Source of the DNA: [Mycobacterium] crassicus
GTDB lineage: Bacteria > Actinomycetota > Actinomycetes > Mycobacteriales > Mycobacteriaceae
Length of the DNA stretch: 64,000 bases
Direction: 5' to 3'
Assembly (NCBI RefSeq): GCF_020181615.1
Contig: NZ_CP084029.1
Span: forward strand, 2,984,520-3,048,519
Of this stretch, positions 1 through 64,000 are shown piece by piece. Numbering within the stretch: the stretch's first letter is position 1; each line of letters starts with the position of its first letter. The notes beneath the pieces were generated by a model. That model saw nothing but the letters and a program-made list of their open reading frames with translations. It was not told the origin of the DNA and did not search any database. The position numbers and the translations under genes are program-made.

Positions 1-1485
1 CCGACCACGGTGGCCCAGGCCGGCTTTGCCTGGCTGATGGCCGCCAATGTCAGCACCGCCGGCTATCCGATGCTGACGATGGCCAACGCGAACCTGCTCG
101 CCAAGTTCGGCAGTGCCGAGCAGATCGACGCCTTCGTCAGACCGATGATCGCCGGCCGCTTCGTCGGAACGATGTGCCTGTCCGAGACTCAGGCCGGATC
201 ATCGCTGGCCGACATCACCACCCGCGCCGAACCGCGTGCCGACGGCACCTACCGGCTGTTCGGATCGAAGATGTGGATCTCCGGCGGCGATCACGAACTG
301 ACCGACAACATCGTCCATCTGGTGCTGGCCAAGATCCCCGGCGGCCCGGCCGGCACCAAGGGCATCTCGCTGTTCGTCGTGCCGAAGTATCTGGTGAAGC
401 CCGACGGCGTGCTCGGTGAGCGCAACGACGTCGTCCTGGCCGGGCTCAACCACAAGATGGGCTTCCGCGGCATCACCAACACCGTGCTCAACTTCGGCGA
501 GGGCGGCTACCGGCCGGGCGGTGAGCCGGGTGCGGTCGGCTACCTGGTGGGTGAGGCGCACCGCGGGTTGAACTACATGTTCCACATGATGAACGAAGCC
601 CGGCTGGGGGTGGGCATGGGCGCCATCGCCCTGGGCTACACCGGCTACCTGAAGTCGCTGGACTACGCACGCAGCCGACCGCAGGGCCGGCCGGCCACGA
701 CGAAAGACCCAGCGACGCCGCAGGTCCCGATCATTGAACACGCGGATGTCAAACGGATGCTGCTGGCGCAGAAGTCCTACGTCGAGGGGGCACTCGCGTT
801 GGCGCTGTACTGCGCGCGACTCGTCGACATCGCGCACACCGCCGAGTCCGACGCAGAACTCGAGCATGCAACCGCACTGCTGGACATCCTCACCCCGATC
901 GCCAAGAGTTGGCCCTCGCAGTGGTGCCTGGCCGCCAACGACCTGGCGATCCAGGTGCACGGCGGCTACGGCTACACCCGCGAGTACGACGTCGAGCAGC
1001 ACTACCGGGACAATCGGCTCAATCCGATCCACGAGGGCACCCACGGCATTCAGAGCCTGGACCTGTTGGGCCGCAAGGTGATCCAGCGCGGAGGGGCGAG
1101 CCTGGTTGCGCTGCATCAGGCGATGACGGACAGCATCGCCGCAGCACGGCAGGCCGGGGGCGAATCGGCTGAGCTCGCGGCACAACTCGATGCCGTGATC
1201 CAGCGACTGGTCGCGGTCACCGCGGGGATGTTCGCCTCCGGGGACATCGATGCCGCGCTGGCCAACAGCGCCGTCTACCTGGAGGCGTTCGGCCACATGG
1301 TGATCGCCTGGATGTGGCTCGAACAGCTGTTGACCGTCGCTGAGCGCACCGGAGACTTCTACGACGGCAAGCGCCAGGCGGCGCGGTACTTCTTCCACTA
1401 CGAGCTGCCCAGGACCGGCCCGCAGCTCGACCTGTTGGAGAGCCTGGACCGCACCACGATGGAGATGCAGCCCGACTGGTTCTGA
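1..1485 (+). CDS. Acyl-CoA dehydrogenase with C-terminal extension (5' end outside window)
   Basis: FAD-dependent alpha,beta-dehydrogenation of an acyl-CoA. The frame is open from base 1 and ends in TGA at 1485, so the window holds only about 494 codons; this architecture is usually near 600 residues, so roughly the first 100 are missing. The C-terminal half of the core has VHGGYGYTREY and then NPIHEGTHGIQ. The Glu of HEGT is at the position of the catalytic base in acyl-CoA dehydrogenases. About 130 further residues follow, matching the all-helical C-terminal extension of FadE5/DmdC-like enzymes. The gene converges on the minus-strand operon that ends at 1557. In M. tuberculosis this neighbour is not a fadE, so the left edge of the synteny block is different here. 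Substrate cannot be assigned. Confidence 0.9.
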   Translation, partial: PTTVAQAGFAWLMAANVSTAGYPMLTMANANLLAKFGSAEQIDAFVRPMIAGRFVGTMCLSETQAGSSLADITTRAEPRADGTYRLFGSKMWISGGDHELTDNIVHLVLAKIPGGPAGTKGISLFVVPKYLVKPDGVLGERNDVVLAGLNHKMGFRGITNTVLNFGEGGYRPGGEPGAVGYLVGEAHRGLNYMFHMMNEARLGVGMGAIALGYTGYLKSLDYARSRPQGRPATTKDPATPQVPIIEHADVKRMLLAQKSYVEGALALALYCARLVDIAHTAESDAELEHATALLDILTPIAKSWPSQWCLAANDLAIQVHGGYGYTREYDVEQHYRDNRLNPIHEGTHGIQSLDLLGRKVIQRGGASLVALHQAMTDSIAAARQAGGESAELAAQLDAVIQRLVAVTAGMFASGDIDAALANSAVYLEAFGHMVIAWMWLEQLLTVAERTGDFYDGKRQAARYFFHYELPRTGPQLDLLESLDRTTMEMQPDWF

Positions 1486-1556
1486 TGCCACGAGATGTCT
1501 GACCACGATCGGTCGACGCCGCCGGTAGGGGCAAGCCGACGAGCCCCGACGCCCGC

Positions 1557-2333
1557 TTACAGCGGCGTCACGTACGCCGAGCTGATGCCCCCGTCCACCA
1601 GGAACGTCGAGCCGGTGATGAACGAGGCATCATCGCTGGCCAGGAACGCGACCGCGGCCGCGATCTCCTCCGGCTCGGCGAAGCGTCCCACCGGCACATG
1701 CACCAGGCGGCGCGCCGCACGCTCCGGATCGGCGGCGAACAGCTCCTGCAGCAGCGGGGTGTTCACCGGCCCGGGGCACAGCGCGTTGACCCGGATGCCC
1801 TGGCGGGCGTACTGGACCCCGAGCTCGCGCGACATGGCCAGCACCCCGCCCTTGGAGGCGGTGTAGGAGATCTGGGAGGTGGCCGAACCCATCACCGCCA
1901 CGAACGATGCGGTGTTGATGATCGATCCGCGCCCGGCGGGTGCCATGTGCCGAAGCGCAGCCCGGCAGCACAGGTACACCGATTTGAGGTTTACGTCTTG
2001 AACCCGTTGCCACGCCGGAAGTTCGGTGGTTTCGATCAGGTCGTCATCGGGCGGCGAGATACCGGCGTTGTTGAAGGCGATATCGACCGAACCGAACGTC
2101 TGGGCCGCGGTGTCGAACAGCGCATCGACCTGGTCCTGATCGGAGACGTCGACCTGAACGAACAGCCCATCGACTTCGTCGGCGGCTGCGGCTCCGGCGA
2201 CCGGGTCCAGATCGGCCACCACGACGCGCGCACCTTCGGCGCGGAACCGGCGTGCGGTCGCCAGGCCGATGCCACCACCGGCACCGGTCACCACGGCGAT
2301 CCGTCCGGCCAGGCGTTGGGTCAGATCGGTCAC
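1557..2333 (-). CDS. SDR-family oxidoreductase (Rv2857c-like)
   Basis: 258-residue short-chain dehydrogenase, NAD(P)-dependent. It has the Rossmann motif TGAGGGIG near residue 15, NNAG after strand 4, the catalytic Ser in IINTASF and YTASK as the Tyr/Lys pair, then the PG motif LCPGPVNTP; it ends in the usual DGG region. A longer open frame runs upstream to 2648, but that is shadow of the aldehyde dehydrogenase. The GTG at 2333 overlaps the upstream stop by four bases (GTGA) and gives the normal family N-terminus. It is the last gene of the SDR/aldehyde dehydrogenase/amidotransferase/glutamine-synthetase-like operon, so a role in the same nitrogen-compound catabolism is likely. Substrate unknown. 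Confidence 0.9.
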   Translation of the reverse strand: MTDLTQRLAGRIAVVTGAGGGIGLATARRFRAEGARVVVADLDPVAGAAAADEVDGLFVQVDVSDQDQVDALFDTAAQTFGSVDIAFNNAGISPPDDDLIETTELPAWQRVQDVNLKSVYLCCRAALRHMAPAGRGSIINTASFVAVMGSATSQISYTASKGGVLAMSRELGVQYARQGIRVNALCPGPVNTPLLQELFAADPERAARRLVHVPVGRFAEPEEIAAAVAFLASDDASFITGSTFLVDGGISSAYVTPL

Positions 2334-3694
2334 TGGATCTCCTTCACTGCGATGAACACGTTCTTGGTTTCGGTGAAGGCCAGCGGCGCGTCCGCGCCCA
2401 ACTCCCGGCCCAGCCCCGATTGTTTGAATCCCCCGAACGGGGTGCTGAAACGCACCGAGGAGTGCGAATTCACCGACAGGTTCCCGGCTTCCACCGCCCG
2501 GGAGACCCGCAGCGCCCGGGACAGGTCGTCGGTCCAGATCGAACCGGACAGCCCGTAGACGGTGTCGTTGGCCAGCGCCACGGCGTCGGCTTCGTCGTCG
2601 AACGGCAGCACGGTCACCACCGGGCCGAATATCTCCTCGGTGACGCACCGGTCGGTGCGGCCAGGTGTCAGCACCGTCGGTGGGAACCAGTAGCCCGGAC
2701 CCGTCGGCGCCGTGCCGCGGAAGGCGACCGGCGCGTCGTCGGGCACGTAGGAGGCCACCTTGTCCCAGTGCGGACGTGACACCAGCGGCCCCATATCGGT
2801 GTCCCGAGAAGCCGGATCGCCCACGACGACCCCGGCCACGGCCGGTTCCAACAGTTCCATGAAACGGTCATAGACGCTGCGCTGCACCAGGATCCGACTG
2901 CGCGCACAGCAGTCCTGCCCGGCGTTGTCGAACACCCCGTAGGGTGCGGTCGCCGCCGCCTGCTCGAGGTCGCAGTCGGCGAAGACGATGTTGGCGCTCT
3001 TGCCGCCGAGCTCGAGGGTGACCCGCTTGACCCCGGGCGCCGCGGCCTGCAGCACTCGCGTTCCGGTGACGGTCGAGCCGGTGAACACGATCTTGGCCAC
3101 GCCCGGGTGGGTGACCAGTCGCTCGCCCACCTCGGCGCCACGGCCGGGCAGCACCTGCAAAAGGTCCGGCTCCAAACCGGATTCGACGGCCAGTTCGCCC
3201 AGCCGGATCGTGGTCAGCGGCGTCCACTCGGCCGGTTTGATCAGCACCGCGTTTCCGGCGGCCAGCGCCGGGGCGAAACCCCACGCGGCGATCGGCATCG
3301 GGAAGTTCCACGGGGTGATGATCCCGACGACGCCGACCGGCTCATGGAAGGTGACGTCCAGTCCGCCCGCCACCGGGATCTGTCGACCGGACAGCCGTTC
3401 TGGGCTGGCCGCATAGAACTGCAGCACGTCGCGGACATGCCCGGCTTCCCATTCGGCGGCAGACACCGGATGGCCGGCATTGGCCACCTCCAGGGCGGCC
3501 AGCTCATCGAGGTGGGCATCGACGACCGCGGCGAAGGACCGCAGTGCCGCGGCCCGCTCGGCCGGGGCACGTTTGGCCCACCGCTTCTGGGCCGCCTGCG
3601 CCCGCCCGACCGCGTCGTCGACGGCGGCGGTGTCGACGTGCGCGACGGTGGCGAACACCGCCCCGGTGGCCGGGTTGAGAAGTTCATGATTCAT
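2330..3694 (-). CDS. aldC: Aldehyde dehydrogenase family protein (Rv2858c/AldC-like)
   Basis: 454-residue NAD(P)-dependent aldehyde dehydrogenase. Visible residues are PWN with Asn130, the cofactor region FTGSTVTG (204-211), the general base Glu228 in LELGG and the nucleophile Cys262 in GQDCCARSR. The next residue is also Cys. Start chosen at ATG 3694, which overlaps the upstream stop as ATGA and begins with a normal ALDH N-terminus (HELLNPATG); the upstream in-frame extension to 3784 lies inside the amidotransferase gene. By context it would oxidise an aldehyde such as a gamma-glutamyl-aminoaldehyde produced from polyamines. That substrate is inferred from the operon, not from the sequence. 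Confidence 0.92.
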   Translation of the reverse strand: MNHELLNPATGAVFATVAHVDTAAVDDAVGRAQAAQKRWAKRAPAERAAALRSFAAVVDAHLDELAALEVANAGHPVSAAEWEAGHVRDVLQFYAASPERLSGRQIPVAGGLDVTFHEPVGVVGIITPWNFPMPIAAWGFAPALAAGNAVLIKPAEWTPLTTIRLGELAVESGLEPDLLQVLPGRGAEVGERLVTHPGVAKIVFTGSTVTGTRVLQAAAPGVKRVTLELGGKSANIVFADCDLEQAAATAPYGVFDNAGQDCCARSRILVQRSVYDRFMELLEPAVAGVVVGDPASRDTDMGPLVSRPHWDKVASYVPDDAPVAFRGTAPTGPGYWFPPTVLTPGRTDRCVTEEIFGPVVTVLPFDDEADAVALANDTVYGLSGSIWTDDLSRALRVSRAVEAGNLSVNSHSSVRFSTPFGGFKQSGLGRELGADAPLAFTETKNVFIAVKEIQ

Positions 3695-4446
3695 CGGCTC
3701 ACCCGCTGCACCGCATACCTTTCCGCTGCGTCGACGATCGCGGAGAACAGCCGCGGATCGTCGAGGGATTCCTCGGGGTGCCATTGCACCGCGAGCACGA
3801 AATTCTCCCCCGGCAGCTCGATGGCCTCGATGACACCGTCATCGTCGCGCGCGCTGACCACCAGCTTCGCGCCCAGCTCGGCGATCGCCTGATGGTGGTA
3901 GCACTGCACCTCACACGCCTCGCCGATCAGCTCCGCCAGTCGGGTACCGGCCACAGTCCGCACCGGCATCTCGGTGAACACGCCGTTGCCGGCCCGGTGA
4001 CCGTTGCTGCCGAGCACGTCGGGCAGATGTTGGTGCAGCGTTCCGCCGAACGCGACATTGAGCACCTGGGCGCCGCGGCAGATGCCCAGCACCGGCAGAC
4101 CCCGCCGCAGCGCCTCGTCCAGCAGCGCGAACTCCCAGGCGTCACGCACCGGGTCGGGCCGGTCGGTTTCGGCGTGCGGGTCCTGGCCGTAGCCGGCGGG
4201 GTCGAGGTCACGGCCCCCGGTGAGCACCAGTCCGGCGACCCCGTCGAGTACCCGCGCCGCGATCTCGGGACTGACCGGCTGGGGCGGCAGCAGCACCGCG
4301 ATACCGCCGGCCGCGGTGATGCCGTTGAGGTACGGGGCGGGCAGCAGGCCGGCACGGACATCCCAGACGCCGGTCTGCGCGCGGTCCAGGTAGGTGGTCA
4401 AGCCGATGATCGGGTGGGCGGGTTCGTGCGAGTCAGAACCGTTCAA
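3691..4446 (-). CDS. Class-I glutamine amidotransferase-like hydrolase (PuuD/peptidase C26 type, Rv2859c-like)
   Basis: 251-residue protein of the gamma-glutamyl-GABA hydrolase family, expected to cleave a gamma-glutamyl amide. The nucleophile is Cys123 in GICRGAQ, and the His/Glu pair is 223/225 in WHPEE. TGGRDLDP at 77-84 is the usual PuuD-type oxyanion/substrate loop. It overlaps glnA4 by 14 bp (4433-4446) and the downstream aldehyde dehydrogenase by 4 bp, so the set is translationally coupled. In the E. coli Puu route this enzyme releases GABA from gamma-glutamyl-GABA. The operon supports an equivalent last step here. Confidence 0.9.
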   Translation of the reverse strand: MNGSDSHEPAHPIIGLTTYLDRAQTGVWDVRAGLLPAPYLNGITAAGGIAVLLPPQPVSPEIAARVLDGVAGLVLTGGRDLDPAGYGQDPHAETDRPDPVRDAWEFALLDEALRRGLPVLGICRGAQVLNVAFGGTLHQHLPDVLGSNGHRAGNGVFTEMPVRTVAGTRLAELIGEACEVQCYHHQAIAELGAKLVVSARDDDGVIEAIELPGENFVLAVQWHPEESLDDPRLFSAIVDAAERYAVQRVSR

Positions 4447-5797
4447 AACCCCGAACCCTTTCCCAGTCGGTCACCGCGGCGTTGAAGGCGCCGGACTCCA
4501 CCCGGGCGCTGTGCAGGTAGTGGTCGACGACGTCGTCACCGAACGCCTTGCGGGCCAACGCTGATTCGGCGAACAAGTCGGCAGCCTCGGCGAGCGTAGT
4601 CGGCAGCTGCGGCAGCTCGGAACGGTAGGCGTCGCCGGAGACCGGCTCGGCCAGTTCCAGCTCGTTGTCGATGCCGTACAGGCCCGCCGCGATCAGGGCC
4701 GCCACCGCCAGGTAGGGGTTCACGTCGCCGCCGGGTACCCGGCACTCCACCCGCAAAGAGTCATCGTGGCCGACCACCCGCAACGCGCAGGTGCGGTTGT
4801 CCAGGCCCCATCCGATGGCTGTGGGGGCGAAGCTGCCACCGACAAACCGTTTGTAGGAGTTGATGTTCGGCGCGTAGCACAGCGTCAGCTCGGCCAGCGT
4901 GGCCAGCTGGCCGGCCAGGAAGCTGCGGAACAACGTCGACATGCCGTGCGGTCCGACCGGGTCGGCGAACACCGCGGTGCCGTCGGCACTGCGCAGCGAC
5001 AGATGCACATGGCAGCTGTTGCCTTCGCGTTCGTCGAACTTCGCCATGAACGTGATGCTCTTGCCGTGCTGGTCGGCGATCTCCTTGGCGCCGCTCTTGT
5101 AGACGCTGTGGTTGTCGCAGGCCCGCAGCGCCTCTTCATAGCGGAAGGTGATCTCCTGTTGGCCGGTGTGGCACTCCCCTTTGACGCCTTCGCAGCGCAT
5201 GCCCGCACCGGCCATGCCCAGCCGGATGTCCCGCAGCAACGGCTCCAGCCGGCTACCGGCCACCAGACCGTAGTCGGCGTTGTAGTCGGTCCCGGGAGTC
5301 AGGTCGCGGTACCCACCGGCCCACGCCTGCCGGTAACTGTCGTCAAACACCAGGAATTCGAGTTCCGTTGCCGCATAAGCGACCAGCCCGCGCTGGGCCA
5401 GCCGGGCGATCTGGGTGGCCAGGATCTGGCGCGGCGCCACCTCGACCGGACCGCCGCCCGGCCGGTACGCGTCGGCCAGCACCTGCGCGGTGCCGGGCAG
5501 CCAGGGGACGCGGCGCAGCGTCGCGAAATCCGGTTTGAGCACCAGGTCCCCGTAGCCGGTGTCCCAATCGGCGATCGGATAGCCGGGCACGGTGTTCATC
5601 TCGACGTCGACAGCCAGCAGGTAGCTGCAGCAGTCCACGCCATTGCCGACGACCTCATCGAGGAAGTGCTCGGCGGCGACCCGCTTACCGACCAACCGGC
5701 CCTGCATGTCGGTGAAGGCCACCACGACGGTGTCGATCTCGCCCGACTCGACCAGTTGCTGCAGTTCTGCTTGGGACAGCATCGCGGGCCGGGCCAT
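4433..5797 (-). CDS. glnA4: Glutamine synthetase-like ligase GlnA4 (gamma-glutamylpolyamine synthetase type)
   Basis: 454-residue type-I glutamine synthetase fold. The N-terminal beta-grasp domain contains FTDMQGRLVGKRV; the catalytic domain has ATELEFLVF (metal-binding Glu), EGNSCHVHLSL (His of the ATP site), NSYKRFVGGSFAPT and the arginine-rich VVGHDDSLRVECRVPGGDVNPYL stretch, shown here only as a landmark. It is shorter than GlnA1 and sits at the head of an operon with aldehyde dehydrogenase and a PuuD-type hydrolase. This favours gamma-glutamylation of a polyamine or amino compound over ammonium assimilation. The start ATG at 5797 is preceded by GAAGGAA (read on the minus strand), a strong ribosome site. 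Promoter probably in 5798-5860. Confidence 0.9.
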   Translation of the reverse strand: MARPAMLSQAELQQLVESGEIDTVVVAFTDMQGRLVGKRVAAEHFLDEVVGNGVDCCSYLLAVDVEMNTVPGYPIADWDTGYGDLVLKPDFATLRRVPWLPGTAQVLADAYRPGGGPVEVAPRQILATQIARLAQRGLVAYAATELEFLVFDDSYRQAWAGGYRDLTPGTDYNADYGLVAGSRLEPLLRDIRLGMAGAGMRCEGVKGECHTGQQEITFRYEEALRACDNHSVYKSGAKEIADQHGKSITFMAKFDEREGNSCHVHLSLRSADGTAVFADPVGPHGMSTLFRSFLAGQLATLAELTLCYAPNINSYKRFVGGSFAPTAIGWGLDNRTCALRVVGHDDSLRVECRVPGGDVNPYLAVAALIAAGLYGIDNELELAEPVSGDAYRSELPQLPTTLAEAADLFAESALARKAFGDDVVDHYLHSARVESGAFNAAVTDWERVRGFERF

Positions 5798-5860
5798 AGA
5801 GTTCCTTCACCGCCGCAGGAAAGCCTGACATCAAAGTGCTGCCAGGCTACCCGCCTATCG

Positions 5861-7600
5861 TCAGCCGACGCGCTCTAGTCGCTGGAATAGATTCGATCGA
5901 TAGCAGTCGACACAGGTCGATCGGCGGATCTTGCCGCTGGTGGTAATCGGCAACGAGCCCGGCGCCACCAGCATCAGGTCGGAGACCCGCACTCCGTGCG
6001 CGCGTGAGACCGCAGCCGCCACATCCCGTTTCAGGGCCACGATCCGCTGCGCCTGCTCCTCGGCGCTGCCCCGCGGCTTGAGTTCGGCGACCACCACCAG
6101 TTGCTCTCGGCCGTCGCCGGTGATCGGGATCGCCGCGACGCGGCCGCCGGTGATCTCCTGCACGGTGGCCTCGATGTCGTCCGGGTAGTGGTTTCGTCCG
6201 TCCACGATCAGCAGATCCTTGATACGGCCGACGACCAGCAGTTCGCCGTCGTGAATGACGCCGAGGTCCCCGGTACGCAGCCACGCACTCGCGGGCGTAC
6301 CCGGCGAGGGAGCCTCGATGCGGCCACCGAAGGTGCGTTCGGTCGCCTCGGGGTTATGCCAATACCCGCTGGCGACGTTGGACCCGTGCACCCAGACCTC
6401 CCCCACCTTGTCGTCCGGGTTCTCCAGGCGCGTCTCGGGGTCGACGATGCGCACCGTGCAGGCACGCGGCGCGCCGATGCTGACCAGGTCGGCGCCGAAG
6501 GGTCCGGCTTCGGCGGTGCCGGCCACCAACTTCTCGTAGTCCAGTCGGACCGTCACCGGCCGGTTCATGCGCGGCGCCGAAGCCACGTAGACCATCGCCT
6601 CGGCCAACCCGTAGGACGGCGCCACCGCGTTGGCCGGCAGATTGAAGCGGGCGAACCGTTCGTTGAATCGGCGGATCGTCGCGGCGTGGATGCGCTCACT
6701 GCCGGACAGGATGGTGTGCACGCCCCCGAGGTCGAGCCCGGCCATGTCCTCATCGGAGGTGCGGCGGGCGACCAGTTCGAACGCGAAGTTCGGTCCGGCG
6801 GTGAACGCCGACGAGTTGGTCGCCAGCTGCTGTATCCAACGCGCCGGCTTCTGCAGGAACGCGATCGGGGTCGTCACCACCGAATGCCGGCCCATGGTGA
6901 CGGCCCCCATCACCCCGAGCAGCAGCCCCATGTCGTGGTAGAACGGCAGCCAGGAAACCAGCGTGGTGTCCGGCGGCGGTGCTCCCCCGTCGTCGACGAA
7001 GTAGTCGGCCATCACCTGCTCGATGTTGGCGAACACGTTGCGGTGCGAAACCACCACGCCTCGCGGGGAACCGGTCGAGCCGGACGTGTACTGCAGCAGC
7101 GCGGTCTTTGTGGTCAGCGCACCCGCCCGATCCCAGCCGGAGGGCGAGTCGAGGTCGAGCAGGTCGACCTCGATGATCGCCGGCGGAGCGCCACCGACGG
7201 CACTGATACAGGCCTGGATGTCACCGACCACGGCGGACGTGGTGAGCACTACGGTCGGAGCGCAGTCCTTCAGCGCCGCGGTGACCCGTTCGTCGCGGCT
7301 GCCGAACAGCGGGACCGGCAACGGAACCACGATGCAGCCGGCCTCCATCGCCCCGAAGAACCCGGCGATGTACTCCAGACCCTGCGGCGCGAGCAGCGCG
7401 ACCCGGTCGCCGGGCGAGGCGACCGCAGCCACCTCCACGGCCACCGACTCGGTGCGGCAGGCGATCTGCGACCAGGTCAGGGTCTCGGCGTAGCCCGCCT
7501 GATCCAGGTCGTAGTCGACAAAGGTGAACGCCGGCCGGTCCGGCCATTCCTGCGCTCGCTCACGCAACAGGCCCGGAATCGAATGTCCCCACGACAACAC
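5861..7600 (-). CDS. Fatty acyl-AMP ligase (FAAL/FadD family), orphan
   Basis: 579-residue adenylate-forming enzyme closest in style to the mycobacterial FAALs FadD21/FadD26/FadD28: an N-terminus of the type LLRERA..W.DRPAFTFVDY, LTWSQ, LLAPQGLEYI (70-79) and the AMP/ATP loop YTSGSTGSPRGVVVSH (171-186). It is followed by LPFYHDMGLL, SYGLAEA and LRTGDLG. FAALs form acyl-adenylates that are usually loaded on a PKS acyl-carrier domain. No PKS or carrier protein is nearby, so the acceptor is unknown. Start placed at GTG 7600, which has a GGGGGG run 7 bases upstream; open frame further upstream to 7990 is shadow. It replaces nothing in the M. tuberculosis order between glnA4 and mapB, so it looks like a lineage-specific insertion. 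Confidence 0.9.
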   Translation of the reverse strand: MLSWGHSIPGLLRERAQEWPDRPAFTFVDYDLDQAGYAETLTWSQIACRTESVAVEVAAVASPGDRVALLAPQGLEYIAGFFGAMEAGCIVVPLPVPLFGSRDERVTAALKDCAPTVVLTTSAVVGDIQACISAVGGAPPAIIEVDLLDLDSPSGWDRAGALTTKTALLQYTSGSTGSPRGVVVSHRNVFANIEQVMADYFVDDGGAPPPDTTLVSWLPFYHDMGLLLGVMGAVTMGRHSVVTTPIAFLQKPARWIQQLATNSSAFTAGPNFAFELVARRTSDEDMAGLDLGGVHTILSGSERIHAATIRRFNERFARFNLPANAVAPSYGLAEAMVYVASAPRMNRPVTVRLDYEKLVAGTAEAGPFGADLVSIGAPRACTVRIVDPETRLENPDDKVGEVWVHGSNVASGYWHNPEATERTFGGRIEAPSPGTPASAWLRTGDLGVIHDGELLVVGRIKDLLIVDGRNHYPDDIEATVQEITGGRVAAIPITGDGREQLVVVAELKPRGSAEEQAQRIVALKRDVAAAVSRAHGVRVSDLMLVAPGSLPITTSGKIRRSTCVDCYRSNLFQRLERVG

Positions 7601-7656
7601 GTCAATACCCCCCAATTGATTATTCGATTTGTATTCCGCTCTCCCCCGAGAGCCCT

Positions 7657-8220
7657 TTACCAGGTACTGGCCCGCAAAACGATCTCCATCGCGAGTTGGG
7701 CAGTGAACTCCTGGGCGCTGCGCCGTCCCGGCAACACCACCAGGCGATGTTCGCCGTAGATGAAGCGCTGACTGGCGTCGGCCACCGCCGCGGTGGCCCG
7801 AGAACTGACCAGAACGGTGGTGTTGATCTCCACCGGCGGGCATCGTTCGTCGCGGATCGCCCCGCTGAGATCCGGCGCCCGGGGATGTCCGCGGTCGAGC
7901 ACCACCAGGCCGGTGAACCGGTCCGGGCGCGTCGCCGCGAGTTCCCACGCGTTGTCCCCGCCGGTTCGATCGCCGACCAGCACGCCGCACTGCACGCCCA
8001 GCGAGTCGAGGATGCCCACCACGGACTTGGGTGTCAGCCGCGGGTCGGCGCCGATCACGATGGTCCGCAGCGTTGCGGTGTGCAGCCGCTGGCAGACCGC
8101 GTCATAGGCGGTCAGCGGATGTTGCGCCGCCGCAAGCACGACAACGACGGGCCCGTTCTCCGGGCCGTTCACATCGACCGGGATCGGAAACCCGTCGATG
8201 GTCATCATCGTGCCAGGCAT
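7657..8220 (-). CDS. Alpha/beta-hydrolase-like protein lacking the nucleophile serine
   Basis: 187 residues, much shorter than a typical 260-300 residue alpha/beta hydrolase. The order of elements fits the fold core: a strand (VVVVLAAAQH, 25-34), VVGILDSLG (67-75), then strand and elbow GVLVGDRTGG (79-88), then a strand LVVLDRGHP. The nucleophile elbow G-x-S-x-G reads G83-D-R85-T-G87, so Arg stands where Ser/Asp/Cys is needed. No clear catalytic His loop is visible. It is probably a non-catalytic or divergent member, transcribed just upstream of and likely with the FAAL gene (56 bp gap). The start is either 8220 or the ATGs at 8208/8205; no strong ribosome site separates them. Confidence 0.65.
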   Translation of the reverse strand: MPGTMMTIDGFPIPVDVNGPENGPVVVVLAAAQHPLTAYDAVCQRLHTATLRTIVIGADPRLTPKSVVGILDSLGVQCGVLVGDRTGGDNAWELAATRPDRFTGLVVLDRGHPRAPDLSGAIRDERCPPVEINTTVLVSSRATAAVADASQRFIYGEHRLVVLPGRRSAQEFTAQLAMEIVLRASTW

Positions 8221-8300
8221 TTGCGCAAGGCTACAGTCAGCGAAGCCTCAACGGGGCTATTTCGGCGGCCCTTCAGCGGCTCAACAGGCAACGCCGGAAA

Positions 8301-9158
8301 TCACGGAAGCGTGAGAATCTCGGCCCCGTCGTCGGTCACCACCAGGGTGTGCTCGAACTGCGCGGTCCAGCGTCCGTCGCTGGTGACCACCGTCCAGTCG
8401 TCGTCCCAGATCCCGTAGTCCAGGCCGCCGAGGTTGATCATCGGCTCGATGGTGAACGTCATTCCGGCTTCGATGACGGTGTCCACCTCAGGTTGGTCGT
8501 AATGCAGGATCACCAGGCCGTTGTGGAAGGTCTCGCCGATCCCGTGGCCGGTGAAGTCGCGCACCACGTTGTAGCCGAACCGATTCGCGTACGCCTCGAT
8601 GACCCGTCCGATCACCGACAGCGCGCGCCCCGGTTTGACCGCCTTGATGGCGCGCGCCGTCGCCTCCTGGGTCCGTTCGACCAGCAGCCGGTGCTCCTCG
8701 GAGACATCGCCGGCCAGGAACGTCGCATTGGTGTCGCCGTGCACGCCGTCGAAATAGGCGGTGACGTCGATGTTGACGATGTCGCCGTCGGCGATCACCG
8801 TCGAGTCCGGGATTCCGTGGCAGATGACCTCGTTGAGCGAGGTGCAGCATGACTTGGGAAAGCCCTTGTAGCCCAGCGTGGAGGGGTAGGCGCCGTGGTC
8901 GACCATGTACTCATGCGCGATGCGGTCGAGCGCGTCGGTGGTCACTCCGGGCGCGACAGCCTTGCCGGCCTCGGCCAGCGCGCCCGCCGCGATCCGGCCC
9001 GCGACCCGCATCTTCTCGATCACCTCGGGTGTCTGCACCCACGGCTCACTGCCCTCGGCAGCAGTTGACCTGCCGACGTATTCGGGGCGCGGAATCGCGC
9101 GGGGCACCAGAAGCGTCGGCGACACCACGCCGGGGGAAAGTGGGGCACGAACGGGCAT
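8301..9158 (-). CDS. mapB: Methionine aminopeptidase, type Ic (MapB)
   Basis: 285-residue cytosolic metalloprotease removing N-terminal Met from nascent proteins. It matches mycobacterial MapB in length and almost throughout the catalytic domain. The metal ligands are in [19 protein letters not shown] (two Asp), [11 protein letters not shown] (His), TIEPM (Glu) and FEHTL (Glu). The N-terminal extension of about 40 residues with a proline-rich SPGVVSPT...RPEYVG stretch is the feature that separates MapB from MapA and links it to the ribosome in known structures. Single transcription direction with neighbours; gap of 80 bp to the hydrolase-like gene downstream. Confidence 0.97.
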
Positions 9159-9180
9159 CTGGCCAGCTTAACTGAGCTGG

Positions 9181-9762
9181 TCAGCGCCGCCAGCGCAGCT
9201 TGCGCCGCGGGCCTCTGATGTCCACCGACCCGCACATCACGCGTCCGGTCAGCACCACATGCGGGTTGCCTTCGGCCGGAGCGTCCCTGCGGCGGTCTTT
9301 GGCGCTGCCGCCGTAGACCTCGACGTCGTCGATCGAGGCGCTGGCGCCGTCGGGCAGCCGGATGTCGACCGACCCGAACCGCATGTCGAGTTCGATGACG
9401 ACGACCGGCCCGGCGAAGCGCGCCCTGGTGAGGTCGAGGTCGACCGACCCCAGGCGTCGAATCAGTGCCAGCCGGGTCGGCACGATCCATTCGCCATGGC
9501 GTTTGAGTGAACCGGCCCAGCCGCGCAGCTCGACCCGGTCGGCGGCCGAGGTGACGATGGCGCGCGGCCCGGGCAGGTCACCGATCAGAGTGTCGAGTTC
9601 TGAGCGCATCCTGGCCTGCGACACCTGCGTGGCGCGCTCCTCGAACTCGCCGATGTCGATCAGCCCGAGCGAGACGGCGTTGTGCAGGCGGCGCAGGGTG
9701 CCGTTGCGGTCCGCATCCGAGACCCGGAGCTCGGCCAGCACGTCGTCATCGAGCCCCGTCAT
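9181..9762 (-). CDS. DUF1707 (SHOCT-like) protein with LiaF-like C-terminal domain
   Basis: 193 residues. The first about 60 residues (LRVSDADRNGTLRRLHNA, LGLIDIGEFEERATQVSQA, LDTLIGDLPG) are a classic DUF1707 module: 'R.SD.dRe....L..A...GRL...EF..R...a..A.t..EL..L..DLP'. The C-terminal about 90 residues are alternating beta strands with VDLDLTRARF, VVIELDMRFGSVDIRLPDG and VMCGSVDIRGP, resembling the right-handed helix of LiaF/cell-wall-stress response proteins. No transmembrane segment is seen, so it is probably cytosolic and peripheral. Function is not established for the family in mycobacteria. Placed between the PBP gene and mapB. Confidence 0.8.
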   Translation of the reverse strand: MTGLDDDVLAELRVSDADRNGTLRRLHNAVSLGLIDIGEFEERATQVSQARMRSELDTLIGDLPGPRAIVTSAADRVELRGWAGSLKRHGEWIVPTRLALIRRLGSVDLDLTRARFAGPVVVIELDMRFGSVDIRLPDGASASIDDVEVYGGSAKDRRRDAPAEGNPHVVLTGRVMCGSVDIRGPRRKLRWRR

Positions 9763-9798
9763 GGCATTCCAACTTACCGCTACCGGCCGATCGGCGCC

Positions 9799-11619
9799 TC
9801 AGAGCAGGAAGTTGTCCGGCAGCGAGTCGAACATGACCTTGGTCATCCGGACGGCGTACTCCGAGCTGCCACCGCCGACGATCAGCGAGGCGAAGGCCAT
9901 GTCGCCCCGGTAACCGGCGAACCAGGAATGCGATCCGCCGCTGAACTCGGCCTCACCGGTCTTGCCGAACACCGGTCCGCAGCCGGCGAGGGCCCGCGCG
10001 GTGCCGTCGGTCACCACCAGGCGCATCATCTGGCGCAGGCCGTCGAGCATCTCCTCGCTGACCGGCGGGGCCGCCGGGCCGGTGACCACGGTCGGCCGGC
10101 CCTCGAGCAACCGGGGTACCGGTGTCTTGCCGGCGGCCACCGTGGCCGCGGCGAGCGCGAGGCCGAACGGGCTTGCCAGCACCTTGCCCTGGCCGAATCC
10201 GTCCTCGGTGCGTTCGGCCAGGTCCACGGTTGGCGGCACCGATCCGGTGACGGTGGTGATGCCGTCCACCAGGTAGTCCACCCCGATCCCGTAGCGGGTG
10301 GCCGCCTGTGACAGCGCCCGGGGCGGCATCCTGCTGGCGAGTTCGGCGAATGTCGTGTTGCACGAATTGGCGAACGCCCGCGACATCGACACCAGGCCGA
10401 GGTCGAACCCGCCGTAGTTGGGAATCGTGCGGTGGCCGATGTCGAGTTCGCCGGGACAGCCGACCATCGAATTCGGGGTGACCATGTCCCGTTCGATCGC
10501 CGCACCCGCGGTGACCATCTTGAACGTCGAGCCGGGCGGATACAGGCCGGTGGTGGCGACCAGGCCGTCGGCGTCGGCGGCGGCACTCTGCGCGACGGCC
10601 AGCAGCTCACCGGTCGACGGCTTGATGACCACCATCATCGCCTTGTCACCGCGGGTGTTGACCGCGTTCTGGGCGGCGCGCTGCACCGCTCGGTCCAGGC
10701 TGATGGTCACCGACGGTGCCGGTGAGGGGTCGACCTCGTGCAGCACGGCGACGTCGACACCGTTCTGGTTGACGCTGGCGACACGCCAGCCCGCCTCACC
10801 TTGGAGTTGCTCCGACACAGCCTTCTTGACCTCGCCGATCAGCATCGGCGCGAATCTGTCATCGGTGGGCAGCAGGTCCGCGTGTGGAGTGACCACCACG
10901 CCCGGCAGCTGCCCGATGGCGGCTTCGACGCGATCGTGGTCGCTTTTGCGCAGTGTGATCAGGTCCATTGGGGTCACCGAGGAGCTGGCCTGCTCGGCGA
11001 GTCGTTGCGGGTCGCCCAGGGTGTCGTCGAACGGGTGCAGCACCTCGATCACCGCGCGCGCGGTACGCATCAGGTTCTGTCCTGCGCGACTGGCGTCGAG
11101 TTGGTAGTGGTAGACGTACCCGGGCACCAGCACGTCGGTGCCGCCGATCTCGTTGACCGAAGCGCGCCGCGGCGGATCAGCGCGTAACGCGAAGGTCTGG
11201 TGCTCCCCCAGCCTGGGGTGCAGGCCGGTGGCCGTCCAACGGACCGCCCAGTGCCCTTCGCTGCGGACCATCTTGAGCTGACCGTCGTAGGACCAGTTCC
11301 GGTTCTTCGGCAGCTGCCAGGTGTAGCGGTAGGACACCGTCCCGGTGTCGTCGTTGTAGCGCGAGCCGAGAACCTGGGCATCGAGGTGTTCGGCCTGCAA
11401 GCCGGCCCACGCCGCGTTGAGTGCACTGCGCGCCGTGGAGGGATCGTCGCTGAGTTCGGCGGCGGCGGCGGTGTCACCGGTGGCCAGTGCCGCGAAGAAC
11501 CGCTCGGCGACGGGACCGGGACCGTCCGGGCGGGGGGTGCAGGCGGCCATGCCGGCCGCCGTCAGCAGCACCGTCACAACACCCGTGACACGTGTGACCA
11601 ATGAGGTTGATGTTGTCAT
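9799..11619 (-). CDS. Class B penicillin-binding lipoprotein (Rv2864c / PBP-lipo type)
   Basis: 606-residue peptidoglycan transpeptidase anchored as a lipoprotein: hydrophobic signal then lipobox ending at Cys27 (MAAC). An NTF2-like MecA_N domain (about 30-150) is followed by a dimerisation domain and the transpeptidase domain with Ser364-x-x-Lys367 (STFK), Ser419-Cys-Asn421 and Lys553-Thr-Gly. All catalytic motifs are intact, so it should be active and beta-lactam sensitive. It crosslinks stem peptides outside the membrane. No ribosome site precedes ATG 11619, but TAACAT lies 8 bases upstream, suggesting a nearly leaderless transcript. The position next to mapB and the GNAT gene is as in M. 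tuberculosis. Confidence 0.95.
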   Translation of the reverse strand: MTTSTSLVTRVTGVVTVLLTAAGMAACTPRPDGPGPVAERFFAALATGDTAAAAELSDDPSTARSALNAAWAGLQAEHLDAQVLGSRYNDDTGTVSYRYTWQLPKNRNWSYDGQLKMVRSEGHWAVRWTATGLHPRLGEHQTFALRADPPRRASVNEIGGTDVLVPGYVYHYQLDASRAGQNLMRTARAVIEVLHPFDDTLGDPQRLAEQASSSVTPMDLITLRKSDHDRVEAAIGQLPGVVVTPHADLLPTDDRFAPMLIGEVKKAVSEQLQGEAGWRVASVNQNGVDVAVLHEVDPSPAPSVTISLDRAVQRAAQNAVNTRGDKAMMVVIKPSTGELLAVAQSAAADADGLVATTGLYPPGSTFKMVTAGAAIERDMVTPNSMVGCPGELDIGHRTIPNYGGFDLGLVSMSRAFANSCNTTFAELASRMPPRALSQAATRYGIGVDYLVDGITTVTGSVPPTVDLAERTEDGFGQGKVLASPFGLALAAATVAAGKTPVPRLLEGRPTVVTGPAAPPVSEEMLDGLRQMMRLVVTDGTARALAGCGPVFGKTGEAEFSGGSHSWFAGYRGDMAFASLIVGGGSSEYAVRMTKVMFDSLPDNFLL

Positions 11620-11627
11620 TGAGGCTG

Positions 11628-11633
11628 ATGTTA
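11628..11633 (-). promoter_or_regulatory. Putative -10 hexamer of the PBP lipoprotein gene (near-leaderless)
   Basis: Minus-strand TAACAT fits the mycobacterial TANNNT -10. Its last base is 9 bases from the A of ATG 11619, so a start at the usual +7 position would leave a leader of only about two bases. This agrees with the absence of a Shine-Dalgarno sequence. Sequence inference only. Confidence 0.4.
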
Positions 11634-11812
11634 GGAGCTGGGCCCGTTACACGGGTGGAGGCGCACCGAGACCACACCGTTACGTCTTCGGCCGGCGGTG
11701 GCAGGGTCCTTCGCCGGCATGATCCGCAACGAACGTGTACTCAGCGCGAGAAATCGCGAGATCGTTCGCCCTCAGTGCACGCTCGGTCCGGTGGGCGGCA
11801 CCCGTCGGGCCC

Positions 11813-12664
11813 TCAGTCGAGCAGTACCGTCGCGAAAGTGCCGGTCTGGGTGAAGCCCACCCGCTCGTAGGTGGCTCGGGCCACCCCGTTGAAGTCGTTG
11901 ACGTACAGGCTGGCGATGCGCCCGGTGCCGATGATCACGGCGGCCAGCATCGCGGTGCCGCCGGTGCCCAGCCCGTGGCCGCGTCGGTCCGGATGCACCC
12001 AGACGCCCTGAATCTGGCTCACCGTCGGCGACTGGGCACCCACCTCGGCCTTGAAGATCACCTCGCCACGATCGAAGCGCGCCCACGCCCGGCCCGCCGC
12101 GATCAGGTTGGACACCCGCCGACGGTAGGCACGGCCGCCGTCGCCAACCCGCGGATCCACCCCGACCTCACCAATGAACATGTCGACGGCGGCCACCAGA
12201 TAGGCGTCGAGCTCGTCGGGCCGGACCTGGCGGACCTCGGTGTCCATCGGACAGTCGGGCATCGTGCGCAACGCCATCAGCGGCTGGTTCTCGCGCACGT
12301 CACGGGCCGGCCCCCAGACATCGGCGATCCGCTGCCACATCGGCAACACCAATTCCGCCCGGCCGACCAGGGACGAACAGCGGCGGATGACGCTCACCGC
12401 CTGATCGGCGAAGGCGGTCAGGTCAGCCGGCGCCCCGCGCAGCGGGATGAGGTTCGCCCCGGCGTAGCAGAGCGATTCGTCCACGCCGCCGCGCGTCCAC
12501 AGTTCGCCGCCGATCGACCGGGGATCGACACCGTAGTCGGCCACCCGCGCGGCGACCATGCAGGAGCCGACCGGATCCGCGTCGAGCACTCGCCAGATCG
12601 CCGTGGGGTCGCGCGCCACCGACACGCGTCTCTGATCGAGGCGAAGATCCGGCGGAGCCGACAT
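11813..12664 (-). CDS. GNAT acetyltransferase with DUF4081 N-terminal domain (Rv2867c-like)
   Basis: 283 residues. The N-terminal half (about 1-130, with WRVLDADPVGSCMVAARV and NLIPLRG) is a DUF4081-type module. The C-terminal half is a GNAT fold with the strand QIQGVWVHPDRRGHGLGTGG, whose RRGHGLG supplies the acetyl-CoA pyrophosphate loop, followed by SLYVNDFNGVARATYERVGF, the standard last helix and strand. The acceptor is unknown. Same strand and order as in M. tuberculosis, upstream of the PBP gene and downstream of ispG. Start ATG 12664. Confidence 0.9.
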   Translation of the reverse strand: MSAPPDLRLDQRRVSVARDPTAIWRVLDADPVGSCMVAARVADYGVDPRSIGGELWTRGGVDESLCYAGANLIPLRGAPADLTAFADQAVSVIRRCSSLVGRAELVLPMWQRIADVWGPARDVRENQPLMALRTMPDCPMDTEVRQVRPDELDAYLVAAVDMFIGEVGVDPRVGDGGRAYRRRVSNLIAAGRAWARFDRGEVIFKAEVGAQSPTVSQIQGVWVHPDRRGHGLGTGGTAMLAAVIIGTGRIASLYVNDFNGVARATYERVGFTQTGTFATVLLD

Positions 12665-12719
12665 AGTGACTCCTTCTGGCGAACGAAAAAGGCCGACGCG
12701 GGCGGCGAAGCGGCTGCGC

Positions 12720-13880
12720 TCAGCTTACGGCGACAGTCGGCGAACCGCCGGAAGATCCCTCACCCATCGCTCCCATTTCGGCCGCAAGCCGCAACGCCTC
12801 CTCGATCAGGGTCTCGACGATCTGCGCCTCGGGCACCGTCTTGATCACCTGGCCCTTGACGAAGATCTGGCCCTTGCCGTTGCCAGACGCCACACCCAGA
12901 TCCGCCTCACGCGCCTCGCCGGGCCCATTGACCACACAGCCCATCACCGCGACGCGCAGCGGGACGTCGAGCCCTTCCAGGCCGGCGCTGACCTCGTTGG
13001 CCAGCGTGTAGACGTCGACCTGGGCCCGCCCGCACGACGGACACGAGACGATCTCCAGCCCCCGCGGCCGCAGGTTCAGCGATTCCAGGATCTGGTTGCC
13101 GACCTTGACCTCTTCCACCGGCGGCGCCGACAGCGACACCCGGATGGTGTCGCCGATGCCGCGGGACAGCAGCGCCCCGAATGCCACGGCCGACTTGATG
13201 GTGCCCTGGAATGCCGGGCCTGCCTCGGTGACGCCCAGGTGCAGCGGGTAGTCGCACTGCGCTGCCAGCAGCTCGTAGGCGGCCACCATCACTACCGGGT
13301 CGTTATGCTTGACGCTGATCTTGATGTCGCCGAAGCCGTGCTCCTCGAACAGCGACGCCTCCCAGAGCGCGGACTCCACCAGCGCTTCCGGGGTGGCTTT
13401 GCCGTACTTGGCCATGAAGCGCTGGTCCAGCGAACCGGCGTTGACGCCGATCCGGATCGGGACACCGGCGGCGCCGGCGGCCTTGGCGACTTCGCCCACC
13501 CGGCCGTCGAATTCCTTGATGTTGCCCGGGTTGACCCGCACAGCGGCGCATCCGGCATCGATCGCGGCGAAGATGTACTTGGGCTGGAAGTGGATGTCGG
13601 CGATGACCGGGATCTTGCTCTTCTTGGCGATGGTCGCCAGCGCGTCGGCGTCTTCCTGACGCGGGCAGGCCACCCGCACGATGTTGCAGCCGGCCGTGGT
13701 CAGCGCGGCGATCTGCTGGAGTGTTGCGTCGATGTCGTGAGTCTTGGTGGTGCACATCGATTGCACCGACACCGGATGGTCGCTGCCCACCCCGACGCCG
13801 CCGACCATCAACTGGCGCGTCTTGCGGCGCGGCGCCAGCGTGGGCGCCGGGAGTTTCGGCATACCTAGGCCGACGCTCAT
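12720..13880 (-). CDS. ispG: 4-hydroxy-3-methylbut-2-en-1-yl diphosphate synthase IspG (GcpE)
   Basis: 386 residues, normal for the family. It catalyses the reductive ring opening of MEcPP to HMBPP, the penultimate MEP-pathway step. It has the TIM-barrel N-terminus ([21 protein letters not shown]) and a C-terminal iron-sulfur domain with the ligands in CPSCGRAQ and CVVNGPGE, the three Cys and Glu expected for the [4Fe-4S] cluster. It lies 13 bp downstream of rip1, which overlaps dxr, so two MEP-pathway enzymes are co-transcribed with the site-2 protease. Confidence 0.97.
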
Positions 13881-13893
13881 GAGGGGTCTCCTG

Positions 13894-15111
13894 TCAAAAC
13901 AGTCTGATCGGATTGACCAAGTCCGCGGTCACGGTCAACAGCATGTAGCCGACCACCACCACCAAGACCACGTAGGTGGCCGGCATCAGCTTCAGATAAT
14001 TGACCGGCGCCGCGGCGACCTTCCCGCGGGCCGACCGAACCAGATTTCGGAGCTTTTCATACAGCGCGATCGCGATGTGCCCGCCGTCGAACGGCAGCAG
14101 CGGCACCAGGTTCAGCACACCCAGGATGAAGTTCAGCTGCGCGAGAAAGAACCAGAACGCCACCCACACACCGTGATCGACCGTATCGCCGCCGATGATC
14201 GAGGCACCGACCACGCTGATCGGGGTCTCCGGATCGCGCGGTCCGCTCGGGTTGCCGATGGCGTGCACCAGCGCACCGACCTTCGACGGGATGTTGGCCA
14301 GGGACTTGCCCAGCAGTACCGACAGGTCGCCGCTGAATGTGAAGGTGGCCGGAATCGCGGTGATCGGGTTGTACTGGGTGGGCCCGAACTGGGCGGCCCC
14401 CACACCGATCGCGCCGACGGTGCTGGGCACGGCCTGGCTGTCGCGGTCTTCGGCGATCCAGCGCTGGGTCGGGGTCACGTCGACGTTCTTGGTCAGCGTG
14501 GTGCCGTCGCGTTCCACGACAATCGGGGTCACGCCGTGCTGCTTGCGCACCGCGGCGGCCATCTCCTCGAAGGTCGCCACCGGGGTGTCGCCGACCTTGA
14601 CCACCACGTCGCCGGCCTGGATACCGGCCAGCGCCGCGGGGCCGGGACCCGTGCAGGCGCCCAACTCACCCTTGACGACTTCCGGTGCCACACAAGCGGT
14701 TTGACCGATAACCGCGGTGGTCGGGGCGTGCAGGTTGGGCAGGCCCCAGATCACGCCGATCGAATAGACCAGCACCAGGCCGATGATGAAGTTCATGCCG
14801 GGGCCGGCGAACAACACCGCCACCCGTTTCCAGGTCTTCTGCTTGTACATCGCGCGGTCGACCTCGTCGGGCTCCAGTTCCTCCACCGAGGTCATGCCGG
14901 CGATGTCGCAGAACCCGCCGGCGGGGATCGCCTTCAGGCCGTACTCGGTCTCGCCGCGGCGCGTCGACCACAGCGTGGTGCCGAAGCCGACGAAGTAGCG
15001 GCGCACCTTCATTCCGGTGGCCCGAGCCACCCACATGTGGCCGCATTCATGCAGTGCCACCGACACCAGGATGGCCAGCGCGAACAACGCGATGCCGACC
15101 GCGAACATCAT
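13894..15111 (-). CDS. rip1: Site-2 zinc metalloprotease Rip1 (RseP/S2P family)
   Basis: 405-residue polytopic membrane protease that cleaves transmembrane anti-sigma factors and other substrates within the membrane. His21-Glu-Cys-Gly-His25 lies in the first transmembrane helix. A periplasmic PDZ domain carries [21 protein letters not shown], and the third metal ligand is in LPFDGGHIA near the C-terminus; the last helix is [20 protein letters not shown]. Start chosen at ATG 15111 (a second ATG is adjacent at 15108), overlapping the dxr stop as ATGA. The open frame upstream is dxr sequence. Confidence 0.96.
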
Positions 15112-16289
15112 CGGGAGCTTCCGACCTTTCTCGTAGCTGTCGCATCGACGGCACGCGCCGCCCGTTCCCGGGCCCACCGCTGTGCATCGAGTACCTCGTC
15201 CACGGTAGCGGGTTGTGCGGCCCATTGGTCTGCGGCGTCCAGCACACCGGCGATGGTGTCCACAATCGCCGGGAAGCCGATCCGGCCCGAAAGGAACGCT
15301 TCTGCCGCTTCCTCATTGGCGGCGTTGTAGACCGCGGTCATACAGCCGCCGGTCTCGCCGGCGCGCCGAGCCAGGTCCACCGCGGGGAACACCTCGTTGT
15401 CCAGCGGCTCGAACTCCCAGGTCGAGGCGGTGGTGAAGTCGCAGGCCGCGGCCGCACCCGGCACCCGGGCCGGCCAGCCCAACGCCAGCGCGATCGGCAA
15501 CCGCATGTCGGGCGGGCTGGCCTGGGCGATCGTCGATCCGTCGGTGAAGGTGACCATGGAATGCACGATCGACTGCGGGTGCACCACGACGTCGATGCGG
15601 TCGTACGGGACGCCGAACAGCAGGTGGGTTTCGATGAGTTCGAGGCCCTTGTTGACCAGCGACGCCGAGTTCAGGGTGTTCATCGGCCCCATCGACCAGG
15701 TCGGATGCGCCCCCGCCTGCTCGGGCGTGACGTTCTGCAGATCCGCGGCGCTCCAGCCGCGGAACGGCCCGCCGGACGCGGTCAGCACCAGTTTGGCGAC
15801 CTCGTCGGGGCTACCGCCCCGCAGGCATTGCGCCAGCGCGGAGTGTTCGGAGTCCACCGGCACGATCTGGCCCGGATCGGCGGCCGCCAGCACCAGCGGG
15901 CCCCCCGCGATCAGGGACTCCTTGTTGGCCAGTGCCAGCCGGGCCCCGGTCTCCAGCGCCGCCAGGGTGGGCCGCAATCCCAACGCACCGACCAGGGCGT
16001 TGAGCACCACGTCGGCGTCGGTGTCCTCCACCAGCCGGGTCACGGCGTCGGGTCCGCGATAGGGGGCCTGCAGCATCTCACCGACCTGCGCATCGGCGAC
16101 GGCGATATTGGTGACCCCGGTCTGGGCACGCTGGTCGGCCAGCAGCTGTGGGTTGCCGCCGCCGGCGGCCAGTCCGACCACCTCGAAGCGATCCGGGTTG
16201 GCGGCGATGACCTGCAACGCCTGGGTTCCGATCGAGCCGGTCGACCCCAGCAGCAGAACTTTGATCCGGCGCGCCGGAGACACACTCAC
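15108..16289 (-). CDS. dxr: 1-deoxy-D-xylulose 5-phosphate reductoisomerase Dxr (IspC)
   Basis: About 393 residues. It converts DXP to MEP with NADPH, the committed MEP-pathway step and fosmidomycin target. The N-terminal NADPH motif [13 protein letters not shown] is followed by [25 protein letters not shown] (metal/substrate loop) and [11 protein letters not shown]; the C-terminal part has [13 protein letters not shown]. The start is GTG 16289 or GTG 16283: both give the usual short leader before [14 protein letters not shown], while the open frame to 16382 runs into the neighbouring VOC gene and lacks homology. Coupled to rip1 by ATGA. Confidence 0.96.
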
Positions 16290-16308
16290 CTGATCATTGT
16301 GCCCGAGA

Positions 16309-16707
16309 TCAGTCCCGTTGTTCCCCGGTGTAGTCGCCGAAGTTCCACAGATTGCCCTCCGGGTCGCGGACGGTGAACTCACGGGCCCCGTAGTCGGTGT
16401 CAGCCAGCGGGCGCACGATGTCGGCTTTGCGGCTCACGACGCGTTCGTAGCAGCCGTCGGGGTCGGCGGTGACGACGTAGGCGCCGGCGGTGCCGGGTTC
16501 GCGACACCAGCCGGCTCCGGGTTGGTGGGCACCCAGCATGATGCCGCCGGAGCCTTCCGGCCAGAGCAACTCGGCGTGCTTGACGGTGTCGCCGCCGTGG
16601 CGGGCGGTCAGGACGAAGCCGAAGGTGTCGACGTAGTAATCGATCAGTTCCAGCGGGTCATGGGCTTGCAGGGTCACCCAGACGGTCGGATTCTGCTGTG
16701 TCATCAC
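16309..16707 (-). CDS. VOC/glyoxalase-fold protein
   Basis: 132 residues with the paired beta-alpha-beta-beta-beta pattern of the vicinal oxygen chelate family: [21 protein letters not shown], then [11 protein letters not shown], then [16 protein letters not shown], then the typical ending [16 protein letters not shown]. Metal ligands are not confidently assignable, and it could be a binding or resistance-type member rather than an enzyme. It overlaps the 3' end of the AraC-family gene by 50 bp on the same strand, so the two form a small operon. Confidence 0.85.
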
Positions 16708-17581
16708 CCCACTGTGACCGGTCGGTGTGGCCGCCGTCTTGGATGTTTTGGAACTCTTCGGCCAGCCAGGCCCGAGGGGAGGTGCCGGCGAACCGGACGA
16801 ACTCGCGGGTCAGGTGTGCCTGGTCGCAGTAGCCGGTCTCAGCAGCGATCTGCGCGAGATCGACACGGCCACAACGGCGGACGTCGGCGGCGATCCGACC
16901 GGTGGTGTGCTCGAAGCGCATCAGCATGCCCACCGTCTTCGGGGTGCGGCCCACCTCGCGGCGGAACAGCGTGTTCAGGTGACGCTGGCTCAGCCCGACC
17001 CGCTCGGCAACGTGCGCCACGGACGCGGTGCCCCGACTGCGGTGCAGCAGATGCCAGGCGTGGGCCACCTCCGGGCGCACCCCGGCGCCGTCGCGTCGCC
17101 GCCGAGCGTCGGCGAGGTATTGCGCGACCAGCTCGAAGGCGTCCGTCCACCCCGGCGTTTCAGTCAGGCGCTCGTGCAACTCCACCGACCAGCGGCCGAG
17201 CACCGGCCGGGCGTCGAAGTCGGTGACGCTCAGCTCGGCGCTGGGCATCCCGAACAGTGCCCGCGACGCCAGCGGGTGCACCGCGAGCTGCACGCCGGCC
17301 TGGCCCCGCCGCTGCCGCACGTGGCTGGCCAGCACGTGCAGGCCGCCCAGGATGATCGGATTCGGCCGGGTCGCCGGGAGCGCCTCGGCGGTGTCGGCGG
17401 CTTCCACCCCGTCGTCCAGGCTGACGATGAACGTCAGCGTCGACGACGGCATCCCCCGGTGCACGGCCTCGGGCACCTGCAGCGCGCGGTAGCCCACGAT
17501 CGAGCTCACGCCCGGCGCGGTGTGCGGCGGCGCAGCAGCAAAATCCCAGACCCGCACCGCCTCGTCGGCATCGGAGGCCAT
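16658..17581 (-). CDS. AraC-family transcriptional regulator
   Basis: 307 residues. The N-terminal domain begins VRVWDFAAAPPH and resembles the DJ-1/PfpI-like amidotransferase sensor of GlxA-type regulators, though a nucleophile elbow is not clear. The C-terminal about 100 residues are a double helix-turn-helix: GTASVAHVAERVGLSQRHLNTLFRREVGRTP and VDLAQIAAETGYCDQAHLTREFVRFAGTSPRAW regions, which match the AraC signature. ATG 17581 is preferred over 17590 because it begins the conserved sequence. Divergent from the MpaB-like oxygenase operon across about 140 bp, and upstream of the VOC gene. Confidence 0.88.
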   Translation of the reverse strand: MASDADEAVRVWDFAAAPPHTAPGVSSIVGYRALQVPEAVHRGMPSSTLTFIVSLDDGVEAADTAEALPATRPNPIILGGLHVLASHVRQRRGQAGVQLAVHPLASRALFGMPSAELSVTDFDARPVLGRWSVELHERLTETPGWTDAFELVAQYLADARRRRDGAGVRPEVAHAWHLLHRSRGTASVAHVAERVGLSQRHLNTLFRREVGRTPKTVGMLMRFEHTTGRIAADVRRCGRVDLAQIAAETGYCDQAHLTREFVRFAGTSPRAWLAEEFQNIQDGGHTDRSQWGDDTAESDRLGDPASP

Positions 17582-17620
17582 GGCGCCCACCGTAATCCGG
17601 GAACGCCAACCCGCAACCCC

Positions 17621-17649
17621 TTGACGCTCCCGGTGGCCCCGTGCAGAAT
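17621..17649 (+). promoter_or_regulatory. Putative sigma-A promoter of the mpaB-like operon
   Basis: TTGACG at 17621-17626 and CAGAAT at 17644-17649 are separated by 17 bp, a good -35/-10 arrangement. The predicted start falls inside the palindrome that immediately follows, as expected for a repressor-controlled promoter. Confidence 0.5.
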
Positions 17650-17664
17650 CCTACACAGTGTAGG
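17650..17664. promoter_or_regulatory. Palindromic operator CCTACAC-A-GTGTAGG
   Basis: A perfect 7+7 bp inverted repeat around one base, directly downstream of the -10 candidate and 58 bp before the start codon of the oxygenase gene. The size and symmetry fit a TetR-family dimer site. The likely ligand is the TetR protein encoded by the third gene of the same operon, giving autoregulation. Confidence 0.6.
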
Positions 17665-17721
17665 AAAAACATCGAGCCGGGAATCAAAGAACGAGCCAGG
17701 ACATGGCGAAAGGCAGACAAA

Positions 17722-18798
17722 ATGAGCACTCTGCGCACGTGGCTGTCCCTACCCGACGCCGAGCCAGCCGAGGATTACGGCTTCTTCGGCCCCGACTCGG
17801 CGACCTGGAAGGTCTGGAGCTACCCGACCTCACTGTCGATCGGGTTCCAGCGCGCGGTGGTCATCGAGGAACTCGACCCCGGACTGGTCGCCTCCGTCGA
17901 TGCCACCCAGGCGATCTACGACCGACCGCGGACCCGCTACGACCGCACCCTGCGCTACTTCGCGATGGTGGCCTTCGGCGAGAGCCGCACCACCGTCGAG
18001 GCGGCCGACATGCTGGTCCGGATCCATTCCAAGGCCATCGGCGTGGACCCGGTCACCGGCGCGCACTACGACGCCAATGACCCGGCATCCCAGATGTGGA
18101 TCCACCTCACGGCCTGGCACTCGATCCTGTACGCCTACGAGAAGTACGGGCCCGGACGGCTGTCGGCGGACGACGAGGCGTCGTACTGGGCCGACTGCGC
18201 CAAGGCGGCCGAACTGCAGACGCTCGACCCGGCCGACGTACCGCGCACCCGGGCGGGCGTCCAGGCGTACTTCGAGCAGATGCGCCCGCAGCTGATCAAC
18301 TCCGACATCGCCCGGCGCGCGATGGCACACCTGCTGCGCGCCGAGGTGATCCTGCCGCCAACGCTGCCGAAGCCGCTGTGGCCGGCCATGTTGATCGTCA
18401 CCGCGTTCCTGCGTCGCGGCACCCTGGCGACCATGCCCCGCTGGATGCGCGAGCTCGGCGGGGTGGGCACCTCCCGGGTGCTCGACGCACTGATCGTGCC
18501 GCCGCTGAGTGCCGCGTTCACCCTGCTGAGCCTGAGTCCCCGCGTGCAGCTGATGCTGCTGCGGCTGATCTCGCCGATGACGCTTCCGATCGGCACCCGG
18601 GTGTTGCGCTCGATCCGGCCGGTGAACCCGGTCACCACGACTCCGCGGGAGGCCCAGAAGCGCTACGGCTACGCCGTCCCGGCGCAGGCCCATCTGGAAT
18701 TCCGGGCCAAGCAGGCGCATCGGGTCTTCGGTGAAGGCCGGGCGCCCAGCGACGAGGGGCTCATCGAGTCCCAGCCGATCCTGGGGAGCATCCGATGA
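17722..18798 (+). CDS. MpaB/rubber-oxygenase-family protein (DUF2236)
   Basis: 358 residues of the ER-bound oxygenase MpaB/latex-clearing-protein catalytic domain family, haem-dependent oxygenases where characterised. Recognisable blocks are the N-terminal FGPDSATWKVWSYPTSL, RYDRTLRYFAMVAFGES, then IHSKAIGVDPVTGAHYDANDP and MWIHLTAWHSILYAYEKYG. The conserved His of the HLTAWHS stretch is a plausible haem ligand. ATG 17722 (with GGCAG upstream) is used instead of the open frame to 17641, which would run through the operator. First gene of an operon with a small membrane peptide (4-bp overlap) and a TetR regulator. Substrate unknown. Confidence 0.85.
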   Translation: MSTLRTWLSLPDAEPAEDYGFFGPDSATWKVWSYPTSLSIGFQRAVVIEELDPGLVASVDATQAIYDRPRTRYDRTLRYFAMVAFGESRTTVEAADMLVRIHSKAIGVDPVTGAHYDANDPASQMWIHLTAWHSILYAYEKYGPGRLSADDEASYWADCAKAAELQTLDPADVPRTRAGVQAYFEQMRPQLINSDIARRAMAHLLRAEVILPPTLPKPLWPAMLIVTAFLRRGTLATMPRWMRELGGVGTSRVLDALIVPPLSAAFTLLSLSPRVQLMLLRLISPMTLPIGTRVLRSIRPVNPVTTTPREAQKRYGYAVPAQAHLEFRAKQAHRVFGEGRAPSDEGLIESQPILGSIR

Positions 18799-19031
18799 AC
18801 CTCGAGGGCGTGCAGCGCTTCCTCGACCGCCGGCTCAGCATCCGCCAGCTCTTCTTCCTCGGTTTCATGGGGTCGGCGCTGCTCGGCGCCTACCTGGTGA
18901 TCGGACTGTTCTGGGCCGGCAGCCACTACCAGCACCTTCACGACGTCCGCGGACTGGACAAGGTGTTCTCCGTTCTCGGGGAGATCGTGGCCTGGCCGGT
19001 GCTGATCATCGCCGACATCCAATTACGCTGA
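18795..19031 (+). CDS. Small two-helix membrane protein, unknown
   Basis: 78 residues starting at an ATGA overlap with the oxygenase gene. Two hydrophobic segments are visible: LFFLGFMGSALLGAYLVIGLF (about 19-39, described as a landmark only) and VLGEIVAWPVLIIADIQL near the C-terminus. No family recognised. Tight coupling to the oxygenase suggests a membrane partner or anchor for it. Confidence 0.7.
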   Translation: MNLEGVQRFLDRRLSIRQLFFLGFMGSALLGAYLVIGLFWAGSHYQHLHDVRGLDKVFSVLGEIVAWPVLIIADIQLR

Positions 19032-19035
19032 GCCG

Positions 19036-19653
19036 GTGCCGGAACCAGCCGCGAACCGGTCCCGCGCCGAGCATCTCGGCCCCGAGCGACGTCGGCCGCA
19101 GGTGCTGGACGCCGCCCTGCAGATCGCCGCCGAGCACGGCGTCGCCGGAGTGACCATGAAGGCCATCGCCGAGCGCATCGGAGTCACCCGCCCGGTGGTG
19201 TACGCCTGCTACGACGGCCGGGGCGAGGTTCTGGCCGCGCTGCTCGACCGGGAGACCGAGCTGATGCTGACCAGCCTGCTCGGGGCACTGCCGCCGCAGC
19301 GGGCCAGCAGCGTCGAGGACCGGTTCGTCGCAGGATTCCGCGCCTTTCTGTCCACCGTGCGTGAGCGGCCGGCGTCCTGGCGGATCATCTTCACCGCCGA
19401 CCAGGATCCGATACTGGCCGCCGCCGTCGGCTCGGGCCGGGCCAGGCTCACCGAGCGGGTGGGCACGGTGATGCGGCCACTGCTGGAGCACCGGGCCCAG
19501 TCCGCTCACACCCTGGTGGCGCTCACCGAGGTGTTCCTCGCGATCTGCGAAGCCGCCGCACGAATGTTGCTCGACGGACAGCAGCAGTGGACGCCGGATA
19601 GCCTGGCCGCGATCGTCGGCCCCGCCGCCTACCGGACATTCGAAATCGGCTGA
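19036..19653 (+). CDS. TetR-family transcriptional repressor
   Basis: 205 residues starting at GTG 19036, 4 bp after the preceding stop. The N-terminal DNA-binding domain has VLDAALQIAAEHGVAGVTM and MKAIAERIGVTRPVVYACY, the standard TetR helix-turn-helix with the family-specific Tyr after helix 3. The remaining about 140 residues are helical ligand-binding sequence without a recognised subgroup. As the last gene of the MpaB-like operon it is the natural candidate to bind the CCTACACAGTGTAGG palindrome at 17650-17664. Confidence 0.9.
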   Translation: MPEPAANRSRAEHLGPERRRPQVLDAALQIAAEHGVAGVTMKAIAERIGVTRPVVYACYDGRGEVLAALLDRETELMLTSLLGALPPQRASSVEDRFVAGFRAFLSTVRERPASWRIIFTADQDPILAAAVGSGRARLTERVGTVMRPLLEHRAQSAHTLVALTEVFLAICEAAARMLLDGQQQWTPDSLAAIVGPAAYRTFEIG

Positions 19654-19707
19654 CCACCGGCGGTATGCCAGAATGATGCGAACTAGCTGCGAACCTAAGG
19701 AGTCGAA

Positions 19708-19962
19708 GTGGCCGGTACCGAGGTGGAGCGCCGCACCGGAGTTGACCCCGCCGATGTGCCGTCCGTGGGATGGGGTTGGAGCGAGATCAACTACCGCACC
19801 TGGCATTTCGTCGGGCTGGGCATCGTCGGATTCCTGCTGCTGATGCTGCACGGCAATCACATCGGCCACGTCGAGGACTACTTCGTGGTGGCGTTCGCGG
19901 TGCTGACGTTGGTCGTCGTGCTCCGCGACATGATCGGCCGCAAGCGCGGCTGGCTGCGCTAA
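19708..19962 (+). CDS. DUF2631 membrane protein (Rv2876-like)
   Basis: 84 residues, start GTG 19708 with AAGGAG upstream. The N-terminus is cytosolic and the WGWSEINYRTWHFVG block is typical of DUF2631. Two hydrophobic helices follow (FVGLGIVGFLLLMLHG and FVVAFAVLTLVVVL), then the positive tail RDMIGRKRGWLR. Function unknown; shorter than the M. tuberculosis homologue as I remember it. Converges on rlmN, with only 3 bp between stops. Confidence 0.8.
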   Translation: MAGTEVERRTGVDPADVPSVGWGWSEINYRTWHFVGLGIVGFLLLMLHGNHIGHVEDYFVVAFAVLTLVVVLRDMIGRKRGWLR

Positions 19963-19965
19963 GCG

Positions 19966-21060
19966 CTAGTCGCTTTCCGCCGCCAGCTGGCCGCAAGCGG
20001 CGGCGATCTCACGCCCACGGGTGTCACGCACCGTACATTCCACGCCCTGGGCCCGCACCCGGCGGACGAACTCCCGCTCCACCGGTTTGGGGCTGGCGTC
20101 CCAGTCGCTGCCCGGTGTCGGGTTGAGCGGAATCAGATTGACGTGCACCAGCGGTCCCAACGCGTTGTGCAGCTTCTTGCCCAAAAGGTCCGCCCGCCAG
20201 GGCTGGTCGTTGACGTCGCGGATGAGTGCGTATTCCACTGACACCCGCCGGCCCGTCACGTCGGCGTAGTAGCGCGCGGCGTCAAGCGCTTCGCCGACCT
20301 TCCACCGGTTGTTGACCGGGACCAACGTGTCGCGCAGTTCGTCATCGGGAGTGTGCAGCGACAGCGCCAACGTCACCCCGAGGCGCTCGTCGGCGAGCTT
20401 GCGGATCGCCGGAGCCAACCCGACCGTCGACACCGTCACCGACCGCGCCGAGATGCCGAACCCGTGCGGCGGCGGGGCTGTGATGCGCTGGACGGCGGCC
20501 ACCACCCGGGCATAGTTCGCCAGCGGCTCGCCCATGCCCATGAACACGATGTTGGACAGCCGGCCCTGATCCCGATCCCGCAACTCCACCGCCGCGGCCC
20601 GCACCTGCTCGAGGATCTCGGCGGTGGACAGGTTGCGGGTCAGGCCGGCCTGGCCGGTAGCGCAGAACGGACAGGCCATGCCGCAGCCGGCCTGCGAGGA
20701 GATGCAGACGGTGTTGCGGCGCGGGTAGCGCATCAGCACCGACTCGAACTTGGTGTGGTCGTGCGCCCGCCACAGCGTCTTGCGGGTCTCACCGGCGTCG
20801 CATTCGATCTCACTGGACGCGGTGAGCAGGGTCGGGAACAGTGCGTCGGCGACCGTGGCGCGCACCGCGGCCGGCAGGTCGGTCATCTGCTGCGGGTCCG
20901 CGATCAGCCGACCGTAGTACTGGTTCGCCAGCTGTTTGGCCCGAAAGGCAGGCAGCCCCAGCTCGGCGACCGCGGACACCACGCCGTCGGCGTCGAGGTC
21001 GGCCAGATGCCGCGGCGGAAGTGCCCGCCGCGGTGCGGTGAACACCAGCTGTTGCGTCAT
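19966..21060 (-). CDS. rlmN: 23S rRNA (adenine2503-C2)/tRNA methyltransferase RlmN
   Basis: 364 residues. Radical-SAM methyltransferase acting on A2503 of 23S rRNA and A37 of some tRNAs. The [4Fe-4S]/SAM motif CxxxCxxC is in [20 protein letters not shown] is the characteristic following block, and the C-terminal [20 protein letters not shown] contains the methyl-carrier Cys region. Full length for the family. Transcribed in the same direction as cdsA, which lies 24 bp upstream. Confidence 0.97.
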
Positions 21061-21084
21061 GATCCGTTCCAGTATGCCGGTGAT

Positions 21085-21951
21085 TCAGGGCAGCACGGTC
21101 AGCACGATCCAGGTCACCACTGCCGACGGCAGCAGCGCGTCGAGCCGATCCATGATCCCGCCGTGGCCGGGCAGCAGCCGGCCCATGTCCTTGATACCCA
21201 GATCACGCTTGACCTGGGATTCGATCAGGTCGCCGAAAACACCGGTGAGCACCAGCAACAGCCCCAGCGGCAACCCCACCCACCATGGCCGGTCGAGGAA
21301 CACCGTCACCGCGAACACCGCCGCGGCCACACCGAGCACCAGTGATCCGGCGAAACCCTCCCAGGACTTCTTCGGGCTGATCGCCGGCGCCATCGGGTGC
21401 TTGCCGAACAACACACCGACCGCGTACCCGCCGATGTCGGAGAAGACCACCGGGAACAGCAGGCACAGCACCCGGCCGGGGCCGTCGTCGCGAAAGACCA
21501 GCAGGGCCGCGAAGCTCATACACAGCGGCACCCAGACCGCGATCAGGATCATCGCGGACATGTCCCGCAGGTAGTTGACCGGGGCGCGGTGCAGCCCCTG
21601 GTCGACCAGCCGCCACATCATGGAGATCACCACTGTCGCGCCGAACGCGCCCAGCACTCCCCTGGCCCCGAACGGCAGCGACAGCCACAGCATCGCCTGG
21701 CCGCCGAGGGCCAGCGGGATGAACGGCACGTCGTAGCCGACCTCCCGCAGTCGGCGGGTCACCTCGTGGGTGGCGACCGGAGTGGCCACGGCCAGAAGCA
21801 ACACCCAGAAGCGCGGGGCGAACAGCAGCGTGTAGACCAAGAGCCCGGCGAGCGCGACACCGACGACGATCGCGGCCGGGAGGTTGCGTCCGGCTCGCGA
21901 TTGCTTCGGCTGCGGAGCCGCGGCGCTTACGCCGGTGTCCTTGTCTGCCAC
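21085..21951 (-). CDS. cdsA: Phosphatidate cytidylyltransferase CdsA
   Basis: 288 residues, integral membrane. Makes CDP-diacylglycerol from phosphatidic acid and CTP, feeding phosphatidylinositol, PE and cardiolipin synthesis. Several hydrophobic helices surround the C-terminal signature VFSDIGGYAVG ... PKKSWEGFAGS ... GVFGDLIESQVKRDLGIKDMG, followed by LLPGHGGIMDRLD. This contains the conserved Asp/Lys residues of the family. The N-terminal about 25 residues are hydrophilic. Follows frr by 23 bp in the pyrH-frr-cdsA order. Confidence 0.97.
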   Translation of the reverse strand: MADKDTGVSAAAPQPKQSRAGRNLPAAIVVGVALAGLLVYTLLFAPRFWVLLLAVATPVATHEVTRRLREVGYDVPFIPLALGGQAMLWLSLPFGARGVLGAFGATVVISMMWRLVDQGLHRAPVNYLRDMSAMILIAVWVPLCMSFAALLVFRDDGPGRVLCLLFPVVFSDIGGYAVGVLFGKHPMAPAISPKKSWEGFAGSLVLGVAAAVFAVTVFLDRPWWVGLPLGLLLVLTGVFGDLIESQVKRDLGIKDMGRLLPGHGGIMDRLDALLPSAVVTWIVLTVLP

Positions 21952-21974
21952 TGATTTTGTCTGCTGAACGGCCG

Positions 21975-22532
21975 CTAGACCTCCAGCAGCTCGCCTTCTT
22001 TGTGCTTGACCAGGTCGTCGATCTGGGTCACGTACTGCGCCGTGGACTTGTCCAGGTCCTTCTCCGCCCGGCCGACCTCGTCCTCACCGGCGTCGCCGTC
22101 TTTGCGGATACGGTGCAGCTCCTCCATCGCCTTACGGCGGATGTTGCGCACCGCGACCTTGGCGTCCTCGCCCTTGCCCTTGGCCTGCTTGACCAGGTCC
22201 TTGCGCCGCTCCTCGGTGAGCTGCGGTACCGCCACCCGGATCAGCGAACCGTCGTTGCTGGGGTTCAGGCCCAGGTCCGAGTTGCGGATCGCGGTCTCGA
22301 TGGCGCCGAGCTGGGACGCCTCGTAGGGCTTGATCACCACCATCCGCGCCTCGGGAACATTGATGCTGCACAGTTGGGTGATCGGCGTCATCGACCCGTA
22401 GTAGTCGATGGCGATCCGCGAGAACATGCCCGGGTTGGCCCGGCCGGTGCGGATGGTCGCCAGGTCGTCGCGGGCCACCGCCACGGCCTTGTCCATCTTC
22501 TCTTCGGCATCGAAGAGAGCCTCGTCGATCAT
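21975..22532 (-). CDS. frr: Ribosome-recycling factor
   Basis: 185 residues, exact family length. Splits post-termination ribosomes with EF-G. Signature parts are [24 protein letters not shown] at the N-terminus and the C-terminal [15 protein letters not shown] ... [23 protein letters not shown] lies upstream of ATG 22532, a strong ribosome site. Placed 18 bp after pyrH. Confidence 0.98.
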
Positions 22533-22550
22533 GTGCGCCTCTCCCCTTTT

Positions 22551-23300
22551 TTAGGTGGTGACCAGTGTCCCGATCTTCTCACCCGCGACCGCCCGCGCGA
22601 TATTCCCGGACACCAGCAGGTTGAACACCAGGATCGGCATGCCATTGTCCATGCACAGGCTGAACGCGGTGGCATCGGCCACCTTCAGCCCACGATCGAT
22701 GACCTGGCGATGGCTGATCGAGGTGAGCAGTTCGGCGTCCGGGTCGACCCGTGGGTCCGCGGTGAAGATTCCGTCGACGGCCTTGGCCATCAGCACCACC
22801 TGAGCGCCGATCTCCAGCGCGCGCTGGGCCGCGGTGGTGTCGGTGGAGAAGTACGGAAGCCCCATGCCCGCACCGAAGATCACCACCCGGCCCTTCTCCA
22901 GGTGCCGCTGCGCCCGCAGCGGGATGTACGGTTCGGCGACCTGACCCATGGTGATCGCGGTCTGGACCCGGGTGTCGATGCCTTCCTTCACCAGGAAGTC
23001 TTGCAGCGCAAGGCTGTTCATCACGGTGCCGAGCATGCCCATGTAGTCCGAGCGCATCCGGTCCATGCCGCGCTCCTGCAGCTGGGCGCCACGGAAGAAG
23101 TTGCCGCCGCCGATCACCACGGCCACCTGCACCCCGTCACGGACCACCTCGGCGATCTGGCGGGCTACCTGGGCGACGACATCGGGGTCCAGTCCGACCT
23201 GGCCGCCGCCGAACATCTCGCCGCCCAGTTTGAGCAACACCCGGGAGTAGTGGGGTCGACCGGTCGGATCTATCCGGTCGGTACTCGTCGGCTCCGTCAT
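22551..23300 (-). CDS. pyrH: UMP kinase
   Basis: 249 residues. Hexameric amino-acid-kinase-fold enzyme phosphorylating UMP to UDP. It shows [12 protein letters not shown] at the N-terminus, [11 protein letters not shown], the acidic [16 protein letters not shown] region, and [21 protein letters not shown] plus [13 protein letters not shown] near the C-terminus. First gene of pyrH-frr-cdsA. Its upstream region is shared with the divergent hyc-like operon. Confidence 0.98.
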
Positions 23301-23408
23301 CTGGCTCCTCGGGGTCCGCGCATGACAGCGCCATCGCGAAAATCGTCCGCGACGGCATTGTCATCCTGCCCTATCGGGCTGGTCAAACAGCCCCCGGGGG
23401 GTGGCCGC

Positions 23409-23427
23409 CTCGAATGTCCGCTTCGAG
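23409..23427. repeat. Inverted repeat CTCGAA-N7-TTCGAG upstream of the hyc-like operon
   Basis: Perfect 6+6 bp dyad in the 190-bp divergent region between pyrH (minus) and the ArsR-led operon (plus), 64 bp before the ArsR start. It could be a regulator site or a hairpin; the role is inferred from position only. Confidence 0.35.
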
Positions 23428-23454
23428 TGGCGAACCCCCGCAACCTATGAAAAT

Positions 23455-23470
23455 ATCTTCAATTGATGAA
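23455..23470. promoter_or_regulatory. Imperfect dyad ATCTTC-AATT-GATGAA, candidate ArsR operator
   Basis: A/T-rich imperfect inverted repeat (4 of 6 pairs) ending 20 bp before the ArsR start codon. It stands out in otherwise GC-rich DNA and resembles ArsR-type sites in size. Autoregulation by the first gene product is plausible. Confidence 0.35.
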
Positions 23471-23490
23471 TTCCTTGTTAGGGTCGGTCG

Positions 23491-23820
23491 ATGCCGAACT
23501 CGCTACACCAGGTGAAGGCCGAGCTGTTCAAGACTCTTGGACACCCGGCACGGATTCGGGTGCTCGAACTGCTGGCCGAACACGACCGCACGGTCAGCGA
23601 GCTGCTGCCCGAGGTCGGGTTGGAGGCCTCCAACCTCTCTCAGCAGCTGGGCGTGCTGCGGCGCGCGGGTGTCGTGATGGCGACTAAGGAGGGCAACACG
23701 GTGATGTATTCGATCGCTTCACCGGTGATCGCCGAGCTGCTCGCGGTGGCCCGCAAAGCACTCGCCGGCCTGCTCACCGAGCAGGCTGCGATCCTCGACA
23801 ACCTGCGGGCCGAGCAATGA
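23491..23820 (+). CDS. ArsR-family regulator heading the hyc-like operon (Rv0081-like)
   Basis: 109-residue winged helix repressor: LGHPARIRVLELLAEHDRTVSEL, recognition helix around ASNLSQQLGVLRRAGVV and wing KEGNTVMYSI. There is no Cys or His metal site in the usual alpha3 or alpha5 positions, so a metal sensor is unlikely. It matches M. tuberculosis Rv0081 in size and in being the first gene of the same operon. Its stop overlaps the next start (ATGA). Probably autoregulates through the A/T-rich dyad just upstream. Confidence 0.9.
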   Translation: MPNSLHQVKAELFKTLGHPARIRVLELLAEHDRTVSELLPEVGLEASNLSQQLGVLRRAGVVMATKEGNTVMYSIASPVIAELLAVARKALAGLLTEQAAILDNLRAEQ

Positions 23821-24290
23821 GCTGGCTGACCAGGATCCTGTCGCTAGGCCGCGTCACCGAGCCGGCTGGACCCCGGCCCGAGCCCGCGGCCGCCCCACTG
23901 GAGCGCGGATCGGTGCAGATCCGCCATGTCGACGCCGGATCGTGCAACGGTTGCGAGATCGAGATCGGCGGGGCCTTCGGCCCGGTGTATGACGCCGAAC
24001 GGTTCGGCGCCCGGCTCGTCGCATCCCCGCGCCACGCGGATGCCCTGCTGGTCACCGGCGTGGTCACCCGCAACATGGCCGAGCCGCTGCGCAACACCGT
24101 CGAGGCCACCCCCCAGCCCCGGCGTGTGATCGCCTGCGGTGACTGCGCGCTCAACCGGGGCGTGTTCGCGCAGGCATACGGAACCGTCGGCGCCGTCGGC
24201 GATGTCGTCCCGGTGGACGTCGAGATCCCCGGCTGCCCGCCCACTCCCGAGCAGATCCTCGCCGCACTTCGGTCGGTGACCGGCAAGTGA
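23817..24290 (+). CDS. Hydrogenase-4/complex-I small subunit (NuoB/HycG-like, Rv0082-like)
   Basis: 157 residues. Carries the iron-sulfur cluster proximal to the active-site subunit. The ligands are all visible: Cys43 and Cys46 in GSCNGCEIEI, Cys107 and Cys110 in ACGDCA, and Cys140 in PGCPPTPEQIL. This is the standard cubane-binding set of NuoB/HycG proteins, so a [4Fe-4S] cluster should be present. The N-terminal 30 residues are a proline/alanine-rich leader. Cytosolic arm subunit. It overlaps both neighbours (ATGA before, GTGA after). Confidence 0.92.
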   Translation: MSWLTRILSLGRVTEPAGPRPEPAAAPLERGSVQIRHVDAGSCNGCEIEIGGAFGPVYDAERFGARLVASPRHADALLVTGVVTRNMAEPLRNTVEATPQPRRVIACGDCALNRGVFAQAYGTVGAVGDVVPVDVEIPGCPPTPEQILAALRSVTGK

Positions 24291-26257
24291 GCACGCTGGC
24301 CGTCACTCCCCCGGAATCCTTGCGCCGCGAGGGGCTCGGCTCCCTACTCAGCGGTGCGGCGACGGCCGGGATCGGCTCGGCCGGGATCGGCGTGGGCCTG
24401 GCCGGCCTGTTCGGCACCCTGCCCGCAATCCGGCTCAGCTGGCTGATTCCGCTGCTGGGCATGCAGCTGCGCGTCGAACCGGTCGGTGGTTTCTTCATGG
24501 TGCTGACCGGCGCGGTGGCCGTCGCGGCCGGCCTGTACTGGATCGGCTACGCGCGCCACGAGAACTTCGGCGCGGTCCCGCTGGTGACACTGCCCCTGTT
24601 CGTGCTCGCCCTCCTGGCGGTTCCGGCGGCCGGGTCGGTCACCACGTTCCTGTTCGCGTGGGAACTGATGGCGTTGACCTCGCTGGTACTGGTGCTCACC
24701 GATCAACAGCGCAGCGAGGTGCGCTCAGCCGCCCTGGTCTACGCGGTGATGACGCAGCTGGGCTTCGTGACACTGATGCTGGGGATGGTGGTGCTGGCGG
24801 CCACCGCCGGCGATGACTTCGCGGGTATCGGCGCGCTGCCGGACGGCGTGCGCAACACCGTCTTCGTATTGACCCTGATCGGTTTCGGTTCCAAGGCCGG
24901 CCTGCTGCCGCTGCACGCGTGGCTGCCCCGCGCACATCCGGAGGCACCGAGTCCGATCTCGGCGTTGCTGTCCGGCGCCATGGTGAACCTCGGCATCTAC
25001 GGGATCATCCGGATCGACCTGCAGCTGCTGGGCCCCGGCCCGCGGTGGTGGGCCTTGACGCTCCTGATCATCGGCGGTGTGTCCGCGGTGTACGGGGTGC
25101 TGCAGGCATCGGTGGCGACCGATCTCAAACGGCTGCTTGCCTATTCGACGACCGAGAACATCGGGCTGATCACCCTGGCGCTGGGTACGGCCATGTTGCT
25201 GTCAGGCTCGGGATCCCGCCAGGCGGCGGCTGTCGCCATGACTGCGGCATTGCTGCACCTGACCGCCCACAGCGCGTTCAAGAGCCTGGGTTTCTTCGCC
25301 GCCGGGTCGGTGCTGGCCGCCACCGGATTGCGCGATCTGGACCGGCTCGGCGGCCTAGCTCGCCGAATGCCGGTCACCACTGTGCTTTTCGGTGTGGCTG
25401 CGCTCGGCGCCGCCGGACTGCCACTGGGCGCGGCTTTCGCCAGCGAGTGGCTGCTCCTGCAGTCTCTGATGAACGCCCGGCCCGACCATGACGCCACCAT
25501 CGCGCTGCTGACACCGCTGGCGGTGGCCGCGGTGGCCCTGACCGCAGGATTGGGGGTGGCCGCCATGGTGAAGGCGTTCGGAATCGGCTTCCTGGCGCGT
25601 CCGCGCTCGGATGCCGCAGCGGCCGCGCACGAGGCGCCCCGCACGATGATCGCCGCGATGGCACTGCCCGCGCTGGCCTGCCTGGTGCTGGCCTTGGCCC
25701 CGGGCGCCGTGGCGCCCATGCTCAGCCGGGTGCTCGACACCCTGCCGATCTCCGGGGACGCCCCCACTCTCGGGGTGTTCCTGCGCATTCCGGGCCTGCA
25801 CGGTTCGATGTCCCCCGGTCTGCTGGCCGCTGTGGTGGCCGCCGCCGTGCTGGTGGTGCTGATCGGTTCGCGCTGGCGCGCAAGCCGGCGTCCCAGCCCG
25901 GCCACGGTGCCGTTGTGGGCCTGCGGCGCTGAGGAACTGAGCCCCCGCATGCAGTACACCGCGACGTCGTTCGCCCAGCCGCTGCAGCAGGTCTTCGACG
26001 ACGTGCTCCGCACCGACACCGACGTCGAGGTGACCCGCCAGGCCGCGTCTGGCCAAGCGTCATCGAGTTATGTGGTGGAGCGGATCGCCTATCGGGCACG
26101 CGTCGCCGACGTCATCGAGGACCGCTGGTATGCCCCGGTGCTGCGCGCCATCGCCGCGGCAGCGCAGCTGGTCCGCCGCGCCCACACCGGAAGCGTGCAC
26201 CTGTACCTGGCCTACGGCGCCGTCGGTGTGCTGATCGCCCTGCTGGTGGCCCGATGA
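24287..26257 (+). CDS. HyfB-like proton-translocating antiporter subunit (Rv0083-like)
   Basis: 656-residue Mrp/NuoL-type membrane subunit, starting at GTG 24287. The central antiporter module contains FAWELMALTSLVLVL (conserved Glu in helix 5), GSKAGLLPLHAWLPRAHPEAPSPISALLSG (conserved Lys and His; a landmark longer than most) and ATDLKRLLAYSTTENIGLI. A hydrophilic, partly periplasmic C-terminal region after about residue 530 contains CGAEELSPRMQYTATSFAQP, as in HyfB proteins. It should form part of the proton channel of the membrane arm. Confidence 0.92.
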   Translation: MSTLAVTPPESLRREGLGSLLSGAATAGIGSAGIGVGLAGLFGTLPAIRLSWLIPLLGMQLRVEPVGGFFMVLTGAVAVAAGLYWIGYARHENFGAVPLVTLPLFVLALLAVPAAGSVTTFLFAWELMALTSLVLVLTDQQRSEVRSAALVYAVMTQLGFVTLMLGMVVLAATAGDDFAGIGALPDGVRNTVFVLTLIGFGSKAGLLPLHAWLPRAHPEAPSPISALLSGAMVNLGIYGIIRIDLQLLGPGPRWWALTLLIIGGVSAVYGVLQASVATDLKRLLAYSTTENIGLITLALGTAMLLSGSGSRQAAAVAMTAALLHLTAHSAFKSLGFFAAGSVLAATGLRDLDRLGGLARRMPVTTVLFGVAALGAAGLPLGAAFASEWLLLQSLMNARPDHDATIALLTPLAVAAVALTAGLGVAAMVKAFGIGFLARPRSDAAAAAHEAPRTMIAAMALPALACLVLALAPGAVAPMLSRVLDTLPISGDAPTLGVFLRIPGLHGSMSPGLLAAVVAAAVLVVLIGSRWRASRRPSPATVPLWACGAEELSPRMQYTATSFAQPLQQVFDDVLRTDTDVEVTRQAASGQASSSYVVERIAYRARVADVIEDRWYAPVLRAIAAAAQLVRRAHTGSVHLYLAYGAVGVLIALLVAR

Positions 26258-27216
26258 ACGCGATGGCTTACCTAGCCGGTTTCGTGCAGGTCGCCGGCGT
26301 CATCCTCGGCGCCCCGCTGGTGATCGGCCTGATGCGACAGGTCCGGGCGCGAGCCGAGGGCCGCGCCGGCGCGGGAATTCTGCAACCGTGGCGCGACACC
26401 CGCAAGCTGCTGGGCAAGCAGGTACTCAAGCCGCTCGGAACCACCTGGGTGTTCGCCGCGGCCCCGGCCGCGGTGGCCGCCACCACGCTGGTCATCGTCG
26501 CCACCGCGCCGCTGGTGGCCACCGGCTCGCCGCTGGACCCGGTCGCCGACCTGATCACCGTCGTGGGACTGCTGTTCCTGGGCACCGTGGCGCTCACCCT
26601 GGCCGGGATCGACACCGCGACGGCATTCGGCGGAATGGGTGCGAGCCGGGAGATCACCATCGCGGCCCTGGTCGAGCCGACCATTCTGCTGGCGGTGTTC
26701 GCCCTGTCGGTTCCGGCGGGTTCGGCCAACCTGGGCGCCATCGTCGGCAACACCATCGAGAATCCGGGTCAGGTCATCTCGCTCGCCAGTGCACTGGCGT
26801 TCGTCGCCCTGGTGATCGTGATCGTCGCGGAGACCGGCCGACTGCCGGTGGACAACCCGTCCACGCACCTCGAGCTGACGATGGTGCACGAGGCGATGGT
26901 GCTGGAATACGCCGGCCCCAAGCTCGCGCTGGTCGAATGGGCCAGCGGCATGCGGTTGACGGTGCTGCTCGCGTTGCTGGCGAACCTGTTCGTCCCGTGG
27001 GGAATTGCCGGTGCTGACCCAAGCCTGGTCGACGTGTTCCTCGGCTTCGGGGCGATCGCGATCAAGGTGGCGGTGCTGGCGGTCGCCCTGGCCGGGGTCG
27101 AGGTGTTCATCGCCAAGCTGCGGCTGTTCCGGGTGCCCGAGTTGCTCGCCGGGTCGTTCCTGTTGGCGCTGCTGGCCGTGACGGCGGCGAACTTCTTCTC
27201 AGGGGCAGGCGGATGA
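26254..27216 (+). CDS. hycD: HycD/HyfC-like membrane subunit (NuoH family, Rv0084-like)
   Basis: 320 residues, about eight hydrophobic helices. Equivalent to complex I NuoH, which contacts the cytosolic arm near the quinone site. The conserved cytosolic loop [22 protein letters not shown] is the NuoH/HycD signature; [27 protein letters not shown] is the acidic loop with several conserved Glu/Asp. Coupled by ATGA on both sides. Confidence 0.93.
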
Positions 27217-27869
27217 CCTACGTCAACATGCTGGATCTGGCCGCCGGCGGGGTGCTGCTGGCCGCGGTGCTGGCGGTGTGGCGCCGGGACCTGTCGGCGA
27301 TCGTGCGCCGGCTGCTCGTCGCCCAGGGCATCGCGCTGGCCGCGATCCCGATCATTCGCGGTGTCCAGGACCAGGATCGTGCCCTGATCGCGGTCGGGGT
27401 CGCGGTACTGGCCGTGCGCGCATTCCTGCTCCCGTGGTTGTTGTCCCGGGCGCTGGGCGCCGAGCGCAAGGAACGCCGGGAGGCCGCTCCCCTGGTCAGT
27501 AACGCCGCGTCGCTGCTGGTGGTCACCGCCCTGGTGGTCGCGGCGTTCACCATCACCCAGCCGGTGATCGCGCTGGCGCCCAGCACCGCCACCATCGCCG
27601 CGCCGGCGGCCATCGCAACCGTGCTGGTCGCGCTGTTCATGATGGCGACCCGCCGCAATGCCATCTCCCAAGCGGTCGGGTTGTTGATGTTGGACAACGG
27701 GATTTCCGCCACCGCGTTCCTGCTGACCGCCGGTGTCCCGCTGATCGTCGAACTCGGAGCGTCACTGGATGTGTTGTTCGTGCTGATCGTGCTCGGCGTG
27801 CTGACCGGACAACTGCGCAACGCCTTCGGCGGCGTGGACCTGGACCTGCTGCGGGAGTTGCGGGACTGA
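27213..27869 (+). CDS. hycP: HyfE-like membrane subunit (NuoK-like, HycP/Rv0085-like)
   Basis: 218 residues with about seven hydrophobic segments. A HyfE-type protein whose C-terminal half ([23 protein letters not shown]) is homologous to NuoK, including a Glu in a later helix ([15 protein letters not shown]). Starts inside the hycD stop (ATGA) and ends in a TGATG junction with the next gene. Confidence 0.88.
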
Positions 27870-29335
27870 TGACATCGTTGATCCTGCTTTCACTGCTGGC
27901 GCCCGTTACGGCGTCACTGTTCGCCCTTGCGGTCGGGTGGCGCCGGGTCAGCGCGGTCGCCACGCTGGCCTCGGCACTGACGATTCTCGGATGCGGTGTG
28001 GCCCTGGGGCTTCAGGTCGGCGACCGGGTACACCTGGGCATGTCCGGCCTGCTGCGCGCCGATGCGCTGTCAGCGACCATGCTGATCGTCATCGGTGTGG
28101 TCGGCAGCCTGGCCACCTGGGCGAGCATCGGTTACCTCGACGCCGAGTTGGCCCGCGGGCACACCGACGCGCGTGGCGCCCGGCTGTACGGCATCCTCAC
28201 CCCGGCGTTCCTGGCAGCCATGGCACTTGCGGTGTCGGCCAACAACATCGGCGTGGTGTGGATAGCGGTGGAGGCCACCACGGTGGTCACCGCCTTCCTG
28301 GTCGGACATCACCGCAGCCGGGCCGCCCTGGAGGCCACCTGGAAGTACGTCATGGTGTGTTCGGTGGGCATCACCATCGCGTTCCTGGGGACCGTCCTGC
28401 TGCACTTCGCCGCTCGTCACGCCGGTGCCGACAGCGAGACCGCCCTGCACCTCGACGTCCTGCTCTCCCATGCCGCCGGCCTCGACCCGGCGGTCACCCG
28501 GCTGGCCGGTGCGCTGTTGCTGATCGGGTACGGCGCGAAGATGGGCCTGGCACCGTTCCACACCTGGCTGGCCGATGCGCACAGCCAGGCCCCGGCACCG
28601 GTGTCGGCGTTGATGAGCGGCGTGCTGCTGTCGGTCGCGTTCTCGGTGATCATCCGGATCAAGCCGATCATCGACGTCGCGGTGGGACCCGGTTTTCTGC
28701 GGACCGCGTTGCTGGGCGCCGGATTGACGACGTTGTTCATCGCCGCGCTGCTGTTGACCGTCACCACCGACCTCAAACGGATGCTGGCCTACTCATCGAT
28801 GGAGACCATGGGCCTGATGGCTGTCGCCGCAGCGGCGGGCACCGGCCTGGCGATCGCGGCGCTGCTGCTGCACATCCTGGCCCACGGCATCGGCAAGACG
28901 GTGCTGTTCCTGGCCGGCGGGCAGCTGCAGGCCGCCCACGATTCGACGGCGATCGGCGAGATCACCGCGGTGCTACGCCGATCACGGCTGGTGGGTGGCG
29001 CGTTCGCGGTCGGGATGGTGGTGCTGCTCGGTTTACCGCCGTTCGCGATGTTCGCCAGCGAACTGGCCATCGCGATCTCGCTGGCCGACGCCCAACTGAC
29101 GTGGGCGCTGGGCCTGGCACTGGCGGCACTGGTGGTGGCGTTCGCCGCACTGATCCGCAACTCCGGCCGGATCCTGCTGGGCACACCGGCCGCCGGCAGT
29201 CCGGCGATCCGGGTGCCGGCGACCGTCGCCGCGGCCCTGGTCACCGGGGTGCTCGTCTCGATCGCGCTGGGTGTGACCGCCGGCCCGCTCTCCGACCTGT
29301 TCGCCACCGCCGCAAGCCAACTCGGGGCACGCTGA
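27869..29335 (+). CDS. hycQ: HyfF-like antiporter subunit (NuoN/NuoM-like, HycQ/Rv0086-like)
   Basis: 488-residue antiporter-like membrane protein, the second of two in the operon. Conserved blocks: VWIAVEATTVVTAFLVG (helix 5 Glu), GYGAKMGLAPFHTWLADAHSQAPAPVSALMSG (Lys and His), TTDLKRMLAYSSMETMGL and HGIGKTVLFLAGG. All the charged proton-path residues I can locate are kept, which suggests coupling to ion translocation has been retained. Joined to neighbours by 1-bp TGATG overlaps. Confidence 0.92.
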   Translation: MTSLILLSLLAPVTASLFALAVGWRRVSAVATLASALTILGCGVALGLQVGDRVHLGMSGLLRADALSATMLIVIGVVGSLATWASIGYLDAELARGHTDARGARLYGILTPAFLAAMALAVSANNIGVVWIAVEATTVVTAFLVGHHRSRAALEATWKYVMVCSVGITIAFLGTVLLHFAARHAGADSETALHLDVLLSHAAGLDPAVTRLAGALLLIGYGAKMGLAPFHTWLADAHSQAPAPVSALMSGVLLSVAFSVIIRIKPIIDVAVGPGFLRTALLGAGLTTLFIAALLLTVTTDLKRMLAYSSMETMGLMAVAAAAGTGLAIAALLLHILAHGIGKTVLFLAGGQLQAAHDSTAIGEITAVLRRSRLVGGAFAVGMVVLLGLPPFAMFASELAIAISLADAQLTWALGLALAALVVAFAALIRNSGRILLGTPAAGSPAIRVPATVAAALVTGVLVSIALGVTAGPLSDLFATAASQLGAR

Positions 29336-30813
29336 TGAATCCGATCACCCACGCACAGTCGGTCTCCGAGGCCGAGTTGACCGGCGCCGCCGCGGCCCTG
29401 CTGGCCGACGGGTTCCGGCTCGCCCTGGTGGCCGCCCACGACGACGGCGACAGCCTGCGGGTGGTGTACCTGTTTCTCGCGGGCCGCCCGGATCGCCGCA
29501 CCGAATTGACCCTGACCATTCCGGCGGACAACCCGACCGTGCCCTCGCTGGCCCGGATCTCGTTCCCGTCCGGCCGCTTCGAGCGAGAGATGATGGACCT
29601 CTACGGGATCACCCCGGTCGATCATCCGCAACCGCGCCGCCTGGTGCGGCACGCGCACTGGCCTCAGGACTGGCACCCGATGCGCAACGATGCCGGCCCA
29701 CCCCCGGAATTCGCTGCCGGGGGCCACTTTCCGTTCCTGAACGTGGACGGGGCCGGCGTCTACGAGATCCCGGTCGGACCGGTGCACGCCGGCCTGATCG
29801 AGCCGGGCCACTTCCGATTCTCGGTGGTCGGCGAATCGGTGCTGCGGCTCAAGGCGCGACTGTGGTTCGTGCACCGCGGAATCGAGCGGCTCTTTCACGG
29901 CCGGGCCGCCGACGCCGCGGTCGAACTGGCCGAACGGATCAGCGGCGATACCTCCGCGGGTCATGCCCTCGCCCACGCCCTGGCCGTGGAAGATGCGCTC
30001 GGCATTGAGCTGCCCGACCCGGCGCACCGGCTGCGTGCCCTACTCGTCGAACTCGAGCGGCTCTACAACCATGTCACCGACCTGGGCGCCCTGGCCAACG
30101 ATGTCGCCTTCGGACTGGCCAACGCGCACGCCCAACGCGTCCGCGAGCTGCTGCTGCGTATCAACGCTCAGGTGACCGGCCATCGGCTGCTGCGCGGGGC
30201 GATCAGCCCCGGAAGTGTTGCGCTGCAGGCACTGCCCGACCCGAATGGGCTGCAGGAACTGGCCGACGACGTCGCCGAGATCGCCGAGCTGACGCTGGGC
30301 AACTCGGTGATCTACGACCGGTTCGCCGCGACGTCGGTGTTGAGCCGGCAGGACGCGCAGGCGCTGGGCACGCTGGGTTACGTGGCTCGCGCCAGTGGCA
30401 TCGTCACCGACGCCCGCCTCGACCATCCGACCACCGAGCTGCCGGTCCGTGAAGTGAGCGAGACCGCCGGCGACGTGCTCGCCCGCTACACCGTCCGCCG
30501 CGACGAGTTCGCGGCGTCGGTGGCGCTGTGCCGCAACCTGATCGACGGTCACCAAGGCCCCCTCGAGATCCGGGCGGAGCTCCCCGCTGCGACCCGGGCG
30601 TGCAGCGGGGTCGGTATCGCCGAGGGCTGGCGCGGCAGCATCGTGCACCGGGTGGAGATCGGCGCCGACGGGACCTTCACCCGGGCCAAGATCGTCGACC
30701 CGTCCTGGTTCAACTGGCCCGCCCTGCCGATGTCCATGACCGACACCATCGTTCCGGACTTCCCCCTGACCAACAAAAGCTTCAACCTGTCCTACGCCGG
30801 AAACGACTTATAG
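29335..30813 (+). CDS. hycE: HycE-like large subunit (NuoC-NuoD fusion) lacking both NiFe-ligand motifs
   Basis: 492 residues. The N-terminal about 110 residues are a NuoC/30-kDa domain (RISFPSGRFEREMMDLYGI). The remainder is a NuoD/hydrogenase large-subunit domain (RLWFVHRGIERL, LAVEDALGIELPDPAHRLR, LLVELERLYNHV). In NiFe hydrogenases this domain has CxxC near its start and CxxC at the very end. Here the first site reads RISGDTSAGH (201-210) and the last reads KSFNLSYAGNDL (481-492): no Cys at either. The only cysteines in the domain are in ALCRN and RACSG, far from both sites. The protein therefore cannot bind a normal NiFe centre and is a complex-I-like subunit. The frame extends upstream to 27937, but that is shadow of the preceding gene. 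Confidence 0.93.
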   Translation: MNPITHAQSVSEAELTGAAAALLADGFRLALVAAHDDGDSLRVVYLFLAGRPDRRTELTLTIPADNPTVPSLARISFPSGRFEREMMDLYGITPVDHPQPRRLVRHAHWPQDWHPMRNDAGPPPEFAAGGHFPFLNVDGAGVYEIPVGPVHAGLIEPGHFRFSVVGESVLRLKARLWFVHRGIERLFHGRAADAAVELAERISGDTSAGHALAHALAVEDALGIELPDPAHRLRALLVELERLYNHVTDLGALANDVAFGLANAHAQRVRELLLRINAQVTGHRLLRGAISPGSVALQALPDPNGLQELADDVAEIAELTLGNSVIYDRFAATSVLSRQDAQALGTLGYVARASGIVTDARLDHPTTELPVREVSETAGDVLARYTVRRDEFAASVALCRNLIDGHQGPLEIRAELPAATRACSGVGIAEGWRGSIVHRVEIGADGTFTRAKIVDPSWFNWPALPMSMTDTIVPDFPLTNKSFNLSYAGNDL

Positions 30814-30835
30814 CGCCTTGGCACCGCCGCGCGGT

Positions 30836-30854
30836 ATGTCAAGATATTTGATAT
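30836..30854. promoter_or_regulatory. Putative MarR operator overlapping the marR start codon
   Basis: ATnTCAAnnnnnTTGAnAT dyad (6+6 matched bases around a 5-base centre, with one unmatched position in each arm). It covers the first two bases of ATG 30853. Location and A/T-rich symmetry fit autorepression by the MarR-family product. No Shine-Dalgarno sequence is seen between it and the ATG. Confidence 0.45.
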
Positions 30855-31272
30855 GGGTGACGTGGACGCCGCTCCGCTGGGATATCTGCTCTACCGGGTG
30901 GGTTCGGCGCTGCGTCCGCAGGTGACCGCCGTACTCGGGCCGCTGGGGCTGACACTGCCCGAATTCGTCTGCATGCGAGTGCTTTCGCTGTATCCCGGGC
31001 TGTCCAGCGCCGAGTTGGCGCGTCACACCAACGTCACCCCGCAGGCCATGAACACCGTGCTGCACCGGCTGCAGAAGCGCGGCGCGATAACCCGGCCGGG
31101 ATCGGTGCCGTCCGGGCGCGCCCTACCGGCCAACCTGACCGAGACCGGTGGTGACCTGCTCAAGCAGGCCGAGGACGCGGTCCGGGTCGCCGACGCGCGG
31201 GTGCTGTCCGCCCTGACCTCAGCCGAGCAGCACCAGTTGCGGCAGATGCTGGAGCGGATCGGCGTCCAGTGA
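30853..31272 (+). CDS. MarR-family transcriptional regulator (Rv2887-like)
   Basis: 139 residues, the same length as M. tuberculosis Rv2887 as I recall it, and in the same place beside the amidase gene. Winged helix: LPEFVCMRVLSLYPGLSSAELAR, recognition helix NVTPQAMNTVLHRLQKRGAI and wing PGSVPSGRALPANLTETG. The C-terminal helix is for dimerisation. Rv2887 represses small-molecule-responsive genes; a similar role is likely. It lies only 39 bp after hycE on the same strand, but its own operator-like dyad argues for a separate promoter. Confidence 0.88.
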   Translation: MGDVDAAPLGYLLYRVGSALRPQVTAVLGPLGLTLPEFVCMRVLSLYPGLSSAELARHTNVTPQAMNTVLHRLQKRGAITRPGSVPSGRALPANLTETGGDLLKQAEDAVRVADARVLSALTSAEQHQLRQMLERIGVQ

Positions 31273-31275
31273 TGC

Positions 31276-32715
31276 CTAGGTTGATGGCGCCCGGTCGGCG
31301 ATGGTGGGCCAGGGCTTGGCGGCCTCCAGTTCGTAGGCCAACTCCAGCAACCGGGCGTCCTGTCCCAGCGGTGCGCTGAACATCATCCCCACCGGCAGGC
31401 CACCGGAGGATTCGGCCAGCGGCAGTGAGATCGCCGGCTCGCCGGAGACGTTCTGCAGCGGGGTGAACGCCACCCAGTCCATCAGCCGGTCGATGATCTG
31501 CTGGTAGTCGGCGGTGGGGTCCAGGTGCCCGATCCGGGGTGTGCCATGGGCCAGCGTCGGGGTGAGCACCACATCGTGGTCACGGAACAACGGCGCGGTA
31601 TGCCGCCGCCGCAGGGCGGCCAACCGGGCCATGGCGAGCGGCAGCCGGTACAGGTGGCGGACGGCGTGCCGATCAAGTCCAAGCGTCAGGTTGTCCAGTC
31701 GGCTGCGATCGAAGGTGGGACCGAACATCCGCTTCCCACCCCGGACCAGTGCGGTCGCCAAGAACGCCCAGTAGAGCAGGAAGTCGTCGGCGAAGTGCAC
31801 CGGCACCGGCGGCCCGTCGAGGTATTCGACGTGGTGGCCCAGTTCTTCGAGCAGTGCGGCGGTCTTCAGCGTCAGCTCGCGCATCTCCGGCGACGTCTCG
31901 CGCAGGATCGATTGGGTGATCACCGCGATATTCAGTCGCTGGCGCCCCGGCCCCCGGACGTCACCGATCGCCGGCAGCTTGGTGTTGCGCCGAATCCGTT
32001 CGGCCTCACGGTAGAAGGCGGCGGTGTCGCGCACCGAGCGGGTCACCACCCCGTTGTAGACGATGCGCACCGGCATGGCGCGCATGTCCTTGTCCAGCGG
32101 CAGCCGGCCCCGCGACGGCTTGAGGCCGACAAGTCCGTTGCAGGCGGCGGGAATCCGGATGGATCCACCGCCGTCGTTGGCGTGCGCGATCGGCACCACG
32201 CCGGCCGCCACGAACGCCGCCGATCCCGACGACGATGCCGCGGCGGTGTAATCGGTGTCCCACGGGTTGCGCACCGCGCCCAGTCGCGGGTGCTCGGCGG
32301 AGGCGCTGAACCCGAACTCGCTCAGCTGGGTCTTGCCGAGGGTGATCAGCCCGGTGCCGAGATACACCCGCGCGAAATCGCCGTCGGCGGTGGCGTCGTG
32401 CGGCTGCCACGCGTCGGTGCCCTGCATCGTGGGCATCCCGGCGACGTCGACGTTGTCCTTGACGTAGGTCGGGACGCCTTGGAAGAACCCCGAAAGGCCC
32501 ACCTGCGAGCCCTGCCGGGCCGATGCCCTGTCCCGGGCGCGGTCGAATGCCCGATAGGCCAGTGCATTCAGTTGCGGGTTGACCGCTTCGCTGCGTGCGA
32601 TCGCGGCGTCGACGAGCTCGGCCGGAGAAACGTCGCCCGATCGGATTCGTTCAACCAGGCCGACCGCATCGGAGTCGCCGAGCGCGTCGTCGCCGAAGGC
32701 GTGCACATGCTGCAT
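31276..32715 (-). CDS. amiC: Amidase-signature family amidase (AmiC-like, Rv2888c)
   Basis: 479 residues. Hydrolyses a carboxamide; substrate unknown. The Ser-cisSer-Lys triad can be placed at Lys in [10 protein letters not shown], Ser in [13 protein letters not shown] and Ser in [21 protein letters not shown]. Length and architecture are typical. Convergent with the MarR gene (3 bp between stops) and upstream of tsf on the same strand. It is the expected neighbour in mycobacterial synteny. Confidence 0.93.
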
Positions 32716-32800
32716 GCGTGCACGCTAGCAAGAACGCAAACGGCGATCGCGAGCGCGGCAGTGCCGGGCTCAGCGATCGCCGCTGGCGTACTTCGAGCTG

Positions 32801-33616
32801 TTAGGCCTGGCCGACCTCGAACCGCACGAAGCGGGTCACGGTCACGCCGGCCTCGTCCAGGAGCGCCTTGACGCTCTTCTTCGAGTCGGACACCGACGAC
32901 TGCTCCAGCAGCACGACGTCCTTGAAGAAGCCGGTGACCCGGCCCTCGACGATCTTGGGCAGGGCAGCCTCGGGCTTGCCCTCCTCCTTGGCCGTCTCCT
33001 CGGCGATGCGCCGCTCGTTGGCAACCAGGTCGGCGGGCACGTCGTCGCGGGTCAGGTACTTGGCCTTGAGCGCGGCGATCTGCAGCGCCGCCGCGTGGGC
33101 CGCCTCGGTGTCCGAGCCGGTGTACTCCACCAGCACCCCGACAGCCGGCGGCAGGTCCGAGGCCCGCTTGTGCAGGTAGGTCTCGACGGTGCCGCCGAAG
33201 TAGGCGACCCGACGCAGTTCCAGCTTCTCGCCGATCTTGGCCGACAGCGCCGCGATGGCCTCGCCGACCGTGCCGTCCCCGGATTTGGCCGCCTTGAGCG
33301 CCTCGACGTCGTCGATCTTGCCGGCCGCAGCGGCCGCCACGATCTCGTCCGCCAGGGCCTTGAACTCGTCGTTCTTGGCGACGAAGTCGGTCTCGGAGTT
33401 GATCTCGATCAGTGCGCCGTCCTTGGCCGCCACCAGACCTTCGGCGGTGGCGCGCTCGGCGCGCTTGCCGACGTCCTTGGCGCCCTTGATACGCAGCACC
33501 TCGACGGCCTTGTCGAAGTCGCCGTCACTCTCGGTCAGCGCGTTCTTGCAGTCCAACATGCCTGCGCCGGTGAGCTCCCGAAGCCGCTTTACGTCGGCAG
33601 CGGTGTAGTTCGCCAC
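32801..33616 (-). CDS. tsf: Elongation factor Ts
   Basis: 271 residues. Guanine-nucleotide exchange factor for EF-Tu. The N-terminal UBA-like domain has [24 protein letters not shown], followed by [17 protein letters not shown] in the core and [21 protein letters not shown] at the end of the dimerisation region. Downstream partner of rpsB with a 15-bp gap. Confidence 0.98.
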
Positions 33617-33631
33617 TGTGGTGTGCCTTTC

Positions 33632-34450
33632 CTACGATGCGTCGGTGGTGGGGGTTTCGGTGCCGGCTGCGGCCTCAGGCGCCGAAGTGGTGGCACCTGC
33701 GAGCAGCTCCTGCTCCCATTCGGCCAGCGGCTCGACGGCCTGAGCTTCCGCCTTGCCGGCGCCGGCGCGGGCCTGCAGGCCCTCGGCGACCGCGGAGGCG
33801 ATCACCTTGGTCAGCAGCGCCGCGGAGCGGATCGCGTCGTCGTTGCCCGGGATCGGGTAGTCGACCAGGTCCGGGTCGCAGTTGGTGTCCAGGATCGCGA
33901 TGACCGGGATGCCCAGCTTGCGCGCCTCGCCGACGGCGATGTGCTCCTTGTTGGTGTCGACGACCCACACGGCCGACGGCACCTTGGCCATGTCACGGAT
34001 ACCGCCGAGGCTGCGCTCCAGCTTGTTCTTCTCGCGGGTCAGCATCAAGATTTCCTTCTTGGTGCGCCCCTCGAAGCCGCCGGTCTGCTCCATGGCCTCA
34101 AGCTCCTTGAGCCGCTGCAGACGCTTGTGCACGGTGGAGAAGTTGGTCAGCATGCCGCCCAGCCAGCGCTGGTTGACGTACGGCATCCCGACGCGGGTGG
34201 CCTCGTCCGCAACCGATTCCTGCGCCTGCTTCTTGGTGCCGACGAACATGATGGAGCCACCGTGGGCGACGGTCTCCTTCACGAACTCGTACGCCTTGTC
34301 GATGAAGGTCAGCGTCTGCTGCAGGTCGATGATGTAGATGCCGTTGCGGTCGGTGAAGATGAACCGCTTCATCTTGGGATTCCAACGACGGGTCTGATGC
34401 CCGAAGTGGGCGCCGCTGTCGAGCAGCTGCTTCATGGTTACAACAGCCAT
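33632..34450 (-). CDS. rpsB: 30S ribosomal protein S2
   Basis: 272 residues. [22 protein letters not shown] at the N-terminus and [31 protein letters not shown] are diagnostic. The C-terminus carries an Ala/Glu/Thr-rich tail of about 40 residues, common in actinobacteria. Start ATG 34450 gives [21 protein letters not shown] lies upstream on the minus strand at a slightly long spacing. The longer frame to 34570 is leader sequence. The 5' leader and promoter are in the 232-bp divergent gap to the M23 gene. Confidence 0.98.
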
Positions 34451-34682
34451 GAGTCCATGGTTCCTTTTTTGTCGGTTGTCGCCCGGCGTCGGGTGAGGCC
34501 GGGCCCTGGTGTCTGCTGAGGTGCCGGACCCCGTGGGGACCACCCGACATCTACGTTGTGGTGCAGACACGCGAAGTCAGCCCGCTTGCGCGAACTGCGC
34601 CGATGAGTTTACACCGTGCAAGCAGGTGCTTTGTCCACAGCGGTGACTGGCCGGACCCGCGGAGCTGCGATCCACTGGGCAG

Positions 34683-35219
34683 ATGCGATGGACGGCGCTG
34701 ATGACAGCGTTGACGCTGGTCACAGCCACATCCGCGCGGGCCGACGAATTCCGGCTGGATTGGCCACTGCGCCCGCGCCCTGCGGTGGTGCGGGGATTCG
34801 ACGCGCCGCGCCCGGATTGGCAGCGCGGGCATCGCGGGGTGGATCTGGCCGGGGCGGTCGGTCAGCCGGTCTATGCCGCGGCGGGCGCGACGGTGGTGTT
34901 CGCCGGGCTCGCCGGTGGACGCCCGGTGGTGTCGCTGGCCCACCTGGGCGGGTTGCGTACCAGCTACGAGCCGGTGCGGGCCGTCGTGCGACCCGGTCAA
35001 CGCGTGACGGCGACAATGGTGATCGGCGCGCTGGAGCCGGGCCATCCGGGCTGCGGCGCGGCGGCCTGCCTGCACTGGGGCGCGATGTGGGGCGCGGCGT
35101 CGCGCGCCGACTACGTCGACCCGCTGGGCTTGCTGGTCTCCACGCCGATCCGGCTCAAGCCACTGGCTAGGCCCGGGGGTGGGCCTGGTCGTGGACGGCG
35201 CGCAGCCGGGCGACGGTGA
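34683..35219 (+). CDS. Secreted M23/LytM-fold protein (Rv2891-like)
   Basis: 178 residues. Signal peptide about 1-20 ([16 protein letters not shown]). The LytM domain shows the first zinc ligands in [10 protein letters not shown] (His and Asp), but the HxH motif reads CLHWG, so the first His of that pair is Cys. This CLHWG form is usual in the mycobacterial proteins of this group, which may be regulators or binding proteins of peptidoglycan amidases/RipA-type enzymes and not active peptidases. The 3' end overlaps xerC by 53 bp, tail to tail. Confidence 0.85.
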
Positions 35220-36066
35220 CGTGCGTGTAGAGCTGGGTGGTGGCCAGGCTGGAGTGACCGAGCAGTTCCTGCACGATGCGCAGGTCCGCTCCGCCCTCCA
35301 ACAGATGGGTGGCCGCGGTGTGCCGCAGTCCGTGCGGTCCCATGTCCGGAGCACCGCCGACCGCCGCGACGGTCTGGTGCACGACGGTGCGGGCCTGGCG
35401 CGGGTCCAGCCGCCCGCCGCGGGCGCCGAGCAGCAGCGCCGGACCGGATTCCCCGGTCGCCAACGCCGGACGCCCGTCGGTCAGCCAGGCGGCCAGCGCT
35501 TCGGCGGCCGGTTCGCCGAACGGGACCGTCCGTTGTTTGTTGCCCTTGCCCAGCACCCGCAGCAGTCGACCGTCGGTGTCCACATCGTCGATGTCCAGGC
35601 CACACAGTTCGCTGACCCGGACCGCAGTGGCATACAGCAGTTCGGCGATCAGCCGGTCCCGCAATGCGAGTGGATCTTTCTGCTGCGCACCGGCTTTGGC
35701 GGCACACATGGCCTCATGCGCCTGGTCTCGGCGCAATACCGCTGGCAGGGTCCGGTGAGCTTTGGGCAGTTGGAGCCGCGCGCCGGGATCCGATTCCAGC
35801 AGCCCGCGCCGCACCGCCCACGCGGTGAAGGTCTTGACCGCCGAGGTGCGGCGAGCCAGCGTGCTGCGGGCCGCACCGGCGCCGGCCTGTTGGGCCAGCC
35901 AACTGCGCAGCACCGGCAGGCTCAGCCCGGCGACGCCGTGATGACCCCGTTCTTCGAGGAACCCCCACAGCGAGCGCAGGTCCCCGAGGTAGGCCCGCCG
36001 AGTGTGCCCGGAGCGGCCGCGCTCCAATGCCAGGTACTCGTCGAACTCATCGAGAATCGCGTCCAC
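35167..36066 (-). CDS. xerC: Tyrosine recombinase XerC
   Basis: 299 residues. With XerD it resolves chromosome dimers at dif. The N-terminal SAM-like core-binding domain is [26 protein letters not shown]. The catalytic domain has Arg in [12 protein letters not shown], Lys in [23 protein letters not shown] (His, Arg), [15 protein letters not shown] (His and the nucleophile Tyr). The start is GTG 36066, which begins [11 protein letters not shown], as in M. tuberculosis XerC; the frame to 36135 is longer but not homologous. Confidence 0.96.
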
Positions 36067-36097
36067 CGGCCAACGGTGGCAGACGACGCCAGCCGGC

Positions 36098-37258
36098 TCA
36101 GGTGACGCGCCGCAGCGTGTCCGGGGTGAGATCAAGCCGTGATGGATAGCCGTCTACGGCCATGATCAGGTCGGCTTCGGCCAGCAGCGAGCGCAGCACG
36201 TGCACGATGCCGTCGGCTCCGCCCAGCGCCAACCCGTAGGCATACGGCCGGCCGATCCCCACCGCGGTCGCACCCAGCGCCAGCGCCTTGATGATGTCGG
36301 CGCCGGTCCGGATGCCCGAGTCGAACAGCACCGGCAGCCCGTCGGCGGCCGCCACGACATCCGGCAGGCAGTCCAGGGCCGGCAGCCCGCCGTTGGCCTG
36401 GCGGCCGCCGTGGGTGGAGCAGTAGATGCCGTCCACCCCGCCGTCCTTGGCGCGCCGGACGTCGTCGGGGTGGCAGATGCCCTTGACCACCAGCGGCAGG
36501 TCGGTCAGCGACCGCAACCACGGCAGGTCGTCCCAGGTCAGGGGGTTGCCGAAGGTCTGTATCCATGACAGCACGGCGGCCTGGAGGTTCTCCTCGGGAG
36601 GCTGGGCCAGGCCCGCGCGGAAGACCGGGTCGGAGAAGTAGTTGGCCAGGCAGTGCCCTCGCAGCTGCGGGAAGTTCGACGTCGCCAGATCCCGGGGACG
36701 CCAACCCGGAATCCAGGTGTCCAGGGTGACGACGATGGCCTGGTAGCCCGCGGCCTCGGCACGGTTCACCAGGCTGGCGGCCAGCTCCCGGTTCTTGGGG
36801 GTATACAGCTGGAAAAACCCTGGTGTGTCACCGAATTCGGCGGCGACGTCTTCCAGCGGGTCAGCGGTCAGGGTCGAGACCATCATCGGCACACCGGTGG
36901 CCGCCGCGGCCCGGCCGGTCGCCAGGTCGCCGTGGCCGTCCTGGGCGCAGATGCCGATGACACCGATCGGTGCCATGAAGATCGGGGACGGCAGCCGCAA
37001 CCCGAACAGCTCCACCGACAGGTCGCGCTCAGCGGCCCCGACGAACATCCGCGGGATGAGCCCCCAACCGTCGAACGCCGTGACGTTGGACCGCTGGGTG
37101 CGCTCGTCACCGGCGCCGCCGGCCACATACGACCACACCGACGGAGGCATCGCCGCAGCGGCTTTGGCCTCCAACTCGGAGTAGGTCATCGGCAGCGCGG
37201 GCACCACCCCGGCCAGGCCCTGCAGGTAGATCTCGAACTGGTAGTCGCCGTACGCCAT
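36098..37258 (-). CDS. FMN-dependent alpha-hydroxy-acid oxidase, L-lactate 2-monooxygenase-like
   Basis: 386 residues, strongly resembling M. smegmatis lactate 2-monooxygenase (decarboxylating L-lactate to acetate, CO2 and water): GDY..EIY.QGL.GV.P.LPM at the start, then [33 protein letters not shown] and [14 protein letters not shown]. The catalytic His/Arg block reads [11 protein letters not shown] where the family pattern has SNHG[AG]RQ, an Asn-to-Thr change beside the catalytic His. [21 protein letters not shown] is the FMN-phosphate loop. It could act on another 2-hydroxy acid. It sits between xerC and the siderophore-interaction gene, which are adjacent in M. tuberculosis. Confidence 0.9.
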
Positions 37259-37265
37259 GGCACCC

Positions 37266-38120
37266 CTATGCCTTCGCTGCTGCGCCTTCTGACGCGGCGA
37301 GCTCTTTCTTCCATTGCCGGAATGTCTCTTCGGTGCGCCCGCGCCGCCAATATCCCGAGATCGACGCCCATTTGGCGCCGACGCCGCGTTCGTTGCGGAT
37401 GTAGGGCCGCAGGTTGTGCATGACGGTCTGCGCTTCGCCGTGAATGAACACCTGAACCTGGCCCGGCAGCCACATGGCGGTGGTGACCGCCTCGATCAGC
37501 GGCGCGTTGTCCCCGGCCCGATCGTCGGCGACCAGGTCGGCGCGCCCACCTCGGTGCAGCCAGGTCAGCTCCACCCCTGCGGGCGCGGGCAGCGTGATCT
37601 CGTCCTGCGGGTCGGCGACCTCGATGAACGCCTTGCCGACCGCATCGGCGGGCAGCGCCTCCAGGGCGGCCGCGATCGCCGGCAGTGCGCTCTCGTCACC
37701 GGCCAGCAGATGCCAGTCGGCGGCCGGATCGGGCGCGTACGCGCCGGCGGGGCCCATCAGATACACCGGTTGGCCGGGCTGCGCGCCGACGGCCCACGGA
37801 CCGACGACACCGTGGTCACCGTGCACGGTCACGCCGATGCTGATCTGGCGGGCCACCGGGTCGGCGTGGCGCACCGTCATGGTCCGGATAGCCGGCCGCC
37901 GTCCAGCGGGCAACTCGTCGAAGCTGTCCTGGGTCAGCGGCTGCGGCAGGGCGGCCACGTCGACGTCGGGCGCGACGAAGACGATCTTGACGTAGGAGTC
38001 GGTGTACTGGATGGGGGTGAACGTGTCGAATCCGGTTCCGCCCAAGACCACTTGAATCAGGTGCGGCGAACGTTGCTCGGTACGGACGACTTCGAAGGTG
38101 TGCACCGGTCGTCCCGCCAC
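37266..38120 (-). CDS. viuB: Siderophore-interacting FAD/NAD(P) reductase (ViuB-like, Rv2895c)
   Basis: 284 residues. Ferric-siderophore reductase fold: the FAD-binding domain has [14 protein letters not shown] (the RxxT flavin motif) and [15 protein letters not shown], then [30 protein letters not shown], the SIP-domain signature. It ends with [31 protein letters not shown]. Releases iron by reducing imported ferric siderophore in the cytosol. The start ATG 38120 follows the pattern [12 protein letters not shown]. 7 bp downstream on the same strand is the lactate-monooxygenase-like gene. Confidence 0.93.
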
Positions 38121-38162
38121 GCTGCCTCCCGTCTGAGCCTGCTCCCCAGCCGACTATACGAG

Positions 38163-39296
38163 CTACCGTTTGTTGCGGACCACCCCCCAGCTGCCGTCCC
38201 GCCGCTCGGCAAGGCCGGCCACCTCAAGTAGGGCCAGCGGGCCGAACACCTGGGCGGGGGCCAGTCCCGACGCCACCGCGATCTGGTCCACGGTCACCGC
38301 GCCGCGGCCCGGCAGCGCTTCGTAGACCTGGCGTTCGGCGTCGCTGAGCCCGTCAAGCGCGGTGGCGGGCCGTGGCACCTCCGGGGCCAGCTCCCCTATC
38401 CGGCCCGCCAGTTCGACCACCTCGTCGGCCCGGGTGACCAGTTCGGCGCCCCCGCGCAGCAATGCGTGGCAGCCCGCCGACGACGCGCTGGTGACCGGCC
38501 CGGGAACCGCGGCCACCGGTCGACCCAGGGCCCGCGCCCACGCCGCGGTATTGGCGGCGCCGCTGCGCAGTCCGGCCTCTACGACGACCGTCGCCCCCGC
38601 CAGCGCCGCCACCAGCCGGTTGCGGGTCAGGAAGCGAAACCGGGCGGGGCGAACCCCGGGTGGATACTCGGTGAGCAGCAGGCCGTGGGCCGCGATGCGG
38701 TGCAACAGTGCGGAATGCCCTGCCGGATAAGGAATGTCGATGCCGCCGGCCAGCACCGCCACCGTGGTGCCGTCGGCGGCCAGCGCGGCACGGTGGGCCG
38801 CGCCGTCGATGCCGTAGGCGCCGCCGGAGACCACCGCCACGTCACGTTCGGCCAACCCGGCAGCCAGGTCGGCGGCAACCAACTCGCCGTACGCGGTCGC
38901 GGCCCGGGTCCCGACGATGGCGGTGGCGCGCTCGGCGGCCTCGTCGAGGCGAACCGGACCCAGCGCCCACAGAACCATCGGCGGGCGGCAGTCGGGCTTG
39001 GCGGCAGCCGTGGTGCCGCCGAACGCGGCGAACGCCAGCGCCGGCCACTCGTCGTTGTCGGAGGTGACGAGTCGGCCGCCACGGCGAGCCAGCAGTTCCA
39101 GATCCTTGACCGCCAGGTCGATCTCGCGTCGGGCCTCGGTGTGGCGGGCCAGATCGGCGTCGACGGCGCCGCAGCGGATCCGTTCCGCGGCCTCGACCGG
39201 CCCGACCCGGCCGACCAGCGCGGCCAAGTCGTCCCGGGGCGGTTCGGCCACCCGGGACAGGTAGGCCCAGGCCCGCATGGCGGCATCGGTGCTCAT
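38163..39296 (-). CDS. dprA: DNA-processing protein DprA
   Basis: 377 residues. Single-strand DNA-binding Rossmann protein that loads RecA in transformation; its role in mycobacteria is unclear. Recognisable blocks: VGTRAATAYGELVAADLAAGLAE, VSGGAYGIDGAAHRAALAADG, ARFRFLTRNRLVAALAGATVVVEA, RSGAANTAAWARALGRPVAAVPGP, with a C-terminal winged helix (AVTVDQIAVASGLAPAQV). ATG 39296 overlaps the comM stop as ATGA, so the upstream open frame is rejected. The dprA-comM-yraN order is as in many actinobacteria. Confidence 0.95.
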   Translation of the reverse strand: MSTDAAMRAWAYLSRVAEPPRDDLAALVGRVGPVEAAERIRCGAVDADLARHTEARREIDLAVKDLELLARRGGRLVTSDNDEWPALAFAAFGGTTAAAKPDCRPPMVLWALGPVRLDEAAERATAIVGTRAATAYGELVAADLAAGLAERDVAVVSGGAYGIDGAAHRAALAADGTTVAVLAGGIDIPYPAGHSALLHRIAAHGLLLTEYPPGVRPARFRFLTRNRLVAALAGATVVVEAGLRSGAANTAAWARALGRPVAAVPGPVTSASSAGCHALLRGGAELVTRADEVVELAGRIGELAPEVPRPATALDGLSDAERQVYEALPGRGAVTVDQIAVASGLAPAQVFGPLALLEVAGLAERRDGSWGVVRNKR

Positions 39297-40804
39297 CGGT
39301 GCGCCCCGGGTTGCCGGAAACTCAGTGCGGCGGCCACCTGGTCCAGACCAGGCGATGTACGGCCCGCCAGATCGGACAGCGTCCACGCCACCCGCAGGGT
39401 GCGGTTGGCGCCGCGGATCGAGAGCAGGCCGCGATCCAGCGCGGTGCGCAGCGGCGCCATCGCCGCGACGCTCAGCCGGAATCTGCGGCGCAACAATGCC
39501 CCGCTGACCTCAGCATTGGTGTGGAAGCCGTGCGGCCCCCAGCGTTGCTCCGCCGCGGCGCGGGCATCGGCGACCCGGGCCCGCACCACCGCTGTCGACT
39601 CCCCGTCGTCGGCGGAGAACGCACCCGCCCGCACCGGGTGCATCTGGACGCGCAGGTCCACCCGATCCAGCAGTGGCCCCGACAGCCGGCCCAGGTAACG
39701 CCGTTTCTCCATCGACTTGCACGTGCAGTCCCGCGGGTCGGCCGGCGCGCACGGGCAGGGATTGGCGGCCATCACCAGCTGGAACCGAGCCGGATAACAG
39801 GCCACCCCGTCACGGCGGGCCAGCCGGATCTCACCGTCTTCCAACGGTGTTCGCAACGCCTCCAGGGCGCTGACCCGGATCTCTGCGCACTCGTCGAGGA
39901 ACAGCACCCCGCGGTGCGCCCGACTCACCGCACCCGGCCGGGCCATGCCGGAGCCGCCGCCGACCAGGGCCGCGACGCTGGAACTGTGGTGCGGGGCGAT
40001 GAAGGGCGGGCGAGTGATCAGCGGGGCACAGCCCGACAACAGGCCCGCGACGGAGTGGATCGCGGTGACCTCCAGCGACTCGGCTTCGGTCAGCGGCGGC
40101 AGCAGTCCGGGAAGGCGTTGGGCGAGCATGGTTTTGCCGATCCCGGGCGGTCCGGTCAGCATCAGGTGGTGCGATCCGGCGGCGGCCACTTCGACGGCGA
40201 AGCGGGCCTGGGCCTGACCGACTACTTCGGCCAGCTCCGCGGCGGGGGCCGGCAGCGGGGCCAGGGTGGTGATCCGCTCATGCAGCCGGGCCGAACCGTC
40301 CAGCCAACCGTGCAGCTGCCCCAGCGTCGCCACCCCGTAGACGTCGATCCCGTCGACCAGGCTGGCTTCGGCCAGGTTGTCCACCGGCACCACCGCCGCC
40401 GCCCAACCGTCGTTCTTGGCGGCCAGCACCGCCGGCAGGATGCCGTGGACCGGCCGCACCCGTCCATCCAGTGCCAGTTCGCCGAGCAGCACCGTCTTCT
40501 CCAGCCGCGACCACGCAGTGTCGCGGTCCGCCGAGAGCACCGCGGCCGCCAGGGCGAGGTCATAGACCGACCCCATCTTCGGCAACGTCGCCGGCGACAG
40601 TGCCAGGGTGAGCCGGGCCGCCGGCCAGCGTTGGTCACTGTTGGTGATCGCCGCACGCACCCGGTCCCGGGATTCCTGCAGGGCGGCATCGGGCAGGCCC
40701 ACCAGATGCACCCCGGGCAGACCCGAGGTGATGTCGGCCTCGATCTCGACGATCAATCCGTCGAGTCCGCGTACCGCGACCGAGAACGCCCGCCCCAGTG
40801 CCAT
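39293..40804 (-). CDS. comM: YifB/ComM-family Mg-chelatase-like AAA+ ATPase
   Basis: 503 residues. The N-terminal ComM domain (ITSGLPGVHLVGLPDAALQESRDRVRAA) has a Lon-protease-like fold; the central AAA+ module has Walker A TGPPGIGKTML, Walker B VLFLDECAEI, and the Zn-like CPCAPADPRDCTC loop; the C-terminus is the Mg_chelatase_C domain (RANRTLRVAWTLSDLAGR). ComM helicases drive branch migration during recombination. ATG 40804 shares one base with the yraN stop. Confidence 0.95.
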   Translation of the reverse strand: MALGRAFSVAVRGLDGLIVEIEADITSGLPGVHLVGLPDAALQESRDRVRAAITNSDQRWPAARLTLALSPATLPKMGSVYDLALAAAVLSADRDTAWSRLEKTVLLGELALDGRVRPVHGILPAVLAAKNDGWAAAVVPVDNLAEASLVDGIDVYGVATLGQLHGWLDGSARLHERITTLAPLPAPAAELAEVVGQAQARFAVEVAAAGSHHLMLTGPPGIGKTMLAQRLPGLLPPLTEAESLEVTAIHSVAGLLSGCAPLITRPPFIAPHHSSSVAALVGGGSGMARPGAVSRAHRGVLFLDECAEIRVSALEALRTPLEDGEIRLARRDGVACYPARFQLVMAANPCPCAPADPRDCTCKSMEKRRYLGRLSGPLLDRVDLRVQMHPVRAGAFSADDGESTAVVRARVADARAAAEQRWGPHGFHTNAEVSGALLRRRFRLSVAAMAPLRTALDRGLLSIRGANRTLRVAWTLSDLAGRTSPGLDQVAAALSFRQPGAHR

Positions 40805-41172
40805 CAGCCCACTCCCCTCAGGTGGCTGATCTCGGGTGTGGCGCTGCGGCCGAGACGCACCCCGATCACATCGAGGCGCACCTGCGGCCAGTGCGCCTCC
40901 TGGCGGGCCAGCCACACTCCGGCCAGCCGCCGCAGCCGGCGCAGCTTCACCTCCGGGACCGCATAGGCCAGGCCGCCGTACCCGTCACCGGTGCGGGTTT
41001 TCACCTCGACGAAGATCACCGTGCGAGCTGCGGGGTCGGTGGCGATCACGTCCAGTTCCCCGTACCGGCAGCGCCAGTTGCGTGACAGGATCGCCCAGCC
41101 CTGCCCGATCAGGTACTCGACGGCCACCTGCTCGCCCAGCGCGCCCACCTGAGCCCTCGTCCATGTCGTCAT
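40804..41172 (-). CDS. yraN: YraN/UPF0102 family nuclease-fold protein (Rv2898c-like)
   Basis: 122 residues. Core pattern of the restriction-endonuclease-like UPF0102 family: GEQVAVEYLIGQGWAIL, NWRCRYGELDVIATD, VIFVEVKTRTGDGYGG, and PQVRLDVIGV. The Glu-Asp...Glu-Val-Lys triad is intact, but no activity has been firmly assigned to the family. ATG 41172 begins MTTWTRAQVGALG, as in the M. tuberculosis protein; the extra 22 residues upstream to 41238 are not conserved. Confidence 0.92.
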   Translation of the reverse strand: MTTWTRAQVGALGEQVAVEYLIGQGWAILSRNWRCRYGELDVIATDPAARTVIFVEVKTRTGDGYGGLAYAVPEVKLRRLRRLAGVWLARQEAHWPQVRLDVIGVRLGRSATPEISHLRGVG

Positions 41173-41294
41173 GACGGTCAGGCTCGGCGATACCGGCGAC
41201 ATCGCGCCGTCGGGGTAGGCCCGAAACCCGGCGCGCACGGCCAGTTATCCCCAATCCGGTCCGCATCCACAGCCCGGTCGTTGCACCGGCGAAC

Positions 41295-42356
41295 TCAGCC
41301 GAACTGCGCCAGCCGAGGTCCGCCGCGACGCTCGTCACCGTCCACCGAGACCCGGGCCGGCACCACCTCGCTGGTCACCAGGCCGTGCCGGTCGGTGAGT
41401 TCGTCGATGGCGTCGAAGCATTCGGCGATGTGCTGCGGGGTGTCGACGATGATGGTGGCGACCGGGACGCGACGCGTCAGGCGCAACAGGCGGTCGCCGC
41501 GCGGCGCACGCCCGCCCTGGTAGCCCCATATCGCCCGCAGTACCGTTGCGCCGCCCAAAGATCGGTGCTCCCAGAGCCGACGCACCAAGGCACGGTGGAT
41601 GGGGACGCCCTGATGCAGGTCGGCTTCGCAGGTGTGCACCGTCAGCTTCTGCCACAGCGCCAGACCGTGCTCGTCGACGCCCGGTACGGTGTGCGGGCGC
41701 TCGACCATCTCACCGTCGCGTTTGCAGACCCTCACCCGTTCGGCGGTGATCATCGGACGAGCCAGCAGCCGGCGTAACTCGGGCAACACCTGGTCGGCGC
41801 ACTCGGCACGCCCGACCGCGACGATCATCACCGGGACGTCGGCGTTGCCGCCGAAGAAGTGGGCGCGTTCGCGATGGCCGTGGAAGGTGCCGTCGACACC
41901 GAGGAATGCCGATGCTCCATCGAAACCGCTGCGGTACAGCAGATCACAGACTGCGATGTATCCGGGAAGCCCGTGGATTCTCTCCTTGCGCCCGAGATAG
42001 ATCGTCAACTTGGTAGTTCCCTCGCACGAACCGGAATCCTCCAGCAGCCGCGCCCGCTCGAAGGTGACCAGCGCCCGTTTGGGCATCATGCGCAACGGGT
42101 CCAACAGCGCCTCGATCGCCGCCTTGGTGTCGACCGCCACGACGGCGATCGGTGGGTCCTCCGACAAGCTGAGTGTGCGATCACTACGCAGGTGGCGCCG
42201 TGCGCCGAAACCACCGACACCCCGCAACACCACGCTGGTGGCGATGGATCGCCGACCGTAGAGGTCGAGCATCGAATCAGCCAGGAAGCGACTGCCGCTG
42301 CGCTGGCGTTCGTCGAAGTACGCAGTGAGCTTGAGGCAGTCCCGGCTCACGGCCAC
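41295..42356 (-). CDS. Tandem DUF190 domain protein
   Basis: 353 residues with two, perhaps three, DUF190 repeats, a PII-like fold. A recurring pattern can be traced: KLTAYFDERQRSGSRFLADSMLDLYGRRSIATSVVLRGVGGFG (first), then KLTIYLGRKERIHGLPGYIAVCDLLYRSGFDGASAFLGVDG (middle), then KLTVHTCEADLHQGVPIHRALVRRLWEHRSLGGATVLRAIWGYQG (last), each followed by a short beta-alpha-beta with P.a..iVd. DUF190 proteins often accompany CrcB/Fluc fluoride channels, but no crcB is in the window. Start 42356, 3 bp after the GNAT fusion gene, so they are co-transcribed. Not present at this place in M. tuberculosis. Confidence 0.8.
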   Translation of the reverse strand: MAVSRDCLKLTAYFDERQRSGSRFLADSMLDLYGRRSIATSVVLRGVGGFGARRHLRSDRTLSLSEDPPIAVVAVDTKAAIEALLDPLRMMPKRALVTFERARLLEDSGSCEGTTKLTIYLGRKERIHGLPGYIAVCDLLYRSGFDGASAFLGVDGTFHGHRERAHFFGGNADVPVMIVAVGRAECADQVLPELRRLLARPMITAERVRVCKRDGEMVERPHTVPGVDEHGLALWQKLTVHTCEADLHQGVPIHRALVRRLWEHRSLGGATVLRAIWGYQGGRAPRGDRLLRLTRRVPVATIIVDTPQHIAECFDAIDELTDRHGLVTSEVVPARVSVDGDERRGGPRLAQFG

Positions 42357-42359
42357 CGA

Positions 42360-43025
42360 TCAGCCGGCGTGCGCGCCTGGGGCACGGACCACCAGTGGCA
42401 CACCGGGGAAATAGGCTGCCATCTCCGAGCGCGCACGCCGCAGCGCCGCGGTGCCGTAGCCCTTCTTGCGGTGTTCGGGACTGATCCAGATCCGCACGTT
42501 GACCTCGCCGCGGTTCAGATCACCGAAGACCATCCCGATCTTCTGCACACCGTCGACGGCGACGAACCAGGCGGCGTCTTCGTCATTGACCCGCCCCAGT
42601 CCCGAGCGGATCTCGTCGTCGAGGCCGTCGGCCGGACGACCGGAGCCGTCGCCGCTGGCGTGCACGTCCGACGTCCGCAGCGCGAAGATGTCACGATCGG
42701 GGTCGCCGGCGAAGGGGCGCAGCAGCAACGTCTCACCGGAGCTGGCCGGCCGCTCACCGAGGGTGAAGGTCAGTTCGTTGTTCAGGTCTTCGAGCTCGTC
42801 GGCGATCCGGCTGCGGGAATCCTTCGTGAGCTGATCCAACGACATCCCGATCACCGCTTCGCAGCCCGCCGGCGACGTGCCGAGCAGGTCGGCGATCGCC
42901 TGCACGGCGGAGCCGCGGTTGTCGGCATCGACGATCACGTCGAGCACCTCGTGGCGGCGTTCCATGGCCTTGAGCAGGGCATCTGTGATTTCACGGCGGG
43001 AGACGGCACGATCGACAGCGGTCAT
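42360..43025 (-). CDS. GyrA-type helical domain fused to a GNAT acetyltransferase
   Basis: 221 residues. Residues about 9-90 follow the coiled-coil/tower region of DNA gyrase subunit A closely in pattern: SRREITDALLKAMERRHEVLDVIVDA, then LLGTSPAGCEAVIGMSLDQLT, then DELEDLNNEL (gyrase: RR.TY.LRKA.ER.HIL.GLV.A, LLDI...QAILDM.L.RL). Residues about 100-221 are a GNAT fold with NVRIWISPEHRKKGYGTAALRRA as the acetyl-CoA loop and RDIFALRTSD/AAWFVAVDGVQKIGMVFGD as the preceding strands. The acceptor is unknown. ATG 43025 is the first Met with homology. Together with the DUF190 gene it forms a two-gene insertion. Confidence 0.8.
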   Translation of the reverse strand: MTAVDRAVSRREITDALLKAMERRHEVLDVIVDADNRGSAVQAIADLLGTSPAGCEAVIGMSLDQLTKDSRSRIADELEDLNNELTFTLGERPASSGETLLLRPFAGDPDRDIFALRTSDVHASGDGSGRPADGLDDEIRSGLGRVNDEDAAWFVAVDGVQKIGMVFGDLNRGEVNVRIWISPEHRKKGYGTAALRRARSEMAAYFPGVPLVVRAPGAHAG

Positions 43026-43081
43026 AGAAGTCAGCCTAGACCGAAGTGAGCGTCGACGCTGGAGTGTTGATTCGAGGCGGT

Positions 43082-44593
43082 TCAGCTCACGTATTGCTCG
43101 CGAAGTACCCGCTTGAGAATCTTGCCGGTCGGGTTGCGCGGAATGGCGTCGGCGAAGATCACCTTCTTGGGTACCTTGTAGCGCGCCAGCCGGATCCCGC
43201 ACTCGGTGATGATCTGCGGCTCGCTCAGTTCACCTTGGTCGCCGACGACGATGGCGCAGGCGATCTCCCCCCACTTCTCGTCGGGCAGCCCGATGACCGC
43301 CACCTCATGGACGCCGGGGATGCCGATCACGACGTTCTCGATCTCGGCCGGGTAGATGTTCTCCCCGCCGGAGATGATCATGTCCTTGAGGCGATCCTTG
43401 ATGAAGAGATAGCCCTCCTCATCGATCTCGCCGATGTCACCGGTGCGGAACCAGCCGTCGTCGAAGGCGCCGCGGGTGGCGCCCGGAAGGTTCCAGTACT
43501 CCTTGAGCAGGAAGTCGGCCTTGATAACGACTTCACCTTCGCCGCGTTGGCTGATCACCCCGTCGTCGCGGCGTACCCGGACGTCGGCGAACATGCAGGC
43601 CCGCCCGGCCGAACCCACCTTGCGCAGGGCGTCGTCGCCGAGCAGCAGGGTGCCGCCGCCGCACGATTCGGTGAGCGCGTATCCCTGCACGACCTGCATG
43701 TTCTTGGCGGCGTACAGCTTGATCAGCGGCTCGGGCATGGGTGCGCCGCCGGTGATGAAGAAGCGGAAGTCGGGAGCATCGAGTTCGTCGAACCCGGGCA
43801 CCTGGCGCATGAAGTTGAGGATCGCCGGCACGGCACCGCCGATGGTGACCCGCTCCTGCACAATCAGCGACCACACCGTCGTCGGATCGAACTGTGGCAT
43901 CGAGATCAGCGTGATGCCGCGCATGGCGCAGAAGATGACCGTGGTGAGCGCTGCCACGTGGAACATCGGCAGTGGGAGCAGCACCCGGTCCCCAGCGCGC
44001 ACATCGACGGTGAGCGACCATGATGTTGCCGCCGAGTGCACGGAATCATGTGTGTGTACAACACCTTTCGGACTTCCCGTGGTTCCCGAGGTGTACATGA
44101 TGAACAGGTTGTCGTCGCCACCGCACTCGACGTCGGGTTCATCTCCGTCCACGGCAGCGAGGCGTTCTTCCAGCGAACCGGCACCACCCGTCACCGGCAC
44201 CCAGTCGGTGACGGTGCAGGGATGTGCATCGCCCGCCCGCACGGCGTCGGCCACCGCGGCGAATTCATCACCGTAGATCAGTGCTTTGCTGCCGCTGTTG
44301 GACGCGATGAACTCCAGTTCCGGTGCGGCGAGGCGGGTGTTGAGGGGTACGACGACGACCCCGATCTTGGCCGCGCCGTAGAACAGGCAGCAGAACTCGA
44401 CACTGTTGGGCATCAACAGCGCCACCCGGTCACCCTTGCCGAGCCCGAGCGAGATGAGTACGGCGGCACAGCGGTTGGCCAGCTCATTGAGCTGTGCGTA
44501 GTTCAGCCGCACTGCCGACGACGGCTCGACGTAAGCCTCGAGCCCGGGGCTGACGACGGCACGTTGTGCGAGCATGGCGCCGATGTTCTTCAT
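43082..44593 (-). CDS. fadD13: Long-chain fatty acyl-CoA synthetase FadD13
   Basis: 503 residues, the same length as M. tuberculosis FadD13 (Rv3089) as I recall it, and nearly collinear with it: MKNIGAMLAQRAVVSPGL, LMPNSVEFCCLFYGAAK, the ATP loop FIMYTSGTTGSPKGVVHTH, YALTESCGGG, GWFRTGDIG and the final NPTGKILKRVL with the catalytic Lys. Activates fatty acids to acyl-CoA; the known enzyme is peripheral to the membrane and takes very long chains. Last gene of the MymA-type operon, starting in the preceding stop (ATGA). No other M. tuberculosis FadD would fit better. Confidence 0.95.
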   Translation of the reverse strand: MKNIGAMLAQRAVVSPGLEAYVEPSSAVRLNYAQLNELANRCAAVLISLGLGKGDRVALLMPNSVEFCCLFYGAAKIGVVVVPLNTRLAAPELEFIASNSGSKALIYGDEFAAVADAVRAGDAHPCTVTDWVPVTGGAGSLEERLAAVDGDEPDVECGGDDNLFIMYTSGTTGSPKGVVHTHDSVHSAATSWSLTVDVRAGDRVLLPLPMFHVAALTTVIFCAMRGITLISMPQFDPTTVWSLIVQERVTIGGAVPAILNFMRQVPGFDELDAPDFRFFITGGAPMPEPLIKLYAAKNMQVVQGYALTESCGGGTLLLGDDALRKVGSAGRACMFADVRVRRDDGVISQRGEGEVVIKADFLLKEYWNLPGATRGAFDDGWFRTGDIGEIDEEGYLFIKDRLKDMIISGGENIYPAEIENVVIGIPGVHEVAVIGLPDEKWGEIACAIVVGDQGELSEPQIITECGIRLARYKVPKKVIFADAIPRNPTGKILKRVLREQYVS

Positions 44594-46032
44594 GGAGTCC
44601 TCCGTGTCGTGGTCTGCAGCCGCTGGAATGATCGGTCCACCAACCGGGCCAGCCGCAAGGGATCGTCCACGGCCTCCGGTGCGGCGCCGATGGCGACGCG
44701 GACGGTGTCGTTAACGCTGGCGAAGGTGACGTTGAGTCCGGCGCCGGGCGGCAGAATCGGCAGGCCCAGGAACGCGACCAGCGGCGCACCGGCCAGATAG
44801 AGCTGCTCGGCGGGGCCCTTCATGTTCGAGATCACCACGTTGGCGCTGGGCGCGTTCCCCAACCCGGGCAAGGAGTCTGACACCGCCATGCTGCCAGCCA
44901 GCAGCAGCGCGTAGACCTGACGCGAGGTCGTCTGCATGCCGCGCCCCTTGTCCTTGGCCTTCTTCGTCGCTCCGTTGATCTGCCGCAGCCGCTCGCCGAT
45001 GTCCACCCCGGGGGCGCCCATCGGGATCAGTTCGGCGCTCACCTGATTGCCGCCCGCTGAGCCGGATCCATGCGACGGTCCCAGCTTCGCCTCTCCTGCG
45101 TCGAGCCTCGCTGAACCGCCGGACTCATCGCGCAGCGACATGGGCATGAAGGCCACCAGCGGTCGGTCGGCGGGCGCCCCGCGCTCGCCGAGATAGGTGT
45201 GCAGGGCGTCATCGATGACGGTCATCACGACGTCGTTGATGGAGGTGTTGGTTGCCGTGGCCACCGCTTTCACGTCGGCGAGCGGCAGTCCGGTGTCGGC
45301 ATAGACACGCGCAGCCGATTTCGCGGTGTTGTTGAACAACGTTCGTTGCGCGGTGAAGGGCACCGACGCCATGCGCGGTTTCAGGTGCAGAGCCTGCGCA
45401 CCGAACTCGACGACGTCGGCTCCGATGCCGATCATGTCTGCGGGCAGCTTGGTCAGTCCTCGCAGCTGTCCCTGCAGCCGCTGGACCTGGGAAACCCTGC
45501 GATGCGGCCGGCGTAGTTGGGCTCCGCCCTCGGGCGCCATCCACGGGGCGGCCAGCCGTTCGTCGTCGGGTGAGTCGCTCATGAAGTTGCGCATTACCCG
45601 CAGCCCGCCCTCGCCGTCGATGAGGGCGTGGTGCACCTTGATCATGACAGCGAGACAGTCGTTTTCGAGGCCGTCGATGATGTAGCACTCCCAGAGCGGC
45701 CGACTACGGTCGAGCAGCCCGCTGTTGAGCGTGGCGACCAACTCATAGAACTGCGCCATGGTGCCGGGCGCCGGAAGATCGATCCGGCGGACGTGGTCGG
45801 CCATGTCCGGCTCGACGGTCTGCCACGCCGCGATACCGGTGCCGGCCCAGGTGAGTTTGTGAGTGAAGGGCCTGACCGCCCGACTGTTCCGATAGGCCTC
45901 GAACAGGCGTGGCCCGAAGGTCGATTCCTGCCCCTGCGGCTTTCTGAAGATTGTCATGGCGGCCATGTGAAACGGCCGGTTCGGATTCTCCAGTAACAGA
46001 AATGTCAGGTCGGTCGGGCTGATTCCGCTCAT
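44590..46032 (-). CDS. tgs4: WS/DGAT-family acyltransferase (Tgs4/Rv3088-like)
   Basis: 480 residues. Wax ester synthase/diacylglycerol acyltransferase family. Active site HHALIDG, with SRPLWECYIIDG before it, NDVVMTVIDDALH in the middle and NVVISNMKGP near the end. It resembles M. tuberculosis Tgs4 along the whole length (start MSGISPTDLTFLLLENPNRP). It transfers acyl groups from acyl-CoA to alcohol or diglyceride acceptors. ATG 46032 overlaps the neighbour's stop (ATGA); the longer upstream frame is the neighbour's shadow. Confidence 0.94.
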   Translation of the reverse strand: MSGISPTDLTFLLLENPNRPFHMAAMTIFRKPQGQESTFGPRLFEAYRNSRAVRPFTHKLTWAGTGIAAWQTVEPDMADHVRRIDLPAPGTMAQFYELVATLNSGLLDRSRPLWECYIIDGLENDCLAVMIKVHHALIDGEGGLRVMRNFMSDSPDDERLAAPWMAPEGGAQLRRPHRRVSQVQRLQGQLRGLTKLPADMIGIGADVVEFGAQALHLKPRMASVPFTAQRTLFNNTAKSAARVYADTGLPLADVKAVATATNTSINDVVMTVIDDALHTYLGERGAPADRPLVAFMPMSLRDESGGSARLDAGEAKLGPSHGSGSAGGNQVSAELIPMGAPGVDIGERLRQINGATKKAKDKGRGMQTTSRQVYALLLAGSMAVSDSLPGLGNAPSANVVISNMKGPAEQLYLAGAPLVAFLGLPILPPGAGLNVTFASVNDTVRVAIGAAPEAVDDPLRLARLVDRSFQRLQTTTRRTP

Positions 46033-47441
46033 TGGGCGACCTCGGTCCTGTCGGCGACGGCGAGCAGGGCGTTCAGTTCCTCGACGAAGTAGCCGAAGAG
46101 TTGCCAGCCGTCGTCGAGGACTTCCCGGTCCATCAACATGCAGATGTTGGCCTGCCCGCAGTAGCTCCACATGGTGATATTGAGCCCGGTGCCGTCGGCG
46201 AGTTGTCCGGTGGAGAACCAGTTGTCGAGCTTCCAATTATCCAGGTAAAGCTCATCCTTGGGGCCGGGAACGTTGGAAAGGACCAGATTGCCGAAAAGTC
46301 CGAAGCTGCCTCCCCGGCGGTGAATCACCTTGCGGATGAGGGCGATCCCCCAGGGCGGGACGACCTGCAACAGCGTGCTGATGTCCGCGCCGACCTCCTT
46401 GACCGCCCTGATGTGTTCTTTCATCTCAAGGTTCGCCTCGCGGCTGGCGGCAAGGCGCTGCAGTGGATCAGCGATATCGCTGCGCAGCCAGCAGAAGTCC
46501 TGCGTCGCGAAATTGCCCCGGCCTTCCATACCGGTGGGCCGTTCGCCGGCGAACGGGGTGGCGCCGATCAGCGGATGCTCGTCGGGGTCGTAGTCCGCGG
46601 CGACGAGGAGGCGTCGAACGGCACCGGCCACGCAGCTGCTGAAGACGTCGTTGATGGTGACATCCAGCGCCTTGCTCACGGTGACGAAGCTGTCCAGTGG
46701 GAGGCTGTCGCAGACGAAGGTGCGCCCGGCACTGAGGTTGACGTTCAGCGGTGTCTGCCGCATCATCCCGGCCGCCGGGTGTACCGGCGCTCCGGCCGAC
46801 TTGCGCCTGTGTTCCAACCTGATCCGCTGCCACAACCCGGCAGCCACCTTCGGCAGGTTGGCGATGGCGACTTCGGGGAAGTCGCGCACCGCCCAGCCGA
46901 GGCGCCGCAGCCATGACGGTAGCGGCGGCGGGTTGTAGGGCGGGGGGTCGTCGGACTTGATGCCCGGCTTCGGCTGGTAGAACCGTTGCATCAGCCAGGA
47001 TGCGCCGACACCGTCGACGTAGGCGTGGTGCACGAGCATCACGCACGCGACCTTGCCGTCGGCGAGTCCCTCGACGACCCACATCATCCACAGCGGCCTG
47101 CTGCGGTCGAGCTGATAGGCGTAGATGTCCGCCATGAACGCGCACAGGCTCTTGTGGTCGGCCGGCGGCGGGCAGGCAACACGACGAATGTGGTATCCGA
47201 GTTGGAAGTCTGGATCCTGCACCCAGTAGGGATGATTGAGGCTCAGCGGTGAGTCGAGGTACTTCCACCGCAGGATCGGCATCAGGTGCAGCCGGCGCGC
47301 CGCCTCGGCGCAGAACTTGTCGAAGGACCAGCCGTCGGGGTCGGTGGACGGATCGATGATCGCCACCTTGAACGTATGCATATACGCCTTGGGTGTCTCC
47401 ATGCCGAGCATGAATGCGTCGACCCCGTTGAGTCGTTCCAT
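46029..47441 (-). CDS. WS/DGAT-family acyltransferase (Rv3087-like)
   Basis: 470 residues, the second acyltransferase of the locus, only distantly similar to the first. Active site VHHAYVDGVGAS; RSRPLWMMWVVEGL before it; NDVFSSCVAGAVRRLL and LVLSNVPGPKDELYL later. It begins MERLNGVDAFMLGMETPKAYMH, typical of this family. Order and relation to Tgs4 and FadD13 follow the mymA operon. Start shares the last base of the esterase stop (TAATG). Confidence 0.93.
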   Translation of the reverse strand: MERLNGVDAFMLGMETPKAYMHTFKVAIIDPSTDPDGWSFDKFCAEAARRLHLMPILRWKYLDSPLSLNHPYWVQDPDFQLGYHIRRVACPPPADHKSLCAFMADIYAYQLDRSRPLWMMWVVEGLADGKVACVMLVHHAYVDGVGASWLMQRFYQPKPGIKSDDPPPYNPPPLPSWLRRLGWAVRDFPEVAIANLPKVAAGLWQRIRLEHRRKSAGAPVHPAAGMMRQTPLNVNLSAGRTFVCDSLPLDSFVTVSKALDVTINDVFSSCVAGAVRRLLVAADYDPDEHPLIGATPFAGERPTGMEGRGNFATQDFCWLRSDIADPLQRLAASREANLEMKEHIRAVKEVGADISTLLQVVPPWGIALIRKVIHRRGGSFGLFGNLVLSNVPGPKDELYLDNWKLDNWFSTGQLADGTGLNITMWSYCGQANICMLMDREVLDDGWQLFGYFVEELNALLAVADRTEVAQ

Positions 47442-48661
47442 TATCGCCTCCGCGCCGTCTGCTCGCCGTGCTTGCCGGTTCCGGATTTCTTGCGGCCCAA
47501 CCGATACGCTCGATGAGCCTCACCGAGGAAGATCCCGATCGCGGTCACGGCGGGCGGGGTGCGGGCACCGTCGGTCACGTCGAACCCGTGGTGGGCGCCG
47601 GGCAGCTCCAGATACCCCACAGCCGCCTGCGACGTCGCGCGCAGCCTGTCCACGAAGGCGGCCGCCTGAGCTACCGGGATGATGGTGTCGGCGGTACCGT
47701 GCACCACCAGGAACGGCGGCGCGTGCGGCCCGGTCCGCGCGATCGGCGATGCCGCCCGGAACAGCTCGCGGTGCCGATCGTGACGCTTGCGCACGACGAC
47801 TCGCTCAATGAAGTCCATGAACCGGCGCCGCTCCGGCGTGGATCGGTCTTCCCAGTCATAGCGCCCGTAGATGCCCACCACGGCATCCACCGACATGTCG
47901 GCGCCGGGCGGCAGATCCGTTTGCAGGCTTTGGTCGCCGGCGGTCAGACCGACCAGGGCGGCCAGGTGGCCACCGGCCGAGGCGCCCGCAATGGCGACGA
48001 AATCGCCGTCCCCGCCGAAGGTGTCGGCGTTGGCCCGCGCCCATGCCACCGCGGTCTTGACATCGTTGAGGTGGCGGGGCCAGCGATTGCGCGGGGAGAC
48101 GCGATAGTCGATCGACAGGCACAGCCAGCCCCGCTCGCAGAGGTGACTCAGCAGTGCATCGCCCTGCAGCGCGCGGCGGCCATGCACCCAACCGCCGCCG
48201 GGCACGAAGATCAGCACCGGCGCCGACATGGCGAGCGGCCCGGGTCGGCGCCAGACGTCCAACACCTGTTCCGGAGCCTCGCCGTAGCGCACCGACGCCC
48301 GGTAGAGGTACCGGCGGCGGTTCCGCTGGTGGCTCAAGACCGGGGGCAGCCGGCCGGGCGTCGGCCAGTCGATGTCGAGCCGCGCGGCCGGAACGATGTC
48401 GCGCAGGGCATCCGCGCACACCTGCTCGGTGCGCCTGCTGGACTGCTCGCCATGCGCACCTCGGCACGGCATGAACATTCCTTTGACCGCTGCAGAGGCG
48501 ATACCGGGAGCGCGTCCCCCGACCCACAGGCCCGCAGCAACCAACGTGCCGAACGGGGTGAGGCGCTTGCCGATGACGGGCACGGTTGCCAGCGACTCGC
48601 TCAGTGCCATGAGGTAGTCGACCGGACCGGTCCGCGGCTCGACATCCGCGTCTGGTTCCAC
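47441..48661 (-). CDS. Alpha/beta-hydrolase esterase (HSL/LipQ-LipM style)
   Basis: 406 residues. Hormone-sensitive-lipase-like fold with PGGGWVHG (oxyanion loop), the nucleophile in IAGASAGGHLAAL, Asp in HGTADTIIPVAQAAAF and His in PGAHHGFD. The N-terminal about 120 residues before the hydrolase core are predicted to be partly hydrophobic (TLVAAGLWVGGRAPGIASAAV), as in LipM/LipQ, and unlike M. tuberculosis LipR, which occupies this slot in the mymA operon. An esterase with an unknown lipid substrate. Upstream gap to the fadE remnant is 25 bp. Confidence 0.88.
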   Translation of the reverse strand: MEPDADVEPRTGPVDYLMALSESLATVPVIGKRLTPFGTLVAAGLWVGGRAPGIASAAVKGMFMPCRGAHGEQSSRRTEQVCADALRDIVPAARLDIDWPTPGRLPPVLSHQRNRRRYLYRASVRYGEAPEQVLDVWRRPGPLAMSAPVLIFVPGGGWVHGRRALQGDALLSHLCERGWLCLSIDYRVSPRNRWPRHLNDVKTAVAWARANADTFGGDGDFVAIAGASAGGHLAALVGLTAGDQSLQTDLPPGADMSVDAVVGIYGRYDWEDRSTPERRRFMDFIERVVVRKRHDRHRELFRAASPIARTGPHAPPFLVVHGTADTIIPVAQAAAFVDRLRATSQAAVGYLELPGAHHGFDVTDGARTPPAVTAIGIFLGEAHRAYRLGRKKSGTGKHGEQTARRR

Positions 48662-48686
48662 TTTGTGCCTCCTGTGTCCGCCCGCG

Positions 48687-49683
48687 TCAGCGCAGGAGGT
48701 GTCGGCTCATGACGACGCGCTGAATCTGGTTGGTGCCCTCATAGATCTGAGTGATCTTGGCATCACGCATCATCCGCTCCACCGGGAAATCAGTGGTGTA
48801 ACCCGCCCCACCGAACAACTGCACCGCATCGGTAGTGACCTCCATCGCCACATCCGAAGCAAAACACTTGCTGGCCGCGGAGATAAAACCCAACCCGGTC
48901 TCACCACGCTCGGCACGCGCCGCCGCCGAATACACCATCAACCGCGCCGCCTCAAGCTTCATCGCCATATCGGCCAACATGAACTGCACACCCTGAAAGC
49001 TGCTGATGTTCTTCCCGAACTGCTTGCGATCCTTGGTGTACTCAATCGCCGCATCCAACGCACCCTGGGCGATACCCACCGCCTGGGCACCAATCGTCGG
49101 ACGCGTGTGATCCAGGGTCCGCAACGCCGTCTTAAACCCCGTACCAGGCTCCCCGATGATCCGCCATCACCGTGTACCACGTGGACTTACCACCATTGGT
49201 GATCCAACACTTGGACCCATTCAGAATCCAGTCATCACCATCAGCCTTAGCCCGAGTACGCATCGCCGCGGCATCACTGCCCGCCTCGCGCTCCGACAGC
49301 GCATAAGAGGCCATCACCTCACCAGAGGCCAACCCCGGCAGCACCTGCGACTTGAGCTCATCCGAACCCGACAAGATCAACCCCATCGTGCCCAACTTGT
49401 TCACCGCCGGAATCAACGACGACGACGCACACACCCGCGCGACCTCCTCGATCACGATGCACGCCGCCACCGAGGCCGCGCCCTGACCGCCGTACTCCTC
49501 AGGCACATGCACCGCGTTGAAACCCGACGCATTCAACGCCGCCAAAGCCTCTTCCGGGAACCGGGCCCGCTCATCAACATCCTTGGCGTACGGAGCGATC
49601 TCCTTCTCCGCCAACGCCCGAATCGCTACCCGCAACTCATCGTGCTCCTCAGGCAACTTGAACAGATCAAACGAGGGATTCAT
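48687..49683 (-). pseudogene. Broken acyl-CoA dehydrogenase (FadE25-like) with internal out-of-frame deletion
   Basis: ATG 49683 overlaps the upstream SDR stop as ATGA and opens a FadE25-type reading frame (NPSFDLFKLPEEHDE ... ALSEREAGSDAA ... [11 protein letters not shown]). After [11 protein letters not shown] the frame changes to unrelated residues and stops at 49132. The rest of the enzyme continues in another frame from about 49165 down to 48687: [50 protein letters not shown] and the catalytic [10 protein letters not shown]. By comparison with FadE25 (about 389 residues) some 170 bp covering VTDPDRG...CRIPGD is gone. The junction CGG at 49161-49163 suggests recombination at a short repeat. 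No full enzyme can be made. Confidence 0.85.
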
Positions 49684-50624
49684 CGGGCGCTCCCCGCCTT
49701 CGCCCACGGAAAGAAGCGCCCCGCCGCGGCGGCGGTGAGCCGCTGATATCCCGGTCCGATGACCCGCACGAGCACGTCGAGGGCGTGCGCCTCCCACCCG
49801 ATCAACACCCGGGCACGGCCCGCGCGGACACCGTCGAGGATGGTCTGTGCGGCCATCTCCGGGGAATGCAGAAGTAGGTAGCGGTCGTAGAACTCGGCAA
49901 GGGTCCGGGCGTCTTCGCCGTCGCAGACGGTCGCGTTGCGGGCCACCCCGGTCTTGATGCCGCCCGGGTGCACACACGTCACCTTGACCGGATGGCCACT
50001 GATCAACATTTCCTGGCGCAGCGCCTCGGTGAAGCCGCGAACAGCGAATTTCGCTGCGTTGTAGGCGCTTTGACCCGGAACCGCGATCAAGCCGAACAGG
50101 CTGGAGACATTGACGATGTGCCCGTCCCCGGATGCGATGAGATGCGGCAGAAAGGCTTTGGTGCCGTTGACCACGCCCCAGAAGTCGACATCGATGACTC
50201 GCTCGATGTCCTTGAACGCCGCCTTCTCGACGTCGCCGTTGTAGGCGATTCCAGCGTTGTTGTAGACCTGGTGCACGCAGCCGAAGTGATCGGCTACGTC
50301 GTCGGCGTACGCCAGCATCTTCGCGCGTTCGGCCACATTGAGCTGGTCGGCCTTCACCTGCGCTCCCAGCTCCTGCGACTTGCGGACGGTGTCGGCGAGC
50401 CCGTCGGTGTCGATGTCGGACAGCGCGAGTTTGGCGCCTTGGGCGGCGAGGTTGAGCGCCAGCGCTTTACCGATCCCGGAGCCCGCACCGGTGATGACGA
50501 CGACCTTGCCCGCGAATCGGGGGTCGGGGTCAACCGGGCGGCGGCCGCGCATTCCGGCCAGGGCGATGACGATCCCGGAAGATCCCAGTCCTGGTGCCCA
50601 ACGGGGTAGGCGTTGCGAAATCAT
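49680..50624 (-). CDS. SDR-family dehydrogenase (Rv3085/SadH-like)
   Basis: About 314 residues. Classical SDR: VVITGAGSGIGKALALNLAAQGAKLALSDIDTDGL, VYNNAGIAYNG, VDFWGVVNGTKAFL, VSSLFGLIAVPGQSAYNAAKFAVRG (Ser, Tyr and Lys of the catalytic triad), HPGGIKTGVARNA. It matches M. tuberculosis Rv3085 of the mymA operon over its whole core. Two starts are possible: ATG 50696 gives 24 extra residues (SENDKKTSENVK...) that are encoded by the direct-repeat operator region, so ATG 50624 is preferred. First gene of the operon, head to head with virS. Confidence 0.9.
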   Translation of the reverse strand: MISQRLPRWAPGLGSSGIVIALAGMRGRRPVDPDPRFAGKVVVITGAGSGIGKALALNLAAQGAKLALSDIDTDGLADTVRKSQELGAQVKADQLNVAERAKMLAYADDVADHFGCVHQVYNNAGIAYNGDVEKAAFKDIERVIDVDFWGVVNGTKAFLPHLIASGDGHIVNVSSLFGLIAVPGQSAYNAAKFAVRGFTEALRQEMLISGHPVKVTCVHPGGIKTGVARNATVCDGEDARTLAEFYDRYLLLHSPEMAAQTILDGVRAGRARVLIGWEAHALDVLVRVIGPGYQRLTAAAAGRFFPWAKAGSAR

Positions 50625-50662
50625 GCCCCGATCTTGTCCACCGCCGGCGGGTTCGGTCTTGA

Positions 50663-50694
50663 CATTTTCCGACGTTTTTTTATCATTTTCCGAC
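50663..50694. promoter_or_regulatory. Two direct repeats CATTTTCCGAC, 21 bp apart, in the virS/operon divergent promoter
   Basis: CATTTTCCGAC occurs at 50663-50673 and again, identical, at 50684-50694, start to start 21 bp, i.e. two helical turns. The spacer contains a T7 run. Direct repeats of about 20-21 bp period are the standard form of AraC/XylS-type activator half-sites. They lie between the SDR start (50624) and virS (50723), so they could control both. Confidence 0.6.
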
Positions 50695-50722
50695 AATCGA
50701 GTTGATGGGGGTGGCGAACGAG

Positions 50723-51730
50723 ATGTCGTCGGGCAGTTTCATCCGCGCCCCGGCCGCGTCGGGTTACGCCGAGCTGGTCCGCGAACTCGGCGGCGACCCA
50801 CCGGCGTTCCTGGCGCGCTTTCATATCCCGGCCGAGGTGGAACAGCAGGAGGACGCGTTCGTTCCAGTCGACGCGTTCATTCGGATGCTGGAGGCCACCG
50901 CCGATGAACTCCGCTGCCCGGAGTTCGGGCTTCGCCTTGCCTACCTGCAGGGATTGCACATCCTCGGCCCGATCGCGGTGATCGCGCGCAATGCCCAGAC
51001 CGTGCTGAGTGGTCTGGGCGCGATCTCGCGGTTTCTGTATATCCACTCCCCTGCTCTGGAGCTGACCGAACGTCGAACGCCGCGGGGTATCGCGTTCAGC
51101 TACGAGGTGACCGAGCGGGGAATCCCCTACCCGCTGCAGGCCTACGAGCTCAGCATGGGCATCGCCGTGCGGATCCTGCAGTTGCTCGGCGGCCCGAGCG
51201 CACGCCCGGAGTCGGTCTCGTTCATTCACCGGCAACAGGCCTCCGACAGCGCCTACCGCGAGGCGCTGGGTTGCCCGGTGCGCTTCGATCAGAGCTGGTG
51301 CGGGTTCGAGCTGCCCACGCATCTGGCCGAACGGCGCATCGAGAACGCCGATCCCCACACCAGCCGCATTGCCACCCAGTATCTGGAGTCGACCTACCTG
51401 CCGAAATCCTCGCCGCTGGCGGCGCGGGTGGCTGAGCTGGCACGCCGGCTGTTGCCCACCGGGCAGTGCAGCATCGACGTCATCGCCGCCGAACTGGCCC
51501 TGCATCCCAGGACCCTGCAACGACGATTGGCGATCGAAGGGGTCAGCGGCCGAGACATCGTCGACGAGCAGCGCCGCATCCAGGCGATGCGGTACCTCGC
51601 CGAGCCCGGACTACCGGTGCGACAGATCGTCGTCCTGCTCGGTTACACCGAACAGAGTGCGCTGAACCGGTCTTGTCGCCGCTGGTTCGGAAAGACGCCG
51701 CGCGAGTGTCAGGACAGTGGGTGCGGCTAG
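50723..51730 (+). CDS. virS: AraC/XylS-type regulator VirS
   Basis: 335 residues. N-terminal arabinose_bd-type domain (RELGGDPPAFLARFHIPAEVEQQEDAF, landmark) and the C-terminal double helix-turn-helix: IAAELALHPRTLQRRLAIEG and IVVLLGYTEQSALNRSCRRWFGKTPRE. Aligns with M. tuberculosis VirS along nearly all of its length, including the start: MSSGSFIRA against MELGSLIRA. ATG 50723 is chosen for that reason; TTG 50702, ATG 50705 and GTG 50711 are possible alternatives. Divergent from the operon it should activate. VirS is known to respond to acidic conditions in M. tuberculosis. Confidence 0.94.
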   Translation: MSSGSFIRAPAASGYAELVRELGGDPPAFLARFHIPAEVEQQEDAFVPVDAFIRMLEATADELRCPEFGLRLAYLQGLHILGPIAVIARNAQTVLSGLGAISRFLYIHSPALELTERRTPRGIAFSYEVTERGIPYPLQAYELSMGIAVRILQLLGGPSARPESVSFIHRQQASDSAYREALGCPVRFDQSWCGFELPTHLAERRIENADPHTSRIATQYLESTYLPKSSPLAARVAELARRLLPTGQCSIDVIAAELALHPRTLQRRLAIEGVSGRDIVDEQRRIQAMRYLAEPGLPVRQIVVLLGYTEQSALNRSCRRWFGKTPRECQDSGCG

Positions 51731-51748
51731 CCGCCGCGCTGCCGGGCG

Positions 51749-52054
51749 CTACTCCGGCAGCCGCAGCTCGGGTTTCTCGACCTCTTCGATGTTGACGTCC
51801 TTGAAGGTGACCACCCGCACCTGCTTGACGAAGCGGGCCGGGCGGTACATGTCCCACACCCAGGCGTCGGCCAGCCGAAGCTCGAAATACACCTCGCCGT
51901 CGGCATTGCGTGGCACCATCTCCACGCTGTTGGCCAGGTAGAAGCGCCGTTCGGTCTCCACGACGTAACTGAACTGCCCCACGATGTCCTTGTATTCGCG
52001 GTACAGCGAGAGTTCCATCTCGGTTTCGTACTTCTCGAGATCTTCGGCACTCAT
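51749..52054 (-). CDS. DUF2469 protein (Rv2901c-like)
   Basis: 101 residues, the exact usual size of this actinobacterial family. [23 protein letters not shown] is nearly invariant; [18 protein letters not shown] and [27 protein letters not shown] follow. Function unknown, but the gene is almost always linked to rnhB-lepB-rplS. Its ATG overlaps the rnhB stop (ATGA). Confidence 0.93.
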
Positions 52055-52773
52055 CTGCTCAGCCGTCCTTCTGCTCGGTTCGTCCCCATTGTCCCAGTCG
52101 TCGCCCCAGTCCCGGCCAAGGCCAGTGCCACGTTGCGCACGTTGATAAACGAGTAGCGATGTTGGCTGCAGGGTCCCAACGCCGTCAGCGCCGCGGTGTG
52201 CGCCGCGGTGGAATAGCCCTTGTGCTCCGCAAAGCCGTAACCGGGGTGGTCGGCGTCCAGGGTCGCCATGTAGCGGTCCCGACTGACCTTGGCCAGCACG
52301 CTCGCCGCGGCGATACACGCCGCCGCACCGTCGCCGCCGATCACCGGAAGCGAAGGCATCGGCAACCCCGGCACCCGGAACCCGTCGGAGAGCACGTAAC
52401 CCGGCCGCACCGACAACCCGGCCACCGCACGTCGCATGCCCTCGATATTGGCCGCGTGTACCCCGCGCGCGTCGACATCGGCGGGCTCGATGAACACCAC
52501 GTGGTAGGCCAGCGCATACCTGCGGATCAGCGGGAACAGTTGCTCGCGGGTCTTCTCGGTGAGCTTCTTGGAGTCGTCAAGGGCCGCCAGCGCGGCAGGT
52601 TTACCCGGCCCGAGCACACAGGCGGCCACCACCAGCGGTCCGGCGCAGGCGCCTCGGCCCACTTCGTCGACTCCGGCAACAGGCCCCAGGCCGCTGCGGA
52701 ACAGCGCCGATTCCAAGGTGCGTAGCCCGGGTGAGCGGCGGATCACCGGGCGCGGCGGCCAGCCGGGGGCCAT
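52051..52773 (-). CDS. rnhB: Ribonuclease HII
   Basis: 240 residues. Degrades the RNA of RNA-DNA hybrids and nicks at misincorporated ribonucleotides. Catalytic [16 protein letters not shown] supplies the first Asp-Glu, and [21 protein letters not shown] [11 protein letters not shown] and [17 protein letters not shown] follow with the other acidic residues. The first about 30 residues ([21 protein letters not shown]) are typical for mycobacteria. Small C-terminal Ser/Gly/Thr tail. Confidence 0.96.
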
Positions 52774-52775
52774 GG

Positions 52776-53612
52776 CTACGGGCCCTGCTGCGGGTTGATC
52801 GCTTTCACCGGCCCCCAGCGCGACGGCGGCCAGGCGATGAATCGGGTCTTGCCGATCACGTTGGCCACCGGCACGGTCCCCAGGTTCGGGTCGTCACCGG
52901 TGCACAGCAGTCGGTTCTGCACGTCGGCCGGGCTGTTGGCGCAGTGCGCGCGCGAGTCCGACGAGTGGGTGCGGTTGTCGCCCATCACCCAGAGCCGGCC
53001 GTCGGGCACGGTCACCGGACCGAACTCGGGGCCAAGGCACGGGTAGACGATCGGGTCGACCATCAGGGTGGCCGGGTTCAGGTACGGCTCGTCGAGGGTC
53101 TTGCCGTCGACGGTCAGGCCGGTGTCGTTGCGGCACTGCACCGTCTGGCCGCCGACCGCGATGACCCGCTTGACCAAGTCGTTCTCGTCGGGCGGTACGA
53201 ACCCGATGAACGACAGGGTGTTCTGCACCCATCGGATCGCGGTGTTGTCCGAGCGGATCGACTTGTAGCCCACGTTCCATGACGGCGGGCCCTGGAAGAC
53301 GACGACATCGCCGGGTTCCGGTTTGCTGAACCGGTAAGTCACCTTGTCGACCATGATCCGGTCGCCGACGCACCCGTGGCAGCCGTGCAGTGTCGGCTCC
53401 ATCGACTCCGACGGAATCAGGTACGGACGCGCCACGAACGTCAGCATCAGGTAGTACAGCAGCAGCGCGGTCGCCACCAGGATGGTCGACTCGCGAAGCG
53501 TGGTGCGCTTGCCGCCCTCAGGTTCCGGCGCGGCACCTACTGCCTCGGGTTTTTCCTCGGGCTGGTCGGCCTCGGGAGCGTGCTCGGGTGACGAGCCCGT
53601 GGTGTCGGTCAC
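52776..53612 (-). CDS. lepB: Signal peptidase I
   Basis: 278 residues. Membrane-bound serine protease removing signal peptides. An acidic cytosolic N-terminal tail of about 40 residues ([18 protein letters not shown]) precedes one transmembrane helix ([18 protein letters not shown]). The nucleophile is Ser70 in PSESMEPTL; the Lys base is in [24 protein letters not shown] is box E. Two base pairs separate it from the rnhB start. Order lepB-rnhB-DUF2469 as in other mycobacteria. Confidence 0.96.
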
Positions 53613-53683
53613 GAGATCAGGGTAGTGACCGCGTCAGCGGAGCTGTAGACCGACCGGAGGAAGCCCGGCGCGGACTGCGCCAG

Positions 53684-54025
<342 letters not shown>

Positions 54026-54408
54026 TGCGGAAACACTTCCTCGGGGTCGCGGCTGCCGACCGGCCTGCACGCGGGTTACGCGTTCAGACGCAGCCGAGCC
54101 GATGGGTTCGGGCCTGCTGTCGCACTGTGCGGTGACCGGGACGCCAGGTCCCCGCTGCAGACCAACTGTCGGGCGACAACTGCTCAATTGTGCCAGACGC
54201 GGCGCAACCAGTGAAATCGCGCAAATCGCCGCTGGTTGTTACCGGGACAACCGCCGGGCACGTGATAAGTCTGAAGGTGACCGAACTGCACGATCCGAGT
54301 GTCCACGCGGTAATCTGTCCGCCGGGCCGATGGCATCAGTGTGGCAAAGCCCGTAACCCCATGTCGGTGTCCACATGCGACTCATACCTGCCGAGGAGGC
54401 CACCCGCC
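54026..54408. other. 383-bp divergent intergenic region between rplS and lppW
   Basis: Carries the rplS leader (minus) and lppW leader (plus). A 5-bp hairpin GGGAC-gccag-GTCCC is at 54138-54152, and TAATCT at 54311-54316 is a possible lppW -10 with no convincing -35. GAGGAGG at 54393-54399 is a strong ribosome site for lppW. No additional gene is seen. Confidence 0.5.
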
Positions 54409-55314
54409 GTGCGGCCATCGATGCTCCTGTTGACCATCGTCATGGTGATTTCGACGGTGATCTTCGGCTGCGATGAGAAAGTCTACGGCGCCGCCGCCAC
54501 GCGGCCCCAGTACCGGACACCCGAGGTGACCCCGGTGGCCACGGCGATCGAAGCGCCCCGCGCCCCAGCAATCCAACCGGCAGCGGTGGTCGACAGCTTG
54601 GCGACGCGTCTGCAGGAGGCCACCGAGGAAGCGGCCAAGGCCGGTGCCAACATCTCGGTGGCGGTGCTGGACCGGATCTCGCATCAATTGGTGACCAACG
54701 GCAACACCCGGCCGATCGCCACCGCGTCGGTGGTCAAGCTGTTCATCGCCGACGACCTGCTGATACATGCCCCGGAGACCCCGTTGTCCGCCGATGACCG
54801 GGCCGCCTTGGATGTCATGCTGCAGTCGTCGGATGACGGAGCCGCCGAAACGTTCTGGAACTCGGGCGGTGGCAATGCGATCGTCACCCGGGTGGCGAGC
54901 CGGTACGGGCTGGCCGGCACCGCACCGCCGTCGAACGGGGCATGGTGGAACACCATCAGCACCGCACCGGACCTGGCACGGTATTACGACATGCTGCTCA
55001 ACGGCTCCGGCGGTCTGCCGATGGATCGGGCCAATCTGATCATCAACGACCTCGCGCAGGCCACCCCGACCGGCATTGACGGTTACCCGCAGCGGTTCGG
55101 GATCCCGGAGGGCCTGTACAACGAGCCGACGGCGGTCAAGCAGGGCTGGATGTGCTGCATCGGCAACAACTGGATGCACCTGTCGACCGGCGTGGTCGGC
55201 GCGGATCGTCGCTATGTGGTGGTGATCGAGTCGCTGCAGCCCAGCGACGACACCACCGCGCGCGCCACGATCACCCAGGCCGTCAAAACCATCTTCCCCG
55301 GCGGCCGGATCTAG
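54409..55314 (+). CDS. lppW: Lipoprotein LppW, serine beta-lactamase-like fold
   Basis: 301 residues from GTG 54409, ten bases after a strong GAGGAGG. The signal peptide ([16 protein letters not shown]) ends in a lipobox Cys. The mature part resembles class-A beta-lactamase folds: the ISVAVLDR strand, [13 protein letters not shown] (SxxK-like), [17 protein letters not shown] (SDD in place of SDN) and VKQGWMC (KxG-like). Collinear with M. tuberculosis LppW, including [12 protein letters not shown]. It lies on the cell surface; enzymatic activity is not established. Ends overlapping trmD by 4 bp, tail to tail. Confidence 0.93.
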
Positions 55315-56012
55315 CCGGTTTCGTGGCCGCCCAGTAAATCCGGGCGGCGTTCCCTGGTGCGCTGCAGTGCCGCCTCGTGCCGCCAGGCATCGATGCGTGC
55401 GTGGTCTCCGGACAGCAGCACCTCGGGCACCGGTAGGTCACGCCAGAGGGGTGGGCGGGTGTAGCTCGGCCCCTCCAGCAGTCCGTCGCGGTCGGCCGAG
55501 TGCGAGTCATCCTGAGGTGACTGCGGATTGCCCAGGACCCCCGGCATCAGCCGCAGCGCCGCCTCGAGCATCACCAGCACCGCGACTTCGCCGCCCGCCA
55601 GCACGTAGTCGCCGATTGACACCTCTTCGACCCGCATCCGCCGTGCCGCGTCGTCGGCGACCCGCTGGTCGATGCCCTCGTAGCGTCCGCAGGCGAACAC
55701 CAGGTGCTCTTCGTGACTCCACCGCTGTGCGGTGGCCTGATCGAAGCGCACCCCGGCCGGTGTGGGTATGACGAGAAGGGTTTGTTCCGTGCAGATCTCG
55801 TCGAGCGCTTCGCCCCACACCGGTGCCTTCATCACCATCCCGGGGCCGCCGCCGTAGGGCGAGTCATCCACCGAGCGGTGCACATCGCGGGTCCAGCGCC
55901 GCAGGTCGTGGACCGCCAGCTCGACCATCCCGGATTCGATCGCCTTGCCGGGCAGCGACTGACGGATCGGATCCAGGTAGTCGGGGAAGATCGTGACGAC
56001 ATCAATCCTCAT
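55311..56012 (-). CDS. trmD: tRNA (guanine37-N1)-methyltransferase
   Basis: 233 residues. SPOUT-class enzyme methylating G37 to prevent frameshifts. [20 protein letters not shown] at the start, [34 protein letters not shown] (the knotted SAM loop), [13 protein letters not shown]. Third of rpsP-KH-rimM-trmD. C-terminus overlaps lppW. Confidence 0.97.
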
Positions 56013-56019
56013 GCCGCGC

Positions 56020-56541
56020 TTACCCGTCCAGGTCCAGCAGCCCGTCGGGCGGGTCGATCACCAGGGTTCCGTCGGCCAGCGACACCGATGGCACGAACGC
56101 GGCGACGAACGGCACCAGCAGCTCCCGGCCGTCGGTCCGCTTGATCGCCAACAGTTCGCCGGCAGCGGTGTGCAGCACCTCGGTGACGGTGCCGATCTGC
56201 TCCCCCGCCCCGGTGCGCACCCGCAGACCCTCGAGTTGATGGTCGTAGTAGGTGTCCGGTTCGGTGATCGGCGGCAGGTCGGCGGAGTCGACGATGAAGA
56301 CACTGCCCCGCAGCGCGTCGGCACCGTCGCGATCGACGATTCCGGCCAGCCGCACCAATAGTCGCGCGCCGTGCGGGCGCGATTTCTCGACAACGTAATC
56401 ACGCTGCGGCGCACCGGTTTTCCGGGCGCGCAGGGTGACTCCCGGCGCGAACCGCAGTTCGGGGTCATCAGTGCGGACGTCGACCACCAACTCACCGGTG
56501 ATGCCGTGGGCTTTGACCACCCGTCCGACCGTCAGCTCCAT
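56020..56541 (-). CDS. rimM: 16S rRNA processing protein RimM
   Basis: 173 residues. Assembles the 30S head with S19. N-terminal beta-barrel [26 protein letters not shown]-terminal PRC-barrel ([36 protein letters not shown]). Sits 7 bp before trmD and 11 bp after the KH gene. Confidence 0.96.
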
Positions 56542-56552
56542 GAGCCGGCCTA

Positions 56553-56795
56553 TTACCGGTCGGTGTCCACCACGTCCACGCGGATGCCACGTCCGCCGAT
56601 ACCGGCGACGAGGGTGCGCAACGCGGTGGCCGTGCGACCGCCGCGACCGATCACCTTGCCCAGGTCATCGGGGTGGACGTGCACCTCGACGGTGCGTCCG
56701 CGCCGATTGGTCACCATGTCGACCTGGACGTCATCGGGATTGTCGACGATGCCGCGCACCAGGTGCTCGACAGCATCCGCCACCACTGCACTCAT
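56553..56795 (-). CDS. KH-domain RNA-binding protein (KhpA-like, Rv2908c)
   Basis: 80 residues. One KH domain with the GXXG loop as GRGGRT ([16 protein letters not shown]), preceded by [22 protein letters not shown] and [16 protein letters not shown] are typical of KhpA. Between rpsP and rimM, as in many Gram-positives. Probably an RNA chaperone. Confidence 0.94.
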
Positions 56796-56803
56796 GGCCG
56801 CGG

Positions 56804-57286
56804 TCAGCTCTCGGTCGCCGGCTCGGCGGCCTCAGCAGCGGGCTCGGTCTCGGCAGCGGCGTCGTCCTTGGCCTCGTCCTTCTCCGCCTTCTTGGCCGGA
56901 GCCTTCTTCTTCTTGGCGGTGGTGGCCTCGGTGGTCGGGCCGCCCTCGGCCTCGGCCAGCGCGGCGTTGAACAGCTCGAGCTTGCTCGGCTTGGCAGCCT
57001 TGACCTTCAGGCGGCCCTCGGCGCCCGGCAGGCCCTTGAACTTCTGCCAGTCACCGGTGATCTTCAGCAGCTTGAGTACGGGCTCGGTGGGCTGAGCACC
57101 GACCGACAGCCAGTACTGGGCACGCTCCGAGTCGATCTCGATCAGGCTCGGCTCTTCCTTCGGGTGGTAGCGGCCGATCACCTCGATGGCGCGACCGTTC
57201 CGTCGGGTCCGCGCGTCGGCGATCGAGATGCGGTACTGCGGGTTGCGGATCTTGCCGAGGCGGGTGAGCTTGATCTTGACAGCCAT
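56804..57286 (-). CDS. rpsP: 30S ribosomal protein S16
   Basis: 160 residues. The first about 85 are S16 itself ([51 protein letters not shown]). The remaining about 75 are an Ala/Lys/Glu-rich tail ([17 protein letters not shown]), which is normal in mycobacteria. AGGAG lies 6 bases before ATG 57286. First gene of rpsP-KH-rimM-trmD; the promoter should be in the 167-bp gap upstream. Confidence 0.97.
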
Positions 57287-57402
57287 GAACTACTCCTGCG
57301 GTATCACGCTGCAATTCAGCAATGCGGGCGGGTTTGCCCACATCCGGTTTTGCCTCGCGTGTTCCGTCGGCCGCGGCGAACCCCGACAGGGCCACATCTC
57401 AC

Positions 57403-57416
57403 GGCGGACAGCCGCC
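57403..57416 (-). terminator. Hairpin GGCGG-acag-CCGCC downstream of the SnoaL-like gene
   Basis: Perfect 5-bp stem with a 4-nt loop, about 38 bases beyond the stop of the minus-strand SnoaL-like gene and before the rpsP promoter region. There is no U tract, as is common for proposed mycobacterial terminators. Confidence 0.3.
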
Positions 57417-57453
57417 TATTGTGCCAGAACCCGCCCGCTCAGCAGAAATCGCC

Positions 57454-57882
57454 TCAGGGCAGCTTCTCGAAGCACTTGGTCTCGACCCGGCGGCTCATCC
57501 GCCAGCCGTCGGCGGTGCGCACGAAGTCGTCGTCGTACCAGAGGCCCAGCAGCATGGTCGGCGGGGTCTCTGGGCTTTTTGAGGCGAACACCATCGGGTT
57601 GAAGCAGAAGGTGCGTGCGGTGGCCGTGTCGCCGTCGACGCGGATCGAGGGCAGGCCCAGCATGTGGGCGTAGCCGGCGAAATTCGGCAGCACCTCGGCC
57701 AACCAGGCCTTCACCTGCGGGTAATGCCCGTCGATGCCGCCCATGGCCCGGTAGTCGATATAGGCGTCGCCGGTGAACACCGCGTCGAGGTCGTCGAAGT
57801 TGCGGGTGTCGATGGCGGTGGAGTAGTCGACCAGCAGCTGCTGGATCTGCCACCGGTCCGACATTTCGGCCTGGCTCAACAT
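57454..57882 (-). CDS. SnoaL/NTF2-like protein (Rv2910c-like)
   Basis: 142 residues. NTF2-like cone: IQQLLVDYSTAIDTRNFDDLDAVFTGDAYIDY, then IDGHYPQVKAWLAEV, AYAHMLG-like GYAHMLGLPSI, and the C-terminal strand pair DDFVRTADGWRMSRRVETKCFEKLP. Possible catalytic residues cannot be assigned. ATG 57882 (GAGGA directly upstream) is preferred to the in-frame ATG 57864. Divergent from dacB2, 37 bp away. The same pair is found in M. tuberculosis. Confidence 0.85.
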   Translation of the reverse strand: MLSQAEMSDRWQIQQLLVDYSTAIDTRNFDDLDAVFTGDAYIDYRAMGGIDGHYPQVKAWLAEVLPNFAGYAHMLGLPSIRVDGDTATARTFCFNPMVFASKSPETPPTMLLGLWYDDDFVRTADGWRMSRRVETKCFEKLP

Positions 57883-57919
57883 TCCTCGATTCAACACCAC
57901 GCCGGTAAGGTAACCGGCC

Positions 57920-58789
57920 ATGCGGAAAACTCTGGCCGCAATCGCGGCAGTTCTGGCCGTGCTCGCCACTCCCGCGGTGACCGCCCCCGCCGACGTCGCA
58001 CAACCGCTGGGGTCGGCACCTGTCCCGGCTGGCCCGGCCCCGAACTGGCTCGTCGCCGACCTGGACTCCGGCCAGGTGCTGGCCGAACAGAACGGGTATG
58101 CGGTCACCCCACCGGCCAGCACCATCAAGGTACTGCTCGCGCTGGTCGTGCTCGATGAGTTGAACCTCGACGACACGGTGGTCGCCAGCCCGGCCGAGAC
58201 CCGGGTGGAATGCAACTGTGTCGGGATCAAACCCGGCCACAGCTACACCGCGCGCCAGCTTTTGGAGGGCCTGCTGCTGGTGTCGGGCAACGACGCCGCC
58301 AACGCCCTCGCGGACATGCTCGGCGGACCGGAGGCAACCGTGGCGAAGATGAACGCCAAGGCCGGAGCGGTCGGAGCGACCAACACCCACGCCTCCACCC
58401 CGTCCGGGCTGGACGGTCCCGGCGGCCCCGGTGCCAGTACCCCGCACGACCTGGCCGTCATCTTCCGGGCGGCGATGGCCAACCCGGTGTTCGCGCAGAT
58501 CACCGCGCAGCCTTCGACGATGTTCCCCACCGAGGCCGGCGAGCGGCCGATCGTGAACATGAACGAGCTGCTGCACCGCTACCCGGGCGCCTTCGGCGGC
58601 AAGACTGGCTTCACCGACGCCGCCCGCAAGACCTACGTCGGCGGGGCGGCACGCGACGGCCGCCGGCTGGTGGTCGCGATGATGTACGGGTTGATCCACG
58701 AGGGCGGTCCGACCTACTGGGATCAGGCCGGCGCCCTGCTGGATTGGGGCTTCGCGCAGGGTCCGATGTCGAGCGTCGGCAGCTTGTAA
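57920..58789 (+). CDS. dacB2: D-alanyl-D-alanine carboxypeptidase DacB2
   Basis: 289 residues. Signal peptide about 1-22 (TLAAIAAVLAVLATPAVTA). Penicillin-binding active site: STIK in PASTIKVLLAL (nucleophile Ser), SGN in LLVSGNDAANAL, KTG in FGGKTGFTD. It is a low-molecular-weight class C PBP that trims the terminal D-Ala from peptidoglycan stem peptides. It lacks the C-terminal membrane helix of DacB1-type proteins. Two hairpins follow the stop. Confidence 0.96.
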   Translation: MRKTLAAIAAVLAVLATPAVTAPADVAQPLGSAPVPAGPAPNWLVADLDSGQVLAEQNGYAVTPPASTIKVLLALVVLDELNLDDTVVASPAETRVECNCVGIKPGHSYTARQLLEGLLLVSGNDAANALADMLGGPEATVAKMNAKAGAVGATNTHASTPSGLDGPGGPGASTPHDLAVIFRAAMANPVFAQITAQPSTMFPTEAGERPIVNMNELLHRYPGAFGGKTGFTDAARKTYVGGAARDGRRLVVAMMYGLIHEGGPTYWDQAGALLDWGFAQGPMSSVGSL

Positions 58790-58848
58790 TACACCACCCG
58801 TCGACCCCACCTTCGCTGCCACCCAAGACCATGACTCGGCGGTGAACA

Positions 58849-58863
58849 CGCCGGAACCCGGCG
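58849..58863. terminator. Hairpin CGCCGG-aac-CCGGCG after dacB2
   Basis: Perfect 6-bp GC-rich stem and 3-nt loop, 60 bases beyond the dacB2 stop. Probable transcription terminator of dacB2 or a stabilising 3' structure. Confidence 0.4.
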
Positions 58864-58867
58864 AATT

Positions 58868-58885
58868 GCAGTAGTGCGCTACTGC
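58868..58885. repeat. Perfect inverted repeat GCAGTAG-tgcg-CTACTGC
   Basis: 7-bp stem with a 4-nt loop, five bases after the previous hairpin. It lies 65 bp before the start of the unknown secreted protein gene, so it could be a second terminator hairpin or an operator for that gene. Confidence 0.45.
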
Positions 58886-58949
58886 GCTCTTCGCACCGCG
58901 GCCGAGCGACGATTCCTATCACGTGGCGCGACACCTGGGAGGGACGACG

Positions 58950-59456
58950 ATGAAGACACCACTATTGGCCGGGCTGTTGGTGTCGTCCGGGTTGCTCCTG
59001 GCGCCATCGGCGCAAGCCTGCAACGGCGTTACAGATTGCCCTGATCTACCAACGCAAATCGACTACGACCTCAACGCCATCGGCGTCTACGAACTCAACA
59101 ACCCGTTGTTCATCCAGGAAAGCAAGGTGACCAACCTGGAGTTCAGCGTGCTCAACGCCCCGGACCAGACGTTCGTGGGCACGGAGATCTACAGAGTGGG
59201 CGAATACGGCGGCGACAACTACAACCTCACCGTCGAACAGGACCTCTCCGGCAACGTCCCCATCGGCGAGCAGTACAACGACTTCACTTTCATAAACTTC
59301 CCCGTCTTGGGCGTCTGGGGCGAGGTCTACAACGACATCGGCGTTACGCCGGAGGCCTTCTTGACCACGCCGTTCGGCGAGATCGACTTTCCTACCGCGT
59401 TCGTTGAGGCGGTCGGCCCGACCTTTTTCGAACCGTGGGCCTCGGTGGGGCTTTGA
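58950..59456 (+). CDS. Small secreted protein, unknown
   Basis: 168 residues starting at ATG 58950 (GGGAGGGACG upstream), so an earlier in-frame GTG at 58923 is not favoured. Signal peptide about 1-23 (PLLAGLLVSSGLLLAPSAQA) cleaved before CNGVTDC. The mature part is acidic, rich in Asn, Asp, Phe and Tyr (DLNAIGVYELNNPLFI, GTEIYRVGEYGGDNYN, PEAFLTTPFGEIDF). There are only two Cys, five residues apart. No family recognised. In M. tuberculosis the space between dacB2 and the amidohydrolase holds other genes. Confidence 0.75.
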   Translation: MKTPLLAGLLVSSGLLLAPSAQACNGVTDCPDLPTQIDYDLNAIGVYELNNPLFIQESKVTNLEFSVLNAPDQTFVGTEIYRVGEYGGDNYNLTVEQDLSGNVPIGEQYNDFTFINFPVLGVWGEVYNDIGVTPEAFLTTPFGEIDFPTAFVEAVGPTFFEPWASVGL

Positions 59457-59481
59457 ACCCACGCCGATGGCGGATAGGGCC

Positions 59482-60549
59482 TCAGTGCACCCGGCCGCGC
59501 AGCATCACCAGATCGGGCTGGCGCAGCACCTGCGGGCCGGTGCGCGGATCCTCGGCGAAGCACAACAGGTCGGCTGACGCACCGTGCTCCAGCACCGGCG
59601 CGCCCAGCCAGCGCCGGGCATCCCAGCAGGCCGCGCCGAGGGCGTCGGCGGCGCTGAGTCCCACACCCGTCAGTGCGGCCACCTCGTCGGCGATCCGGCC
59701 GTGCGCGATCATGCCGCCGGCGTCGGTGCCCGCGTAGATCGGCACCCCGGCTTCGCGGGCGGCGCCGATCCGAGACCGGCAGGTGGCGTACAGCGCACGC
59801 ATGTGCGCGGCGTAGGTCGGGTACTTGGCCGCCGAATCGGCGATCCCGGGGAAGTTGTCGATGTTGATCAGCGTCGGCACCAACGCCGTGCCGTTGGCCA
59901 GCATCAGCTCGATGATGTCGTCGGTGATGCCGGTGCCGTGCTCGATGCAGTCGATGCCGGCATTGATCAGACCGGGCAGTGCGTCCTCGCCGAAGACGTG
60001 CGCGGTGACCCGGGCGCCGTTGGCGTGGGCGGCGGCGATGGCCGACTTCAACACGTCGTCGGACCACAGCGGCGCCAGGTCGCCGACACTCCGGTCGATC
60101 CAGTCCCCCACCAGCTTCACCCAGCCGTCGCCCGCACGGGCTTGGGCCGCAACGGCTTCCGGCAACCGGCTCTCGTCGTCGACGTCGAGCCCCAGCCCGG
60201 GGATGTAGCGCTTGGCGCGAGCCAGATGCTGCCCTGCGCGAATGATGCGCGGCAGGTCGTCGCGGTCGTCGAAGCCGCGGGTGTCGATCGGCGCTCCGGC
60301 ATCGCGGATCAGCAGCACCCCGGCGCGGCGCTCGATCTCGGCCTGGCGCAGCGCCTCCGCGGCGTCCACCCGACCGCCGGGTCCGATCCCGACGTGGCAG
60401 TGTGCGTCGACCAGGCCCGGGATGATCCAGCCGTCGGAGAAGACGGTCTCGGCGCCGTCGACCTGCTCGAGGCTGATCGCACCGTCGACGATCCAGTACT
60501 CGACGGGCTGTTCATCTGGCAGCCCGCGGCCGCGAACGTGGAGCGCCAA
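59482..60549 (-). CDS. Amidohydrolase-family metal-dependent hydrolase (Rv2915c-like)
   Basis: 355 residues. Imidazolonepropionase-like TIM barrel: metal ligands in GLVDAHCHVGIG (HxH), then ARVTAHVFGEDALPGLINAGIDCIEHGTGI (two His) and the Asp in IYAGTDAGGMIAHG. The end returns to a beta-strand composite domain (GASADLLCFAEDPR). The substrate is not predictable. Separated from the ffh stop by one base, so both are likely co-transcribed, ffh first. Confidence 0.9.
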   Translation of the reverse strand: MALHVRGRGLPDEQPVEYWIVDGAISLEQVDGAETVFSDGWIIPGLVDAHCHVGIGPGGRVDAAEALRQAEIERRAGVLLIRDAGAPIDTRGFDDRDDLPRIIRAGQHLARAKRYIPGLGLDVDDESRLPEAVAAQARAGDGWVKLVGDWIDRSVGDLAPLWSDDVLKSAIAAAHANGARVTAHVFGEDALPGLINAGIDCIEHGTGITDDIIELMLANGTALVPTLINIDNFPGIADSAAKYPTYAAHMRALYATCRSRIGAAREAGVPIYAGTDAGGMIAHGRIADEVAALTGVGLSAADALGAACWDARRWLGAPVLEHGASADLLCFAEDPRTGPQVLRQPDLVMLRGRVH

Positions 60550-60550
60550 G

Positions 60551-62131
60551 TTACTTCTGGCCCGGGAAGTTCAGCTTGGACAGATCGAAGTCGGCCAGCC
60601 CCGGGGGTAATTCGTTGAGGCCCTCGGGCATCTGGGACAGGTCGGGGAAACCGGCCGGCATGCCCGCGGGCCCGCCGGGCCCGAACAGGCCCTGCATCTT
60701 CGGCGGGGTCGGGCCGCGCTTTTTGCCGCCCTTCTTGCCCTTCCCCTTCGCCGCCTTGCGCGTGGCGCTCTTGCGCCCCATGCCGGGCAGGCCCAGGCCG
60801 CCCATCATCGACGACATCATCTTGCGGGCCTCGAAGAACCGGTCGACCAGCTGGTTGACCTCCGACACGCTCACCCCGGAGCCGTTGGCGATGCGCAGCC
60901 GGCGGGAGGCGTTGATGATCTTCGGGTCGGCCCGCTCGGCGGGTGTCATGCCGCGAATGATGGCCTGCAGCCGGTCCAGGTGACTGTCGTCTACGGCGGC
61001 CAGCGCGTCCTTCATCTGTCCGGCACCGGGCAGCATGCCCAGCAGGTTGCCGATCGGACCCATCTTGCGGATCGCCAGCATCTGTTCGAGGAAATCCTCC
61101 AGCGTGAGCTCGCCGGTACCGATCTTGGCCGCTGCCTCTTCGGCTTTCTGGGCGTCAAAGACCTGCTCGGCCTGCTCGATCAGGCTCAGCACGTCGCCCA
61201 TACCCAGGATGCGGCTGGCCATCCGGTCCGGGTGGAAGACGTCGAAGTCCTCCAGCTTCTCCCCGGTGGAGGCGAACAGGATCGGGGTGCCGGTGACCTC
61301 GCGCACCGACAGCGCCGCACCACCGCGAGCGTCACCGTCGAGCTTGGTCAGCACCACGCCGGTGAAGCCGACGCCCTCGCGGAACGCGTCGGCGGTGGTC
61401 ACCGCGTCCTGGCCGATCATCGCGTCCAGGACGAACAGCACCTCGTCGGGTTGCACGGCGTCGCGGATGGCGGCGGCTTGGGCCATCATCTCCTCGTCGA
61501 TACCCAGGCGTCCGGCGGTGTCGACGATGACGACGTCGAAGTGCTTGGCATTGGCTTCGGCCAGGCCCGCTGCGGCGACGGAGACCGGATCACCGGGGGC
61601 GTCTCCCCCGGCGCCGAGTGCGTCTCCGGTCGGTGAGGTCCCAGGGTGCGGGGCGAATACCGTGACGCCGGCGCGTTCGCCGACGACCTGCAACTGGTTG
61701 ACAGCACCCGGACGCTGTAGGTCACAGGCCACCAGCAGCGGTGTGTGGCCCTGACCGCGCAGCCAAACGGCGAGCTTGCCGGCCAGAGTGGTCTTACCCG
61801 CGCCCTGCAGACCTGCCAGCATGATGACCGTCGGCGGGTTCTTGGCGAACGCGAGCGTGCGGGTCTGCCCGCCGAGGATGCCGATGAGCTCCTCGTTGAC
61901 GATCTTGACGACCTGCTGGGCCGGGTTGAGCGCACCGGAGACCTCGGCGCCCTTGGCGCGGTCCTTGATCCGGCCGATGAATGCCCGTACCACCGGAAGC
62001 GACACGTCAGCTTCCAGCAGGGCCAGCCGGATCTCCCGGGCGGTGGCGTCGATGTCGGCGTCGGTGAGACGTCCCCTGCTGCGCAGCCCCTGAAGAGCAC
62101 CGGTCAACCGGTCGGACAGTGATTCGAACAC
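60551..62131 (-). CDS. ffh: Signal recognition particle protein Ffh
   Basis: 526 residues, full length. SRP GTPase targeting nascent membrane proteins to FtsY. N domain (LSDRLTGALQGLRSRGRLTDADIDATAREIRLALLEADV), G domain with P-loop GLQGAGKTTLAGKLA, DTAGR and TKLDGDARGG, and methionine-rich M domain (LGMLPGAGQMKDAL, MMSSMMGGLGLPGMG) with the RNA-binding SRRLRIANGSG. A Lys-Gly-rich linker (KAAKGKGKKGGKKRG) and a short tail end the protein. Upstream are AT-rich sequences of the PE promoter region on the other strand. Confidence 0.98.
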   Translation of the reverse strand: MFESLSDRLTGALQGLRSRGRLTDADIDATAREIRLALLEADVSLPVVRAFIGRIKDRAKGAEVSGALNPAQQVVKIVNEELIGILGGQTRTLAFAKNPPTVIMLAGLQGAGKTTLAGKLAVWLRGQGHTPLLVACDLQRPGAVNQLQVVGERAGVTVFAPHPGTSPTGDALGAGGDAPGDPVSVAAAGLAEANAKHFDVVIVDTAGRLGIDEEMMAQAAAIRDAVQPDEVLFVLDAMIGQDAVTTADAFREGVGFTGVVLTKLDGDARGGAALSVREVTGTPILFASTGEKLEDFDVFHPDRMASRILGMGDVLSLIEQAEQVFDAQKAEEAAAKIGTGELTLEDFLEQMLAIRKMGPIGNLLGMLPGAGQMKDALAAVDDSHLDRLQAIIRGMTPAERADPKIINASRRLRIANGSGVSVSEVNQLVDRFFEARKMMSSMMGGLGLPGMGRKSATRKAAKGKGKKGGKKRGPTPPKMQGLFGPGGPAGMPAGFPDLSQMPEGLNELPPGLADFDLSKLNFPGQK

Positions 62132-62434
62132 GCAGCCAGCCTAAAGGGTGTCGGACGGCTGGCTGCGGTCGAGGCGCTGGTGACAGTCAGACCTGGCAAG
62201 AATGTAACTCCGATGTTAGAAAAATCGCACAGTTAAAGCGACGAATCATAGTGATTAATGCAAAGTTTCATGACGCTCACCGACTATTAGTTGCGTTAAT
62301 ACTTCAGCATGCGGCCGCTAACAGAATGTTACGCACCTTCCGCTTACCCGAATTCGTGAAATCCTCAGCGTGTGAGTGACACCAATCATCGCGGATCACT
62401 CAACTGTCGGGTCGGTAATTTGTGAGGAGAACGC
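62132..62434. other. 303-bp AT-rich divergent region upstream of the PE gene
   Basis: Markedly richer in A and T than the rest of the window. A 7-bp inverted repeat TGAGTGA-N16-TCACTCA is at 62373-62402, 30 bp before the PE ribosome site GAGGAGA (62424-62430). The promoter for the PE/PPE pair and that of ffh must lie here; no clear -35/-10 pair can be chosen. No gene seen. Confidence 0.5.
62373..62402. repeat. Inverted repeat TGAGTGA-N16-TCACTCA upstream of the PE gene
   Basis: Perfect 7+7 bp dyad in the AT-rich 5' region of the PE/PPE pair. It may be a leader hairpin or a regulator-binding site. Confidence 0.4.
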
Positions 62435-63271
62435 ATGTCATTTGTGAAAGCGGCGCCTGAATCAATGACCTCGGCCGCCGGACAACTCCAGGGTATCGGC
62501 GAAGTCCTCGCCACACAGAACGCCGCGATGCGAATCCCCACCACGGCCATCGCGCCGGCGGGCGCGGATCCGGTTTCCCAGCTACAGGCGACCGTGTTCG
62601 CGACCTACGCCAACCTGTACCAGTCGATCAGCGACCAGGCGGCGGCGGTTCACCAGCAGCTTGTGCAGGCCCTCGGGCAGAACGCCGTCTCGTACTCCAC
62701 CGCCGAGGCGACCAACCAATCCACGACGTCGCTGGACGCCGCGATCCAAGGTTTCATGACCGACATCCTCGGTGTTCCGACCAGCGGCAGTTCTTCGATG
62801 CTGTCCGGCAACGCCGCCAACATCGGCAACATCGGGATGGGTAACTGGGCGTCAGCCGGCTCCGCCCTACTCGGCTTGGCCGGTGGCGGTCTCCTGGACT
62901 TTCCCGAAGAGGTCGCCGCCGAAACCGCCGGATTGGCCGGGTTCGACCAGGTCATGCTGGCCGGCATGGCGGGCCCGGCCGCGACGGCCGGCATCGGCGC
63001 GACACCGGTGACAGCCGGGGCGGCGCAGGCTACCGCGCTGGGAGCCTCGCCCGTGCCGCCGGGCTGGGCCGGTGAGGGTGTCGCAGCCACAGCCGCCGCA
63101 CCGGCCCGTCTAGCGGTCGCGAGTGTGGCGTCCACACAGCCGGCGCCCACGGTGGCAGCCCTACCGGCCGTCCTGCCATCGGCCGCATCCGGCGACCGTG
63201 GCATCGGACGATTCGGCACGCCGCGCTACGGCACCAAGCCCACCGTCATACCCAAGCAGCCCGCCGTCTAG
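62435..63271 (+). CDS. PE-family protein with PPE-SVP-like C-terminus
   Basis: 278 residues. The N-terminal about 95 residues are a PE domain (SFVKAAPESMTSAAGQLQGIG), with the type VII secretion motif Y87-STA-E91 near its end. The rest is Ala/Gly/Ser rich, with SPVPPGWAGEG and a final GTPRYGTKPTVIPKQPAV. These match the SVPxxW segment and the RYGxKPTV ending of PPE-SVP C-terminal domains, normally found on the PPE partner. It should be secreted by an ESX system together with the following PPE protein; 29 bp separate the two genes. ATG 62435 with GAGGAGA upstream. Confidence 0.88.
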   Translation: MSFVKAAPESMTSAAGQLQGIGEVLATQNAAMRIPTTAIAPAGADPVSQLQATVFATYANLYQSISDQAAAVHQQLVQALGQNAVSYSTAEATNQSTTSLDAAIQGFMTDILGVPTSGSSSMLSGNAANIGNIGMGNWASAGSALLGLAGGGLLDFPEEVAAETAGLAGFDQVMLAGMAGPAATAGIGATPVTAGAAQATALGASPVPPGWAGEGVAATAAAPARLAVASVASTQPAPTVAALPAVLPSAASGDRGIGRFGTPRYGTKPTVIPKQPAV

Positions 63272-63300
63272 CCCCGCCGACGAGAAATTGGGATCCCAAC

Positions 63301-64000
63301 ATGTCATTCGATTTCGGAGCCTTGCCCCCGGAGATCGTCTCCGCCTGGATGTACAGCGGAGCCCGATCCGGACCGCTGATGACCGCCGCCTCGGCGTGGA
63401 GCAGCCTGGCCGCCGAGCTGGAGACCTCGGCAATGTCCGCTCAGGCGGTGATCTCGGAGCTGACCGGCGAACAGTGGACGGGGCCGGCGGCGGCGGCCAT
63501 GACCGCCGCCGTAACGCCCTATCTGGCGTGGCTGCACACCACCTCCGCGGCCGCCCAACATGCCAGTTCGCAGGCGATGGCCTCGGCGGCCGCCTTCGAG
63601 ACCGCCTTCGCGGCGACGGTGCCCCCGCCTGTGATCGTTGCCAATCGGTCCCAACTGGCAGCACTCGTCGCGTCAAACCTCCTCGGGCAGAACACCCCGG
63701 CGATCCTGGCCACCGAAGCTCACTACATGGAGATGTGGGCGCAGGACACCCTGGCCATGTTCGGGTACAGCACCTCTTCGGCCACCGCCGCCGAGCTGTC
63801 GCCGATTTCCCCGGCGCCGCAACCCACCAACCCGGCCGGGTCCGCGGTCGCCGCTGCCGGCGCGACCAGCGGACTCCAGCAGGAGCTGGCCCAAGCCCTC
63901 ACGACCCTGCAGGGGGCACTGCAGACGGTCACCTCACCGCTGGCATCGTCATCGACGGCGACCGTGCCCCTCGGGAACACAATCGATCTCCTTCTCGGCA
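63301..64000 (+). CDS. PPE-family protein (3' end outside window)
   Basis: The reading frame is open to the last base of the window, about 233 codons. PPE domain: Pro9-Pro10-Glu11 in FGALPPEIVSAWMYSGARSG, the WxG turn in LTGEQWTGPAA, AYETAF-like SAAAFETAFAATVPPPVI, and AHYMEMWAQDTLAMFGY, the segment that forms the helix pair with the PE partner and binds EspG. The start of the C-terminal variable region (from about residue 165) is Pro/Ala/Ser/Thr rich. The subfamily cannot be determined without the missing 3' end. Confidence 0.9.
   Translation, partial: MSFDFGALPPEIVSAWMYSGARSGPLMTAASAWSSLAAELETSAMSAQAVISELTGEQWTGPAAAAMTAAVTPYLAWLHTTSAAAQHASSQAMASAAAFETAFAATVPPPVIVANRSQLAALVASNLLGQNTPAILATEAHYMEMWAQDTLAMFGYSTSSATAAELSPISPAPQPTNPAGSAVAAAGATSGLQQELAQALTTLQGALQTVTSPLASSSTATVPLGNTIDLLLG

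What the first reader, a model, noticed from the sequence alone, without database searches (positions are those of the whole stretch)
29335..30813. HycE-like large subunit without any nickel-iron ligand motif
The NuoC-NuoD fusion is annotated as hydrogenase by family, but the two CxxC motifs that bind the NiFe centre read RISGDTSAGH (201-210) and KSFNLSYAGNDL (481-492). Both pairs are lost together; the adjacent small subunit keeps its cluster cysteines and the antiporter subunits keep their charged residues. This is a coherent state, not decay: a redox-linked ion pump with an unknown electron acceptor or donor, perhaps a quinone. Whether the same losses are in all Rv0087-type proteins cannot be tested here.
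Basis: partly seen in the sequence, partly recalled or inferred. Interest (0 to 1): 0.72.

Follow-up and report, generated by a model that had tools for sequence, protein, structure and literature searches.

The report
Hydrogenase relative without its metal site
This gene cluster of an environmental mycobacterium encodes a membrane complex built like a hydrogen-making enzyme whose nickel-iron site, and the protein part that feeds it electrons, are gone; it belongs to a known but functionally unexplained family, and its relatives show a graded loss of the whole electron path.

Summary
Observation confirmed. The 492-residue HycE-type protein has S203, T206, S486, G489 where E. coli HycE has nickel-iron ligands C241, C244, C531, C534; its only cysteines are C399 and C423, and it ends where mature HycE ends. 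The single-contig genome shows no HypD and no other NiFe large subunit. The loss is shared by 120 of the 121 closest proteins compared and by 80 of 88 members from many phyla, with a new conserved signature, so it is not decay. It is an Ehr (energy-converting hydrogenase-related) complex, as a 2019 paper already says of the tubercle bacillus operon.

Not found in ten paper searches: the small subunit keeps only a stub of the electron-entry domain HycF, leaving one Fe-S cluster; and in Thermoleophilia and CPR relatives even that cluster's ligands are replaced, while the pocket and nearly all membrane ion-path residues stay, in several CPR genomes directly behind ATP-synthase genes. Electron transfer is thus probably not indispensable to the family. 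For the window, a one-cluster redox pump with a soluble donor remains most likely; quinone-site and MBS hallmarks are not met.

The parts
23491..23820 (+). ArsR/SmtB-family regulator (Rv0081 type), 109 aa, no cysteine
   Evidence: NF033788 77 bits; an ArsR of this cluster lies near the core genes in 20 of 100 stretches, window included
23817..24290 (+). EhrS: NuoB/HycG-type small subunit, 157 aa, proximal [4Fe-4S] ligands C43, C46, C110, C140
   Evidence: MbhJ 6cfw_J 1e-34, HycG 7z0s_G 8e-34; the four Cys in 121 of 121 compared
23817..23870 (+). N-terminal stub of EhrS = probable remnant of the HycF (NuoI-like) N-terminus; the two-cluster ferredoxin domain is absent
   Evidence: HMM of 20 HycF-type N-termini: window stub 13.9 bits, best shuffle 5.3; fused versions
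24287..26257 (+). HyfB/NuoL-like antiporter-type subunit, 656 aa; E126, K203, K332, E387 conserved
   Evidence: (PRK06521 554 bits)
26254..27216 (+). HycD/NuoH-like membrane anchor, 320 aa; conserved acids E133, E141, E193, E207, E213, E218, E283
27213..27869 (+). HyfE/NuoK-like subunit, 218 aa; E180
   Evidence: (PRK11492)
27869..29335 (+). HyfF/NuoN-like antiporter-type subunit, 488 aa; E135, K224, K343
29335..30813 (+). EhrL: NuoC-NuoD/HycE-like large subunit without NiFe ligands, 492 aa
29935..29964 (+). RISGDTSAGH (201-210): HycE C241/C244 replaced by S203/T206, with a new conserved D205
29800..29802 (+). E156, equivalent of HycE Glu193 (suggested proton partner of Cys531)
   Evidence: 80 of 80 Cys-less members; role from a passage in PMC9474812
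30775..30810 (+). KSFNLSYAGNDL (481-492): HycE C531/C534 replaced by S486/G489; C-terminus equals mature HycE end
30853..31272 (+). MarR-family regulator downstream; membership in the operon not shown

Best explanation
The operon encodes an Ehr complex: a complex I relative akin to group 4 [NiFe] hydrogenases, with two antiporter-like pumps, a NuoH-like and a HyfE-like coupling subunit, and a cut-down hydrophilic head (EhrS + EhrL). SHOWN by sequence: no nickel-iron ligand set; one [4Fe-4S] ligand set; no HycF/HycB-type electron-entry gene in the window, only a HycF-like N-terminal stub; conserved acids of the NuoH-like subunit and of the pumps; a conserved re-made pocket (S203, D205, T206, S486, Y487, D491 with E156, the counterpart of the hydrogenase's proton donor). 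INFERRED: a soluble low-potential carrier (ferredoxin or flavoprotein) docks on EhrS where HycF once sat and exchanges electrons with the single cluster; electrons meet a small acceptor or donor, not H+/H2, in the vacated pocket; protonation there through E156 drives the acidic channel and the two pumps, or a proton gradient drives the electrons uphill. Substrate and direction are unknown.
For: Ligand loss and conserved new signature. No HypD match (0 of 1) and no second NiFe large-subunit match in the single-contig genome. Cluster Cys in 121 of 121 compared mycobacterial-type EhrS and in the window-state relatives read, L077 having its first pair shifted to CC: selection still holds the cluster. 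HycF stub; no HycF-like match in the window, by E. coli HycF or by six HycF queries. Actinobacterial relatives with all four NiFe cysteines also lack a HycF match (L044-L048, 0 of 5), so a one-cluster head can apparently serve a hydrogenase-type site through an external partner. Pump and NuoH-like acids. Fold: EhrL model pLDDT 86.5, best match HycE 7z0s_E, TMq 0.87.
Against: Relatives in Thermoleophilia and CPR keep the pocket and nearly all pump residues but have replaced the last cluster's ligands, so electron transfer through that cluster cannot be what conserves the pocket in them. No electron donor is encoded in the operon and none was identified in the genome. Two papers propose a formate dehydrogenase partner for other Ehr complexes (passages in PMC6349859, PMC7894505); I found no such link here. 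Pocket loops 140-161 and 163-166 and the C-terminus 487-492 are low-confidence in the model of the isolated subunit, so the pocket was not seen. I read of no biochemistry on any Ehr.
Confidence: 0.5

Rival explanations
1. The complex works without electron transfer: the re-made pocket binds a ligand or runs a proton-releasing or proton-consuming non-redox reaction that is coupled to, or gates, the two antiporter-like ion channels; the remaining cluster in the window's version is structural or a redox switch. The recalled precedent for non-redox coupling through a NuoL-like subunit is the DAB inorganic-carbon pump.
For: A clade of 20 loci has the same EhrL signature; in the 14 of these 20 whose genomes were searched, EhrS lacks the ligands (T/D/S at 43, C or E at 46, D/G at 110, D at 140). 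NuoH-like E141, E193, E207 stand in 16 of 16 there, HyfB E387 in 14 of 14, HyfF K343 in 19 of 19. ATP-synthase genes lie near Ehr in 7 of 20 loci of this clade, in 5 directly upstream on the same strand, and in 0 of the 80 other stretches. One ligand-less EhrS gives a confident model (pLDDT 91.7). Other Ehr-like types outside the 88 also depart from the ligand set (L011-L013: C, C, P, S; L027, L028: D, D/E, D, S).
Against: In the window's own lineage all four cluster cysteines stand in 121 of 121. HyfE E180 is Q in 13 of 16 of the ligand-less clade but E in 34 of 34 of the window's state, and HyfF E398 is K in 6 of 19 there, so the two may not work alike. In 6 of the 14 genomes other NuoB-type proteins exist that I did not assign.
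Confidence: 0.25
2. Quinone reductase like complex I: electrons from a soluble donor reach menaquinone in the vacated site.
For: NuoD/NuoC homology, complex I folds among the best structural matches, NuoH-like acids conserved, mycobacteria have menaquinone (recalled).
Against: Quinone-head residues not kept: I155 and G204 in 80 of 80; CxxC instead of CC at the proximal cluster, L077 apart.
Confidence: 0.12
3. Sulfane-sulfur or other small-molecule reductase with the proximal cluster itself as catalyst, like Pyrococcus MBS.
For: MBS is a complex I relative that has lost the NiFe site and uses the proximal cluster (passages in PMC7684303).
Against: The MBS hallmark, a cluster motif three residues shorter with one iron without a cysteine, is absent: the window has the GSCNGCE motif that aligns without gaps to MbhJ and HycG. 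MBS keeps 2 of 4 large-subunit Cys and has three clusters in its arm; the window has neither. MBS lacks the proton path, here E156 is kept.
Confidence: 0.08
4. Degenerate remnant of a formate hydrogenlyase with no function.
For: Two functional sites lost relative to FHL; the protein is found in only 6 of 151 genomes sampled in the family.
Against: All genes open, new signature conserved across phyla, pump residues conserved.
Confidence: 0.02

Closest known systems
[quoted passage not shown] Geobacter sulfurreducens Ehr (GSU0739-45)
   Same: Lack of both CxxC motifs, group 4 kinship, antiporter-like, HyfE-like, small and large subunits; the Geobacter-type relatives L124 and L132 have a stub-bearing EhrS without CxxCxxC
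   Different: ArsR gene upstream; gene order with EhrS first, while in L132 it is last. Function unknown in both (passages PMC7894505, PMC10284858); PMC7894505 found Geobacter Ehr more abundant with formate and considers a link to formate dehydrogenase and H2
Mycobacterium tuberculosis hyc operon Rv0082-Rv0087
   Same: Gene names of the same series (table passage in PMC6901956); [quoted passage not shown]
   Different: Its sequences were not compared here by name and its genomic place was not examined
E. coli formate hydrogenlyase (HycBCDEFG + FdhF)
   Same: Large-subunit fold and domain fusion, HycG-like small subunit
   Different: No NiFe ligands, no HycB, no HycF domain, no tail, no HypD match in the genome; no FdhF gene was identified in the operon
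Pyrococcus MBS (formerly Mbx)
   Same: NiFe site vacated, ion pump kept
   Different: Cluster motif length, two retained Cys, three clusters in the arm, Mrp-type distal module (passages)
Tail-less four-Cys group 4 relatives (L085, L095, L114, L121, L127, L129, L131; L016, L017, L019, L022, L025)
   Same: Same core genes, same C-terminal end (NKSFELCYxCxDx); an ArsR of the cluster beside the five actinobacterial ones (L044-L048)
   Different: All four NiFe cysteines present

Membership tests
[NiFe] hydrogenase, group 4 / formate hydrogenlyase | Two CxxC pairs binding Ni-Fe | tested here: not met
   S203/T206/S486/G489; only C399 and C423 in the protein
[NiFe] hydrogenase, group 4 / formate hydrogenlyase | Cofactor maturation genes (HypD) in the genome | tested here: not met
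   PF01924 in 0 of 1 own genome. Not discriminating over relatives: 7 of 12 four-Cys, 9 of 17 single-cluster Cys-less, 4 of 9 ligand-less genomes have it
[NiFe] hydrogenase, group 4 / formate hydrogenlyase | Electron-entry subunits HycF/HycB in the operon | tested here: not met
   No HycF or HycB match in the 64 kb window; no HycF match with six queries
Ehr complex | Group 4 hydrogenase kin whose large subunit lacks the metal-binding motifs | tested here: met
   definition from passages in PMC6349859, PMC10284858, PMC4378227
Ehr complex | Antiporter-like (NuoL/HyfB-type), HyfE-like, NuoH-like, small and large subunits in one operon | tested here: met
   (co-transcription itself not tested)
Ehr complex | Ion translocation coupled to the head's reaction | not testable with these tools
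   Not shown for any Ehr in what I read
Respiratory complex I (NuoB/NuoCD) | Tandem CC at cluster N2 and His/Tyr quinone-head ligands | tested here: not met
   GSCNGCE motif; I155 and G204 at the His38 and Tyr87 columns (Thermus numbering recalled)
MBS sulfane-sulfur reductase | Shortened proximal-cluster motif; two retained large-subunit Cys; further clusters in the arm | tested here: not met
   against passages of PMC7684303

The most novel reading that the evidence does not exclude
The Ehr family is losing its electron wire step by step, and its surviving, conserved core is not a redox enzyme at all: in one clade (Thermoleophilia and CPR bacteria) it is a complex I relative with no predicted Fe-S or NiFe centre, in several CPR genomes encoded directly behind ATP-synthase genes, that couples a ligand or a non-redox proton reaction in the former NiFe pocket to ion transport. 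The mycobacterial window complex, with one cluster left and a stub of the entry domain, is a late stage of the same path, and its cluster may regulate rather than drive it.
Probability: 0.2. Interest if true: 0.88.

Novelty: new member of a known kind. Interest (0 to 1): 0.48.

Why it matters
Mycobacterial versions of this operon are still described as a hydrogenase or formate hydrogenlyase in recent papers (passages in PMC6901956, PMC11361433); the sequence speaks against that. The comparative series (two-cluster entry domain, one-cluster remnant, stub, no cluster at all) turns a vague 'function unknown' into a sharp test: if the ligand-less members translocate ions, coupling in this part of the complex I superfamily does not need electrons, which bears on how complex I itself links its pocket to its pumps.

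Tried and rejected
Rejected: active hydrogenase or formate hydrogenlyase (no ligands, no HypD match, no other NiFe large-subunit match). A CxxC pair elsewhere in the protein. Decay. Quinone and MBS readings, see rivals.

Led nowhere or against me: HypD does not separate four-Cys from Cys-less genomes (three of five actinobacterial four-Cys genomes show none). The simple order 'NiFe lost first, then HycF' is not general: the five actinobacterial four-Cys loci have no HycF match either. On the quick tree the four-Cys state needs at least 4 changes and the full cluster-ligand state 3; this cannot tell gain from loss, and several long branches are unsure. My first stub test, a regular expression, missed the window (35 of 84 matched, 0.9 expected from shuffling). 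The HMM test: 55 N-termini without CxxCxxC, 52 reported, 28 above and one level with the best of 1100 shuffles (759 of which gave a score); only 20 of 36 HycF-type N-termini, those with a TG.VT-like motif, went into the HMM, so it leans to that motif; the 55 include rows of other states. HycF counts depend on the query: 26 of 100, 38 of 100, the latter including L053, L069, L070 and L074, whose small-subunit N-termini hold no CxxCxxC. ATP-synthase linkage is not universal in the ligand-less clade: 7 of 20 loci, 5 directly upstream on the same strand. A second CPR draw (14 of 379 genomes match) gave 10 readable ligand-less EhrS, 4 of them in genomes already seen, one (L174) with stop codons in the match; atpC lay near 3, of which L182 alone was new; L183 and L184 were not readable and L185, L186 are of another type. 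The Fisher p of 5e-6 (7 of 20 against 0 of 79) ignores kinship. Pocket geometry was not read: the model tools gave no coordinates. A partner gene could not be sought by co-occurrence, only 6 of 151 family genomes being positive. Formate dehydrogenase as partner: the genome has an FDH gene with an in-frame TGA far from the operon; no link shown.

Papers: passages only of PMC6349859, PMC7304191, PMC10284858, PMC5037454, PMC6901956, PMC2799521, PMC7894505, PMC7684303, PMC9474812, PMC6177252, PMC3087520, PMC11361433, PMC6728331, PMC8076601 (no Ehr content found), PMC4378227; search listings otherwise. Marreiros 2013, Coppi 2005, He 2011 and the DAB work are known to me only as citations or recall. 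Not found in print by searches (open-licence PMC only; no search was aimed at the stub alone): the HycF stub, the ligand-less EhrS, its place behind ATP-synthase genes.
Full report
WHAT IS THERE. The gene at 29335-30813 codes for 492 residues and overlaps the stop of the gene before it by one base. It is the last of six overlapping or abutting genes behind an ArsR-family gene: ArsR 23491-23820, NuoB/HycG-like 23817-24290, HyfB-like 24287-26257, HycD/NuoH-like 26254-27216, HyfE-like 27213-27869, HyfF-like 27869-29335, HycE/NuoCD-like 29335-30813, then a MarR gene. The closest named proteins are from Mycolicibacter-type mycobacteria (best 91%, [Mycobacterium] vasticus). The genome is one contig of 4.87 Mb, completeness 100.

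THE LIGANDS. The best solved relative is HycE of E. coli formate hydrogenlyase (7z0s_E, E 2e-51). Read against K-12 HycE the ligands C241, C244, C531, C534 correspond to S203, T206, S486, G489. There are only two cysteines in the protein, C399 and C423. The protein stops at the residue that aligns with HycE R537, beyond which HycE carries a tail; removal of that tail by HycI is recalled, not read. In the same genome the NiFe large-subunit family PF00374 matches this gene alone and HypD is not found.

IS IT SHARED. Of the own protein and the 120 homologues listed (best of 7965), 120 of 121 have no cysteine at a ligand column, one (P0048) has C203, and none has a tail. With seven loci of the phylum search (L004-L010) and the own protein these are 88 members: 80 without ligand cysteines, 7 with all four, 1 (L110) with one. 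The phylum search had 38 non-own places, 29 of them fetched as loci; the other 22 fetched (L011-L032: true hydrogenases, NuoD, other Ehr-like types) are not in that count; over all 110 aligned rows it is 89 without, 20 with four, 1 with one. In the 80 the replaced residues are conserved: S203 79, G204 80, D205 76, and of 79 with a full C-terminus S486 79, Y487 79, D491 79, G489 78, N484 70. D205 and N484 mark the Cys-less form; the seven four-Cys members have A or V, and E, there. The suggested proton donor of HycE, Glu193 (passage in PMC9474812), is kept as E156 in 80 of 80; its neighbour D192 is I155.

THE ELECTRON PATH. In the four-Cys members the small subunit carries an N-terminal domain with two CxxCxxC motifs, the HycF/NuoI-like entry domain (7 of 7). 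Among Cys-less members it ranges from two motifs (L037, L038, L117, L125, L100) or a separate gene (L073, L082, L101) through one motif (acidobacterial and verrucomicrobial loci and three of the four rows of the thaumarchaeal-type clade) to none. The window, Nitrospira, Rokubacteria and Geobacter types have none but, as scored by the HMM, mostly keep a short N-terminal stub: of 55 N-termini without CxxCxxC, 28 score above and one level with the best of 1100 shuffles; the window has 13.9 bits against 5.3. In FHL that segment holds an amphipathic helix near the membrane, said to be present in all solved structures of the superfamily (passage, PMC9474812). So the window's small subunit looks like a fusion from which the two-cluster domain was cut out. 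Its own cluster ligands C43, C46, C110, C140 stand in 121 of 121 compared (own plus the 120 listed of 7952). Against a simple order of loss stands that five actinobacterial loci with all four NiFe cysteines have no HycF match either.

THE CLADE WITHOUT ANY CLUSTER. In a clade of 20 rows (SH-aLRT 95, quick tree with the ligand columns left out), Thermoleophilia and CPR bacteria, the small subunit has lost these ligands as well: T, D or S at 43, C or E at 46, D or G at 110, D at 140. This was read in 12 loci with a whole motif (a thirteenth, L056, lacks its N-terminus) and then in 14 of 14 genomes searched for NuoB-type proteins; in 8 of these 14 it is the only NuoB-type match, in 6 there are others that I did not assign. 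A further draw of 379 genomes of the same phylum gave 14 matches, 10 of them readable and ligand-less (4 in genomes already seen; L174 has stop codons in the match), and a draw of 119 genomes in the class of G282 gave 6 ligand-less ones among the 15 loci fetched (2 already seen). The model of one such subunit is confident (pLDDT 91.7). In this clade the large-subunit signature is kept, and most conserved charged residues of the membrane subunits stand as in the others. The exceptions: HyfE E180 is Q in 13 of 16 (E in 34 of 34 of the window's state) and D186 is N in 4 of 16; HyfF E398 is K in 6 of 19 and R263 K in 5 of 19. ATP-synthase genes (gamma, beta, epsilon; Pfam) lie near the complex in 7 of these 20 loci and in 0 of the other 80 stretches, in five of them directly upstream on the same strand. 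Pocket and nearly all pump residues are therefore conserved where no predicted redox centre is left.

HOW IT MOST LIKELY WORKS. For the window I favour a redox-coupled pump with one cluster and a soluble donor: the cluster is under strict conservation, and one-cluster heads also occur with an intact NiFe ligand set. The acceptor is not H+, and neither the quinone nor the MBS hallmark is met. The rival that the complex does not need electrons has gained weight from the ligand-less clade. Direction, partner and substrate are inference. Formate dehydrogenase has been proposed as partner of other Ehr complexes (passages in PMC6349859, PMC7894505); I have nothing for or against it here beyond the absence of such a gene in the operon.

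COMPARISON WITH WHAT IS KNOWN. Ehr complexes are in print as group 4 kin without the metal-binding motifs and of unknown function (passages in PMC6349859, PMC10284858, PMC4378227; the HydDB classifier excludes them, passage in PMC5037454). PMC7304191 notes the missing metal-binding cysteines in CPR Ehr proteins. PMC6728331 (2019) states that the M. [quoted passage not shown] The window is thus a new member of a known kind; the name hydrogenase persists in recent papers (passages in PMC6901956, PMC11361433). The HycF stub, the ligand-less small subunit and its place behind ATP-synthase genes did not turn up in ten searches of open papers (listed in Tried and rejected).

Noticed in passing
L064 3187-3729 with upstream atp genes; also L056, L067, L120, L128, L182: In CPR genomes an Ehr small subunit without any Fe-S ligand set lies directly behind ATP-synthase genes (epsilon in each of the six, beta and gamma as far as the held stretch reaches).
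   Followed up: partly
L044-L048 (G078, G186, G218, G111, G100): Actinobacterial four-Cys relatives have no HycF-like match, and three of the five genomes show no HypD despite the full ligand set.
   Followed up: partly
window 23491-23820: The ArsR-type regulator has no cysteine, so a thiol or Cys-metal sensor is unlikely; ArsR genes of this cluster accompany the core genes in 20 of 100 stretches of several phyla, four-Cys ones included.
   Followed up: partly
L170 5175-8351 (-), own genome C1:369174-372350: A formate dehydrogenase (NF041513) has an in-frame TGA in QARI*HSATVPG, a place that suggests selenocysteine (the position is recalled).
   Followed up: no
L110 8824-10416: Omnitrophota member with a mixed motif (CGDA and FDLSYAAND): one ligand cysteine left.
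   Followed up: no
P0048: One of the 121 compared homologues has C203, i.e. one ligand cysteine; it is known from a single contig.
   Followed up: no
L101 9140-13772: Next to the Ehr operon a second complex I-like gene set (antiporter, NuoH-like, NuoB-like, large subunit) in a Methanomassiliicoccus genome.
   Followed up: no
L011-L014, L027, L028: Other Ehr-like large subunits with different pocket motifs (SGTD, EGVA) whose small subunits, where read, also depart from the four-Cys cluster set.
   Followed up: partly
window 27937-30813: The large-subunit frame stays open through the preceding HyfF gene (958 aa in all), probably an overlap-frame effect of high G+C.
   Followed up: no
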